From assembly GCA_011033025.1 (NCBI GenBank), contig WFMF01000222.1, positions 1 to 64,000 on the forward strand: 64,000 nt of DNA, read 5' to 3'. Shown here in pieces: positions 1 through 64,000 of this stretch. The stretch is from Beroe forskalii (Eukaryota; Ctenophora; Nuda; Beroida; Beroidae). A program made the position numbers and the translations under genes. The notes under the pieces were generated by a model. That model was not told the DNA's origin and did not search any database. It saw nothing but the letters and a program-made list of their open reading frames with translations. Position 1 is the first letter of the stretch. The number at the start of each line of letters is the position of its first letter.

Positions 1-1829
1 TGGTTTTTTAAAACTTTTGGCTTTTTTTAGGGAATCAAAATTTGGACCCCATTAAACAGTTGAAATTGTATTTCACAAGACATAAAACACAATTTATGCA
101 CATTTTATCTATATCATTTGTCCTAACGACAACGCTTCAAACGCTCAAACAGTTAAACACACTATAAAGGTCTGGAAGTAAAATCAAAACATAGTGAAAC
201 ATGGTGACAGCGCAATGAAACACCCAACCGTATAAATTCCTTATCTCTGTTTCTTAACTCCACCGTATGTATTCGATCATAGACTTGTGCCTCAACGAAT
301 TTACATAGTAGGTCAGTGGTCACGTGTGCGCGTCACGTGACTGCGCTGAACCAATAGCAGAGATAATTCAAACAAGTAACCGTAGTTTATCTTCGTTTCC
401 GCACTTTCCATCACGTTCGTTTCCAATCACGATTGTTTTCGCAGTTTTTATATACGGTATATAAACGGTATATACGGTTACACAAGGTAAAATAGAGATA
501 AGGAACACTATGGTATATAAGTGGTGCCACTCAGACGCGGTTGATTACTCCATCCGTGTTACCATGTTTACTTTGTATCATGGTTTATTTCTGATTTAGC
601 GATCGAAATATGTGTTTCATTTCTTTTGCAACTTTCGGTAGTTCTAATTCAAGAATTAAGATCGAGATTAAGATAGTGCATAGAAGCATATTACCGAAAT
701 CTTGCGGCACCATAATTCCCGCTTAGATTTCCGTCAGTGACGTAGCGGCCAGAGGTTATGCAGACTATGCATTGCATACCCTGAAAGAGTCCCTTGCATA
801 GTACATGGCAGTTTTCATAATATATGATTTGAGCTTTTGTGTCAGTTGTTTATCAAATGCTTGGTAGTAGCGTGCTTCGTTTTTGTTTTCGACAGTATCA
901 AACTTTCATAGATATTTGAGTAGTCCTGCATACCCGTTGAAGTGATCTATGTTTGCTCCATCCGTACTATTTAGACCTCAACTTTCACATTGGATCATCT
1001 TACTTCTGAATTTATTTGTTGGATTGACCTTTACACGATGATGATGTCACATTTTAGTATTTTAGCTTTTACGGAATTACTCGTTTCGATCATGCAGTTA
1101 TCTAACAGGCTTATTAGTTTATTGTTACTTTTAGTGAGCCGGCACTAAGCCGTACCGCAAATGATCCACAAAATTGAGTCCCCAGCTTCCCAGACTTAAA
1201 AAAGGAGCCAAAATGTGTGATCCACGGAGTCAAGACTCAAATTCCCGTAATCCGAAACTCAATGCGCGGCAAGCCGAGACTCAATGCGCGGCAAGCCGAG
1301 ACTCATAATCCAGTAATCCGGTACTTAAGTCGGCGATCCAAAGGACTGAGCCAATGAGCCATTATAATGAGCCAATGATCCGAGACTCGCTGAAATCCAA
1401 GCCATGAGCCAGAGACTCACGGCTTGGATCGTGTTTATGAATACAAAATTTTTGACTCACTTTTTTGAGTCTCGGATTTGAGTCTCTGGCTTAAGTCTCA
1501 GACTCATTCTTATGAATAACCCCTTTGGAACCTATGTCATATTCTGTGACATTGGACAAACAAATTTTGATTTTGTAATGCCTAGATCTAGAGAGGATAT
1601 AATTATGTTGAATTTCATTGAATTAGAAAATCGATATTCAGTATTTTGTTATGTTTGTAGTATACCCATACACCTTTATAAATACGACATTGGGTTAAAG
1701 AGGTAAAATGAATTATTCTCATTGCCTGTTATGTCAATCATACCTTTTTTAATCGTGTGAAGTTAAACAAACTGGAAGAACAACGATTTCTTAGATAAAG
1801 GCGAATATTGCTAAACCTATATATTGCAG
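1..1829. other. no gene seen; AT-rich DNA with a GACTC-rich inverted-repeat patch
   Basis: I found no convincing exon here. The first exon of the host gene that I recognise starts at 1830 and needs an upstream exon ending in phase 1, which may lie here unrecognised or outside the window. About 1185-1515 is rich in the words GAGTCTC/GAGACTC in both orientations, with a short direct repeat (TGCGCGGCAAGCCGAGACTC) at about 1262 and 1283, which looks like a degenerate foldback element. Around 440-480 there is a short tandem repeat of TATACGGT. Confidence 0.5.
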
Positions 1830-1936
1830 ACTATGAAGACAGCGTCGTGATGATAGGAACTCTGGTGGTAGGGTTTCTGACCCTGGACAAAAGCCACCTT
1901 GCTGAGAGCCTCCTCACCCACCTAGCTGATGCCCAG
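1830..1936 (+). CDS. host gene exon 1 (first one recognised)
   Basis: The acceptor is TTGCAG and the donor CAG|GTACAT. The exon enters in phase 1 and leaves in phase 0. It encodes a hydrophobic helix-like stretch, [20 protein letters not shown], then LLTHLADAQ. Its last 24 bases recur at about 1971-1994 (see findings). Confidence 0.75.
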
Positions 1937-4900
1937 GTACATAACACGTGCTTATTTGTTTATTTATAATCACCCACCTAGCTGATGCCCAGGTCTGATG
2001 CCCAGGTACATGTGTTATTTATAACAGTGGAAATGACACAGGATGCAAACCCATATCTATTGATCGCTAGGTAAACACGTAACCACTAACCATTGAACCA
2101 ACTGGTCAATTTAAAGCGTAAAGTGTGCAATGACATCAGGTATTTCAATTTTGAGACAAAGAGTGGTGGTTAGATCATTCAACTTTAATTATAGTTCAAT
2201 GAACTTTTAACATTTCCTCTCCATCATTGACAATCTTCAGTTCAAAATAAACAGTCTGGCATTGTACTATAAATAGCGCACCAGTCCATTCACCCTACTT
2301 TAAAACAAAGCTTACAACTGTCTGAGTACTGACTCATCTTATCTCCCAGGAGTTCTCCGTATATCTGAAGATAATGGCTGCGTATCTGCAACCCAACGTT
2401 ATAGCCCGGTTCCTGAGGAACCACATTCAAATGTACAACGTTCAGGAAGACGAGTTCTGTAGGTCAGTCAAATGTTCTTAGTACTTTAGTAGTAATAAAT
2501 ACAATTGAGTATGTAGATTGATCCTTTTTGACTTGAATATAATATTTATTTCTCCCTCCCCCAACGCCTTTTTGTTTTACAAAAAGGCTTTGTAACAGTT
2601 GGTGATAGACGTGGCTGGAGAAGGAGTGTTCAGGTAAACAATAGAACTACTGACACTGTAATTTCTGGAAAGTGCCCGGAAACTGCTCCTTAACTGATCA
2701 GTCGTGCCACGTACATTGTCAAAATTTACTCTTATCAATAGTAACGATGCGTCTCTTGATATCGGTATAACCCCACTGAAGTAACGCATATAATTACATC
2801 TTGTAATTTAATCAAATTTTCCTTACAGTTAGCTTTTTAAAACTCTTCAAAAGTTAAAATAAACTTTAATTTTTTGCTTTTCCTACTAAATATTGAGACA
2901 CGGATGATTGCTGATCCTGATTAGCATTTCCGTACTGACGTATGTACATAAAAATATGATGACAACTGGGGCCACGGAAAGATGAAATACTCATTTCACC
3001 TGTTCAGTTGTTTAGCTATTTCTTTCACCTCTCCGAAATCGTTGGATGGCTGTCGTTGTAACTCCCTGACGACTATAATCACATGATTTTCGAAAGCTTT
3101 TAATTATAACTCGTATCAGTTTTATCGTTTAAACTTCAATCTCTTGGGTGTTGTCAGTCCATTTTACAAGTTTACAAATCTAGGTTTAGGTTAAAATTTT
3201 ACGAGGAATCGTTGTAGATGGGTCCCGACTCCCTATTTCTCTTACTCTTCCTTTAACACAGGCGTTACTGCCCTTGCAAGGGTAGGAGTGGGCGGTTATA
3301 AAAGAATGAAGTTGTAATTCCAGAAGATATGAATTATGAACTGTAAATAACAGCTTCATGCAACCATTCGAGGCAATTTGGCACATAGTTAGGCGACAGT
3401 ATAGTGAAGTTCGAATAACAACATTGAAGTTTTGTTCCATGGAATAAGTTGTTTCTATTCAATAAAAAGTCTGATAAAATTATCATCTAGATGCGAACAT
3501 AATATTCAGTGCTAACAATTATCGTCCAGCCAATGTCAAGCGTGCAAACGTGGACCATCATTTTCCATTTTACTTAACAGTTACGCAACTGTATTATAAA
3601 TTATTCCTCATAGAAAGATGGAAGTAAAATGGAAAATAATGGTGCACGCTTGACGATCCAAAATTTCTTTTCTTTTGAACATAATATGCAGCCTCTACCT
3701 AAATCTTGGCAGCATAATATCTCGATGTTGCCATTGCAACATCGACATATTATGTCGATGTTGCAATGGCAAGAATTAAATAAGATTCACGAACAAAGGC
3801 TCAAAGGACTTTACAGTTTTCCACCTCTGCATTAATGATTAAAACTTTGCTGCCGTGCATTCAACGTGATTTTGGTTTGTGTGGCTTGATGTAAATTGTA
3901 AATGCTATAAATTTGAATTAGGGTAATATTTCAATTCTCCAAAAACCTACTAGCATAAACCTTGAATGAATGTGATTTTTTGGGATACCGAAGTCTGGGG
4001 TACCGTTTACTGTCAGTTGATTATTTAATTGTATAATCTTTTATTATGGATCGCCTCGTTCATTTTTTCCTGTTCCCAATCGCGTTTTTGTTTTACAAAA
4101 AGGCATTGAGATAAGGTTAGCAGAGATCGTGGTTTGTGGAGGTTGTGTGTATACTACCTTTATGCGTACTGTTAAATCTGAAATAGGTGTTGGTGAACCT
4201 CATGAATTTACGATAATATCTGAATCTTCAATCTTGGTTGGTAATTCTTCTTTTTATATCTTGAAGTTGGCACAGTTGATCTTAAATCAGTAAATGACAA
4301 ATTTGGACGCCCAGTCAGAACATTGCAGTTGGTTGAATTTAAATAGTCGTCATGAGCAATCCTCGATCAAGTTTTTTTTTTAAAGTGAGCTCTGACTGTG
4401 TTATCCGAGCAAAAATATACCCAAACTGCAGAAACTTGTAAGGAAGTAAGGACAGAAAATAATGTGATTTCGTATATCATAACTATTGTCATCAATGGAA
4501 ACGCTTGGGCACGAGACGTCGAACAAAATTCAAAAGGAAACAACCAAAAATGAATGTTTACGCGTGCAAACAGAACATGACAGGAGTTGCAGTTATTTGC
4601 GCGCGCAATAAAATGCACGTGCGACTTGTGATCACGTACGACCTTTAATTATGAGGTAAGAGGTAACGAGCGCAATTCTTTTTTTCAGTTTCAACTTACG
4701 AATTCAAAATTGATTCGATGATGCTTTTATATTGCGATGTGACACTTGATAAGGTGATAGAAGCGTTTATATGTACTTTAGAGGCGTAAGACGAACACGC
4801 AGACAATATAGAGCCCTGCGAGAGCAGGGCTCTATATAATATTTAAATGTCGACAGCGTAGCTGGAGACATTTAAATAATTTAGAGTGCGAGGCGAAGCG

Positions 4901-7900
4901 ACGCTGAGCCGAGTGCTCTAAATCATATTTCTGCGGTGAGTCTGAGCCTCTAAAGTACTATAGTAGTCGAACGGTGTACAAAAGACACACCCTGTACACA
5001 ACAAGCACACATTACCTTATATGGTAATAATAGAAAATGCTTGTTAACACAAAACAAAAAGCGCATAACTCAGCCGTTTTTGAGCAATTTTGATCAAACT
5101 TTCAGGATATTACGGGCAAGATATGACCAATACATTCCTGGAGTAGCTAACATTTCTGACCCTCAGAAATTGAGATATGACAGATAAACCGGTGTTTTGT
5201 TTTAAAGTTACCGCTTAACAACTGGCTTTTCGGTCATAACTCCGCTTCTGGAGCTCAAAAATGAATCTAAACTTCACTGAGATGTTGCTTTTATGAAGCT
5301 CTAAATATCCTGAAAGTTTCATCAAGTTTGCTCAAAAAACCTCGGAGAAATTCACATTTTTGTAACGCAAAAGCAAAGGTCGCGTAGATGTGTATTTAAA
5401 TTGGTGTGTCATAACAAACACATGATATAAAGCGCGAGTAGAACACGACTCTACGCATATAGTACTACCCTTTAAATCGGTCAAAACTTGTCGTGAGACT
5501 ACTATATATATATCGTCAACTCATCATGTCAGTAAATATGACGGACAACGGTCGATGGTGTGTTTTATTACCAGCCCCGGGGAACAGGAAATTAAGCGTC
5601 TTCATACGGGAACAACGGGCACAAGAAATGCACCGGCAGGCGCAATTCTTGTTATTTTATGCGAGTTTATTTGTGTGAGTGTTAATTGGTTTGCGATTGC
5701 AGAATTGGAAGCAATCAACTTGGTTGCAACCAATTCTGCACCACGCAATGTCACGCTTAAGAAATTGTGAAAATATAACTGAAACTATGAAATGAATGGA
5801 TAGAAATAATGCGCCGATTGAGAGGCAGTCCTGAAAATGTGGATACGCCGATTTCGGATATTTCGCCCGAGAAGGAAGGCAAACGAAGGTTTGGAGAAGG
5901 AAGGCAAAGGAGTGTTGGAGTAGGGGTTAGCCGGCGGGCTAACCGGCTGGCCGGTTGGCTCACCGGCTAGCCGACCGGCTTACCGGCCGGCTAACTGGCA
6001 AGCCGGGCGGCTAGCCGACCGGCTGATTGACTAGCAAGCCGGCTAGCCGGTTGGCTCACCGGCTGGCCGGCCGGCTAACCGGCTAGCCGGCCGGCCAGCC
6101 GGTCGTGTCGGAATAGTTCAAGACTGCCGAAATAATATTAATTGAAATAGTGTGCACACAGCTACTAGGTAATTTCAATGACGATTGAAAGTGCAGAAGA
6201 GGCAAATAGCTCTGATAGCGGAACCCCACCAATTCCATGGACTAGGAAGGACTATCGTCTCTTGGTAATAGCTATGATGATTAAACTCGGTGACGGCGTG
6301 GAAATATACCTTCCTGGAGTGATAACTCAGAAAGTTTCCTGCGAACTCGGAATAACTGAGTTTCAGGAGGGACTGCTAGCTGTCATCTTCTTCCTGTTCT
6401 GTGCCCTTGCTGTCGCTGCATCGGTGTTGATAGTCAAGCATATCGGGGAAAAGTTCACTCTTTTCCTTTCCCTTTACCTATCCATAGCGTTCGCGGTAGT
6501 CTGTGCTGTAGTGCCAAACTACTACACCCTCCTCCTCTCAAGAGCTCTGACGGGAATCTGTGCAGGCCTCAATAGCTGTACCATAGGTCTGTATTTGGCT
6601 AAGAATGTCTCGTCCAAGGAAGTCCTTACCAAGAGTACCTTTCTGTCTGATGGTCTTACTGTTCCAGTTGGGGGTGCCTGGGTTTCTATCTTAGGGTGGG
6701 CAATTCTTGATAGAATTAACTGGAGGATCTTCGTCCTTCTGACTTCTGTTCCTCTGTTCATCCCACCTATAGTCTTGCTGCACTTGAATGAAAGGCAGGG
6801 AGAGAAGAGTAGTCAGGAACCGTTAGAATCTGACAGTAGGGAGGAGGAACAGAGCAAAGACGAGACAGCAGTGTCGGAAACAGACGACCTGATCACAGAC
6901 AGCGAAACTGTTCCCAACTACCCAGCTAGAGTCATCAAGTCCAGCATATTCTTCTTCTGTAACATCTGTGTTGGGTACGGCAGCATCATCCTGCTTCCTT
7001 GGATCATGAGATCGCTGAAAGGAGGAAGGGTGTCAGACGACCCGTGTTCTAACATAGTAGAAGGGAGTGAGTTGCTGATCCTGGCAGCTGTCTCCGGGGC
7101 TGCTAACATCCTGGGAAGAGGGCTTGGGTTCTGTCTTTGGAAGAAACTACCTTTCCTGGTACTTCAGAGCACCACTACAGTTACCATGGTGATCTGTTAC
7201 GGAGTCATGTTCCGGTCAGGCAGTGTGTTGGTAGCTGAGAGTCTCCTGGCTGTTTCCAAGATATGCTTCTCCATACAAGCTGTGGAAATCACTGTCCAGC
7301 ACAACGACTACGATTACTTTGGAAGATCGGGTTTGGAGCTAGCTAGTGGGGTCATGACTACGGCTGGTATGGTAGGAGGAGTTGTGGGGACTGCTCTGGC
7401 TGCTTTCCTTCCACCTCTTACTGCAGTGCTGACCACCATGGGTGTGGCTTGTGTGGAATTCATTGTTATTTGCTGCATGAGGGAAAGATTTTAAAGTAGT
7501 ATCTTCAGAGAGGGATTTTAAAGTATGGTCTTCAGAGAGGGAGAGATTTTAATGTGTTATCTTCAGAGAGAGTAGATACAGGAGTTCCATCTCCTTACTA
7601 TGGACATTGTTTGGAAAAATATTACCATATTTTAATTATCTTGTGTTGTCACAAGTGGGTTTATAACTTTATAATAAAATTGATGATTGATTCATCTGAA
7701 AGGATGCCCATCAATGCTTTGACTGCGCTATTCAGTATTAATTTTGTTACTTTAGAATTCGAATATTACTGAGTTTTGCTGCATGAGTGAGAGATTTTAA
7801 TGTAGTGTCTTCAGAGAGTGGAGATACGGGAGCTCTATCTCCTTACTATGGACATTGTTTAGAGGAATATTACCACATTTTAATTATCTTGTGTTGTCAC

Positions 7901-10900
7901 ATTTAAACTTTTAAAGTGGGGTGTTATTCATGACTCATTTGAAAAGTTGAAAGGATATTCAATTAGAATGCTTTGAACTATGTAATTTTTTACTTTATAA
8001 TTTTACTTTATAATTCGAATATTAATGAGTTAGTTGTAAAGCAAGAAATTTCCTACGGATAATTGTACACGCTATACATAGTACAATGACATTATACCGT
8101 ACTAGCAGGCCCGTTGAGCCTGCATATACGTATATACACAGATCACACAGCTACGCAGCACCTCGTTCGCAAATTTTAAAAACTACCATTCAAATTGATT
8201 GGATAGTTCTTACCGCATCAAAAATTCCAATTGGATCGAATGTTAGTCGTAACGAAATCAATTAAATCATTATTAAATTTTATGAAGGAGCAGAGTGGAA
8301 AATAGAACGGCGTCGGTTAGTGTTAGTTATGCTTAACCATGTGAGATTTGTTCCAGCGTTCCGTTTTGATTGCAAGAAGTCTATGTTAATTCTCATACTG
8401 ATACTGACATTGGACCATTTTGTTTTGTTTTTATTAATCCAGGCCAGGAACTGTCTTCGTAATCTGCTACTGCACCTATATTCCACTCGATTGAATTGTA
8501 CACTTTGTAAACTAAACGGCTAATTTCGAAACTATAGTTACTGTTGTTATCACCGACTCAGCATTGATTATCTGCCAAACACTGCCACAGAAAACAATTC
8601 ATCTGAAATATCCTCCGTTGTTCAAGTTTTGTCCATTCTCCATCTTGAGATCTTGAATTTGATGTAAACAACGTCAAATTTTCAAAAACTACAGCACAGC
8701 ATTTAACAGTAGTTGCGTAATAAAAAGCTCTCGCATTGGACTGATTATAATCTGCGTGCACAAAATTGGTTTCCATAGCAACGGCACCTCTTTTCTCCCT
8801 TATGCCTTCGTTTCTCTTGATATCATCTTGGCAAGCTCAAATTTAATTGTATACGGAATTACAGACAAACATTATTCACGTGTGACTTTACTTTATATAT
8901 TAGATTCTGTTTTGTGAAATATACAATGTATATTGTTCAATGTACATTGCTCATTGCTCAATACCCTATGTACACAGTACAATGCCCAATGCCCTGATGT
9001 GAAGTGTACAATGAACAATTACTTCAGACTGGCCTGTAACTCTCTGTATCGCTTTTCAAAGCATTGCTTTCGTAGGGTGTTGTGACGGTTAATTTTTGTC
9101 TCGGAAACTAAATAGGTACAATATACAGGGACCATCTTCTGGATGGCATGGTGGCTCAACTCAAGGGTAGTGTGCCTGTGTGAATCAAAGACCTGGTTCG
9201 CCAATATTTGTTTTATCAGTTATATACAGGGACCCTGTTTATTGTCACAAAAATGTAGGTACACACAGGAGCGTAGCCAGGGGAGGGCGACACAGGCGGC
9301 TGCCTCCCCTTTTCGGACAGACAATATGAAAATTTTGTTAAGATGAGAGCTTTGAGCCAAGTAAAATAAAACATCCAACAAGTTGTGAATGTAACTCGCC
9401 GACTCCTTTTCAAAATCTGGCCACGCCCCTGGCCGTACACAATAACATTGTGCTGTTTAGATGCCCCACATTTACAGAGCTTCATTATACGCAGATAAGA
9501 TAAGAATCACTGCCAAGAGATTTGATCTGACTATAATCATCTTCTTTATCCTTTATTCGGAGTGTACCGCATGTCTTTACAATGAGCTTTTGAAGCTTGA
9601 GAAGTAAATTACGAGTAAGTTATTTAATTGAGCACTATTACGTAATAGATTCAAACAAATGTGTGTACACACAGGGTCGTGGCCAGGGGGAAGGCGACAC
9701 AGGCGGCTGCCTCCCCCTCTTTGGAAGGCCAATATGAAAAAATATGAGACCTTTGAGGCAAGTAAAATAAAACATTCAAAAAGTTGTGAATGTAACTCGC
9801 CTCCTCCTTTTCAAAATCTGGCTACGTCCCTGGGTACACAATAAAATATTGTTGTTTTAGATGCCTCACAATAATAGATAATACTTGCTACCCAACATTT
9901 ACAGAGCTTCATTATAAGCAGATAAGATAAGAAACACTGCCATGAGATTTGATCTGACTATAATCATCTTCTTTATCCTTTATTCGAAGTACTGTCTTTA
10001 CAATGACTTTCTTACTCCAGATAAATGTCTTTACAATGAGCTTTTGAAGCTTGAGAAGTAATCTTACTCATTATAATCATACAAACATGAGTTATTTGGT
10101 TAATTGAGCACTATTACGTAATAGATTTTTAGCCGAATTCAAACCCTCTCCCATAACGTAATCATGTTTAGTCGGTAGTTGTATTTGTTGAATAATAAGT
10201 AGCTTATTAACCATTTGCAACCCCCTTGATGCCGTAATATGTGAATAACCCCTTAAAACAGTATATGGCTTGGTTATTAAGCTGCACTTCTGCAAAGAAT
10301 CAGCATAGTGAGACAGAATGCTTATTAATGCAAGTATCAGGCCTAATCAGGGACCCTAATCTCACCGTTCAATTCCTACAGATTTGCCCCAGCTGAATCA
10401 ATAATACATTTTGTTTTGTGTTACAGGTGTTCAACCTACGAGTGTAGGTGTCCCTCCAAAGTAGACCCGGGTAAAGCGGCAGATATTGTGGATATAATAC
10501 AGGAAGTATATATACATGATTGAAATTTACACTCCATTTACAGGATATCATGTTATCATGGCCCTAAATCAGATTGTATGTTGAATTTGTTATTGCAATC
10601 ACATAATTATACCTATTCTTAAGTGTGTTGTGTCGTAGTAAGTAACATAGAGGTTGACAATGCGAGTTTTAAACACCTTGAAATTATCTCATTTCAATGA
10701 TGTCATTTAAGTCTTAGATCACGCTGACTTAAATTAATCATATGAAGGATCGACATGTTGCTTTAAAATTTCTTGTGAAATTCCATATTTACCGAAGGGC
10801 AGTAATCCAAAAAACGTGGTGTATTTTCAGGCAGTCTGTTGAAGATAACCACGTGGTTTTTATGATTTCCCACGGTATGGAAACGCGCAACAAAAATGTT

Positions 10901-13900
10901 AACACTCATTGGCTTTGCATCGAATTCGCTCAAACGCAATGTGACTACGAAGGCGTCATTGCATAAAAACACATGCGCGCGTAACGCACGTTCATTCTTT
11001 GCTTTTGTGGATTTGAATTAGCAAACATTGTGGCCCGTAATATTGGAGTTTCTCAGTTCATTTTACAAATTTCACTTTCAAATGATTGAATTCTTCACGA
11101 AAATGATGTGCTCGATTATGCTAAAGACTTGCTACAGTGACGAAACGCTTCATTTCTGAATACAGCGCTCCAGTTCTCACTAATAAATGCTACTAACGTG
11201 ATAAATTTTGGCATTTATCCAATTGTTAAGTGTGTTGAGGCGTTATATCAGTGGCCAGATTCTTGTTAAAACATTTATCTCCGTACAGAAATTCAATTAC
11301 ACCTACCAAATGAAGGCCCACGAACCTTACTTGAATGATTAGGGAAGTTTTTTAAGGTTACGTTTTCATTCCCCCTCCCCTGGTGATCAAGTTATAGATG
11401 CGGTGATTGACACGCCATATCTCATTTAAGACCATCTGCCACAGCCTGTTCAAACGACCTGATGTACAAGAGATAGCTGACATAGTCCGCTTTGAGAATG
11501 ACATGGTTAGGGCTGAGGCAGTGTGTGATACCCTGGCCAAACCAATGTCAGATGTCGAGAAGCAGCACTTGCGTAGGGTCTTCCATCGGGCTTTCGGGGT
11601 CCATCCCAGAGGTAGGTTGGAGTCTGTCTAACAGATCTACAGTCACTGTTTAGAAATAGAAGTGATATTTTATTTGCTGCTATTTGCTTATTCAGCTTCT
11701 CTTTTTTAAACAGTAATTTCTTGAAAACACGTGATCAGACGAGTTGTTTTAAAGACTTGTATCAAAATTCACTCAATGCAATCGACTCAGAATACACAGA
11801 TAAAGTTAACTCACACCTGATTATCATGTTATTCGTTAAAAGTAAAGTATAAGTGAAACATTCGATGACCGAATGGGATCCTCAATTCGACGAGAATAGT
11901 TCAGTTGTTCCAATCCTTGTCAAAATTGCGCCTTTTTAGCCAAAGTTCGGAACATTTATGGGGATCTAACATTGATCGGGATTTTCACCTACGAAATGTT
12001 AGGAATTTCAGTAATCATTTGATAAAATACATTCATCATAGCTTGCTCCTTAAGGGGACACAGAAAAAATTTTTTTCAGCTGGTGCCACCTTGCCGCCTA
12101 TGTAGTCGTGTTAGGTATATAAAATATGAAAATTACCCGAATATGAGCCATAACCGAGATGACTAAAATTTTCAAATCGGCATTTAAGTTTTCAGCAAAA
12201 AACGACGTTTTTGACTATTGTACGTGCTAGGAAAGTGCCCCGACCACCAAACTTGGAGGAATTTTAGTTAACCTGACCATCTAACTTCTCTCAAAAGTAT
12301 TTTGCTTTATCTCAAAAAATGAATTTTTCCCGGCCAATTAAGTGATTTTTCGAGGCTCCCATCTTTAAAATAGTCTCTAAGGCGTCTGGGGCATGATATA
12401 AGGTTGTCTTTTGGCCCAAAAACCATTCAAACTGAAAACAGCAATAACAAACGTACCTAACGGTTGACAGTTTTTGGGTCATAACTCGGTTCCTGAACGT
12501 TTTAGGCAATATTTTGGTTGACAATAGAATATGAATATGGCAGCTACGAACATTTTGAGCCAAAAGCTGAGCCCCTACGATTTTCCTGGACTTAGATAAG
12601 GCCTATTTTTTGGCTTCAAAGCCGGTTTTTAGCTTATAACTTTGTTCCTGAGCATTTTAGGCCATATGTTTATTCACAAGTCATATATAAAACTGATGTT
12701 TCCGCTCATTTTGCGCTCTAAACGAAGTCTCTACGACCTTCCTGGACTGAGATACGAAATTATGGCCATTTAGGCGGCTTCCTCGAGTCTGGGCCCTCGA
12801 ATCTCGAGAAACTCCCAGAAATATATGTAATAACGCTCAAAAAAGCATCATTCCGACGTGAAATGACCTCAAAAATCGTTTCCTGTCGGTTTTGTCATCT
12901 CAAATGAAATGGTTTTCATAATAATTCCAGTTTTAGGAGCTCAGGTCGAAAAACAAAACTTTTTTAATTACTAGTTTGGCCATGATGCACATTGTCTAAA
13001 CCAATGAAATTCAGATATGTTTCAGAAAAATGGTTTATCTAAGACATATCAAACGGGCGGCATGGGAAAAGCCTTACTTTTTGTTCCAGAGACATTTATG
13101 TGGTCAAAAACCGCCAAAAAACGGCCTATTTGACGCCCAGCCGAGATTATCTCGTTACTGTGCCTACATTTTTTACGTGCGAGGGCTGATTTTTTCACCA
13201 AATTTTTTTCCATGTTTAATTGAACTAATTTCCAAATAAAAGGACAACCTTATATCATGCCCCAGACGCCTTTGAGACTATTTTAAAGATGGGAGCCTCA
13301 AAAAATCACTTAATTGGCCGGGAAAAATTCATTTTTTGAGATAAAGCAAAATCCTTTTGAGAGAAGTTAGATGGTCAGGTTAAGGGGGGTTCAAGCCAAA
13401 TTTTTGGGAAAACACATTTCTGAGATAACGGTTGACCCAAAAGGTTTTGAAAATTTTAGCCAACTTTTTTAGGCCAGGTTTGGTAAATTTTTATATACCT
13501 AACACCGTTGCGGCGCCGTGCCCAAATATGGGCACAAAATGGGCATATTTTTTCAAAAGCAACTTTAAGGGATCTGAGGTGTGCAATCGATAGATAATGG
13601 TCCCTGAGTTACCATAAAAATTTGAAGTCGATATCTCAAAAATGGCCGAGTTATGGCCAGAAAACGTATGCCCATATATGGGCATACGCGCGTCTTGGTG
13701 CGCAAGCCAATTTTGGCCCATAACTTGTACAAATATCAATATTTTTGAATGAAACCAACTTTATTCGATAAGTAGCGTTGAATTATGTATTCTCTGCAAG
13801 TTTGGGCTTGATTGCTGCTAAAATGGCGATTTGAGGTCCAAAAAACCTCTTAAAAACCACAAAATCGCCATTTTCTAAGTTCACGTTTTTTCCAAAGTGC

Positions 13901-16900
13901 ACTTTACTCAAACGCTTATAACTTCGGCTACGATTGATATTTTTGCATAATTATTTTTTTACGTGAAACTAGACTAAATTCCTCAGATACAAATGGAGCC
14001 GGATTTTTGAGTTAGGCCTTCAAAAAATTTTGGCGCCAAAAGCGCCAAATTTTTGGCAAAAATTTGGCGCTTTTGGCGCCAAAAATTTCTGAGGACATGA
14101 CAGCAGGCAGCCAGTATATCACCATGGCAGCCCACGGGGCACAAGCTATGACGAAGACCAGCGACACTACCATAGCCGTGATGACCCCTTGACGCTGGAT
14201 CCCCTGGAGATGCCGTATCTTGAGCAGCATCCAGCCTGGAGAGATGACCTAAATAGTACAACTGGAGTTGGAGTTAAACTAGTTAAAGATGGAATTTGTT
14301 ATTTTTAGTACTAAGTGTAAGAACAAATGTCCAGTTAGGTCAAACTACCGACTACCTGGTCGAGTTAGGTCACATGACCGACTGTGGTCACATGACCGAC
14401 TGTGGTCACATGACCGACTGTGGTCACATGACCGACTGTGGTCACATGACCGACTGTGGTCACATGACCGACTGTGGTCACATGACCGACTGTGGTCACA
14501 TGACCGACTGTGGTCACATGACCGACTGTGGTCACATGACCGACTGTGGTCACATGACCGACTGTGGTCACATGACCGACTGTGGTCACATGACCGACTG
14601 TGGTCACATGACCGACTATGGTCACATGACCGACTGTGGTCACATGACCGAAATGTATCACATGAAACACTGTGGTCACATGACCGACTATGGTCACATG
14701 ACCGACTGTGGTCACATGACCGACTGTGGTCACATGACCGACTGTGGTCACATGACCGACTGTGGCCACATGACCGACTGTGGTCACATGACCGACTGTG
14801 GTCACATGACCGACTGTGGTCACATGACCAACTGTGGTCACATGGCCGACTGTGGTCACATGACCGACTGTGGTCACATGACCGACTGTGGTCACATGAC
14901 CGACTGTGGTCACATGACCGACTGTGGTCACATGACCGACTGTGGTCACATGACCGACTACCTGTGGAGATGATGATGATGAGAGTGGGTAGCAGCATGA
15001 ATACCAGAGCATCCAGAATGCTGACTAGGGCGGTAGGAGGGTATCCCTCAATTTCGTAGCCACAGGTGAAGAGGAAGGGGTTATACGAGACGGGTAGACC
15101 TGCAGACTCCGCCTCGATCAGCATGGCCAGCCAAAGTAGAATAACACACGACCATGTGAATGTAGCTATCAGAATCCTGAGGGGAATGCGTTAGTTGTTT
15201 GTGGTTCGTGTAACTTCAATGATGTATTAGCGATATGCTATGAAGTGGATGACTTGAATTTAAATCTTGTTCTCTAGATTTTGATACTGTGAACCTTCCA
15301 GTACCCAGTTCGGTAGTTTCTCCCCGCCGTCCGGTAGGGGAACAAGACACAGGTGAGTTTGTTGATGTTAAGCGCGGCCGAGTTGACTACAGAAGCACTG
15401 CCGAAGATGTCATCCAAGAAGTCGGTAACTTTGCAGAGGAGAGGTCCGTAGATGCACCGGTTGTGCAGCAAGTTGCTCAGCATGGGGAGGGTGCGGAAAA
15501 TGGCGTACCCCTGGGGGTTGATTGATTGAAAAACCCTCGTGAGGGCACCGCAATGGGCTTCTAAATATATGATATGTAAGTCAGGGTCCGGGAGAATCAA
15601 GGGAGTCAGGGTCAGGGATAAGAAGATGCGTAGGATCGACGTGTTGAGGATTTATACTCTATGATTGTGTTTTAGATGGAATTATTGCCCTATATTGGGG
15701 CTGTTTAAACTTATAGACTTACCAGATCCGCTGCTGCAATGTTTCGTATCAGGATGACGGATATGTGATCCAGCTTGATTGCTTGATACCTGATGGAAGC
15801 CACCAGTACCAGTATGTTGCCCAGTACGCAGGGTATCAGGGTCATGATACACCACCAGATCAGCAAGTACCGCTCCTCATCGCTCACTCCTTCAGAAATC
15901 ACTCCTTCAGAACTCACTACCCCAGAGGCGGGTGCGGTTGTGATGTTATCCATCAGGCTCTGTGAGAGGTGTTATGGCTCCTCAAATGAGAGTTGTAATG
16001 TTGGTATTATGCTGGAATTTGACTGCTCGAAGTGCCAGTAAAGTAAAACTTGTTATGGCTGCTCGAAGTGCCAGTCAAGTGAGAGTTGTAATGTTGTTAT
16101 GGCTGCTCGAAGTGCCAGCAAAGTGAGAGTAGTTATTGCTGCTCGAAGTGCCAGTTAAATGCAATAAGACCGACGAGGGAGGATACGCGGAGTAAAAAGA
16201 GTTAACTGCAACTAGAATCGTGATTCGTGCTCGCTATCTCCTTTATTATAATCCTCAATTTCTGATACTACAAGGGATGCTGATTCAAATGAGCCAATGG
16301 CAATCAAGGATTTCACATGCCTGTTGGTTAGAGAAGTCAACTGTACGAAGTGCTACTGTTAGTTATCGATACCGTTTTTATATGTACTTTAGAGGCGTAA
16401 GACGAACACGCAGACAATATAGAGCCCTGCGAGAGCAGGGCTCTATATAATTTTTAAATGTCGACAGCGTAGCTGGAGACATTTAAATAATTTAGAGTGC
16501 GAGGCGAAGCGAAGCTGAGCCGAGTGCTCTAAATCATATTTCTGCGGTGAGTCTGAGCCTCTAAAGTACTATAGTAGTCGAACGGTGTACAAAAGACACC
16601 CTGTACACAACAAGCACACATTACCTTATATGGTAATAATAGAAAATGCTTGTTAACACAAAACAAAAAGCGCATAACTCAGCCGTTTTTTGAGCAATTT
16701 TGATCAAACTTTCAGGATATTACGGGCAAGATATGACCAATACATTCCTGGAGTAGCTAACATTTCTGACCCTCAGAAATTGAGATATGACAGATAAACC
16801 GGTGTTTTGTTTTAAAGTTACCGCTTAACAACTGGCTTTTCGGTCATAACTCCGCTTCTGGAGCTCAAAAATGAATCTAAACTTCACTGAGATGTTGCTT

Positions 16901-19900
16901 TTATGAAGCTCTAAATATCCTGAAAGTTTCATCAAGTTTGCTCAAAAAACCTCGGAGATATGCACATTTTTGCAACGCAAAAGCAAAGGTCGCGTAGATG
17001 TGTATTCAAATTGGTGTGTCATAACAAACACATGATATAAAGCGCAAGTAGAACACGACTCTACGCATATAGTACTACCCTTTAAATCGGTCAAAACTTG
17101 TCGTGAGACTACTATACCTACTCATTGTTTATTTTCAAAAATAACTAATACTTCATATTTTGTTGAAGTGAGAATAAAATTATCCGAGTATTTATGAAAA
17201 CCAGGAATATTTTATTATTCCGAAACTGTACTTTTAGCATTGCGAAGGTACGAGAGAAGATATTAGATATCATTCCTGCGCGAAATAATGATATAAGCAG
17301 GAAAGAATATGGCTTTCATTCCGACAATTTTATAAATTTCTATATCATTCTTCGAAAATATCTGAAGCAACACAGCTTCGGCGCAATGCAAGTCCCGAAC
17401 AACACACTCTGAATCATGCCTTCTCTGCCCCAGCAAAAGGACATATGTCTGATGTATTGTACCTCTGTCCCATTTCACATTTTTACAAAATCTGAGTGGT
17501 TGAAATTAATAACAACCACTGACCACTCTACTCTTCTCCTTCAGCAATCAACTACCACCTCTCGCAAACTGCCCCTTTGGCTCGGCGCCAGATAATCCTG
17601 AAGCTGGGAATAGACCCTAACGAGATCCTGAGCGCTGCGGAGGTCTGGACAGGGCTTTACAAGACGGAGGAAGTGGAGAGTCAGGAGAGCAAGATGAACA
17701 CAGACGCTCTGGAGAGTGACAAGGTAGGAACTCCATCCTTAACCAACCCCATCCCCCATCCCCGACAGTCTACACCCCCAGCTGAGACTGAGAAGTGTAG
17801 GTGAATTCCTATCCCTCACCCCCGTACCCCCTCCGTCTATTATCATGTCCCCTTTCTCCTCATGCCCCCTTTCCTCTTCCCCTTGCCCCTTTCCCCTTCT
17901 CCCATGTCCCCTTTCTCCATTTTCCCCATGTCCCCTTTCTCCTCATGCCCCCTTTCTCCTCATGTCCCCTTTCTCCTCATGTCCCCTTTCTCCCCATGTC
18001 CCCCTTTCTCCCCATGTCCCCCTTTCTCCTCATGTCCCCTTTCTCCTCATGCCCCTTTCTCATCATGCCCCTTTCTCATCATGCCCCTTTCTCATCATGC
18101 CCCTTTCTCATCATGCCCCTTTCTCATCATGCCCCTTTCTCATCATGTCCCCCTTCTCCTCATGCCCCCTTTCTCATCATGCCCTTTCATCATGCCCTTT
18201 GGTCTTGATCATGTTTCTCATCATGCCCCTTTCTCATCATGCCCCCTTTCTCCTCATGCCCCTCCCTTTCTCCCTCAAATGCCCTCCTGCGCATGAGTTT
18301 GATAAAAATAAATTATTTCACGAAAACCTGCACTTAATTCAAAATATTTATTTACAAATATTCAAAATCATTGATTCCTTTGGATGTCACTATTAAGTAT
18401 TAGTTAGGATTTTTTCGAACAAGCGACGCGTCCCCTGTTCTTACTAATCGTGACATGACGCGTGACGTCACATCACGCATGATTTGACCAGTTTTATCGC
18501 AGTTCACGAATTATTTCTCGAATACTCTCACACATATTTTAATCTACAAACTACAGTACAGAAGTGCTGTAGTTTGATGCGTCCATATCTCTAACTTTAA
18601 ATCAAGAAGCCACAGAGTCACAAATATATTATAATCACTATATTAAGTCCATATCACGAATTTATCCAGTGCATTTAAGTCCATAATATCATTTATCGCC
18701 GATGATGCTCTTTCCCTCCAGTTTAGTTCTGTTCAGAAGATCGCCACGTGAATGATGGTCTCCATCATTACCTTGATTTCGTGCAGAAGATCTGGCATCC
18801 AGTATATGTCAAATCGTTTTGATACCGATCATCTGGTTTATAGGGTCTCTAAGTCCATTGCAGAGTTGGTAAATAACCGTAGTTTGGAATGGAGTTGTTT
18901 AGTAACATCCGACCTTATGACTCGGTGCTTATACGGGAGTGATAACGTGTGGGAACGTTGTCCAATCCAATCCACGACATCGCGGATACAATGGGACATC
19001 AGACTGGCAGTGAGTCTGAGGTTTTTTCAGAATTGTCTCAAAATCTCGTAATGTGGCCGCTGCACAAGGTCTTTGTTGAGTTGCACCTGTAGCTCTCCAT
19101 AGAGGTCCTGCTGGAATTTACGTGGAAGTACACTAAGTGCAACCTTGCGGTCTGTTACGGTGTACCGTGGATCTTTCCAGCCATTTGCCATGTTGGGATT
19201 CATGAACGATTCCATGTTGAATGTATTGAATACAATGACGGGACTTGACGTGGAGGAAGGGTATTGAGCTGATCCGTTATGTTTTTGATGGCAGTAGCAC
19301 GTGCTTGTTGTTGATTTAGGCCGACACTTAGCTGACCCTGCAGCATGTGATTCTGCTGTTCTCTGGACGTCTCTACTCTCTGCCCTTGAGGCGGTCAGGT
19401 GTCGGTCAATTTTACGACTGGAGACAAGAGTTCTGAACTCTTGTCTCCTCTAATGATGGAAGGTAGGGGGAGACCCATGGTTTGTGCGGGGAGTTGGGTT
19501 AGGTTCAACTGTAAGCGTCCGTGTCGTCCGATAGTTGTCCAATGGAATCTGTCTTCTGCAGATTAAGAGACGATGCTCTTATGTGTTTCCTGTGGTAGAA
19601 CTCCTACTAGGTGATAAAGATCTCGACCAAGAGGATGCTGTACTGGATTGATCACTGTCCGAGTCAGTGGAAGACTCTTTCAGTTTCTTCTTCTTTGTCT
19701 CTGGCTCAGGGACGGCAGGAATGTAGAAGTGCGTGTCGTGGATCCACTTTGGTAACGAAATTCCTTACTCTGAAAGTAATGAAGGACAGTGCTCTGGCCT
19801 CTCGGTGGGTTCGATTCCCAGACGGGGAGCCAAATGTTGTGGTATCCGTCGTAGTATAGATCGAAGAGAGACAAGTTATACAACTTCTTTGAAATGGAAT

Positions 19901-22900
19901 AAGTCGAAATAACGATAATACAATGAAATCTTCGTAACCCTAACAGTTTCTCAATGGCGTGCGTAACTCTCTCTCTGGTTGGTCAATCCTTAATACCTAT
20001 CCTCCAATCAGCGTAGCTTACGCTGGCAAGATATTTACAGACTGGAGCAAGCAGAGATATAATGCCAAACTAGGACCGCTAACTGCTGATTATACGCCGC
20101 GCGCGAAATGAGCGGGTAGAGTTGGCATTATTATCATAGCTCTTGATGACGTTGAACCGCCTATTTCTTGCCCCGCCCCCCTATAGTCCGGTCCTCATTG
20201 TCGTAGCAATCCCATGTCTTCCTATTTCATGAGAGAGAGACCCATGCATAAGGCAACTATTCTTCCGCATGAAGTTAAGTGGATACAAAATACTCCCTTT
20301 TACCCCATTAACCACCTCCCCAGTGCCAGTTCTGTCATATCTCCAACAGGTTCATATTTATCCAACGTCCAATCAAACTATCCTCAGTGCCAGAGTGGAC
20401 GGCAATTATGGAATTATAGAAATGCTTTGAGGTCCCCCCCCTTTCTTCTCATGCCCCCCGCCCCCCCCCCCCTCTCGCTCCTCATGCCCCCCCTTCTCCC
20501 CATGCCCCCTTTTTCTCCCCACGTCCACCTCCCTCAGTGCCAGTTCACCCTTCTCCTCATGTCCCCCCTTTCTCCCCACGTCCCCCTCCCTCAGTGCCAG
20601 TTCACCTTTCTCCTCATGTCCCCCCTTTCTCCCCACGTCCACCTCCCTCAGTGCCAGTTCACCTTTCTCCTCATGTCCCCCCTTTCTCCCCACGTCCACC
20701 TCCCTCAGTGCCAGTTCACCTTTCTCCTCATGTCCCCCCTTTCTCCCCACGTCCCCCTCCCTCAGTGTCAGTCGCCCTACATAGACTGCAGGAACCGGCC
20801 TAAGGACATTAGGGCCCCCCCTCTGTCCTCATGTCCCCCCTTGTATCACCCTCCTCGACCCCCCCCCTCATTTCACCCTCCTCAATGCCACCACCCCCCC
20901 TCCTCCTCCTCCATGCTCGTCGCCCTACATGAGCAGGAACCGGCCTAAGGACGTGTGTGACCGGGGTCTCTGTCGGCGGTGCTGCCTCGACTTCGGCCGG
21001 AAAATGGGAGCTGACTGCTACGGGCACATGCTCTTCTTTACAGAGGGGGACTTCAGTGACACCGAATCAGTGAGTGGTTTTTTGAGAAGCAGTGAGGGGT
21101 TTTGTGAATGAGTGAGTGGTTTTGAGAATCATTGAGGGGTTTTGGGAAGCAGTGAGGGGATGTGAGAATCAGTGAGTGGTTTGTTGAAGCAGTGAGTGGA
21201 TTTGAGAAGCAGTGAGTGGCCAGAGAATCAGTGAGGGGTTTTGAGAATCATTGAGGGGTTTTGAATATAATCATTTCTGGGAGTCGTGACACCCGTTTAT
21301 TGTTTAATTACTCTACCAGGAAGATTCCCTATGCCGATGACAAGACCCCTCATGAATAACAATAACATTACAGGATAATCCAGTGAACAAGCGCAGAGAC
21401 CTGGGCATGGTCCCTAAGATAAACTTCCCTTACTTCAAGCCTCGTGTTACGCTCTACGGAGAACCTAACCTGGACGAGGCTATTCGCAGCAAATGCAGGT
21501 GAAATGCTAGTCCTGTTAGTCTTTAAGTTCTGACATACCATTCCTGATCTGAAATGCAGGTACCTTTCACATTATTGTAGTACTGTTAGTCCTGTGACAA
21601 ACTCGTAGTGCCAGAATAATTTTTAAAATCATTTGAACGATTATTAAAGCTTCGTATCAGAGTATTAAGTGAATTAAAAACATCGCTTATCGCAACCTCC
21701 ATTGATTCTCGGTATGAAGTATGACTAACGACCATGTCATATTTCACTCTCAGCTAACGACGATAATAACAAGATTTTCGAAAGCTTCTGATTACAATCT
21801 TTCCGTATCAATTTTAGCTTTCAAACTTCAATCTCTTGAGTCATATTAAGTGTTAAGACCATGTCAATATTACAGGTACCAGAGGATAGACTGCGACCCT
21901 TCCTTCCACATACAGGACTCCCACTTGGTAAAGCTAGTGAGCCGCTTCAGTACTGACATGAGGTCTCTCTCAGTCGGCAGCAAGGAAACTAGTGAGTATA
22001 GTTCCTCTGGGATGATAGACCGTGTCTCTGGGATGATAGGTTGTACCTCTGCCGTGTGTAGCTATATCTTATCTGCTATAATACCACTCCAGTGCAGATA
22101 ACCACAGTGCAATATCAGGGCATATTGCAATGGTCTCTCATTATACGCTAATCAACCAAAGGAAATTGTTGCACTAATATAGTTCGCCTCGTGCACATTA
22201 GGATAATCAACCTCGGCTTCGCCTCTGGGATTAGTACGGTTGTACCTCTGCCTCGTGCAAGAAGTGCAACAATACCACTATGCGTCGTTAGATTAGCGTA
22301 TATTATTTTCCTTGCCCCAGCACTCGGTGGCTAGAGCGTGCTCTAGCCGAATAACCACGTGATGAGCTCTCATCTAGTCACAAAGGATTTAACCCTAGTT
22401 CCCTCACAGTAACCATGGTCCTAACCCTAACCTCAACCCTAACCCTAACCTCAACCCTAACCCTCACAGTAACCCTAACCTCAACCCTAACCCTCACAGT
22501 AACCCTAACCCTAACCTCAACCCTAACCCTCACAGTAACCCTAACCTCAACCCTAACCCTAACCCTCACAGTAACCCTAACCTCAACCCTAACCCTCACA
22601 AGTCACAGTAACCATGGCCCTAAACCTAACTTCAACCCTAACCCATTGCAGAAGCGGGTTTAAAGCTGACAGTTGAGAGTTTGCGGGACATAGCCAAGTG
22701 CAGGAACCTCCACAAGTTATCGCTGGAATGCTGCGTCAATATGGACGATGAGACTTTGAAGAGGATTTTGGAGGGCTGCCCGAAACTCAAATACCTCGAG
22801 GTAACAATTCACTTAGCTAGAATTTGGGTGACCATTACAGGGTGTTAGAGTGAAGTGGATCAATTTCGTCAATTACGATAAACAATGGAATTAGAATTCT

Positions 22901-25900
22901 GTAAAGTACCAACAATGTTTTTAATTTAGACAATTGCAGATCAATTTTTCGCCCAGCGACGCATTTAACAGATTCCTAGCTGCACATGTGCCAATCGCAC
23001 AGTCCTTTTAACATAGAAATATTTTTACTGGTTCCTTATGTCATCACGATGACTTGTGGTGAGTATTTTCATCTACGAACCACAGTACGGAAGTGCTGTA
23101 CTCTGATAAGCCATCTTTATCCTTATCAGGCAAAAAAAACAAAATTATGCTCATATCGTGCACAAAATTTTATGCATAGTTGAATGAATAAAAAAAGAAT
23201 TGATGGAATTATTAATAATTAAGGCCTAAAAACCACCAAGTGTTCTGGTCAAACAATGGGTCATCAGTTGGCCAAGGGTGGCTATGAGGCACAAAATGTA
23301 CCGCACACGGTTTTTCGGCGTAAAAATTCTATGCATTGTACCGCTAATTGGAAAAGATAATTTGGGTAGGAAACAGCAATACGGCCACCTTACTATATTT
23401 CTGCTGCATTGTTTACGTTATGTTTCACTGTTTGTGTAAGAATAATATGCTTGTTTCATGATACACGTTCGGCGTTCCCAAATTTTATTCTTCATCTTTA
23501 TTTCGATGCACAGGTCCACATAAAGTTTCAATAGGAATTTCTCATCATTTCCATGGGTGGTTGATCTGCTTCTTATTATGCAATTTAATTTTGGGGCCCT
23601 TTGAGGTGCGCCACTGGCGGATTCAATCAATCAATCAAACAATCAATCCATAACCAACCTTGGAGACTGGAGTCACTGTCACTAGATGATTTGATAATCG
23701 ATTAGCTGCCACTGGTTATTGTTAAGGGTGCTAAAGTCAAGAATTTGTAGCAACACCGAATAGACCGATAGCATTGTATGGTGAAACGTTGGTTATGATC
23801 GTAATGAATGAGGATTTTGGTAATCGAGGCTTTCTCTTGAAGCTGTTAGCATTGTACTGTAGCACTGTAATATCATGATGAGGGGAGTGCACTTATACTC
23901 CTTCATCAAACCACCCAGTGACTCCTTCATCAAACCAGTCAGTGGTGGCTGCTCACCACCTGACCCGTGACGGTGCCTGTTATTGGCTCACAAAACCACA
24001 CTATTCAATATAACTGGAGTTATGTGATTGGGGCACAAAGCAGCTCCTTTGCAGCCCCCATTCTCCCGATTGCTGGAGTATTTATCCTAATTATTGGTGA
24101 GTGGGGGCCACTCTAATTGTATTGAGTTGCTGCTCTGCAGAAGCTACGACAATCGCTCTGGTAAGATCGCCCTGCGAGATGTGAAGACAAATGGTCGATC
24201 TTTTGGCACAGTGCGTGATGTGATGTACTTCCACGTCAAAAATAAGCTGTGAGCTAATGAACAATGCTACCTGGGTTTGTTCATTCTTTGATATAGATTA
24301 TAGAATACTTGTTAGAATTATAGAATACTTGTTAGAATTATAGAGTACTTGTTATCTAGGGATTGTTCACTGCTCTCACTCCCTATTTGAAGCTCAGGAT
24401 ATTACCCCCATGTTTGCGTCTATCTTCAACTTCATCAAGGGAGCGGTAGTGTCCTGGTTTGTTGTCAGCGTGCTCTGGAATGTTGTAAAGCGGATCTGCA
24501 AAGTTCTTGGACTAAACTCATGGTGTGTCGCAGGGCTGTGTACTGGGCCCACTCTGCATGTAATCGGTGGAAATGAAGTGTTACTCGCTACTGAGATTCA
24601 TCAGAGTACCACCCTACCCCAAATAAAGAGGAACTGGTTCTCTCTCCAGGACATAACTGCCAGACTCGCTGTTGCTTGGATTGCTTTTTACTGTGCCATG
24701 TTTTCCAGACCCCTCTCCTTCATCCAGTTCACCTTCATGTACCACAAAGTGTTCTCCGGACTGAGTAAAGCTGTGCTGTGCACTTTACTCCTCCCTTTTC
24801 TGCCCCTCCTGATATTCCTGAACACCTTGTACCAGAAGAACCTGGCATTCCTGCCCATGTTGAACGTTGAGGACGGCGACCTGCAGTCTCTACAGTTCTT
24901 CACCAACACCCTCGACCCGCTTGCCAGCTTACTCTACGACTTCTCCCAGGAATTCTGCAACTTCATCGGTAACTTCTACATCCTGGGCCCCTGCTCGGAC
25001 GCTATCCAGACGATGTACTGGGACACCGACAAGACCACCAAGCTGTTCTGGAGAGAGAAGCTGAGACAGTGTGGTGCTCTGGTGCCCCAGGAGTTGGGGG
25101 TGTGGGACGGGGTGTTGCTGGATGTTAAAGAGGATGTCATGGAGCACGAGGGGGTGGTGATCAAAGTGACCAACTCCTGCATGGGAGTGGGAGATAGGTT
25201 CCTGAGAAGGGGCAAGGACTACAGCTCTGTCAGCGATATCAGGGAGATATTCACAGATAGCTACAAAGACAGGGCCTGTCTGCTGCTGCAGCTAGTGCGT
25301 CCTAAGGAGGAACTGGGGGTCCACTCTCTGGACATCCTCACTGCCCGGGACACCCAGGGTAGAGTACAACTGGTGGATGTGGTGGTGTGGGCTGGCTCCC
25401 GGTCAGACACCTCTCATGGAGCTACTGATGCATACATGGTGGACCCTGTCTCCGAGGTGGCTGCCTCTCTGGGGTCCTGGTATAACCCTAACTTCCTGGG
25501 GAGCAAGGGCCGAGGGTTGGGAGTCAGGTATCCTGGGATCGGGGACGCTGTGAACACTGCCATCCACACCCACCGCAACCTGCCCTACTCCTGGCTTAAC
25601 GTGGTGGGATGGGACTGTATGGTCCTGGAGGACTCTTCAGTGGTCTTCTTCGAGGGGAATCTGGCTGCGTGGAGATGCCCAAGGAGACTCTTTCTCTCGT
25701 GGAGGAACTTTGTTTACTTTGTATCCTATATTAGCTGGGTGGGTAGAGAGTAGACATCTGCTAATCTAAGGTGTCTTGGCACTCCCAAGTACTTGGCATT
25801 ACCGCATACCAAAACGTTTTGGCACAAGAAGTATTTGACGCGGGCGGCTACCTCACCCTTTTTTAAACAGGTGATATGAAAAAGTTGACCGTTAAGTTAT

Positions 25901-28900
25901 CATTTTTGTATTTGTACGCTGAAAATAATTTTTTGTGTGAATCTTTCTTGATTCTGAATGTTAAGTTATCATATGATTTACTATCTAATTTTGAGATGGA
26001 ACTAAATAATCTAATGTATTCATGAAATCTATAATATGATGATATTATATGCATTCCTTTCTGATACTTTTATCTCATTTTGGCTTTTTAAAGTTTGGAA
26101 TTCTTGATTTGTCACGCCCTCTTGCCGCATTGACAAATCACAACTTTGAGTATTCTGTAAAAATGGTAGAGGGGTATGTTGAACTGTCTGATAAGCATGC
26201 AGATAGAAAGAGTACACATTAACAACTCGTGTTACAAATAGAAAAGTAGAAATAAAAAATAAGAATACATTACTGGTGGAGCAGGTCTGTGAATACGAGT
26301 TGGATACAATCAAATTCGAATACTCGAATAGTGGTATTCTTCAATACCTTCATTATGGTATTCAAATAAAAATGGGGCTGTAAAGAAATAATTAGGCGAA
26401 TCAATCATTAAAAAAGAAAAGAAAAAAAGAAGAAATAAAGAAAGAAAAAGAAAGAAAAAAAAAGAGAAAGAAAAAAATCATTAAAATTTTAATGCAATAT
26501 TATTCAAACCCACTTCTACTAAAAGACGGCTAATTTCCAGGATGTTAAATACGTGAAAAAATCGCCAAAAAGTACGACGTATTGGCCTCTGGAGAAAAAT
26601 ACGCGTATTTTTCTCACAATACGTGGCTTAGAAATCTCATCACGGAGTCTGAATAGGGGTTGTTAAATACGTGAAAAAGTACGCGCGCATGCGCTAACAA
26701 ATACAATAAAACGATGGTATCGTAAACATATTTTAGAGTGTGCGCGCGACCTATGCGTAACAACAGTGCTTATTCGAAATTTCAGCAAAATTTCAAAATT
26801 GATGGAGAAAAAAGTACGGCAATTTCTGCCAAAAAATACAATATGTATTTTTTGCCGTATTTAAAAAAAATACGTATTTAACAACCTTGGCTAATTTCAA
26901 TGGCTAAAATTCACTCCATGTCTCTGTGTCTCTGTCTTCACTCCGTGTCTCTGTCTTCACTCCATGTCTCTGTGTCTCTGTCTTCACTCCATGTCTCTGT
27001 CTTCACTCCATGTCTCTGTCTTCACTCCATGTCTCTGTCTTCACTCCATGTCTCTGTCTTCACTCCATGTCTTTGTCTTCACTCCATGTCTCTGTCTTCA
27101 CTCCATGTCTTTGTCTTCACTCCATGTCTCTGTCTTCACTCCATGGCTATGTCTTCACTCCATTTCTCTGTCGTCACTCCATGTTTCTGTGTCTCTGTCT
27201 TCACTCCATGTCTCTGTGTCTCTGTCTTCAATACATGTCTCTGTGTCTCTGTCTTCACTCCATGTCTCTGTATCTCTGTCTTCACTCCTGACTCCATGTC
27301 ACTACCTTCACTCCATGTCTCTGTCTTCACTCCATGTCTCTGTCTTCACTCCATGTCTCTGTCTCCACTCCATGTCTCTGTCTCCACTCCATGTCTCCAC
27401 GTCTCTGTCTTCACTCAATGTCTCTGTGTCTCTGTCTTCAATACATGTCTCTGTCTTCTGTCTTCACATCATGTTTCCATGTCTCTGTCTTCACTCCATG
27501 TCTCTGTATCTCTGTCTTCACTCCTGACTCCATGTCACTACCTTCACTCCATGTCTCTGTCTTCACTCCATGGCTATGTCTTCACTCCATTTCTCTGTCG
27601 TCACTCCATGTTTCTGTGTCTCTGTCTTCAATACATGTCCCTGTCTTCACTCCATGTCTCTGTCTTCACTCCATGTCTCTATCTTCCCTCCATATCGTAT
27701 GTCTCCGGATCCACCTGTTTGTACCGTTTGCTGCCCGCCCTCAGCTCCACATCCCCTGGTGTCTCCGGTATCTTCCTCCCGTGGGTGTCAGCCTGGAAGA
27801 ACACCGCCAGACAGATGATCAGTGTCGCTGCAGCGAAGATAGCCAGCACTACCCTCCTGTCCGTGACGTCGTAGAGCAGACTGATGTAGGGCCCAATGAA
27901 GCTGCCCAACCTGGCTGAACTGGAGCTGAGTGACATGACCATGCCCCGGTGGGAGGTGGGGGCTATCTCGCTGGTGTAGAGGTAGAAGAGAGCGAAGGCA
28001 GCAGAGGTCCCAATGCTCCCTACCAAACACGCGATGTACTCCAGGGTCCAGTTCTCAGAGATCTGCACATCCGGCATGGCCAGGAGGTTACAGAGCACCC
28101 CACACAGCAGGAACAGGTAGAGAGCTCTCTTTCTTCCCAGGAGTTTGCAGGCTGGGATGGTGAGGGTGAAGGCTGCCAGCTTGCTAACTGCATCTAGGAA
28201 GTGGCTGGTGTACAGAACTGTGGACAGCTTAGTCCACCCAAAGGAGAACCCGTAGAAGAGGGCAGCCACGATGAACCAGCACAACATTGAGAGCAGGGTC
28301 TCCTTCAGCATGGTCGGGAAGGACCGGAAGTCCTTGATTTGCTTCCAGAAGTTCTGTCTTCGTTCTTCGTAGGCCAGGTTGATGTCATCAAACGAAGTCT
28401 CGTTGTTACACAGTTTGGAGAAGCTGTGAAGTGTGGCTTTGGCTTGTTTCTCCTGTCCTCTAACAAGAGAGAACCTTGGTGATACTGGCAGGAAGATCAG
28501 TGGAATGACAGAGACTATGTCGAGTATTCCTTGCGTCATGAAGATATACCTCCACTCTGGGATGAAGTAACTAATCCCCACAATGAAGATATACCCCACA
28601 GCCCAGGCGTCCACCGTTAGAGCACTCACAGACTCCCGGATGTTGCTGGGTGAGAACTCCACGATCCAGCAGTAGACCCCGGTAAGGTTGATGAACTGAC
28701 CGAAGCCCTGGAAGACCCTGATAGCTAGCAGCACTTCGTAGCTGGGTACCCAGGTACCAGCCAGGGAGGCAACGCCTGCTATCAACACCCCGATAATAGC
28801 ACCATGCTTCCTTCCTACCTGGTCAAATATAGCGGTGGAGGAGATAAGGCCTAGGAAGGCCCCGATGAAGAAGAAGCTGGAGGCCACCGTCAGTTTGGAA

Positions 28901-31900
28901 GCCTTATCACAGTAAAACTCCCAGTCCATGGAGAAGCTGGTTCTGGCTGAGGTCCAGTTGAAGTCCACCCCTGCCACCAGTTCGTTGCCACACATGGACT
29001 CCTTGGTGTAGAAGGCGGAGGAGTTGGCTTGCTCCCGGAGCTTGTGGCACCTTGCCGAGACACACTCCCACTCGGAGTAGGGAATGAAGCCCGTGAAGAC
29101 CGTGATGTACGTGTCTCCTGCAGTGGTGTACACTGACAGGATGGCTACGATGAAGAGAGCCACCACTTTGCCATTGAGTCTGGTGGCGACCTTATCTACT
29201 GCCTCGTGGATGTTCAGCGTATCTCCTTCCTTCATGGCTATAAAGGGGGAAAGTTAGTTATACTCGGCCCGTTTGAATAGTGCCGGCTTGGTCACATGAC
29301 CCGGAATAAGATTCTGAAGCCCTTTCGGACTTGAAACTTCTAGATCATGCGATGCAATGTAGACACTAAGTGTTTGAAGTCAGCAGTTGATTCAGTTTCT
29401 GCCCCAGTGCAGATCGCAGTTTTAGGTCAGGTGACCAAGCCGGCACTATTCCAATGCGTCGAGTTTAATGGTTTCTAGCAATCAAGAAACCCTTGTAGTT
29501 GCATACAGTATGAACTGTGATCCAAGCAATAGTATCAATATCAAGGAAAAGTAAAGTTTGCAGCTGATAACGTAGCAGAGGCTAATGTGTTTCAGAAAAG
29601 GGCGTTGGCACCCGTGTGTGCCGGGGTATACCTTAGGAGACCGTGTATTTATTGAGGTTGCAATTTGGGGATTTTTCGGAAGAATCCCCATTTTTCACAC
29701 ACCATGACAGTTCAAAATGATTTCATTATCATATCTTAACTAGACTAGAGTAATGATGTGGAAAGACCTCCAAATTGCAAACTTATAAACACCAAAATTT
29801 TACTTCACATAAATACACCTCCTAAGACACTAAGATAACCAATTAATAAACGGGTCCCCTACCGAGTGTGTGAGATCGTGAAGACCCCAATGATGAATAT
29901 TTCAAACATCACAGAAATACAAAGATCAAGTTTCTCACGCTTCCAGATAGGAAGTCTACATACAGTACCCATATTATGCCGTGAAACAAATTCATGAAGA
30001 AACCGTGGCTACCGGAGGATTGGTTCCGGGGTTCTCTAATTGAATTATCTAATTATTTGCTGGGTTGCCTTCCTGCAGGGCGCAGAGAGGGTTTTAATAT
30101 TACCTATATCCGATTGTTGCATACAAAAACTAAAAGAAAACGAAAGAGTTGCATGAAGGTTGGCTGAGTAGAATGATATTATGAACAAGGAAGTCAAATG
30201 AAAAGAATGAACAGGAATAAATCTAATTCTTCAAATGTTTCTGTTACAGGATAAGGGGGAGCCAACGCTTTTTACGCAACCACATTTCAAAAAAGCTAAA
30301 ATTGGTCCTAGAAGATAAAGTCCTAAAAACCCGCAAGTTACTAAAGGCCTTAGTTCCCAGTGCCACTTACTCACTTCTAATGCCACTTACTCACTCTAAT
30401 GCCATCTATACGATGAAAAGGCTGAAAAGGGTCTTCAAGCAATGGTATAAACTCTCGTTGGCTCCCCCTGGGTAGGTATTGTTGAATCGTTATTAGATGA
30501 TCATATGGTCCTATGTGGTGTATTGTATTACACTGTTTACCTCTACTGTGTTCAATCATTCAATGATCATCTTTCAATGCACACTCGGTATTCAACGTGA
30601 TTTCTAGAATTGAATGCTGAGTTAGTTACACTAATCTCGTATGAATATAATGAAGCGATCAGATCACCTCAAATCTGTACGGTGGTTTGTAGATTGAAAT
30701 GAAATATTCTAACGACGCAAAGTGGCACTGTTGCTGTAATCGTACAAAGTGAAGCTGAGTTAAAATAACAGCACTCGAGGCGAAGCCGAGTTGGATTAGT
30801 GTCACTAGTAAATCACGAGGAGAAGCCGAGTGCAATAAGTGCAACAGTGCCTCTTAGGGGCGTTAAATTAGCGTATTGTACCATGGTCAACGACACAAAT
30901 GAGCAAATGGTTGAAATCTGACTGATACGTAATTCATGGGAAATTCATGGAGAAATAGATCAAATTTTTAATCGACTCCAGAAAGCGTACATAAATTTTG
31001 TCCAAATAATTTACCACCTTCATCAAATATAACTGAAGCTGGCATTGCAATCACTGGTAAATTTTGACCGGTTTTACATTTTACAAATATCATTAAGCAA
31101 GCAACTTTCAAACACAGAGTGAAATACAAAGTGAAAAGTTGGTGTGATCTAGACCCACCTGGAATATTCGATATACGTCGCTAGTAACTGATTGCAGCAG
31201 TGGTTTTGTGACATCATGGGTTGAATTTACTCATTTATGGCGTTGAATTGTCTTTATTTGTGTGCACGATGCATGAAGTGCCACGTTATTACGTAATCAA
31301 GAAATGACACACCATACAGAACTGGTACAAATTTACTAATTAGGGCATGAAATTACAAAAAAAATTGTAAATAATATCCGATAAGAACTCAATGTATCTC
31401 CGATAAGGAGTAAGTGGTGTCCTAGTCTCTGGTAAGTATTAAGCTGGTGTGGTGCCCACATATGCTGTGTGTAGATCGCTCGATTGAAGAGCAGCTTGAG
31501 GCGGGTGTCGCGACCTCGAGAAATGAAAAATTCCGATCGCGCGGCGTTATGCACATACGTGGATATAATACTGTTGAATTCAATATCACGCACGTAAAAA
31601 TTGTGGTTTTGTGTAAATTTCAGACACTGATCTCAGAGGTGGAGACACCTCAAATTTACTGTTCGGGCATCAACTTTCGATGGTACAGCAAATCGCGTGT
31701 ATTTATCAAGCCCTCCGTCAGTCAAGAGATATGTAGACAACGAGCATTTCGCAGGAAATGGAATATCAATTGTTGTCAAATCTCAGGATTATCTGAAATT
31801 ATTGGCCGACTGTTTAATGAGTGTAATTGAGGCTATATTACGTGTATCTTCGGACTGTCGAATCTGATACGCTGGTGTCACTTCGAAGTTTGAAGTTTGA

Positions 31901-33843
31901 ACACGTATCTCTTATATAAGTGTTAGAAAAGCTCACAGCTTCTTGTCTTCAATCCTTTTCAACGTTTTCTTTTGCAGGTGTCAGGCTGCCACAAACACTC
32001 AGGAAAGCTCACAGACTCCTGTCTAGAACACCTCTTCAACGAAGCAAATCAGATCCAGTACCTAAACATTGAATTCCAGAGAGGTAATGTAGACTTTTTG
32101 GAGATGAAATTGGATGTTAATCGACTCGTTTTTTGAAAAGAACAAAAAAGATGTTGACGCTCTCTTATTATTGTTGTTATTTACAACCATGATACTGTAC
32201 TCGGTTTATTAGAAACTGGCGGAGCTCGGATTTTCCGCAGCCTATCACGTGATATCCTTTGTGGGAGATACCAAATAGACCAATCAGATGGTTGTATATT
32301 GCCAACGCCTAGAGAGGGGCGGGGTTCCACCTCGGCTAAAGTGGGGGGGGGCTGGGGTTCCACCCCTGTTACCACACCTTCTAATAAAGATATCCCATCG
32401 CAGAGATATCGGCTGAGATCCTATCTCGGTTGAAGCGCCGCAGACCGGCGCTAGTAACGTGTGATATCTACACTAACGAGAAGAGAACGGCAGAGAGTCA
32501 GATGCAACACATGATCAGGCAACTCACGGAGCTCACACCCAGCGAGGGCGGCGAGGAGATCATATCCAGGTGCGTGGTGATGCCATCTCGGCAACGTTAT
32601 TTGTTTCTGGCATCCTTCGCGCGTGCCCCAACTTGAAGTCAGGGGCTATCTAATCTTACATGATAACTAATTCAGGGTTTTACGCGTTTGGAAATTTCAG
32701 AATCAATTTAAGATTAAAGCGCGGTATATTACGCCGCGCGGCACATCATACCGCGCATGAGTTTTGCTGTTTGCGTGAAAATGTAATTTCTCTGGAAAAC
32801 ATCGCACGCACATTTACAAAAGAATACTTTTACGCGCAAAGAAACTCAAGGTTAAAAGGTGTACACCGCGTCGGTACACCGCGTATAACTCCAATCTCTC
32901 CCCCTAGTCCGGAAGAGGATAGTGACGAAGATAACTTGACAACGGCAGAGAGACTCAGCAAAGAAGCAGACGAAGTATGATTACTTTAATAATACCATGC
33001 TGTGTGTTGTAAAGTGCTGCTCGCCTGCATGATATTCATCAGCTATAGCAAGAATCTTTCAGTTGTAATATACACGAAGAAAATACATTGACACGGATTG
33101 TATTATTGTACTACTACTTCCAGTTGCTCTTTTATCCAGAAATCTGATCAGGCAATGACAGTAAACCATACCTAAAAAGTTTATTTCATTTATCAATGAC
33201 CACTATCACTATGATTGAGAGATTGACTTGCTAAAAGGGGAGGATTTACTGATAATCACCGCGTTTGTAGCCGAGGACAGGACCTACGATCTCTAGCTCG
33301 TTATCAAATCTTCATTGAATAATCGCCACATTTTTCAGGTGATATCAAAGTTCAGTCCGGAGTGCTCCTTCGCAATTGGCTCAAAGCCAGGGATGCGGCC
33401 CGCACTACTCGACAATATCATTGAGGAGGAGAGCGAGGGAGGAGCTTGCGGCTTCACTGCTGCGGAATGCAATGAGTTGCTAGCGCAGGGTGAGTAGACA
33501 TTGTGCTTCACTGCTTGTTCAGGCTAAGAAAACAGGCGAATTTGAAATGTCCCGGTCAATTCGTCACTTGTTTTGCAATTAAATTTTATACTAAAAAGTG
33601 CCACTGAGCGATCTGTACACATATTTGGGTTACAGACCCTAGAGAGTTGTCAGAGTTGACCTTTACGGCAAAATGTCAAAAAAACAAGGATGGCATTCAA
33701 AATAAAACGTCTGACAAGGGATGTCTGACTTGGTATGAATGACAGATGTCTGACATTATTCTCTCCCAGGTGTAAAGCCGTGGGATGAAGGTGCAGCGGA
33801 TGTCTTAGGAGTCCTTAACGGAGATTGGGCTGAACTCTCCTGA
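1830..33843 (+). CDS. host gene: leucine-rich-repeat protein with a Cys-rich motif (14 exons, 5' end not found)
   Basis: This gene was assembled by reading exons between AG acceptors and GT donors: 1830-1936, 2350-2462, 10427-10505, 11431-11611, 17545-17800, 20937-21069, 21374-21498, 21876-21991, 22652-22800, 31978-32083, 32404-32569, 32908-32974, 33339-33489 and 33770-33843. All 13 junction phases agree and the total is 607 codons including the TGA at 33841. The N-terminal third is mostly helical and unrecognised. A motif CRNRPKDVC...LCRRCC...CYGH (exons 5-6) has the cysteine spacing of the small zinc-binding tail of DUS1L-like proteins. Exons 9-11 encode leucine-rich repeats ([26 protein letters not shown]) of the AMN1/FBXL type. 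The C-terminal part is acidic, with [10 protein letters not shown] see no F-box, and the 5' end is missing, so it is partial. The function is unknown; LRRs of this type usually mediate protein binding. Four other genes lie in its introns. Confidence 0.85.
2350..2462 (+). CDS. host gene exon 2
   Basis: Acceptor CTCCCAG, donor TGTAG|GTCAGT, entering in phase 0 and leaving in phase 2. It encodes [20 protein letters not shown] and then helix-like sequence ending EDEFC. An internal ATG at 2374 could be an alternative start if upstream exons are absent. Confidence 0.8.
3728..3772. repeat. perfect 45-nt palindrome (22-nt arms, 1-nt centre)
   Basis: The left arm TTGCCATTGCAACATCGACA(TA) is followed by T and its exact reverse complement. 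It could form a 22-bp hairpin or cruciform. It lies inside a larger inverted repeat in the intron, so a foldback mobile element is the likely origin. Confidence 0.9.
4769..5504. mobile_element. structured non-coding repeat, copy 1
   Basis: About 736 bp, nearly identical to 16379-17116. The first 200 bp hold three successive stem-loops. One has a 13-bp stem (TATAGAGCCCTGC, loop GAGA), one has stem TTAAATGTC, and one has stem ATTTAGAG with a long loop. This part is bounded by inverted copies of TACTTTAGAGGC. The remaining 540 bp is bounded by TATAGTAGTC and its complement GACTACTATA. It looks like two MITE-like modules joined, and I see no coding capacity. Confidence 0.75.
5925..6105. repeat. 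GC-rich CCGGCTAGCCGG array upstream of the MFS gene
   Basis: The stretch repeats CCGGC, GGCTAGCCGG and CCGGCCGGC in irregular order, ending about 70 bp before the MFS start codon. It is strikingly GC-rich against the AT-rich surroundings and self-complementary at many scales. Confidence 0.8.
6178..7494 (+). CDS. major facilitator superfamily transporter (SV2/SLC22-like), single exon
   Basis: This is a 438-residue membrane transporter without introns. A hydrophilic N-terminus ([14 protein letters not shown]) leads into TM1. About 11-12 hydrophobic segments follow, with a central acidic cytoplasmic loop around residues 205-245, and a short C-terminus. [16 protein letters not shown] fits the TM4 R-x3-G-x-G region, and [20 protein letters not shown] fits TM6 of SV2/SVOP-like carriers. 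The length is a little below the usual 480-550, and the large luminal loop of true SV2 is absent. It lies in the same orientation inside the host intron 2463-10426, so it must have its own promoter, possibly near the CCGG array. The substrate cannot be told. Confidence 0.85.
   Translation: MTIESAEEANSSDSGTPPIPWTRKDYRLLVIAMMIKLGDGVEIYLPGVITQKVSCELGITEFQEGLLAVIFFLFCALAVAASVLIVKHIGEKFTLFLSLYLSIAFAVVCAVVPNYYTLLLSRALTGICAGLNSCTIGLYLAKNVSSKEVLTKSTFLSDGLTVPVGGAWVSILGWAILDRINWRIFVLLTSVPLFIPPIVLLHLNERQGEKSSQEPLESDSREEEQSKDETAVSETDDLITDSETVPNYPARVIKSSIFFFCNICVGYGSIILLPWIMRSLKGGRVSDDPCSNIVEGSELLILAAVSGAANILGRGLGFCLWKKLPFLVLQSTTTVTMVICYGVMFRSGSVLVAESLLAVSKICFSIQAVEITVQHNDYDYFGRSGLELASGVMTTAGMVGGVVGTALAAFLPPLTAVLTTMGVACVEFIVICCMRERF
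7495..8035. repeat. tandem duplication downstream of the MFS stop (about 245 bp, two copies)
   Basis: About 7545-7770 and 7792-8030 share long blocks (CTCCTTACTATGGACATTGT, TTAATTATCTTGTGTTGTCA), with a shorter TTTTAAAGTAGTATCTTCAG repeat just before them. It lies in the likely 3' UTR. AATAAA occurs at about 7673, so alternative poly(A) sites are possible. Confidence 0.7.
9250..10137. repeat. segmental tandem duplication carrying two MITE-like copies
   Basis: About 9250-9660 and 9661-10137 are diverged copies of one another. Each carries an element of about 165 bp with inverted ends of the type GCGTAGCCAGGGG...CTGGCCACGCCCCTGG (9266-9433 and 9672-9832). Each also carries the shared flank CTGACTATAATCATCTTCTT. 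No coding sequence is seen. The rest of 8036-10426 is intron without recognisable genes. Confidence 0.7.
10427..10505 (+). CDS. host gene exon 3
   Basis: Acceptor TGTTACAG, donor GAA|GTATAT, phase 2 to phase 0. The joined codon gives [20 protein letters not shown], a cysteine-rich turn followed by a helix (DIVDIIQE). The 8-kb intron before it contains the MFS gene. Confidence 0.75.
10506..11430. other. intron, nothing recognised
   Basis: This intron of 925 bp between host exons 3 and 4 is AT-rich. I see no repeat structure or conserved coding sequence. Confidence 0.5.
11431..11611 (+). CDS. host gene exon 4
   Basis: Acceptor CATTTAAG, donor AGAG|GTAGGT, phase 0 to phase 1. It encodes helical, charged sequence ([20 protein letters not shown], then [19 protein letters not shown]). 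An in-frame TGA just upstream supports the acceptor choice. Confidence 0.75.
12267..13384. mobile_element. foldback element, 144-bp inverted arms
   Basis: The arms at 12267-12410 and 13241-13384 are near-perfect inverted repeats, starting TTAACCTGACCATCTAAC at the outer ends. They enclose about 830 bp with no open frame of note. The interior has a diverged tandem pair (about 12469-12600 and 12637-12770) sharing TTCCTGA(A/G)C(A/G)TTTTAGGC. The flanking 11700-14000 is AT-rich with similar words and no gene. Confidence 0.75.
14028..14084. repeat. 57-nt palindrome at the end of the GPCR TM6 exon
   Basis: Perfect 28-nt arms around a central G, made of TTTTGGCGCC and GGCGC words. On the minus strand it begins right after the TM6 coding sequence (LPAVMSSEI), where a splice donor and the route to TM7 should be. 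Confidence 0.85.
14097..15953 (-). CDS. class-A (rhodopsin-like) GPCR, four exons, TM1-TM6 visible
   Basis: The exons are 15953-15723, 15510-15305, 15176-14962 and 14235-about 14097, with matching phases (0, 2, 1). The start ATG at 15953 opens a short extracellular N-terminus with one NIT glycosylation site. TM1 holds [10 protein letters not shown] and TM2 [10 protein letters not shown]. The TM3 disulphide Cys is in LLCKV, and the end of TM3 is [13 protein letters not shown] rather than a DRY motif. Exon 3 carries TM4, an ECL2 Cys (FTCGYE) and TM5 ([14 protein letters not shown]). Exon 4 carries TM6 with [16 protein letters not shown] cannot find TM7; the TM6 exon runs into a palindrome with no good donor, so the gene may be broken or its last exon missed. 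It is antisense inside the host intron 11612-17544. The ligand is unknown. Confidence 0.8.
14369..14960. repeat. 18-bp minisatellite, about 33 copies
   Basis: The unit is TGGTCACATGACCGACTG with few variants, including one diverged pair at about 14650-14672. It lies between the TM5 and TM6 exons of the GPCR. Because 18 is a multiple of 3 and the unit has no stop, the array is open in several frames on both strands; the predicted long proteins there are artefacts of the repeat unless the array is spliced in (see findings). Confidence 0.95.
15968..16160. repeat. short tandem repeat, about 55 bp, 3-4 diverged copies
   Basis: The words GCTGCTCGAAGTGCCAGT and GAGAGTTGTAATGTTG recur just upstream (minus sense) of the GPCR start codon, in its likely 5' region. 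Confidence 0.7.
16379..17116. mobile_element. structured non-coding repeat, copy 2
   Basis: A direct near-identical copy of 4769-5504, with a few substitutions and small indels, including the same three stem-loops and the GACTACTATA end. High identity suggests recent transposition or gene conversion. The remaining intron to 17544 shows nothing else. Confidence 0.75.
17545..17800 (+). CDS. host gene exon 5
   Basis: Acceptor CTCCTTCAG, donor TGTAG|GTGAAT, phase 1 to phase 2. It encodes [20 protein letters not shown] and a Ser/Pro/Thr-rich linker. A second possible donor (AAG|GTAGGA at 17724) would leave phase 0 and not match exon 6, so the longer exon is preferred. It joins exon 6 to complete the Cys motif. 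Confidence 0.75.
17840..18285. repeat. C/T-rich minisatellite (unit like CCTTTCTCATCATGCCC)
   Basis: Roughly 25 units of 16-18 bp on the pyrimidine-rich strand. All three plus frames stay open only because of the composition. It lies about 40 bp after host exon 5. Confidence 0.9.
18750..20208 (-). mobile_element. LTR-retrotransposon remnant: one LTR, tRNA-Asp-type primer site, gag-like fragment
   Basis: Reading the minus strand, an LTR of about 374 bp (20208-19835) starts TGCTACGACA and ends ACCACAACA. A 2-nt spacer and then TGGCTCCCCGTCTGGGAATC (19832-19813) follow. This primer-binding site is complementary to the 3' end of a eukaryotic tRNA-Asp. Downstream is a short gag-like frame (19215-19027, with [20 protein letters not shown]). 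No protease, RT or second LTR was seen, so the copy is truncated. The LTR start is less certain than its end. Confidence 0.65.
20517..20768. repeat. 57-bp tandem repeat, about 4 copies
   Basis: The unit contains CCTCCCTCAGTGCCAGTTCA and CCTTTCTCCTCATGTCCCCC. The period of 57 (19 codons) makes repeat-derived open frames on both strands. The surrounding 20430-20925 is poly-C-rich and forms the long pyrimidine tract before host exon 6. Confidence 0.85.
20937..21069 (+). CDS. host gene exon 6 (Cys-rich motif)
   Basis: Acceptor GAGCAG, donor TCA|GTGAGT, phase 2 to phase 0. It encodes [16 protein letters not shown] and [19 protein letters not shown], a compact Cys/His cluster likely to bind zinc. 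A partial copy of the acceptor and the first 16 exon bases sits at about 20786-20804. Confidence 0.85.
21070..21265. repeat. tandem repeat of splice-donor-like sequence
   Basis: The words CAGTGAG(T/G)GGTTTTGAGAA recur about eight times directly after host exon 6, so the real donor (GTGAGTGG) is followed by several look-alikes such as AGTGAGTGG. Confidence 0.75.
21374..21498 (+). CDS. host gene exon 7
   Basis: Acceptor CATTACAG, donor TGCAG|GTGAAA, phase 0 to phase 2. It encodes [20 protein letters not shown] and ends DEAIRSKC. The donor region is partly repeated about 60 bp downstream. Confidence 0.8.
21876..21991 (+). CDS. host gene exon 8
   Basis: Acceptor ATATTACAG, donor ACTA|GTGAGT, phase 2 to phase 1. 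It encodes [20 protein letters not shown] and continues into a repeat-like stretch ([11 protein letters not shown]). Confidence 0.8.
22420..22645. repeat. telomere-like minisatellite (CCCTAA variants, about 30-bp unit)
   Basis: The higher-order unit is CCCTAACCTCAACCCTAACC followed by CTCACAGTAA, repeated about seven times. It includes perfect CCCTAACCCTAA words. It ends about 10 bp before the acceptor of host exon 9, where it supplies the pyrimidine-rich tract. Confidence 0.85.
22652..22800 (+). CDS. host gene exon 9 (LRR)
   Basis: Acceptor CATTGCAG, donor CTCGAG|GTAACA, phase 1 to phase 0. It encodes leucine-rich repeats of AMN1/FBXL type, with [20 protein letters not shown] followed by GCPKLKYLE. 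The acceptor directly follows a telomere-like minisatellite. Confidence 0.88.
22801..24140. other. start of the 9.2-kb intron; nothing recognised
   Basis: AT-rich intronic sequence without clear coding features. A short repeat (ACTCCTTCATCAAACCA, two copies) lies near 23900-23940. No promoter is evident. Confidence 0.45.
24141..24251 (+). CDS. possible orphan terminal exon
   Basis: A strong acceptor (CTGCTCTGCAG) is followed by a frame, in phase 2, with coding-like composition. It reads [20 protein letters not shown] then [13 protein letters not shown] and a TGA. It cannot follow host exon 9, which ends in phase 0. It may be the last exon of an unseen transcript or a relic. Repeats of ATTATAGAATACTTGTTAGA follow at about 24297-24355. 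Confidence 0.3.
24410..25753 (+). CDS. ATP-grasp-like membrane protein, single exon
   Basis: A 447-residue protein with no introns. Hydrophobic segments lie at about residues 5-30, 85-105 and 118-150 and would anchor it in a membrane. The C-terminal half resembles ATP-grasp enzymes of the sugar-transfer or glutamate-ligase-like group. It has a nucleotide-binding-like strand [19 protein letters not shown] (about 240-262) and a core [20 protein letters not shown]. The late metal-binding motif is [20 protein letters not shown] followed by N. Families with this GWD...EGN ending join a carboxylate to an amine using ATP, but the substrate here is unknown. It lies in the 9.2-kb host intron in the same orientation. 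Single-exon structure suggests retroposition or horizontal gain, neither proven. Confidence 0.6.
   Translation: MFASIFNFIKGAVVSWFVVSVLWNVVKRICKVLGLNSWCVAGLCTGPTLHVIGGNEVLLATEIHQSTTLPQIKRNWFSLQDITARLAVAWIAFYCAMFSRPLSFIQFTFMYHKVFSGLSKAVLCTLLLPFLPLLIFLNTLYQKNLAFLPMLNVEDGDLQSLQFFTNTLDPLASLLYDFSQEFCNFIGNFYILGPCSDAIQTMYWDTDKTTKLFWREKLRQCGALVPQELGVWDGVLLDVKEDVMEHEGVVIKVTNSCMGVGDRFLRRGKDYSSVSDIREIFTDSYKDRACLLLQLVRPKEELGVHSLDILTARDTQGRVQLVDVVVWAGSRSDTSHGATDAYMVDPVSEVAASLGSWYNPNFLGSKGRGLGVRYPGIGDAVNTAIHTHRNLPYSWLNVVGWDCMVLEDSSVVFFEGNLAAWRCPRRLFLSWRNFVYFVSYISWVGRE
25754..26657. other. intronic spacer; purine tract, no gene
   Basis: AT-rich sequence with an almost pure A/G tract at about 26405-26476. 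The word TTAAATACGTGAAAAA at about 26545 is a partial copy of the end of the element that starts at 26658. Confidence 0.5.
26658..26886. mobile_element. MITE-like element, 229 bp, 15-bp terminal inverted repeats
   Basis: The ends are GGTTGTTAAATACGT (26658-26672) and its exact complement ACGTATTTAACAACC (26872-26886). The interior is rich in AAAAATACG words on both strands. No coding capacity. Confidence 0.8.
26920..27690. repeat. 19-bp minisatellite (unit ATGTCTCTGTCTTCACTCC), about 38 units
   Basis: Variants such as TCTGTGTCTCTGTC and TCCTGACTCCATGTCACTAC recur, which shows higher-order duplication (27136-27330 resembles 27414-27600). It runs up to the stop of the SLC22 gene, so it forms that gene's 3' end. 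Predicted proteins in it are repeat artefacts. Confidence 0.9.
27679..29235 (-). CDS. SLC22-family organic ion transporter, single exon
   Basis: A 518-residue member of the organic cation/anion/zwitterion transporter family, acting in the plasma membrane. TM1 is followed by a large extracellular loop with cysteines and NxS/NxT sites (residues about 45-110: [16 protein letters not shown]). The MFS signature after TM2 is [31 protein letters not shown] fits TM4, and [14 protein letters not shown] after TM6 matches the SLC22 PESPRWL-type motif. [15 protein letters not shown] precedes TM11, and the tail carries KIPETPGD, like the LPET tail motif. The length is typical (about 520-560). It is antisense within the host intron 22801-31977 and has no introns of its own. 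The substrate is unknown. Confidence 0.9.
   Translation of the reverse strand: MKEGDTLNIHEAVDKVATRLNGKVVALFIVAILSVYTTAGDTYITVFTGFIPYSEWECVSARCHKLREQANSSAFYTKESMCGNELVAGVDFNWTSARTSFSMDWEFYCDKASKLTVASSFFFIGAFLGLISSTAIFDQVGRKHGAIIGVLIAGVASLAGTWVPSYEVLLAIRVFQGFGQFINLTGVYCWIVEFSPSNIRESVSALTVDAWAVGYIFIVGISYFIPEWRYIFMTQGILDIVSVIPLIFLPVSPRFSLVRGQEKQAKATLHSFSKLCNNETSFDDINLAYEERRQNFWKQIKDFRSFPTMLKETLLSMLCWFIVAALFYGFSFGWTKLSTVLYTSHFLDAVSKLAAFTLTIPACKLLGRKRALYLFLLCGVLCNLLAMPDVQISENWTLEYIACLVGSIGTSAAFALFYLYTSEIAPTSHRGMVMSLSSSSARLGSFIGPYISLLYDVTDRRVVLAIFAAATLIICLAVFFQADTHGRKIPETPGDVELRAGSKRYKQVDPETYDMEGR
29275..29451. mobile_element. MITE-like element, 177 bp, 21-bp perfect terminal inverted repeats
   Basis: The left end GAATAGTGCCGGCTTGGTCA(C) at 29275-29295 has its exact complement at 29431-29451. 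It starts 40 bp upstream of the SLC22 start codon, within that gene's likely promoter. I see no clear target duplication. Confidence 0.8.
29452..31977. other. rest of the 9.2-kb intron; small foldback repeats, no gene
   Basis: About 30710-30880 contains an inverted-repeat element with GGCACTGTTGC...GCAACAGTGCC ends and internal GAAGCCGAG words, related in style to 22150-22300. About 31440-31580 resembles the GC-rich block at 36880-37070 (shared GTGTAGATCGCT(C/G)GATTGAA). A 40-bp decayed copy of exon 10 lies at 31925-31965. Confidence 0.5.
31978..32083 (+). CDS. host gene exon 10 (LRR)
   Basis: Acceptor CTTTTGCAG, donor AGAG|GTAATG, phase 0 to phase 1. It reads [20 protein letters not shown] and then [10 protein letters not shown], continuing the repeat begun in exon 9 (LEVSGC across the junction). 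The intron before it is about 9.2 kb and contains two complete genes. Confidence 0.85.
32404..32569 (+). CDS. host gene exon 11
   Basis: Acceptor CATCGCAG, donor TCCAG|GTGCGT, phase 1 to phase 2. It encodes [20 protein letters not shown], the end of the LRR solenoid, and then a helical stretch ([13 protein letters not shown]). Confidence 0.82.
32908..32974 (+). CDS. host gene exon 12 (acidic)
   Basis: Acceptor CCCCTAG, donor GAA|GTATGA, phase 2 to phase 0. It encodes [20 protein letters not shown], an acidic and Ser-rich stretch that is a likely phosphorylation region. Confidence 0.75.
33339..33489 (+). CDS. host gene exon 13
   Basis: Acceptor TTTTTCAG, donor CAGG|GTGAGT, phase 0 to phase 1. 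It encodes [20 protein letters not shown] and an acidic segment, ending [11 protein letters not shown]. Confidence 0.8.
33770..33843 (+). CDS. host gene exon 14 (terminal)
   Basis: Acceptor CTCTCCCAG, entering in phase 1. It encodes [20 protein letters not shown], then ELS and the stop TGA at 33841-33843. I did not identify a clear poly(A) signal close by. Confidence 0.8.
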
Positions 33844-35674
33844 TTGCTTAGTCACGTGATCTGCACGTGCTGCGGTCGCGCGCGCACTAATACATGATGT
33901 GCATGTATTCTAATCACATTGAAGTATTAATATTTTAACAAAGCTTACCGACCTCAAATGCCTAACAGTAACACTTTATTAATCGTGGAAGGTAAGTTCA
34001 TTTTAAAGACTTGAAACCATGTCCTCATGTGACATTGATTGAACGTTGCCAAGTGACGCGATGTTCTGCGGTTTTTTAGGAAGTATTGCTCACACTGGTC
34101 CGTTACCAAATTTCTAGTCTAATTCAGCCAATCAGGGCGCAGTATCATACCAATCCCGCGTGCTGATTGGGTGAGTCTTACAGCACCTATTTATCATGGT
34201 TCATGGCCATATTGCCGTGTTATTTGAGGAAATAGAAACTGAAAATGTTTGCTAATGAGTTTTTGGAAGTGTGACTGACTCTATTATGCACAAAATATTA
34301 TGACGTATTATGCATGTCCGGTATAATTTATTACATAAGCGTTCCAATATACAGTGTGAATATTAAATTTAAACAATTAGCTGTCGATTAACGGTTGCGA
34401 TGATCTTTAGATTTTATTACTGATCTATTCTAATTTATTAAGTTTCACGTTATTGCGCTTACTAATCAGCTTGGCCGAGTTTTTGCCCAACTCGCGCGCT
34501 GATTGGTCAATGTCAAATATATATGTTCACGTTATTGCGTTATGAAAATCATATCACTTTCAGCTAAGAATTGGCATGTTTATCATTTTAAAGGTATTCA
34601 TTGGTCCCACTTATGCTTCAGTGAAAGGTTCTGACGGAATCACTGTTAATTTTAGTTTTACTTCTTACACTAATACACTTTACAGTGATCGTTTAGGTTT
34701 TGTAATTTTAATGGAGCATGGTGTTCGCTTTTGCTGAAGTTGTGAATCAATCACTGCACATTTTTAGTGCTTTAACTAATATTAATATTATTTGTGTCCT
34801 ATATGTTAGCATGATTTTCCATTAAATTACCACCAATCCTGAAGGCTAAAGCAAAATTTTGGTGTTTTTTTCTTTACTTATTTTGAAATATTATAGTTCT
34901 ATATTTTTAGATTTTATATTAATTTAAATGATTGAAAGCAGGTTTTGTCTTCCTTTAGCTCGTTAACAGAGAGGCCTTACGGACATTTCATCTTACGATA
35001 TTTCAACTCACGACACTTGTTGTTTAATCCAACTCCAAGCAGAGTTTGGCATCTCGGTTAATGTTTGGGTCAGGACGGGGGAGATGAAGTGTCCTGAGAT
35101 GAAATGTCCCCTAACCAATTTATCTTTCGATTTAAATCGATTGATATGTATCATTCCAGTTACAGTGGGCACTACCCAGTAAGGAGTATAGTTACCAACT
35201 CGTACATTGATCGATAAAGGGGTTTATAAAGACGTGCATTTTACAGTGCGCACAACTTACTTTTCGTAGAATTTTTGTAGAAAGCTCAGTGTTTTTACTC
35301 GTTTTTTATCGATCCATGTACCCTGGACTTATTTTCCAGGCGTTGCCTGCCCCCTTCGCGCACAGACTCAAAAATATGGGGCAGACAACGTCTGTCAAAG
35401 ACTTATTGGTGTGTACCTTCTGGAGCTCCTAAGGGCAACCCTGTATAAACCTTGTGCACATTTATCTGTGAATGGCATAGTTAATAGTTGGTTCACCTTC
35501 ACCGTTGCATTTATAGATTTCCTTGAGGATAAGATTAATTAATTTTATTTTCAAAAACCCATAGTCCATTTTGAAATAGCATCAAGTATACGTTTTATAA
35601 ATTATTGTGGAGGATTTTTAAGGAAAATTGTTACCTTATTGGACATTAAATTTTGGTGCTGGAAGCCTTTGTGC

Positions 35675-35785
35675 ATGTGTGATCATGGTGTTTCCACATG
35701 ATAAAAACGGCGCGCCATTCCCACCTTTAAATCTCCAAGGTGGGATGGCGCGCACTCAGTGGAAACACCACGGTGATCATGTCTT
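35675..35785. repeat. inverted repeat with GGCGCGCCAT and GGTGTTTCCAC arms
   Basis: About 45-nt imperfect arms: GATCATGGTGTTTCCAC...GGCGCGCCATTCCCACCTT on the left and its complement on the right, around a loop of about 10 bp. A long hairpin or small foldback element. Confidence 0.75.
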
Positions 35786-36245
35786 CTCTCGTTTAATCAT
35801 AGCCCTCTTGTGCGCTGCCGAAAATTCCGATTTGTTTTGAAAATTTAAAATTGAAGTGGCAGAATCAAGCGTGAATATTAATGTCTGCGAAATTTTGATT
35901 TTATGTCCATGGAACTAAAGTCTGATAATATTAATAATGTCCGTCTTGTCCGATAAGGTATCGCACACTCAGAATTATTCCCGCCTAAATAAAATGTCTG
36001 ATTAAGGTATCATAGTTTTGAATTAGAAAAGCCTTCGAAAGTGATGTTTGACTTTGATGGGACAATCTGTGTTTTATTTTTGGCAAATATTACGGCCAGC
36101 ACCTTTGAGAATGAGAATTGTAAGGAAGTTAAAATGTGGTTTAATATGATTTGAATCAAAATAAAGTAACCTTCATAATATATATTTCTTGGGAAAATCC
36201 GTTTTAATTCGTCTTCTGATTGTGACCATTGTGTCATTAACATTT

Positions 36246-36545
36246 GTCAGACGTTGTCTGACCATTATTTCGGCGGACGCGCGCCCGGGCCCGCTGAAGG
36301 CGAAGGGGTCACTGTCAGACAACGTCTGACAAAACGCCTCCGCGAGGGGGCGTTTTTGAAATTGAGCAATGTCTCCTTTAAGGAAGACATTAAAAAATTT
36401 CAAGATGCTTGATATCCTCGTGATCAGACCACTGAGATGGGACTGAGATCTTGTTTGTCAGAGTCAGACGTTGTCTGACGCCTTCGGCGGGCGACGTCTG
36501 ACAAGATCTTGTCAGGCGTTGCCTGACGACGTCAGACTGAGACAA
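36246..36545. repeat. cluster of TCAGACGTTGTCTGAC palindromes
   Basis: Exact or near copies occur at about 36247, 36316 and 36464, with relaxed versions (GTCAGGCGTTGCCTGAC) near 36510. They enclose GC-rich hairpin segments (GGGCCCGCTGAAGGCGAAG, GCCTCCGCGAGGGGGCG). Related words occur near 33640-33760 and 35340-35400. Confidence 0.7.
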
Positions 36546-36569
36546 CTGAGATCTTGTCACTATCTTGCT

Positions 36570-37070
36570 AAAACTTTCCTAAGCCCGCATCGTAGGATGT
36601 TACCCTACCCTCGCGCGCGCGGCGCAACGTTCCACATTTGGACGTCAACAAGTCAGAAGAAAGGGACGGACATCGCCCGTCGAAAGCCCGCATAGGTAAG
36701 GAAGCGCGCCGCGCGACGATAACAGGGATATACGCGTTTAGCAAGCTAAAACTGTAAACACTGTAGTAGGATTTTACCCTACCCTCCGCCGCGCGCCATT
36801 TTTCTCCGCAACACGACCCTCCAAATTTCCGAGTGTTGCGCGCTAGGGATGGGTGAAATCCATCTATAAACACTGATATCCCTGTGCGGTGCATACACAC
36901 CTATGCGGGCTTACCCCTATGTGTGCAGATCGCTGGATTGAAAAAGGCCTCGATAAAGACGCGCGAAATTGTGTGCTTTTGACGGAATTTATAGTTGAAG
37001 CGCGGCGCGCAGAAAAATTCCGCGCGTCTTTTAATTGAAGCGCCTCTGTCAATCGAGCGGTCTGCACTCA
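36570..37070. repeat. GC-rich foldback block
   Basis: AGCCCGCATCGTAGG at the left and ATGCGGGCTTACC at the right are inverted, with GCGCGC-rich segments between. A second boundary carries GATCGCTGGATTGAA and its inverted partner TCAATCGAGCGGTC, also seen near 31475. Probably a non-autonomous DNA element. Confidence 0.55.
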
Positions 37071-37082
37071 TATGGGATAGGA

Positions 37083-37877
37083 ACGCTGATGTAACAGCGT
37101 TACGCTGATGTAACAGCGTTACGCTGATGTAACAGCGTTACGCTGATGTAACAGCGCTACGCTGATGTAACAGCGTTACGCTGATGTAACAGCGTTACAC
37201 TGATGTAACAGCGTTACACTGATGTAACAGCGTTACACAGATGTAACAGCGTTACACTGATGTAACAGCGTTACACTGATGTAACAGCGTTACACAGATG
37301 TAACAGCGTTACACTGATGTAACAGCGTTACACTGATGTAACAGCGTTACGCTGATGTAACAGCGTTACGCTGATGTAACAGCGTTACGCTGATGTAACA
37401 GCGTTACGCTGATGTAACAGCGTTACGCTGATGAAACAGCGTTACGCTGATGTAACAACGTTACGCTGATGTGGCAACGTTGCGCTGATGTAACAGCGTT
37501 ACGCTGATGTAACGGCGTTACGCTGATGTAACAACGTTACGCTGATGTAACAGCGTTACGCTGATGTAACAGCGTTACGCTGATGTAACAGCGTTACGCT
37601 GATGTAACAGCGTTACGCTGGATGTAACAGCGCCACGCTGATGAAACAACGTTAGCGTTAACTGATGAAACAGCGTTACGCTGATGTAACAGCGTTACGC
37701 TGATGTAACAGCGTTACGCTGATGAAACAGCGTTACGCTGATGAAACAGCGTTACGCTGATGAAACAGCGTTACGCTGATGAAACAGCGTTACGCTGATG
37801 AAACAGCGTTACGCTGATGAAACAGCGTTAAGCTGATGAAACAGCGTTACGCTGATGAAACAGCGTTACGCTGATGA
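37083..37877. repeat. 19-bp satellite, about 42 copies, each unit internally palindromic
   Basis: The unit is CGCTGATGTAACAGCGTTA. It contains both CGCTG...CAGCG and GTAAC...GTTAC inverted pairs. Sub-families run in blocks: ACACTGATG in the left middle, GATGAAACA at the right end. This indicates local homogenisation. Confidence 0.95.
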
Positions 37878-38317
37878 TGTTTAGTGATGGTTTAGTGATG
37901 TTTAGTGATGGTTTACTTAAAACGGTACTTTAGTGCTAAAAAGTAAAACTTCAATTTATAATTAACCTCAAGTTGTGAACCAGGAATGACTCTTAACAAT
38001 ACAGTTGCCACAACAAATTCACCTTCCAAAATACTGAAACAGGCATTCGTCTCTTTATAATCCACATCTCATTATGCATTAGAACAAGTTTTTTAATGCG
38101 GATCAAAATCTCGATTCATCGGCCACATAATAGGTAAAACTTAAGACAGCTCTAAATTTCAGCCAACGAGTTTAAAAATCATATTCACTTAATAGTGGAT
38201 TCCCTTCATTCTTGCATCAATAAATTTTATGTTAAAACAGAGAATAAATATCTAATAAGAGGCTAGTTGGGCTGTGTTAAAATTAAAACAATTCACTGAC
38301 GCATCACTCCCATTCGT

Positions 38318-39379
38318 TCATCTCCCGTCTGAACATTCACCCTCGCTCAAATCCCCCTTCTCAGGGCCCAACTGAGAGTCGCTCTGAACTAAAATAGCGC
38401 TAGTTCTGTCCCCATGCAGGGGCTTTAAGATTTGATGCAATGCTTCCATTGAATGAGTTGTCTCCGTGGGACCGGCGTCTGATGTACCGGTCGCTGGTTC
38501 CACGGAGTCGACTGAGGCCATGGGGAGGGCTGTAGCCATGGGGTCAACTGAAGCCATGGGGATGGCTGGATCCATGGGGGTGGCTGAAGTTGCTGGATTT
38601 GGATGTGGAGTGTCCCAGGCAGAAAGCGGCACTCCGTTCTGAGGCGTCTCCTCAGCAATGCACTCAGAAGACGGATCAGTCTCAGTCATTTCAACTTCAG
38701 TTGTTAACGTTTGCTGAACACCCGCTGGAGCAACCCCCAGAACTTCAGTTGGACCAGCCTGCTGAACATCTGACGCTTGCTTCATCAGGTTGTCGAACAA
38801 GTTATCTTCCGCTGACATTTGCGAAGTGACGGAGGGCTTGAATATGTCAGAGGATGCGGCAGTTCCTTTCTTAACGAAAGCAGAGTAGCCCTTGATCATG
38901 GCGGCCATCTTGTTTGTTGTGTCTGCACTCTTAACATTCTCCTCTGGAAATGACAAATGTTAGAATGAATTTTATAAAGAATGAATTCATTAGTACTTTT
39001 CGATAATTGCACTAAAGTTGGACAGCTAATGAAACAGGCAGTTTATGACTGCAATAGTGCAATTTGATATTTTCGTATCAGAATAAACATGGGAGGGGAT
39101 TAACTTAGTAACTTGGGGGAACTATCAAAATTCAGTCATGTAACAGTAAACATTCTCAGAGCTCGCTACATCAACATACCTTGAAAAAAGGGGGGGGGGG
39201 TATCAAAATTGAGTAACAAAGAACAACGAACCTCCGACCACCAACAGTTCCTTAGAGGGTGCAGGCTTCACGAAGCTGAACTCGAACTTCTTGGGTTTCG
39301 GAACGGAGAGATGGGCGAAGGAGTTTGGTGGGGGAATGTAGCCGACCACAGGATCCTCCTCACTCTCCGGTAACTCCTC
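38318..39379 (-). CDS. last two exons of an unidentified gene
   Basis: Exon 39379-39232 (acceptor CACCCCCAG, donor GGAG|GTTCGT) encodes EELPESEEDPVVGYIPPPNS and KKFEFSFVKPAPSKELLVVG. It joins in phase 1 to 38947-38318 (acceptor ATTTCCAG), which encodes ENVKSADTTNKMAAMIKGYS, then a disordered Pro/Thr/Met-rich tail with a degenerate repeat (PMASVDPMATALPMASVD) and an acidic end (SEGECSDGR). I do not recognise the family. The sequence looks like a largely disordered, possibly nuclear, protein. It lies just downstream of the PHAX-like exons on the same strand. It could be a separate gene or, less likely, an alternative 3' end of that gene, since the first exon enters in phase 0. Upstream exons were not found. 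Confidence 0.65.
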
Positions 39380-39384
39380 CTGGG

Positions 39385-39560
39385 GGTGGGCCGTGATGCC
39401 ATGGTGATGGGGGTGTGAGATGTGATGGCATGGTGATGGGGGTGGGCCGTCATGCCATGGTGATGGGGTTGTGAGATGTGATGGCGTGGTGATAGGGTAG
39501 GGGGTGGGCCGTGAGATGTGGTCACATCTCACGGCATCTCATGCCATGGTCTTGGTAATA
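39385..39560. repeat. short tandem repeat (GTGATGGCATGGTGATGGGG)
   Basis: Three to four diverged units of about 35-40 bp, directly upstream (minus sense) of the exon at 39379, where they form the C-rich tract before its acceptor. Similar ATGGCATGGTAAT words continue to about 39720. Confidence 0.7.
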
Positions 39561-39855
39561 TGCCATCATCTTATTGCCATACCATCATCTCATCAACGCG
39601 CCTAAAAGCGCGTCCCCCCTCTCACCATGGCATGGCAATATTAGATGATGGCTAATTACTAAGATCATGGCATGGTAATAGCATGATGGCGTGGTAATCA
39701 GATGGTGGCATCGCAATATAAAAAGATGGTGACAAATAGACAAAAGTAAAATGGATCCTAACTCATAACCTTTAAGTCTGTCACGATAGAAATTAGAAAA
39801 TCATCTGTTTAAATTTAAAATTTATTCGCTTTCAAAGTAACCCACCTCAGTTTTT

Positions 39856-40705
39856 TTAGCGCCGTTCCAGATTCAATGCGTCTGCGAGCACGTTCGACAG
39901 TTTCTTTTTCGCTCTTATTTTTGTTATAACGCCTCTTCTTTCAGCTTTCTTCAACTTCTTCCGCGCTGAAGGGTGTTCAAATCGTTCATATTGTCTTTTA
40001 GGGGGAACTCATTTCAAATTTGGATGACTTATTAACTTAACTCCTATGTAACTTCAGCAAGCTTTATTCAAAAGAGTACTAAAGAAGATTAAACTTCTCA
40101 GATTGTTACAATTTGGGCAATGAAAGCAGATAACAATTGATTGGTATCTAACCTATAATACAGTGCTATACGGCTCCCATTCCACTGTGAATGTAGTCTA
40201 TGTCGTCCTGAGGCAGCTCTTTCCTCAGTAATCCAATGAAAACACCGCCTGGCGACTTCCTGGGAAGGTAGACTCTTGATTAAAGCTGTGTAAAATCAGT
40301 AAACTGTTACAGTGTTACGAGAGAATACGAAGTTTCACACTATTATTTGTCTGAGTTTCACACTAATTTTTCTGACTTTGTATAAAAATTGCGATAGACG
40401 ATAGACCAAAGATTTTGTATATCTATGAAATGGGGGGTTGGGTTACCAAGAAAGTGCAAACCGAAAGCCCGAATGTGTAAAATGATAGAGTTTCAAAGTG
40501 CTGAAAAATTGATTACGCGAAATGTGAACGATCCTTGAGTCACTTCAATCTCATAGAATCGAAAACACCGAGGGGTATTGCTTCAAAACTTTATTCATCA
40601 CTAATTATCTTAGATCTTTAACGATACCTTCGGTCACCAGTCAACGTCAATTCGCCACCATTTGACTCAATTTCTTCAGTTTTGAAGAAATTCGAGCGCC
40701 TTTTC
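39856..40705 (-). CDS. PHAX: PHAX-like snRNA export adaptor, RNA-binding domain exons (5' part missing)
   Basis: Three exons with matching phases: 40705-40628, 40259-40186 and 40007-39856 (stop TAA 39858-39856). The first ends TEEIESNGGELTLTG DRR and the second begins KSPGGVFIGLLRKELPQDDI. Together they give the hallmark iE-nGG...rrtPGGvFl-LLk core of the PHAX RNA-binding domain. The third exon is basic (RKKLKKAERRGVITKIRAKK) and ends NVLADALNLERR, like the basic helix after that domain. PHAX links capped snRNA to CRM1 in the nucleus. The third exon's acceptor is weak. The N-terminal exons, with the export signal and the start of the domain, should lie to the right, beyond the palindromic element at 40834-43776. 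Confidence 0.7.
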
Positions 40706-40833
40706 CTTTCAATTCTATTGACAACGATGAATTAGCTTCTGCTTTTTCTGAAATGAATGGCGTAATATTATCAAAATCAAATGTAACACACGCATAAACA
40801 GTACAGTACTACACTAAAAAAACACACACAGTG

Positions 40834-43776
40834 TATGGTGGCCGAGGTGGCTAATGGCATTTTTTAAGCAATTTTTATTGTAATCAAAGTAAAATCAACC
40901 TAAAATAAAAATGAAATAAAAATAAAACCAAAATGAAATGAAAATAGAATGAAAATGAAATAAAAATGAAATGAAAATTTTAAAAATCAAAAATGAAAAT
41001 CAAATTAAAAATACAATCAAAGTAAAACCAAAATTAAATCAAAATAAAACCAAAGTAAAATAGAAATAAAACCATTTTAAAATGAAAATAAAATGAAAAT
41101 AAAATGAAAACGAAATGAAAACGAAATGAAAATGAAAGTAAAATCAAAATAAAAGTAAAATCAAAATAAAACCAGAATAAAACCAAAGTAAAACCAAAGT
41201 AAAATAAAACCATTTTAAAATGAAAATAAAATGAAAATAAAATGAAAACGAAATGAAAATGAAAGTAAAATCAAAAATAAAACAAAATAAAAATAAAACC
41301 AAAAATTAAATCAAAATAAAATCAAAATAAAACTAAAAGTAAAATAAAAATAAAACCATTAAAAAATTTAAAAAAAATTAAAAAAAAAGTAAAAAAAAAG
41401 TAAATTTAAGAAGAAAAAAAAAAGCTGAGACCGGCCAAAAGTATGTTGGGCTAAGGCGAAATTGTATAGTAGTAGGCTATTATGTGGGGAAATCGATTTG
41501 AGCCAATTTTGGTGCTGTGATGACGTCATCAAAATCGCGTAAAACACTAAAACAACGTATTTTGCGATAGATTGTTATTTTGCGCTACTTTGAACATCTC
41601 TTACTCAGAGAGTTTTCATTGTATTATGTTTTACTTCAATACATTGCTTGTGAGACCTCGAGATTTAGCTATAAAGCTATAAAACGAGTTCAAACGGTGA
41701 ACGGCCGAAAAATGTTGCCATGGGAAGCCTCCATAGATTGACCGCTAAATTATTGAGATTACATCTATGACGAAAATTTGCACTGTAGCCAGCTATTCTG
41801 TGATACGATGGTGAACTAATGTCTAATAATGGTTTTCATATTTCTCGCAGTGATTTGGGAGGGAAATATAAGATGAAATTATGAATCAAACTAAAATTTT
41901 TATTTTTATTCTTCTCGACACAATCAATTCATATGCAATACCGTACATCACTACATAAATCTTAGTCATATATTAAGTATCCGACTCATGAGAGAAGTAT
42001 GGGTCTGTTTTAATCCTGTCAAAAAAGTGTCAAATCGTTATTTGAAGCACGTGAATTCCCGTGGACGTTTTGTAGAAATTACGGGATTTAAAGAAATTGG
42101 TATTTACACGTGATTTTCGACTTGATTACATTGAGACAACTTCAAATACGAAGTCGAAATTCACGTGTAAATACCAGTTTCCTTAAATACCGTAATTTCT
42201 ACAAAATGTCCACGAGATTTCACGTCCTTCATAATTTCATCTTATATTTCTCTCCCAAATCACTGCGAGAAATATGAAAACCATTAGACATTAGTTCACC
42301 ATCGTATCACCGGAATAGCTGGCTACAGTGCAAATTTTCGTCATAGATGTAATCTCAATAATTTAGCGGTCAATCTTTGGAGGCTTCCCATGGCAAAATT
42401 TTCGTACGTTCACCACGGAACTCGTTTTATAGCTTTATAGCTAAATCTCGAGGTCTACAAGCAATGTATTGAAGTAAAACATAATACAATGAAAACTCTC
42501 TGAGTAAAGAGATGTTCAAAGTAGCGCAAAATAACAATCTATCATAAATACGTTGTTTTAGTGTTTTTACGCGATTTTGATGACGTCATCCACAGCACCA
42601 AAATTGGCTCAAATCGATTTCCCACATAGCCTACTATACAATTTCGCCTTAGCCCAACATACTTTGGCCGGTCTCAGCTCATGATAAGTCGTAAGTTTTG
42701 ACATGTCACTCGTTTTAAGTTTTCTTCTAAAACTTCAAAATCGATTTTTTCACCGTGCCTTAGAAAATCGCGTATATCTCGATGAAAAATCGAGATAGCC
42801 CAATGATCCGTGTGATTTTTCACAAGCTCTTTAAATTTCAACTAACGATTTTCAACATTTTCTGAGCTATCTCCATTCCTTCTTGGTCAAAAATGCGCAC
42901 AAAGATGACCTATTTTCGCTAAACAAGCAAGAAAATTTCGCTAAGTTGATGACGTCATAATGACATCATAATGACGTCATCAGAACTTCTCTTATAATAA
43001 TTACCTACTCCTGTCTTAGATGAACAAAACATGACCTCGATCATGTCTCTACTATTGTGGATCTTGAGATATGGGTCAGTGAGCGCGAACTCCTTTAACA
43101 TAACTTTTTGTTGCGCACGAATTTCATACAGCGCGCTGTGGATTCTAGATTAGCCACCTCGGCCATGAGCGATTTTTTTTCAAAAATTTTTCGAAATTTT
43201 TCATTTTTTTTTTTTTTTTTTCTTAAATTTACTTTTTTTAAATTTTTTTTTAAATTTTTTAATGGTTTTGTTTTTTTACTTCAATTTTATTTGATTTTTA
43301 TTTTGATTGTTTTAGTTTTACTTTTATTTTGTTTATTTTGATTTTACTTTTCATTTCATTTCGTTTTCATTTTTATTTTTCATTTTATTTTCATTTTAAA
43401 AATGGTTTATTTTACTTTGGTTTTACTTTGGTTTTATTCTGGTTTTACTTTTATTTTGTTTTTACTTTCATTTTCATTTCGTTTTCATTTCGTTTTCATT
43501 TCGTTTTCATTTCGTTTTCATTTTATTTTCATTTTAAAATGGTTTTATTTCTATTTTACTTTGGTTTTATTTTGATTTAATTTTGGTTTTACTTTGATTG
43601 TATTTTAATTTGATTTTTCATTTTAATTTTTAAAATTTTCATTTCATTTTATTTATTTTCATTCTATTTTCATTCATTTGGTTTTTATTTTTATTTTATT
43701 TTTATTTTAGGTTGATTTTACTTTGATTACAATAAAAATTGCTTAAAAAAAGCCATTAGCCACCTCGGCCACCATA
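40834..43776. mobile_element. 2.94-kb palindromic (foldback) element with 7-bp target duplication
   Basis: It starts TATGGTGGCCGAGGTGGCTA and ends in the exact complement, flanked on both sides by CACAGTG (40827-40833 and 43777-43783). The outer arms are long low-complexity tracts: AAAATGAAAATAAAACC-type at 40890-41420 and its T-rich complement at 43165-43735. The inner arms (about 41423-42680, folding near 42135) are near-identical and unique in sequence, with one indel of about 150 bp. A segment at 42685-43145 has no partner. A partial inner terminus (TTAGCCACCTCGGCC) at about 43150 suggests nesting. I see no transposase, so it would be non-autonomous. Confidence 0.85.
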
Positions 43777-43783
43777 CACAGTG

Positions 43784-44370
43784 CATTTAAACAAAGCCGT
43801 CATTTGTGAAAATAAAACGCGCGTGCTTGCGAAACGCGCGCCGAGTACAAAACAAATTGGCTCATGTCAACTAGTACTTGAAGTAACGCAGGACATGTTT
43901 TACGGGACTTGTGTCAAGCCGCGCCGCGAATTTCAGCACTCCAAATGCGCGCGCATTTGCAATTTCCTCCCAAGCACGCTGCAAAGTTTATCAACAATGC
44001 ACAATCCCGTTCACACACTATCAGTCGCAGTTCCGACTTGTTGTCTATCTCCTTTATAGTTGTAAGTTTACGAAGTAGGATTTCAACTATTGATTTTGAC
44101 ACAGTTTTGAAATTTAGGTATCAAAATGTATAGTGCTTTGTTTTGATGATTGTCCCTCAAAACAATCAATATTCAAATATGTCTGCTTGGAAGCAATAAT
44201 AAAGATGGACATACAATTTCAGCCTGATGATGTCGAACGTTTAACTGATACAAAACATGTTTTTATGGTGTGACTGTTGCTTAAATAAGGTTCATTGCTA
44301 ATCAAGTACTGAAAGTTTTGATGGCATGTGCGTGAACAGTATGTGAAATGGGAATTAAAAAGTCTCATGT
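43784..44370. other. spacer, nothing recognised
   Basis: Between the palindromic element and the satellite. It has GC-rich words (AACGCGCGCCGAG) and no convincing exon on either strand. Confidence 0.4.
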
Positions 44371-47300
44371 GGGTATGGGACATTGGCAATTTGAGGCGAT
44401 ATATTACCCAAAACTTCCCAATAGGTCAAACTAAAAACACTCAACCCTTAGCCACGCTAAAATCCCGTGTGTGAGAAAAATGTGTCAAATGTATCAACTA
44501 TCAGGCCATGGGACGTGGCGATTTGAGACCAGATATGCCTCAAAACGTATTATTATGATGTGAAAACATATTTCAGAGTTCTGAGTGCCAAACCAACCAT
44601 CCTCAGCTTTCGGCCGCCGTCCCACGTCCATAAATGTGCGAAAAGTGTGTCAAAGTCCCATGAATGGGACGTGGCGATTTAAACGATATATGACCTGAAA
44701 ACGTATTATGATTAGCTAACATATTTTAGAGTTCTGAGGTAACAAACCAACTATCCCCAACATTCGGCCACGCCCCAAATATCACGTTCCATAAATGCGT
44801 GAAAAGTTTCTCATATGTATCAAGCCATGGGACGTGGCGACATGAACTAGATATGCCCTCAAACACTATTATTATGATGGTAAAACATAGGTTCTGAGTG
44901 CTTAAACAACCGCGCAACCCTCAGCCACCCAAATTTCCATGAATATAAAGCGTAATAAATCTGTGTCATGCCATGGGACGTGGCGACATGAGACTAGATA
45001 TGCCTACAAAAACATATTATTATGGGAAAAATATATTTTAAGACCCACAATGCTTAAACCAACCATCCCCAACTTTCATGCGCCCAAATCCACATTTCCC
45101 ATAAATGTGCAAATTGTGTCAAATATGTGTCAAAAGTCCCATGGATAGGACGTGGCGATTTGAGCAATATGACCCTGGCAATATGTATCATGATGTGAAA
45201 ACATATTTTGAACTTCTAGTGCCAAACCGCCATCCCCAGCAAATACACTTAGGTACGTCCCATAAATGCACAAAGTGTGTCAAAATATGTTTTCAAAAGA
45301 AGTCCATGAGATGAGACGTGGCGATTTGAATTAGATATATAAACAATATTATTATGATGGAAAACATATTTTAGGAACACCTTTTGCCAACCCTCGGCGC
45401 TCAAAATTCATGATGCTCAAAAGTGTGTCAATCTGTGTCAATAAACAGGACATGGTGACATGAGACTAAATATGCACTAAGCAATGACCCCTTGGTGTCC
45501 CATGGAAAACATATTTGCAGTTTCCTGGGTGCTAAACCAACCATCGTAAACTTTCTATTTTGATCTATGTCCCATAAATATTGCGAAAATTGACAATCAA
45601 AATATGTGTGTCAAAGGGTCCCTTATATATGGATGGGACATTGGTTTGAGCGTGAGGTTGCGGGGTGGTTGGTTTGGCACTCAAAAGCCTCTTATCTCCT
45701 CATAACGTTTTCAAGATGTAATCGCCTCTCATACGTCCCATCTCCTTGGGACTTTTGAGCTTTTATGTTTGACACACTTTCTATGAATATGGATTTGGGC
45801 GTGACCAGGTGGAATGGTTGGTTTGGCACTCAGGAACTCAAAATATGTTTTCCATCATAATACGTTTTGGAAACAATCTGATCTTAAATCGCCGTCCCAT
45901 CACAGGACTTTTTGACACATATTTGACACACTTTTCAGCATTTTATGGACGATAGAGTTGGGCGTGGCCGAGGTTGGGAATGGTTGGATTGGCACTCAGG
46001 AACTCTAAAATATGTTTTCCCATCATATATTACGTTTGGAGGCTGTCTGATCTCCGTCTATACATCCATCCATGGACTTTTGACTATATTTTGACACACT
46101 TTTCTGGCATTTATGGGACGATGAGTTTTAGGCATGGCCGAAGTTGGAAATGATTTGGTTTATTTTCAGGACTCTAAAATATGTTTTCCATCATAATATT
46201 ACGTTTTGGAGGCATATCTGATCTCAAATCTTGCACTTATCCATGGGACTTTTGACATATTTGACACACTTTTTCATTTATGGGACGTGGGATTTAGTGT
46301 GAAAGTTGGAATGGTTGGATTGTGGCACTCAGAACTCTAAAAATATGTTTCCATCATAGTATTACGTTTGGAGGCACTGTCAGATCTCAAATCGCCCGTC
46401 CCATCATGGGACTTTTGACACATATTTGACACGCACTACAGCGCATTTATGGACGTGGGATTTGGGCGTGGCCGAGGGGATGGAGATGGTTGGTTTTGGC
46501 ACTCATGAACAAATATGTTTTCACATCATAATATTACGTTTTGGATGCATATCTGATCTCAAATCTTCACGTCCCCATCATGGGACTTTTGACTATATTT
46601 GACACACTTTTCGCATTTATGGGACGTGGGATTTGGGCGTGGCCGAAAGTTGGAAATGTTTTCAGGAGCTTAAAATATGTTTCCCATCATATGCCCGTTT
46701 TGGAGGCATATGTGATCAAATCGCCGTCCATCCATGGGACTTTTTGACTTTATATTTGACACACTTTTCGCTTGTTTATGGGTGGAGGATTTTGTGCGTG
46801 GCAGGCAGGAGATGATTTGGTTGCTCAGGAACTCTAAAATATGTTTTTCCCATCATAATGTCCACGTTTTGGGCATATCAGTCTCAAATCATACATCCCA
46901 TCCATGGACTTTTGACACCTCTTGACTTTTCCTTTTGTTATAGGACGTAGGATTGGCAAAGTTGAAATGGTTGTTGGTTTTGTCTCAGAACTCCAAAAAT
47001 ATGTTTTCCATCATAATATTACGTTTTGGAGGCATATCAGTCTCAAATGTCTTAAAATCCCATCCATGACTTTTGACACATATTTGACACTTTCGCGCAT
47101 TTATGGGACATGGGGATTTGTGCGTGGCCGAAAGTTGAAATGGTGGTTTGGCGCTTTTCAGGGAACTCTAAATATGTTTTTCTTACATCATAATATTGCA
47201 TTTGGGCATATCTGATCTCAAATCATACGTCTATCCATGGACTTTTTGACACATATTTGACTTTTCACATTCTTTGGGACGACATTAAGTTTTGGGCGTG

Positions 47301-47620
47301 GCCGAGTTGGAAATAGTTGGTCCAGCACTCAGGAACTAAAATATGTTTTCCATCATAATAATACGTTTTTTGAGGCATATCACAGTCTCAAATGTAAATC
47401 CATGGCTTGGCACAGGTTGACACACACACTTTTCTAGAAATTTATGGGACGTGGGATTTGGGCGTAGCCGAGGTGCAGGCTCATTTGGCGGTTTTGCACT
47501 CAGGAACTCTAAAATATATTATCTCATCACTTAATAGCTACGTTTTCCAGATGCTATCGCCTCAAATGCCACGTCCATCCATTGGACTTTGACACACGAC
47601 ACATATTTGACTTTGGTCCC
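44370..47620. repeat. satellite of about 150-170 bp in two opposed arrays
   Basis: Units carry CCATGGGACGTGGCGATTTG, AAAACATATTTTAGAGTTCT, CCAACTTTCGGCCACGCCCA and TTGTGTCAAATATGTGTCAA. From 44370 to about 45640 there are about 8 units in this orientation. From there to 47620 about 12 units run in the reverse complement. Units differ by many small indels and are not in register. The open frames here are accidental. Confidence 0.85.
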
Positions 47621-49945
47621 GTAAAACATCGCCTCAAGTAACTTGACAAGAATTTCAAGCAAAATGGGCACACAAGTAGATGCGATTCTGGTTATTGAAT
47701 TGAAAGGTCAATGTTTGTATTGTTGCTTTTCATGTGATCACACAGGGGCTGAACAGCCCTCAAGGGACTTGATTGGCAATGTGCTTTACTGGTTTCGATT
47801 TGCTGGCGATACTCTCTGAATCGAAATGCTATATAATTTTTGACTCTAATGATCTATATTTATATATTCAATATTTAAAAATATGGGTGCTTGCCACGAG
47901 GGTTTTCAAATCAATCAATCAGGCTACACGTGCTAAACTGCCAAATCCCGGTGTACTGGAGGAGTTCGATATAAAGCGGACTTCCACTTTTCAACTGTAC
48001 TCTATACGGTTCAAGAGCTGAAACTAAATCCATTCCTAATGACTAATACAATTCTGATTGCCATGGCATCTTTTCATTATTTTTGCATACTAACTTTAAA
48101 GACATGGACTGATCAGGTACAGCAATTCTGTACTGTGGTAAGTAGATAAAAATACCTATCAGTTATGAACTGTCACAGACAAAAATCACAAATGTATTCA
48201 GTACATGGCACTTTCATACGTAACCCACGGATGACTAATCGACGCCAAATCTAGGCTGCAGAATCTAGAACTATCTGCAACGAGATCAAGAAAACCTGAA
48301 GATGAGAGTTCAAGTGGCAAGCCCCTTTCGACGTAGCATTAACTTATCTGTTACCACTATTCTTATGCAATTCCAGTTGCTTACATCTACGCAGATGAGG
48401 TATTTATCTATGATACTAGTGACCACCACATTTACATTCGGATTCATAACCTTGCACGGAAAATGAGCATAGCCATGACGATACATGTGGAGCTGTTATT
48501 ATCTTGGCTATTACAATACTTTGTTAAATCTGATAACTCGGAACTCTGCATCAAATTTCTCGACCCGATTTAAAATAGAACGATCGTCCAAAAATTATCA
48601 TTATGACAATAAATACCTCGATGATATTCTTTTAAACCAAAAATCCTAAAAGTAGAAAAGTAGGGTAAAATCCACTATGATAATTACTGTATAGCACAAA
48701 ATTAACGATTAAGATTGATTCAGAGTCCGAGTTTGAAAGTGGAACGAGATGGTCCGAGCCTAAACTCAAACATGCCATAAGCTTCACTTTGGAAATATCA
48801 TGACAAATAAAATTCTAACGATCAAGGTGGGCGAGGTCACTAATGAAACATGTGATGGTCAGAGCCAAATACAACCTTTCAATCAAGCGTCCAAAAACAT
48901 GCGTTTAGCACCCATCAGCTATGTCTTTAAAATATTTTTTGGTCTGCAATCAATGTTTTCCAACTGGACTATAAATTCCTCCCTTGAGGTGTTTTACCGT
49001 TTGTGGTAGTATTAGTCGGTGAGAGTCAAAAATCGTCCATAACACTAATTTTATGCAAAACGGTATTTTCAAATAATTTTTTATGAAAACGATGCCAATT
49101 TTCATAAAATTTTAGGGATTGTTTATCACCAAGGACTTAAATTTTAACGACCAACAGAGCTCGTTAACATGTTGAAAACCTACTCGAAATCGATTTTCAC
49201 ATATCAAAATATAGTTGGCGCTTTTAACACCTGAAAATTGGCCCTGCTACGACTTTCAGCACTTCCTGCTAGCACTCCTGGTTCTTTTTCTCTTTCTGGC
49301 CAGAAGTTCCAGCCCTTTAAACCGGAACTGGTGCCGGGCTGATGGCAGCAACCCCGCCCTTCGGACGGGGGTGCTGATCGTTCGGAGATGCCCTCATCCG
49401 GAGACCCCAAACGTGAATTACTGCATTTTAGATATTTTGAACCTTTCTGCACTGATTTCACTGATGTACTTATCGAAATTTGTCTGGGAATTCCATATTT
49501 TATGCACTTATACGTAGGCTTTTTTCGAAAAAATCCCCAAATTTCTTACCTTTTAAATATGTCTCGTAAGGTACCTACTCATTTTTGATCACTGGGATCT
49601 CTACATGCTGTAGAGATGGGTTTCCTTCTCCTTCGAGTCGATATAATAAACAAGTTTATAGGGGGAGAAAAGTCTTTGGTAGCTTTTTTTGAACTTTCTG
49701 GTAACAGCAAGGATAGAATACTAGAGTAATCATCAGAACTAATATATCGAAAACGTCACTAGAAACTTTTAATAACTCTCGTATCGGACAAAACATAAAT
49801 ACTAGAAGCCAAAATAAAATGCGCAGCGTCAAAACATTTCATTCGGACAAAACTTTCACTTTCATTTTCATAGACAAAACAACTCAGAAATACGTGGCCT
49901 AAAATTTGAACAGGATTTTCAGACGCGCACACAAGCCCAAATATC
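47621..49945. other. no gene recognised
   Basis: AT-rich DNA. A short frame at 47860-48021 (+; LPNPGVLEEFDIKRTSTFQL) has a codon-like look but no recognisable family and no splice support. A short inverted repeat (CCAGAAGTTCC...CCGGAACTGG) lies near 49300-49332. Confidence 0.4.
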
Positions 49946-49959
49946 CTAAGTGTGACTCA

Positions 49960-51060
49960 AACTATATCTAACTCTACAATGCTTTTCGTGCATCTCAAAT
50001 TCATTGGCAATACCCCGGTCCCTTTGATGTGGCACTCCAAGTAGATTCCTGGTAAACTTCACCAGGCGGAGAATGAAGCCTTTGAAAGCTCTCAGAATGT
50101 CTTCTTCAAGTATGAGCAGCGGATTTATGATAGAGTTTGCTGGCAGAATGATGACACTAAAGAGAGAACACCAGCCGGAAGTGCTTGACACGTCCAGAAT
50201 ATGAACAAGCCAAACAACGAAGAAAGAAACCCAAGAAATTACATCTGTTATGATCAAGGTTGATAACTTCCGTTGGATTTTCTTATTCCTTGCTACCAAA
50301 ACTTTGTTGTTTTTCCTGTTACATTTGAACTGTTGACCGTTAACATGGTAAGGAAAGCAGAACTGATTGTTATTATGACCACACAAACTACGTTACTAGT
50401 CAGGACAGTACCTGAAAACCAAATTTGAGGATTTCCAGATTCTATGAAGTAATTGAACAAACAAAATCCATTACTCCCATAGAAGCCTATCTTCTTCCCA
50501 AGAACTTTTACATTGATGAACATATCATTAACTAAGTTGCCAATGGAATTCCAAGAAAATCCATGTTTAGACATTCTCCCATAGTAAGCTTCAATCACCA
50601 GAGTAGGTGCTCTTTATCAGAATTCCAACAAATAGAGGGTTATTGTCGTATTTTATGGAGTTGACAAAATATGACTCCAAAATAAGGAGCGAGTGGAATG
50701 AAAGATACCACGGCTGCAACAAAGTATTGCACCAATACAAACTACAACTACAACCTTGTTTTTATTCTGTTAGTTTATCCTGTGGGATTTTTCATTGATT
50801 GAGCACCATGTGCCCAGTATGCACTCAGGACAGTCATGATCAAGAGAAAGCAGACCCCAGAGTTGAAATAACTCCCAACCTGTACATAGGTTACTAGTTA
50901 CCCCACTCCAAACTGAGTTTACAGAGGTGCTCTTGTTGAGATATTTGTCTGAGAACGCAACAAAAAAACGAGATGAAAACACCTTGCAATAGGTCACCAG
51001 ATGACACCACAAGTATAAACAATTCATTTATCATCGCTAGGCCGTTTTCAGGGAAGAATA
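49960..51060 (-). pseudogene. decayed 7TM receptor (LGR/GRL101-like class A)
   Basis: Pieces of one receptor lie in order on the minus strand but in shifting frames. A TM2-like part is INELFILVVSSGDLLQGVF (about 51030). A TM3-like part, GVISTLGSAFS then IMTVLSAYWAHG (about 50880-50810), is split by a frameshift or stop. TM5 is SNVVCVVIITISSAFLTM (50400). After another frameshift come TM6 (LSTLIITDVISWVSFFVVW) and TM7 (FSVIILPANSIINPLLIL, 50190-50100), with a cytoplasmic tail to 49946. The TD..W in TM6 and LPANSIINPLL in TM7 are typical of the leucine-rich-repeat receptor group. At least two frame breaks make it a relic unless the assembly is wrong there. It may be the membrane half of the LDLa gene at the window's right edge. 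Confidence 0.65.
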
Positions 51061-53100
51061 CCTATTCATGCCCCCCCTGTATACATTCTACAAATTGCAA
51101 AGTGTTGAGATAATCCCAAATACACAGGCCAGATTGAACATTGTTATATTTGAAAATATTTTTGACTTGATTGTCACAATCAGTATTGCACTCTGTCGGC
51201 TGTAGTCCAAATTAGTCGAATACCCCGTCACACTTTTACCCTTATTATATACTCCGAGTCCAGACACTTTTCAAGTTATTGAAGCAGTTATCTTCATCAG
51301 AAAGATCACCCGGTATCATTTAAATCACACACTTCCTCATAGGGTATGCCAACCATTATCACATTCAAATACACTTTGTCCAAAAGATCTTCACGGATCT
51401 TGAGGGCCACAGACAACTCCTTGTTTCCGTTATAGTAAGCCTAAACTCGTTCAAATTACAAGACGTTTTGATTCAAGGGCTTCAAATTAGTGGGCACCAA
51501 TATAATAGCTACAAAAGCTTTTTACATGCAGATACAGAAATAAAGCTCCCATAAACGTGCAACATTGTGTGATTGACTCGGCCTTGTATTCGGACTGAGG
51601 AATGATGGAAAGAATCTGTCATATAAACTCAGGTTCCTTCATCTAGACTCTTAACACATGTTCCAATGGCGCTCTAGACTTCCGAGGTCAAGTGGCAAAA
51701 ACCCGCCTGGAAAATTTTTGATGTCCAATTTGGCTGGAAATTTTATATTGCCATCTCTTGATCTTTTACATAAAGTACATTCACAATTTGAAAAATCTGC
51801 ACAAATTGTCTACGAAGAGATAGTTATCAGACTGTGGACATCAAAGACGGTAATCTAGCAGGATTTTTGTTTTTGTAGAATAAATAGCTTTAATAAATTG
51901 TGCCACAATCTCTAGACTGGGATATTTGCGTCACATATCAAACCATCCATACAGTCCCATATCCATCCATCACCCAAGACGAAGGGATAAGCGCCGTTTC
52001 ATCCTTGGTATATGAAAATTTCGGACACATGTTGTGAGGCGGTATCATACTATCGCATGTCGATGCCGTTTCGTCGGCACTGTCTGCACACTCATTCCAT
52101 CACACAGATGCTTGTACTTCACAGAAATTGCTGAAAGCCACACATTTGCTGTCAATATTGTCGTCACACACGTTTTTATCCTCACATATTACGTACTCAG
52201 AAATAATAAACAAAAAACAAATAGTTTAATAAAACAAATAGTTTATATTTAGTAGCACATTATACCATACTTTGAACACAAATTCCATATATCTTCTTCG
52301 GAAAATCACTTGATTTAGATTAGTTTATATTATAAAGATAACAATAAACTAGAATAAAATAAATACATAAAGTGAGGAATATCCTAACATAATTGATAAA
52401 AAACAGTTATATAGGTAGTAAAATACTGCTGCTATATAATCAAATTCCAGCAATAGCTTCCATTATACAGATAACCATTAAAAACAAAAAACAAGAAACA
52501 AGCAGGGCAGCAAATGTTTTCAATAAATTAGTTAAACTAAACATACAATTGGGTTGTGTTGTGTGGCTACAGAAATATTGGGTAACTTGGGTACCACCTT
52601 GGTACAACAAAAGACAATTAATTACTTGAACAACATATAATTATTTCCAGTATAGTCTTCTAATTTGCTGCTAGTCATAAATTGTAAGATAGTTATAAAG
52701 ATTACAATAAATTAATTAGATATAAAAATATGTTGAAATACAGAAATTCAATGTTCAATTGAGAATATTAAAGTAAAATTTCATTTACAATTAATGATCA
52801 TGCTGTTATATATGCAAAGTATCTCTGCCGCATTTGATCAAAGTATCATAAATAAACTGGTATTGGATTTTTGAAATGCATAACCAAACTTATAGTTGCA
52901 ACATAAATAAGTTACAATAAGAACTTTCAGTCAAGTAGGTTAGTTTTCTTCAATTTGGTAAATATGAAATTTATAAATTTACTGAAAGGTATTTTTCAAT
53001 GTGCAAACTGCATGTATAATATATTATGTGAATTTGTTTGAGAACTGCTGTTGCTGCTGTTGTACTGTTTTTCACTTTTCTCTACATTCTGCATTTATAT
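51061..53100. other. AT-rich, no gene recognised
   Basis: No convincing exons. About 52200-53100 is very AT-rich and could include the 3' untranslated part of the minus-strand LINE, whose end I could not define. Confidence 0.4.
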
Positions 53101-54047
53101 TGTTGTATCAAATATTGTTTTCACATTTAATTAAAGGGTGTGGTTGTGGTTTTCCCAGAGCTCAGGGATGTCCTGATGACTGAATTTCAAGGAGAATTTT
53201 TTGTTCTTCTTCTAACAGGAAGAAGTGGATAGGTCAGAAGGAAATTTAAGCTAAGCTGAGCCAATCTACAGTTGAATTTGTTCCGCTGGTGGAACCACAA
53301 TACAAAAATTGGTGTCTAGATGTTTCAAGTTTATAGTAAGGCATCCCAATATTATTGATTTGACAACTTTGTTGAATCAGGTGATTTTTCAGTAATGTAC
53401 AAGGGGATTGGATATCTATATTTCTTAATTTTGAAAATTTCATTCAGTAGAAAAGTTTATGAAGATTATGAACAGTTAATAATTTCAATTCAGTGAACAG
53501 AGGCTTGGTGTGTTCCAGTTCAAAATTCTTTGGGGCTAATTGAACATCAATTGATCTAGTTCTGGCACATGTTTTATAATATTCAGCATGATCAAAGTTT
53601 AACTTTTTTCCATAAAGTAAAATATACCTCTTTGAATATTAAATATATTTTCAATTTATTGTTAGATACAGAGCCCCATGTTGATATTCCATAAGTTAAG
53701 TGTGGTGTAAAGAGTGAGTGATAGAGTTTACTAAATTGATCTTTAAAGAATTTCCTAACTTTAATAGTAATGATTGAGTTTATTCAATTTTTGTTCTAAA
53801 TGTTCTAGACCTCCCAGTTTAAATTTTCATCTATAATTATCCCAAGATATCTTGCCATATTTGTTTTCTTAATCTTATTACTACCTAGATATAATTGGTG
53901 CTCACTACCAATAATTTTAGTCCCACAAGTTTTTTGGTCATTATGGTTGAGCCTTGGTCTAAAATGTATGTATACATTTTTCAATATTAATATGAAGTTG
54001 ATTACTTAGCATATATAATCTTATATCTTTTAGAGCCTCATTGGCCC

Positions 54048-55321
54048 TCAGATAAGCTTCTTGCTCTGATTTCCAGATACAAATATATTAGTGTCATCAG
54101 CAAACATAACAAAGTGTCCAAGTGTAGAACAATTGACTATATCATTTATATAAAGAATGAAAAGCAGTGGTCCTAAAACAGATCCCTGTGGAACACCATA
54201 TTTGACTGGCAATAAATCTGATTTCATAGAATCATAATTGGTAAGTTGATATCTATTAGTCAAATAACTTTTCAAGAGTGTTAGTGGTGAGCCTCTGATT
54301 CCATAATTTTCTAATTTAACCATTAGTTTCTCATGGCATATGGTATCAAAGGCTTTACTAAGGTCTATAAATACACCAAGTACATGGTTCTTATTTTCAA
54401 TATTAATATTTATCTTATCAATTGAGTAGTTTACAGCATGGGAAGTTGAGGTGGCTTCGAAAACCATATTGGTTTTCATATAACATTTTTTGAGACTACA
54501 AAGTTGTATAAACGGAAATATATAAGTTTTTCAAATATTTTTCCAAAGCATGGTAGCATTGAAACAGGCCTATAGTTTTTGAATAGCTGTTTATTGTCTT
54601 TCTTAAAGACAGGAGTAATTTGGCCAATTTTGAGAATATCTGGAAATACACCAAGTTCAATGAACTTATTATAAAATTTTTCCAAGCATGGATTTATGAT
54701 TGATAAGCAACTTTTAAGAACTCTTACAGGAATATCACTAGCTTTACCATTTTCTAAGTCATTGATTATTTTTTCTAATTCTAAAGCTGTACATGGTTCA
54801 AAAAATAGGCTATCATTTACTCTCTTACCAATATAAGTTAAAAAGTCAGGAATAGGGGATATTGGAAGGTTTTCAGATTTATAAGCATTTTCATTCAGTT
54901 CTTGTGCAACTGATACAAAATATTTATTGAATTCATTAGCAATAATTCTTCTATCCTGCACCAAGCGTCCATTCACCAGAAAGGAACACTTAGACTTCGA
55001 TATACTTTTACCTCTCAGTTCATTAATTAAATCCCATGTTTTTTTACTATTCCCTTTGCAGTTATCAAATTTTTTGGAATAAAAACTACTTTTAGCCGAT
55101 TTGATCAAGGTTCGCAATTTCTTACGATAGTTTTTGTATCTATCATAGACTTCAGAATCCCCCATGTTATTTTTGGCATTTTTAGTTTTTCTCCATTTTT
55201 CATACAAGAAATTTTTATAGTTTATTGAATTAGTGAGACCATTAGTAATCCAAGGATTCTCTATTCTATTGCGCTTTGAAAGTTTTACTGTCTGGCAAGT
55301 AATTTTGAAGCATTCATCCAT
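54048..55321 (-). CDS. LINE A ORF2, linker and reverse transcriptase (frameshifted)
   Basis: The frame 55321-54476 starts in the linker after the endonuclease ([20 protein letters not shown]) and enters RT ([29 protein letters not shown]). After a frame break at about 54476 the frame 54479-54048 carries [30 protein letters not shown] and the catalytic FADDTNIF. Further RT/thumb sequence is readable but broken down to about 53240 (MARYLGIIIDENLNWE, LTYGISTWGS). It copies the element's RNA at the nicked target; this copy is no longer intact. Confidence 0.85.
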
Positions 55322-55339
55322 AAATAATTATTTATACAT

Positions 55340-58300
55340 TATAGTAATTTTTAAGCAAGCTTTTAAGAAGTGCTGGCTCCTTAAAAATTAAATTAATAAG
55401 AGTTAAAGAAAAAATTACCTACAAAATTCCAAAATCTATGATTAACTAAATGAGTACATGAATATAATTAATTATTACCTAGTACCTACTTCTAGAAGAT
55501 AATCTACTGAATATCGCATAAGATTCTTGATCCTTAAATCAGATGCACTGAATAAATATTTTTAAGCAACGATTTGAAAGAATCAACATCACTAGCAGAA
55601 ACAATATCAGAAAAAAAGATCTATTCATTAACTAGGATAATCAGTCAAACTCTTATACCAGGTTTATTTAAATTTGAACTGTACGAAGTTTGTGACCATG
55701 ATGAATATTGAAAAGTTCTTGAAGATAAAAATATATAACCAAATTTTGATCTGTTTGTATCATTTTTAAATGATTTTTCATATATTTACCAGTACAGTTC
55801 ATTTCGGAGGGTCATTGACTAGATGATCATGTTTTATTTATACCATAAAATGTTTTAGCACATGGGCATTCTGTATTAACTGGTTGGCAAGAAGTTTTTT
55901 CAGATATTCCAAGTATAAACCATTACAATAATCTAAGCATGAAACTACAAAGTGAGTTTATGATTTTTTAACTGACTTGTGCTTAGAAGGAATCTTATCT
56001 TATTGACATTCCTTTATTGTCCTAAACACCTCTTTTCAATTCAGTCACTTGTTTTATTTAGTGTCAACTCTGAATCAAAAATATAATCCAAGATTTCTGA
56101 ATGATGATACAAATCGAATAGAATACCAGAGGGAAGGTTGATTCCCCCCAGATCCCAATACTATTCAAGGTCCTGTGACTGCCAATTATTGCAATTTTGA
56201 GTTTTTTGATGTATTAAGTTGAAGATAGTACTGATCCATCCATATCTTTGTCTTTTCAAAGCATCTTTGTGTTCATAAACCAAAACAACGCCTTGTGATA
56301 ATGGCTTGAATGACATCATTTTTGATGATCATCAGCATAGCCTTGTAAAAACCCAGACTTTTAACAAATTTGTATATGGACCTTATGTATATATTAAACA
56401 GAACAGGTCCAAGGACAGAGCCCTGAGGAACCCCAAACTTGATAATGATCTCTCCAATAATGTCGCAGCCTGACTCTCTGTGTCCGGCCAGTCAGAAAAC
56501 TTTGAACCAAGACAAACAGTAATTCCCTCAGACCTAATCTCATTCCTTAGTATCTTCAACAGCAATTCGCCTTGGTCAACTGTATCAAATGCAGCTGAAG
56601 GTCCTAACATCATCATAACTGTACAGCTTTTTTCGTCACCAGTAAACAAATAAATCATTCCATATCCTGATCAACAATGTTTCAGTACTGTGATGTTTTT
56701 GTATGCTGATTGTTCCTTGAATGTGTAAACATTTAATGCTAAGGTGATCATTGAGTCTACTTGGGACAACCAACTTTCAATAAGCTTACCTAAAAGGTCG
56801 ATTAGATACTGAATCACAAAGTTTTCAGGTTATTTTGATCTGAAGAATCATTCTTTAACAGGGGGTATGATATCAGCCCTTTTTACCGTCCATGTTACGG
56901 TCGAAGAGAAAAGGTTAACCCAGATGGGCAAGAACAGGTGAAATAAATCAATTTTTCTTTGAAGAGTGAGTGATGGTAGCAGATCATCCGTTGAACATTT
57001 GATACCTGTCTCATCAATGATTTCCTTTATCTCCATCTAGTTTGTAGATTGAAATCATGCATAAGTCTCATTTGAGTAATTCATCACATCAACCCCTATA
57101 ATTGGATCTGAAGACAACTGACCTGATTTTGTCCCAATCTTTTCCTGAAAGAATAAGTTGAAACTGTGTGTACTAATTGAGACATCATCATTTGTGTTTG
57201 GAGTAGAGGTTTAGCTTGATTTCTATCAAGTTCCTTATTTACCTATCTTATAGAGTTTTTTGATTTCCATCTGCTTTCTTTATCATACAGAAATACACCT
57301 TTTTTCTTTTTCAGATGCCATCTCAGAACATTTGACTGAGATCCTTGTACAAAAATCAAGTTTGATTGTGATTTGGATTTCTGTCTTTAGCTTTCCTTCT
57401 TAATTTTCTCAACTGCCTATTCTGAGTCCAAACCATGGAGCAACATCAACAACAGAAATATTCTTTTTTGGAGGTAAAGGGGCATGGCTGTCAGAGCAGA
57501 GTCCCTTGTATTACTGAAAAGTTCATTTTACAAATAAAACCAAAGTCCCTATCTGGATTATTCATACTTTTGCTCCGAGAGGGTACACTCAGGAATTTGT
57601 GGAAACTTTAATGTGTCAATACTTTTTAGTTTTCCTGTAGTTATTGACTTTGAGTATTTTTCTCCATGCTTAATATCAAGTACAGTATACTGGAGAGAGA
57701 GAGAAATGGTTAAGAAAGCAGAACAGATGCACTATCAATAACAGTTTCACTTTGGGAAATTTTGACCTAAAAAAAAGAAAATGGGTAAAAGGGGGGCCCC
57801 CTGAGATATGTGTTGCCTCAAACACCTGTCTTTTTCATGCCACAAGACTCAAAAATTTGTAAAAGGCTTGCTGATACAGTTTTTGTCTTTTGATCCAAAG
57901 TGAAGACATATCCCCAGCAGAACTAGACGGGCCCTTTCAACAGAATATCAGAAATTAAACCCATCTAGCTCTTTGTTAAATAAAACTGACATGTTTCCTG
58001 GCCTGTTTTAAAACTAAAAAAATGATTTTTTGTTCCATTGGGGAAATTTAATGAAAAAAACACTATATTCAAAGGAATTAGTCTGAAAGGGTTGGGGGAA
58101 AACCCGGGGAAAACCCGTTTATAGATAAAAGCAGTTCCCCCTCCCTCTTGTCTTTCCTAAAAGTATGGTTTTATTGGTAACCAAAGCTTTTTTAAAAAAG
58201 TAAAGGGGGGGTGGCATGAATCAGTTAGCCATGTTTCACATAAGGCTGCAATATCTATCTATCCTTGTCATTTAAGTTCATCTGACGGTAATCTTTATTA

Positions 58301-59751
58301 ACAAATTGACATTGGGTTTGAAAAGCATAAAGTTCAGTCCACTGTCAGTTTTTGAGTATTGTTGGTTCAATTACTTTCCTTGATAAAAAGGGGTGGTTTC
58401 CTTAGTTTGCTGATGATCAATAAGATGGGGACAGTTCGTGTCGTTAACCCAGGATGTTTATGATCACTGGCCCCGTTGAACACAGTTTACACAAGATGCA
58501 ATAGGGGGTCAGCTTTCAGAGAACAAGTTCTGGTTTCATGGTTGCCACTGCAATGACCGCAAGCTGGACCATCTTTACAGTCTTTTACTATGATGCACCC
58601 CAAACTTCTGACAATTGTAGCATCTCAGAACATAAAAACTATGTAAACCTTGCACACCGGTTGTGACCCAATATAAACTCTATCAGACTGTTTAGATAGA
58701 ACAGATCTAATAACATTGCTAACTCTGACAATTGCCTTATAGTGTGAAGGTTTAGATCTTAATAGTAAAATAGCCACAATGTCCAAATTTTTGTCATCTT
58801 CTGAAACATCTGATTCAAACAATGATTTTATCCCAGTGTTTTGTCTCTTGATCATATCTGTAAGCTCCTGCTTTTTCATATTCCCTACTCCAACCCAACT
58901 ATAGTGATTGTTGGGGTTTTGTGATACTTGTTCAACTTTGTGTTGAGGATGTTTGTCAGCAAGTTTAGTCTTGAGCATTAGCATCAGCCTTGGACTGAAG
59001 TATAACAGCTGTATCACCTGTTTTTTCATCTCAAAGAATTCAGAACACCTACCATCATCCACACAAACCCTCTCCAAATGTGACCTGTCGAATTGATCTA
59101 CCTTGACCATCTTTCTTGATAACCATCATGTGCTTTGGGTATATCAACTTTCTGCTCATCACTCCAAGGGTTTTTGTTGACTCACTAGAGGATGGTTCAC
59201 TGATACATGTTCTGACACAGTTGAAGTTGGTTTTATAGCCATATCAGTTAGTAATGATTTCATTTCAGCCAGTTCATCTCTGAAATCTGTCTGCATTGAA
59301 TCAATTTTTCTCTCCAAAATATCCACTCGCTCATTCTGAGAGACATTGGCAATCTCCTCCTTTTTTGTCAAACAGTGGTTACATAGAAAGAAAAAACACC
59401 CAAATCTCTTCTCAAAACCACGGGTTTTATTCACTGCTGGCAATAAATGGTTGGTGAAAGAGGAATTAGCTGCAACACAACTAGCTTCATCTTCACACCC
59501 AATGGCATGAAATAGATTTTGGCAACAAAAACACTGGATTGCATGAGTAGATACATCAATAACACACTTACAAGTTTTGCATTGTCCATCTGATATAATA
59601 TTTGGAGCAGTGATATTGGATGATGTTGCAGAAGAGGATGCAGTAGATGATGATGTTGTTGAGTCCAACTTTGACAATACTACTTTCATTGGTTTTCGGA
59701 ACCAAGCCATTATTGACATCGACCTGTAACGAAACTGAGGACTCATCAACC
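55340..59751 (-). mobile_element. LINE B: second non-LTR element inserted into LINE A
   Basis: Same orientation as LINE A, breaking it between endonuclease and RT. Its ORF1 (59751-about 58500) has a PHD-like finger (CKTCKCVIDVSTHAIQCFCC, then FHAIGC), a coiled coil (VDILERKIDSMQTDFRDELA) and an RRM-like part (VSNVIRSVLSKQSDRVYIG). Two frameshifted CCHC knuckles follow (CYNCQKFGVHH, CGHCSGNHETRTC; 58610-58500). ORF2 is badly decayed; RT is visible at 56658-56383 (AFDTVDQGELLLKIL, with [10 protein letters not shown] readable in another frame at about 56430). It is more decayed in ORF2 than its host, although inserted later. Confidence 0.7.
58625..59110 (-). CDS. LINE B ORF1, C-terminal fragment
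   Basis: 161 residues in a frame shifted from the upstream finger and coiled-coil part. It holds VDQFDRSHLERVCVDDGRCS, a helical segment (MKKQELTDMIKRQNTGIKSL) and KAIVRVSNVIRSVLSKQSDR, an RNA-binding-like stretch that normally precedes zinc knuckles in such ORF1 proteins. The knuckles themselves lie after another frameshift. Confidence 0.6.
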   Translation of the reverse strand: MVKVDQFDRSHLERVCVDDGRCSEFFEMKKQVIQLLYFSPRLMLMLKTKLADKHPQHKVEQVSQNPNNHYSWVGVGNMKKQELTDMIKRQNTGIKSLFESDVSEDDKNLDIVAILLLRSKPSHYKAIVRVSNVIRSVLSKQSDRVYIGSQPVCKVYIVFMF

Positions 59752-60958
59752 TTCCCTTTGTTTCAATAAATTTGGCAAAACCTGATTCATCAGCACTAAA
59801 TTTATCCACGGAGAGTTTCTGAGAAAGCCTAGTGTTAAATTCAATGATATGACTTTCACAATAGTCATAATGGGTTGAAGAACTATCACCAGTATCATCA
59901 CTAGTTTTATTATTACTATTAGTGTCATTTATGTCATAAAAACAAACAGTTGGGTAGTGATGAGATACTTTCATATCAGTTAGTAATCCAGAAGCAATTA
60001 CATAATCCACATCAGAAACAAAGATATTATCAATGCAGGATGAGTCACATCCAGGTTTTTCATGAGTAGGAAGAGAGATTGTTGGAATGAAACAATTGCC
60101 AAAAAATATATTCTCAAATTTTGATCTGTTTGTATCATTTTTTAAAAGATTCACATTGAAGTCACCACACATGATAGAATGACTAGATGATTCTTTATTT
60201 GATAAAATGTTCAGTATCTTTTCAATTTGTAGGAAGAAGTTTTTCAAATTGCCACTAGGAGGTCTATAAACCACACCAAAATTGAATTTTTCACTGCTGG
60301 TAGATATTTTTATAAAAAGGGTCTCAATATCAGGGGATATCATTGTTAGCTCTTTAATGATATTTCCAGTGAAAGTTTCATTGATATAAATGCCTATTCC
60401 ACTTCCTTTATGTTTATTAGGATACTTGGAGCTAAAAATTGAGGAATATCCAGGGATTTTATAAAGGTTTTTATGATTCTCATTAATGTTTGTTTCTGTG
60501 ACTGCCAAGAGATCAAATTTATTATGGAGCACAGAGAGCTTTGTCAGTAAAGTATCAAAATTTTGTGACATACCATCTATGTTATTAGAGAAAATGGCCA
60601 AGGGCTTTTTATCAAATCCAAAATTATGGGAATTTATCACATGGTTAGACATAAGTTTGCAATCATTGAGACAGCTTTTTATTTTCTCAATCTCAGCATA
60701 AACTTCAGGGTCATCAGGACTGTATTTATTATAGCTTATAGAATTAAATGGAGAATATTTGAGTACTTTTTTGGTTTGGCAGTCATAGCAAAACCATTGG
60801 TCAACAATTTGATTATATTGAAAAGCTTTTTTACCACATTTGTAATGAGAAATTTTGTTGCATAATGAGCATATCAGTATCTTTTGATGAATATAAATTT
60901 CTTTGCAGCAGTTCTCACATAATTCACGTCTGGTGATCAATTTATGATTGGTAGCCAT
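59752..60958 (-). CDS. LINE A ORF2, zinc finger plus AP-type endonuclease (N-terminal part)
   Basis: The open frame runs to 59159, but only about the first 400 codons belong to this element. Residues 14-60 form another PHD/RING-like finger (C14xxC17, C30xxC33, H38, C41, C57xxC60). Residues 116-342 are an exonuclease/endonuclease/phosphatase fold: N126 in SNNIDG, E155 in VTETN, Y231 in VYRPPSG, D265 and N267 in GDFNVN, and H333-H334 near the end. This enzyme nicks the target DNA for target-primed reverse transcription. The endonuclease frame is followed by linker sequence and is cut at about residue 400 by LINE B; its continuation is at 55321. Confidence 0.8.
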
Positions 60959-62522
60959 TATTTAAATTATGTAAGTTATTAAGGTTTCTAGAGCCTCCAA
61001 TGGGAAAGCTATCACGATGATTTCCGGTCCATGGATAAGGATGAGATGGGAGAGGTCGATTACTTGGCTTATATGTGGGGTTGGGGTTCCAGAAAGGAAA
61101 CTGATTGTCAGCTGCATTCTTGTTATTGCTAGAAGTATTGTTGGTCATGGAGAAATTGGAATTTCTCGTAGCTTTCCTTTGAATGATACTGTTCTTTATG
61201 TTGGAACAGAAAGTTGATATACCTCTTGATCCAAGATGAACAGCATCATATACCATAGCTGCACCATCCTGGTGGTGGCGCCCCAGGTCATGTGTCAACA
61301 GACCTGAGCTGTTAGCAAGATTTTGATGCAAGATATTGAACATATTGGTATGATTATTCACAAAGCTCTTGATGTTTTCATTGAACTCATGTACAAGTGC
61401 ATTGAGACCTGGATCTTTGGTGGGGAGTAGTAAGCTAACAAATATTTTCATGTCAGGAAATTTTGAGTGGAGAGCAGTACATTTTTGTTCAAGTTTTGCT
61501 TTTAGTACTGGGATTGGTAAGTGATTTTTGTTCCTAATATCATTTATCCCACAGTGGATCACTAAGTTACGGTAGGGAAATTCTAGCTCATCAGGACCTG
61601 GAATATCATCAATTCTCCCAGCTTTTACTCTGCAACCAGGCAACCAAACACCAAATGTATTCCTCCCAGAGCCAAACTTTAGATTCTGAGTATTTGAGTC
61701 CCCCACTATAATGGTTGAGTTAAGGTAATAAGGGGCTAACTGTCTGAATGTAATGCTATATCTTGTATCAGAACATTGATTTGTAGGGATTTCATGCTTC
61801 CAGAATTGCTGGGATGCCCTTGAGAAGGAAAGAAGACTATTGTCTGCCAGATTGATAGAATGCTGATCCTCAGATGCTGATGAAAATTTCATTGGTCTTT
61901 CTGAGCCAATTGACAATGTGTAAATGTCAGACCACTGAGCAATAAAGGCTTCATCATCACTGTGTTTTGGGCAGACATTAGTTCCATTCTTGTATCTTGT
62001 TATGAGACAGGAATTGACAATAGTTTTTGGGAATTTGGCTGATATTTGCTTTACAATGGGTTCAAGTGCCTTTGGAATGGGATTGGCTTCATGCTGTATA
62101 GCTCCATATCGATACCTAAACTCACCATAGTAAGCAACATCCCTGCTGCTGCCACCTGAATTTATGGTTTGAAAGTCATTGCACTTTTTCAAAAAGTTTG
62201 AGACTTGTGAATGGAGTTCTTCATCAAGGAAGTCTTCCTCATAGCTTTTGATAGGTTTACAAGTATTTGGATCAAACTTGTAGCTAGTTGGTTTGTTAGC
62301 CAAACCTTCATTTTCCTGGGTAGCTGTACTAGAACAACTAGTGAATGTTGTAGATTTCAGACCAGTTAAAACTTTATTGACATCAGTTTTGAAGGCATCA
62401 GCCTGATCTTTTGATAATTTCTCAAGGGCTTTGATTTTATCTAAGATTTCAAGATTGAGTTTAGTAAGATTTGCTAGATTATTACCATGATTTGATTCAC
62501 GATCAGAGCTATCACCTTCCAT
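60942..62522 (-). CDS. LINE A ORF1: AlkB-type dioxygenase fused to SGNH hydrolase
   Basis: 526 residues. Residues 15-55 look like a coiled coil. Residues about 95-262 match AlkB 2-oxoglutarate/Fe(II) dioxygenases. The nucleotide-lid-like start is YYGEFRYRYG; the iron ligands are H187 and D189 (KHSDDE) and H243 (KHEIP); the 2-oxoglutarate arginines are R254 and R260 (RYSITFR). Residues about 270-445 match an SGNH/GDSL hydrolase: GDS at 274-276, GIND with N327, and DAVHL with D426 and H429. All catalytic residues of both domains are present. The C-terminus is Asn/Pro-rich. An SGNH esterase is known in CR1 ORF1; AlkB proteins demethylate alkylated RNA or DNA. Their union here suggests a role in handling the element's RNA (inference). 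Its stop overlaps the next start by 17 bp. Confidence 0.85.
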   Translation of the reverse strand: MEGDSSDRESNHGNNLANLTKLNLEILDKIKALEKLSKDQADAFKTDVNKVLTGLKSTTFTSCSSTATQENEGLANKPTSYKFDPNTCKPIKSYEEDFLDEELHSQVSNFLKKCNDFQTINSGGSSRDVAYYGEFRYRYGAIQHEANPIPKALEPIVKQISAKFPKTIVNSCLITRYKNGTNVCPKHSDDEAFIAQWSDIYTLSIGSERPMKFSSASEDQHSINLADNSLLSFSRASQQFWKHEIPTNQCSDTRYSITFRQLAPYYLNSTIIVGDSNTQNLKFGSGRNTFGVWLPGCRVKAGRIDDIPGPDELEFPYRNLVIHCGINDIRNKNHLPIPVLKAKLEQKCTALHSKFPDMKIFVSLLLPTKDPGLNALVHEFNENIKSFVNNHTNMFNILHQNLANSSGLLTHDLGRHHQDGAAMVYDAVHLGSRGISTFCSNIKNSIIQRKATRNSNFSMTNNTSSNNKNAADNQFPFWNPNPTYKPSNRPLPSHPYPWTGNHRDSFPIGGSRNLNNLHNLNNGYQS

Positions 62523-62983
62523 ATTGCCTGAGATAAATGTTTGGACCCCAGAACATTTATAGTCCTTTTTAATGGTTTGAATTTGGCAGGGGAGTGCATA
62601 CTAACAGTAGTAACGTCAAGTTCTTCTTCTGTGTCTGAGTTGGGGAGTAAACCTGGATAATGCATATGACATTTCTGACACATGAACAAAAAGTTTCCCC
62701 ATCTGGATGAATTGTGCTTGTAGTGTGCAGCTAGTGGACCATACATTTCGAAAAAAGTTTTTGAACAAATAGCATCACTAGTAAACCCTCCTTTCTTGTC
62801 TCTACACAAAGCATGAAATGACTTACGACATATTGAACATGCAATAGATTCATTAACAATGTTCTCACTGAAAGGACATCTACTGCATCGTCCATTTGTG
62901 ATGAGAGGGTCTTTGATAACATTGTCCTTTACATTGCCATTGGTCTTTTTAGCTGTCATAGTGCTGCGTTCCTTCTTTAGCAA
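62474..62983 (-). CDS. LINE A ORF1, PHD-like zinc finger part
   Basis: 169 residues. Cysteine/histidine pattern: C33xxC36 (RCSRC), C49xxC52 (CSIC), H57xxC60 (FHALC) and a late CxxC (FMCQKCHMHY, about 101-104), as in PHD or RING-like fingers. Such fingers occur at the start of CR1 ORF1 proteins and are thought to help RNP assembly or chromatin binding. The last 17 codons overlap the next frame, and a single frameshift would join the two, so this is probably the N-terminus of one ORF1 protein. Confidence 0.7.
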   Translation of the reverse strand: MLKKERSTMTAKKTNGNVKDNVIKDPLITNGRCSRCPFSENIVNESIACSICRKSFHALCRDKKGGFTSDAICSKTFFEMYGPLAAHYKHNSSRWGNFLFMCQKCHMHYPGLLPNSDTEEELDVTTVSMHSPAKFKPLKRTINVLGSKHLSQAIWKVIALIVNQIMVII

Positions 62984-63140
62984 TAACCTGTAACAGTATT
63001 ACCATCCGAGGAAGGGAGGACAGTAAAACTGTGCTTACACTGGCGCCCAGTGCACTCCCACCAGATTGTTCAGTAGGTTATGACAGCAAAGACTATACAG
63101 CCATACAACTGTTTATATTTAGTTGTATAGTCCAGACCGT

Positions 63141-64000
63141 TCACCACAACAAACTTTGCAACTTGGGTTCCTCAAATTTGATTGTAATTAGTAGTGTTGT
63201 TAAGTTTAAAGAAATGGTGGTTGGGTACCCATCTACATTGCAAATGAGAGGACTTATCGCGGAGTCTGTGCAGTTCATTTGATCTCGATTATCGAAACAA
63301 AGATGAGCCGAAAAATATTTCTTTGCTTTGTAGTTAGGAGGGGAACACTTGCTTTGAGGATGTAAATGCCGAGTAAAAGTGAAGACATTAAAACTTTCAC
63401 ATGTATCATTAGGATCACATCCCAGTTCGTCTCGTCCGTTTGAGCAATGTCTTTCTTCATCACAGATCCTGTAAGGTGGAATATAATCATATGGACCATA
63501 ACAATTCCTGTAGAAGCCGGCCCAATAGGGTACTACCCGGCAAATCATACCGAAAGTTGTGTGATTGCCAGCGCTGCATCTTGCCTCATCATAGCAATCC
63601 TCACAGTCACAGATCTTGTCACATAATGACGATCTGGGAACCCTCTGACTTTTTTCCAATCCAGGACATGGTCCACAATGAACCATGTTTTCTTTTCCAA
63701 TGTGTGAACACAGTCTTTCATCCACTGCAATACCATCCAAGGTGTTCAGACAGTCGACTCTACCATCACATATTCTCAATAGAGTTTCGCCTTTGTCTAA
63801 AGTAATGTTCAAACCATCACGAAAGTTCCATAACCCTTCTCCTGATCCAGGTAGCATGTGACAAAGTATGTCCCCACAAACTCCTTCTCCTGAGTCTAGG
63901 ACAAGGTTGCTGGATGCCCACTTGTCGTGCCCACATGATTGGTAGAAGGACGGATCTCCTGGGCAGGTGTAGGAGTAGACTATATCCTTCCAATCAACTT
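63141..64000 (-). CDS. LDL-receptor class A-type ectodomain exon (open at the window edge)
   Basis: The frame is open from the right edge (VDWKDIVYSYTCPGDPSFYQ at 63999) to a stop at 63141. It is extracellular in style: many cysteines, several NxS/T sites, and repeats with the LDLa calcium-cage pattern (ICDGRVDCLNTLDG, LCDKICDCEDCYDEARC, ICDEERHCSNGRDELGC). LDLa modules bind ligands outside the cell, in lipoprotein receptors and in snail GRL101-type GPCRs. The last codons (from about YPTTIS on) look non-coding, so the true exon may end at a donor near 63227. LINE A starts about 100 bp downstream. The signal peptide and the rest lie beyond 64000. Confidence 0.75.
   Translation of the reverse strand, partial: VDWKDIVYSYTCPGDPSFYQSCGHDKWASSNLVLDSGEGVCGDILCHMLPGSGEGLWNFRDGLNITLDKGETLLRICDGRVDCLNTLDGIAVDERLCSHIGKENMVHCGPCPGLEKSQRVPRSSLCDKICDCEDCYDEARCSAGNHTTFGMICRVVPYWAGFYRNCYGPYDYIPPYRICDEERHCSNGRDELGCDPNDTCESFNVFTFTRHLHPQSKCSPPNYKAKKYFSAHLCFDNRDQMNCTDSAISPLICNVDGYPTTISLNLTTLLITIKFEEPKLQSLLW

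Follow-up and report, generated by a model that had tools for sequence, protein, structure and literature searches.

Among described transposable elements, the closest to the locus reported here are CR1 and L2 LINEs with an esterase-type (Type IV) ORF1, such as ZfL2-1. The available parts of two sources disagree on the distribution of this protein: it is confined to vertebrate L2 and CR1 groups according to one (PMC4120745), but present across many animal phyla according to the other (PMC3905857). The latter also states, in its available text, that none of the esterase ORF1 proteins in RepBase has a structural RNA-binding domain, and poses this as an open question. AlkB dioxygenases are known from other selfish elements, including the replicases of plant RNA viruses and an orchid Ty3/Gypsy retrotransposon with measured m6A demethylase activity; the latter is an LTR element that encodes its AlkB in an ORF of its own, grouping within the ALKBH5 homologues, with SGNH unmentioned in the available portion of the source (PMC9289625). 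In bdelloids, LTR elements and Terminons carry a GDSL esterase as ORF3, likewise an esterase spread across unlike elements of one host, and the main text of that source mentions AlkB or dioxygenase 0 times (PMC5408684).

The window analysed here is a stretch of 64,000 nt from the ctenophore Beroe forskalii (assembly GCA_011033025.1, contig WFMF01000222.1, positions 1 to 64,000); mitochondrial features likewise indicate a ctenophore host. A sequence-only reading had proposed that positions 60942 to 62522 encode a LINE ORF1 fusing an AlkB-type dioxygenase to an SGNH hydrolase, with the catalytic residues of both intact. This was borne out, coordinates included: a single frame in the window, on the minus strand as are all features below, holds AlkB followed by SGNH. 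Residues are numbered in the stop-to-stop frame (60942 to 62600, 552 aa), in which the methionine from which the earlier reading counted is residue 27, shifting its numbers by +26. The frame comprises a linker that appears coiled-coil-like by eye, an Fe(II)/2OG dioxygenase domain (residues 146-290; 61731 to 62165), an SGNH domain (residues 294-470; 61191 to 61721) and a C-terminal tail, with H213, D215, H269, R280, R286, S302, N353, D452 and H455 all present. The dioxygenase matches PF13532 at 57.1 bits (cut-off 31.2; E = 3.7e-15). The hydrolase is matched by PF13472, but at 23.8 bits this falls below the cut-off of 32.9, and eight of 14 aligned members reach E <= 0.01; the profile built from these 14 copies (A1) matches 4c1b, the esterase of zebrafish LINE ZfL2-1 in the PDB (E = 5.6e-4). 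Across the alignment, the five AlkB residues named above, along with G300-D301-S302, G351, N353, D452 and H455, are invariant (14/14), D354 of the GIND motif being nearly so. A single-sequence AlphaFold2 model of the SGNH domain, for which a three-layer fold would be expected, had a pLDDT of 40.3, too low to be of use.

The whole LINE copy extends from 53406 to 63209. Its 5' limit is the point at which the match to sister copy L009 ends (99.4% identity over 1,714 bp), L009 itself continuing for a further 908 bp, unmatched; on the 3' side it is delimited by the end of recognisable ORF2 homology, that to L026 and L035 reaching 53406-53412. A putative 5' untranslated region (62960 to 63209) runs from the L009 match limit to the first methionine of a frame at 62474 to 62998, in which lies the PHD-like finger previously noted upstream of AlkB. 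The finger matches PF00628 (19.6 bits, E = 9.5e-4), but beneath the cut-off of 24, and in a different, overlapping frame from the dioxygenase. This segment forms the ORF1 N-terminus in sister copies: blastp places it in the AlkB frame of L009 and L026, and reading by eye does so for L029-L034, with no PHD match in L029 by Pfam at E <= 0.05. Downstream, the first part of ORF2 (59762 to 60961; 73% identical to the L035 ORF2) encodes a zinc finger, recognised by eye, and an AP-type endonuclease, the predicted presence of which is supported by a PF03372 match just under threshold (24.0 bits against 24.5; E = 3.7e-5). Homology to the ORF2 of L026 and L035 breaks off at 59762-59763, with the junction at 59762, and restarts at 55279/55273, either side of a nested insertion of about 4.4 kb (55280 to 59761). 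This is another, decayed LINE lacking AlkB, with reverse transcriptase remnants at 56809-56063 and 56443-56360. The element's own reverse transcriptase, as had been anticipated, is in the window: it sits beyond the insertion, in several broken frames (53406 to 55327), with main pieces 55-88% identical to the L026 and L035 ORF2 by tblastn and an RVT_1 match of 69.7 bits on 54051-54530, and its absence from this copy was rejected. With ORF2 interrupted and PHD and AlkB in separate frames, this copy is broken, and it has probably lost all activity.

The ORF1 frame has 83 matches in its own genome, in which PF13532 matches above the cut-off number 150, host genes included, well beyond what chance would give. 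Forty-seven loci, the window's among them, span AlkB through SGNH, with identities of 30-71%; 40 are stop-free, on 37 contigs. Omega was 0.084 for AlkB and 0.078 for SGNH, compared with 0.187 in the N-terminal linker and 0.179 in the tail, values to be read in light of dS being near saturation, with 11 of 21 AlkB pairs giving no usable NG86 value. Neutral decay, including that of the HxD, H and R residues, was rejected with omega of about 0.08 in both enzymes. A recent acquisition was also rejected. Where the sequence-only reading had allowed for a lack of copies, neutral decay or a wrong fold, none of the three was observed. The locus belongs to a diverse CR1/L2-like LINE group, whose ORF1, in relatives with long frames, has the order PHD-type finger, linker, AlkB, SGNH.

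Structure prediction gave a jelly-roll, or double-stranded beta-helix, model for the AlkB part (AlphaFold2 pLDDT 87.0, pTM 0.83; bacterial AlkBs formed the input alignment). The best Foldseek match to this model was ALKBH2 (3rzh; E = 3.1e-15, TM 0.74), and the best to ALKBH3 had E = 1.4e-14; lower were E. coli AlkB (2.6e-10), ALKBH6 (4.1e-10), ALKBH8 (7.2e-10) and NMAD-1 (1.1e-9), and neither ALKBH5 nor ALKBH1 was among the best 50 matches listed. ALKBH2 and ALKBH3 again came top in sequence profile comparisons. These enzymes have m1A/m3C specificity, and PDB titles of the matches mention N1-meA, N3-meC and 3mC; the earlier suggestion of m1A and m3C as substrates therefore fits the nearest solved structures. 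Amongst viral AlkBs, that of Grapevine virus T, in its replicase context, matched at 1.9e-11, whereas named giant-virus AlkBs were closer (best 1.2e-14). Searches of viral contigs with profile A1 and with a host ALKBH3 profile yielded 70 and 54 pattern matches, respectively, and no relative.

The transposon AlkBs appear to share the fold and active site of human ALKBH2 and ALKBH3, which are free-standing host repair enzymes; the modelled domain is 22-27% identical to them in structural alignments. The transposon AlkBs depart from these enzymes in the R-x-N-x-T-x-R motif: Ser replaces Asn in all 30 AlkBs classed as transposon-borne, each of which keeps HxD, H and R..R, whereas Asn occupies the site in 86/86 sampled cellular AlkBs (host, human and bacterial). 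Chemistry or substrate may have shifted with this change. In trees, the supports being those of unrooted trees, the transposon AlkBs form one clade, separate from the ALKBH2 and ALKBH3 that the host genome itself encodes; from the sequences, the serine common to all 30 suggests a single old acquisition.

The same ORF1 is found in a second deep LINE lineage, LINE-B, with 17 spanning loci, 15 of them stop-free. Of 15 LINE-B ORF2 matches extending to the N-terminus of that protein, 13 have an AlkB-SGNH ORF1 54-201 bp upstream. PF03372 and RVT_1 are above cut-off in the ORF2 of L013, L019 and L023; L016 has the reverse transcriptase with an endonuclease match under cut-off, as does window-type L035 (106.8 bits, and 24.1 against 24.5). 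No RNase H was found among the Pfam domains of LINE-B and L035 ORF2. This combination of AP endonuclease and reverse transcriptase without RNase H points to the CR1/L2 (Jockey-superfamily) type, a clade name denoting domain content. By eye, the 3' ends carry repeats: L019 ends in a (GAATT)n tail, of which L016 has a short version, and L013 in an ATT repeat. An AlkB-less LINE in this genome has a CCHC zinc knuckle instead (the contrast is with two elements, the knuckle scored in only one). The pair also occurs outside LINEs: a single 2026-aa frame of Helitron L022 contains SGNH, AlkB and Helitron_like_N, and is followed by a PIF1 helicase, such that the two domains co-occur in both orders. Of the two Helitron-type frames, L015 passes the PF13472 gathering score (42.5) and L022 fails it (31.7), and hhalign connects the window-type SGNH with the SGNH domains of LINE-B and the Helitrons.

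PHD fingers are already known from the ORF1s of CR1/L2 LINEs, with which these elements also share an SGNH esterase with intact active-site residues and an ORF2 with APE endonuclease and reverse transcriptase. The difference is that AlkB here precedes the esterase; the description of Type IV as an esterase without a structured nucleic-acid-binding domain does not fit these elements, such binding being what the AlkB family would predict. The orchid AlkB differs from this one, which is in a LINE ORF1, ALKBH2/3-like and SGNH-fused.

There is next to no doubt about the architecture and its many copies, the conservation of the active sites under purifying selection, the resemblance in fold to ALKBH2/3 and the presence of the same domains in at least one Helitron. 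N1-methyladenine and N3-methylcytosine are lesions of single-stranded nucleic acid that block polymerases. The AlkB domain would clear these from the element's own single-stranded intermediates: for LINEs the RNA template and the first cDNA strand, and for Helitrons the transferred strand. By analogy with the proposal for ZfL2-1, the particle would be anchored to lipid membranes through the SGNH domain. As a whole, this explanation has in our estimation an even chance of being correct; its central part, that AlkB serves to bind nucleic acid within an esterase-type ORF1 protein while also being an active demethylase like ALKBH2 and ALKBH3, is tentative, falling slightly short of that. Such a domain would answer the question raised by esterase ORF1 proteins lacking an RNA-binding domain, as far as the available text of PMC3905857 describes them. 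Counted against the explanation are the host's own ALKBH2 and ALKBH3, with which repair in trans might suffice, and the occurrence of the pair with only one of 20 Helitron_like_N matches, given that Helitrons capture genes. Helitrons move without an RNA template, and the presence of the pair in one argues for a target wider than the element RNA before reverse transcription that the sequence-only reading had proposed, for example single-stranded DNA or host marks.

AlkB might instead strip silencing marks written by the host, whether on element RNA (m6A or m1A) or on DNA (6mA). Its association with a PHD-type finger, of the chromatin-reader kind, and its occurrence in both RNA-moving and DNA-moving elements suit such a host-directed role, as does the m6A demethylase activity of the orchid AlkB in the available account; however, the domain is nearest ALKBH2/3, with E. 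coli AlkB, ALKBH6, ALKBH8 and NMAD-1 lower, and ALKBH5 and ALKBH1 missing from the best Foldseek matches listed, and in human cells ALKBH5 suppresses L1 whilst m6A promotes it, according to the available text of PMC7873242. We consider this credible but unlikely. Alternatively, the long divergence and the uniform Asn to Ser change could mean that AlkB acts on something new, be it protein, tRNA or a lipid-linked substrate, in concert with the SGNH domain. The linkage of the domains in both orders would accord with this, but it is improbable given the ALKBH2/3-like scores and modelled fold. The proposal that the jelly roll simply holds RNA or cDNA, with catalysis incidental, draws on the same lack of known RNA-binding domains in esterase-type ORF1 proteins; the retention of the Fe ligands and both 2OG arginines in 30/30 diverged copies, and an omega of about 0.08, make it about as improbable. 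The broken, insertion-split state of the window copy could indicate a chance frame, a mis-assembly or a host ALKBH captured in one insertion. As 47 loci scattered over many contigs span both domains and 40 of these are stop-free, a chance frame was rejected, as was single-copy host gene capture, given the many copies and their clade apart from host ALKBH2/3; an artefact of any of these kinds is exceedingly improbable.

An AlkB-SGNH cassette gained once, before the LINE and Helitron forms split, and spread over several kinds of element in one phylum would constitute a shared, membrane-delivered, transposon-wide demethylation system against damage or defence marks, a scheme we regard as possible, if unlikely. 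The sequence-only reading knew of no described LINE family with this pair, and no LINE or Helitron with AlkB was among the open-access literature matches listed, within which this would be the first in either kind of element. It would add to the orchid element and plant viruses another capture of AlkB by selfish elements. Fusion of an esterase to a nucleic-acid-modifying enzyme, conserved in dozens of copies, makes the question of how these proteins hold nucleic acid testable with a soluble domain. AlkB-SGNH proteins may let mobile elements shield their nucleic acids or unmask them, and methylation of transposon nucleic acid would become a front that can be tested in an animal lineage of very early origin.

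The ORF1 of the window LINE is a frame of 552 residues (62600..60942, minus strand) holding an AlkB and an SGNH domain. Pfam places AlkB (PF13532, E 3.7e-15) at residues 162-286 with a score of 57.1 bits, where the cut-off is 31.2, whilst the SGNH match (PF13472) scored 23.8 bits, under its 32.9 cut-off. Every AlkB and SGNH residue named in an earlier, sequence-only reading is present in the frame, at the reader's numbering plus 26. Among solved structures, the single protein is nearest in sequence to ALKBH2 and ALKBH3, with E values near 1e-7. A profile of 14 AlkB-SGNH copies matches these structures at E 4e-18 and 9e-17, respectively, and also 4c1b (E 5.6e-4), the esterase structure of the zebrafish LINE ZfL2-1, an accession agreeing with the available text of PMC3905857. 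Structure prediction likewise bore out the AlkB assignment: an AF2 model of residues 95-300 has a pLDDT of 87.0 and a pTM of 0.83, the alignment behind it consisting of 45 of 80 bacterial relatives, which may bias it towards the AlkB fold. Foldseek matched this model best to ALKBH2 (3.1e-15), followed by ALKBH3 (1.4e-14), E. coli AlkB (2.6e-10) and NMAD-1 (1.1e-9); in the viral library an unnamed entry ranked top and giant-virus AlkBs next, with polyproteins and replicases of RNA viruses interspersed with these and further down.

By homology to other copies, the element is a minus-strand LINE extending from 63209 to roughly 53406. On the same contig, 20 kb further along, lies a sister copy, L009, whose identity is 99.4% across 1,714 bp and 98.5% across 1,233 bp. 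Their match stops at 63209 though L009 continues for a further 908 bp, which is consistent with a pair of separate insertions; 40 bp from the 5' end of the window LINE turn up again at L009:148-187. A cysteine-rich open frame at 63141-63998 (minus strand), LDL-receptor-like by eye, overlaps this 5' end at 63209. Of the PHD-like finger and RT that the sequence-only reading placed upstream and downstream of the fusion, the former matches PF00628 at 19.6 bits, under the cut-off and in a different frame from AlkB, and the latter (RVT_1, 69.7 bits) lies in the second half of ORF2 (55327..53406, minus strand), where frames are broken, behind a nested, decayed LINE that splits ORF2 (about 59762-55280, minus strand). 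Hence the window copy looks dead, whereas its relatives retain long frames; in L009 and L026 and, by eye, in L029-L034, the PHD-matching segment and AlkB are read in a single frame. The nested LINE (55280-59761, minus strand) has a PHD-like ORF1 by eye without a Pfam match, RT remnants and no AlkB.

The AlkB part proposed from this single copy recurs across the genome. PF13532 gave at least 150 matches, all above cut-off and including host AlkB genes (150 of 189 candidates scored); by our own count 140 of the 150 are stop-free, meaning without a stop within the matched part. With the window protein as query, scoring 79 of 306 candidates gave at least 83 matches; of the 83 listed, 59 reach from H213 to N353, and 46 of these are stop-free. 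At least 47 loci cover N196 to H455, with 40, the window included, stop-free on 37 contigs; the other 39 are 30-71% identical to the window protein (six at 60% or more, five at 45-59%, 28 at 30-44%). In a second deep lineage, LINE-B (L013, L016, L019, L023 and others), ORF1 also comprises AlkB and SGNH, and 15 of 17 loci spanning both domains are stop-free (83 of 231 candidates scored). Its ORF2 frames of 860-995 aa have an RT above cut-off in all four scanned and a PF03372 endonuclease in three, that of L016 being sub-cut-off. Fifteen LINE-B ORF2 matches reach the ORF2 N-terminus (query start 20 or less; 46 of 3,069 candidates scored). An ORF1 match precedes 13 of them by 54-201 bp on the same strand and is missing ahead of the other two; for four of the 13 it covers SGNH and hardly any or none of AlkB (query start 238, 271, 317 and 382). 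At the RT, the window type (L035) and LINE-B are 35% identical, and an AlkB-less LINE of this genome shares 29% with the window type and 31-34% with LINE-B. In the C170 copy, an unrelated stretch of about 0.9 kb interrupts the RT (L035 about 2400-3310). Two further types have sub-cut-off matches in the next frame, to an endonuclease in L027 and a PHD-like finger in L018.

Purifying selection across copies had been suggested as a check on the AlkB part, and omega (codon model MG+F3X4) agrees: it is 0.084 for AlkB, 0.078 for SGNH, 0.187 for the N-linker and 0.179 for the tail in seven close copies, and 0.080 for AlkB and 0.060 for SGNH in 14. Pairwise NG86 dS approaches saturation, with a median of about 1.5, leaving 10 of 21 AlkB and eight of 21 SGNH pairs usable. 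Between the window and L035 the endonuclease has a dN/dS of about 0.13 (0.155/1.21); between the window and L009, AlkB has dN 0 and dS 0.022.

The domain pair is also found in Helitron-type frames. L022 (C847:364411-374410) encodes a 2026-aa frame with SGNH (31.7 bits, just under 32.9), AlkB (70.1), DUF6570 and Helitron_like_N (85.5), the SGNH-AlkB pair lying ahead of this Rep domain; a PIF1 helicase frame follows. L015 (C225:191073-201072), a single 1169-aa frame with SGNH (42.5) and AlkB (78.1), is labelled Helitron through its resemblance to L022; no Rep domain was recognised in it, and its contig is absent among the 20 Helitron_like_N matches. In both, SGNH precedes AlkB, the opposite order to the LINEs. 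The SGNH sets, shallow at seven, three and two sequences, were related by hhalign: window type and Helitron at 92% (E 5e-7, C-terminal two thirds aligned), and LINE-B with each of these at 86% (5e-6).

The 30 AlkBs classed as transposon-borne, an RT or Rep neighbour having been checked for part of them, form one group in a tree (SH-aLRT 93.9, UFBoot 97; 91.2 and 94 without bacteria), and the 28 non-Helitron AlkBs group together (91.5 and 83; 93.1 and 73 without bacteria). The tree's other members were host ALKBH2 (L012, E 2e-64 to human ALKBH2) and ALKBH3 (L010, 5e-39), the host-like stand-alone frames L004 and L011, human ALKBH2 and ALKBH3, and 21 bacterial AlkBs out of 80 retrieved, whose sampling is biased by the host ALKBH3 query (80 kept of 536 confirmed). 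Duplicate loci were removed, as were domain pieces covering fewer than 120 model positions, and AlkBs of plants, viruses and other animals are absent from the tree. In the R-x-N-x-T-x-R motif, Ser replaces Asn in all 30 transposon AlkBs, against Asn in 6/6 host or human and 80/80 bacterial sequences; Ser may also occupy this position in other AlkB subfamilies. The Asn at N196 is retained in 29 of the 30, with Glu in L018.

The same assembly contains an AT-rich, ctenophore-like mitochondrial contig (C1134, 13,339 bp; L122, L123), with COX3-, ND4- and ND5-like frames by eye. Its very divergent COX1 has four in-frame TGA codons, and AGA falls at arginine positions of the conserved motifs DRNF and LDTR. 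ARAGORN, with bacterial settings, found no tRNA in 8.8 of the 13.3 kb; ctenophore mitochondrial genomes are described in the available text of PMC6991124 as fast-evolving and without tRNAs. Together these features suggest a ctenophore host.

No report of AlkB in any LINE or Helitron appeared among the matches listed from the open-access literature. A tested precedent, in the available part of PMC9289625, is an LTR-element AlkB with m6A activity; a role as a simple m6A eraser is weighed against by human L1, which is harmed when ALKBH5 removes m6A (PMC7873242, available part). According to the portion of PMC3905857 available, the ZfL2-1 esterase binds lipids but fails to bind oligo-(A) RNA, and a structural RNA-binding domain is absent from every esterase ORF1 in RepBase. 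An AlkB-less LINE of the same genome (L026:6696-9506, minus strand, with L124) has a CCHC zinc knuckle in its ORF1 region (22.7 bits against 20.8). No match to such a knuckle or to an RRM reached E <= 0.01 in any of the 14 aligned AlkB-SGNH copies, six of which (L036-L041) were retrieved with an incomplete N-terminus. These points suggest that AlkB may serve as the nucleic-acid module of an esterase-type ORF1 protein. The domain would be catalytically active, removing polymerase-stopping methyl lesions from single-stranded intermediates, and a role limited to RNA appears less likely, since a Helitron carries AlkB too.
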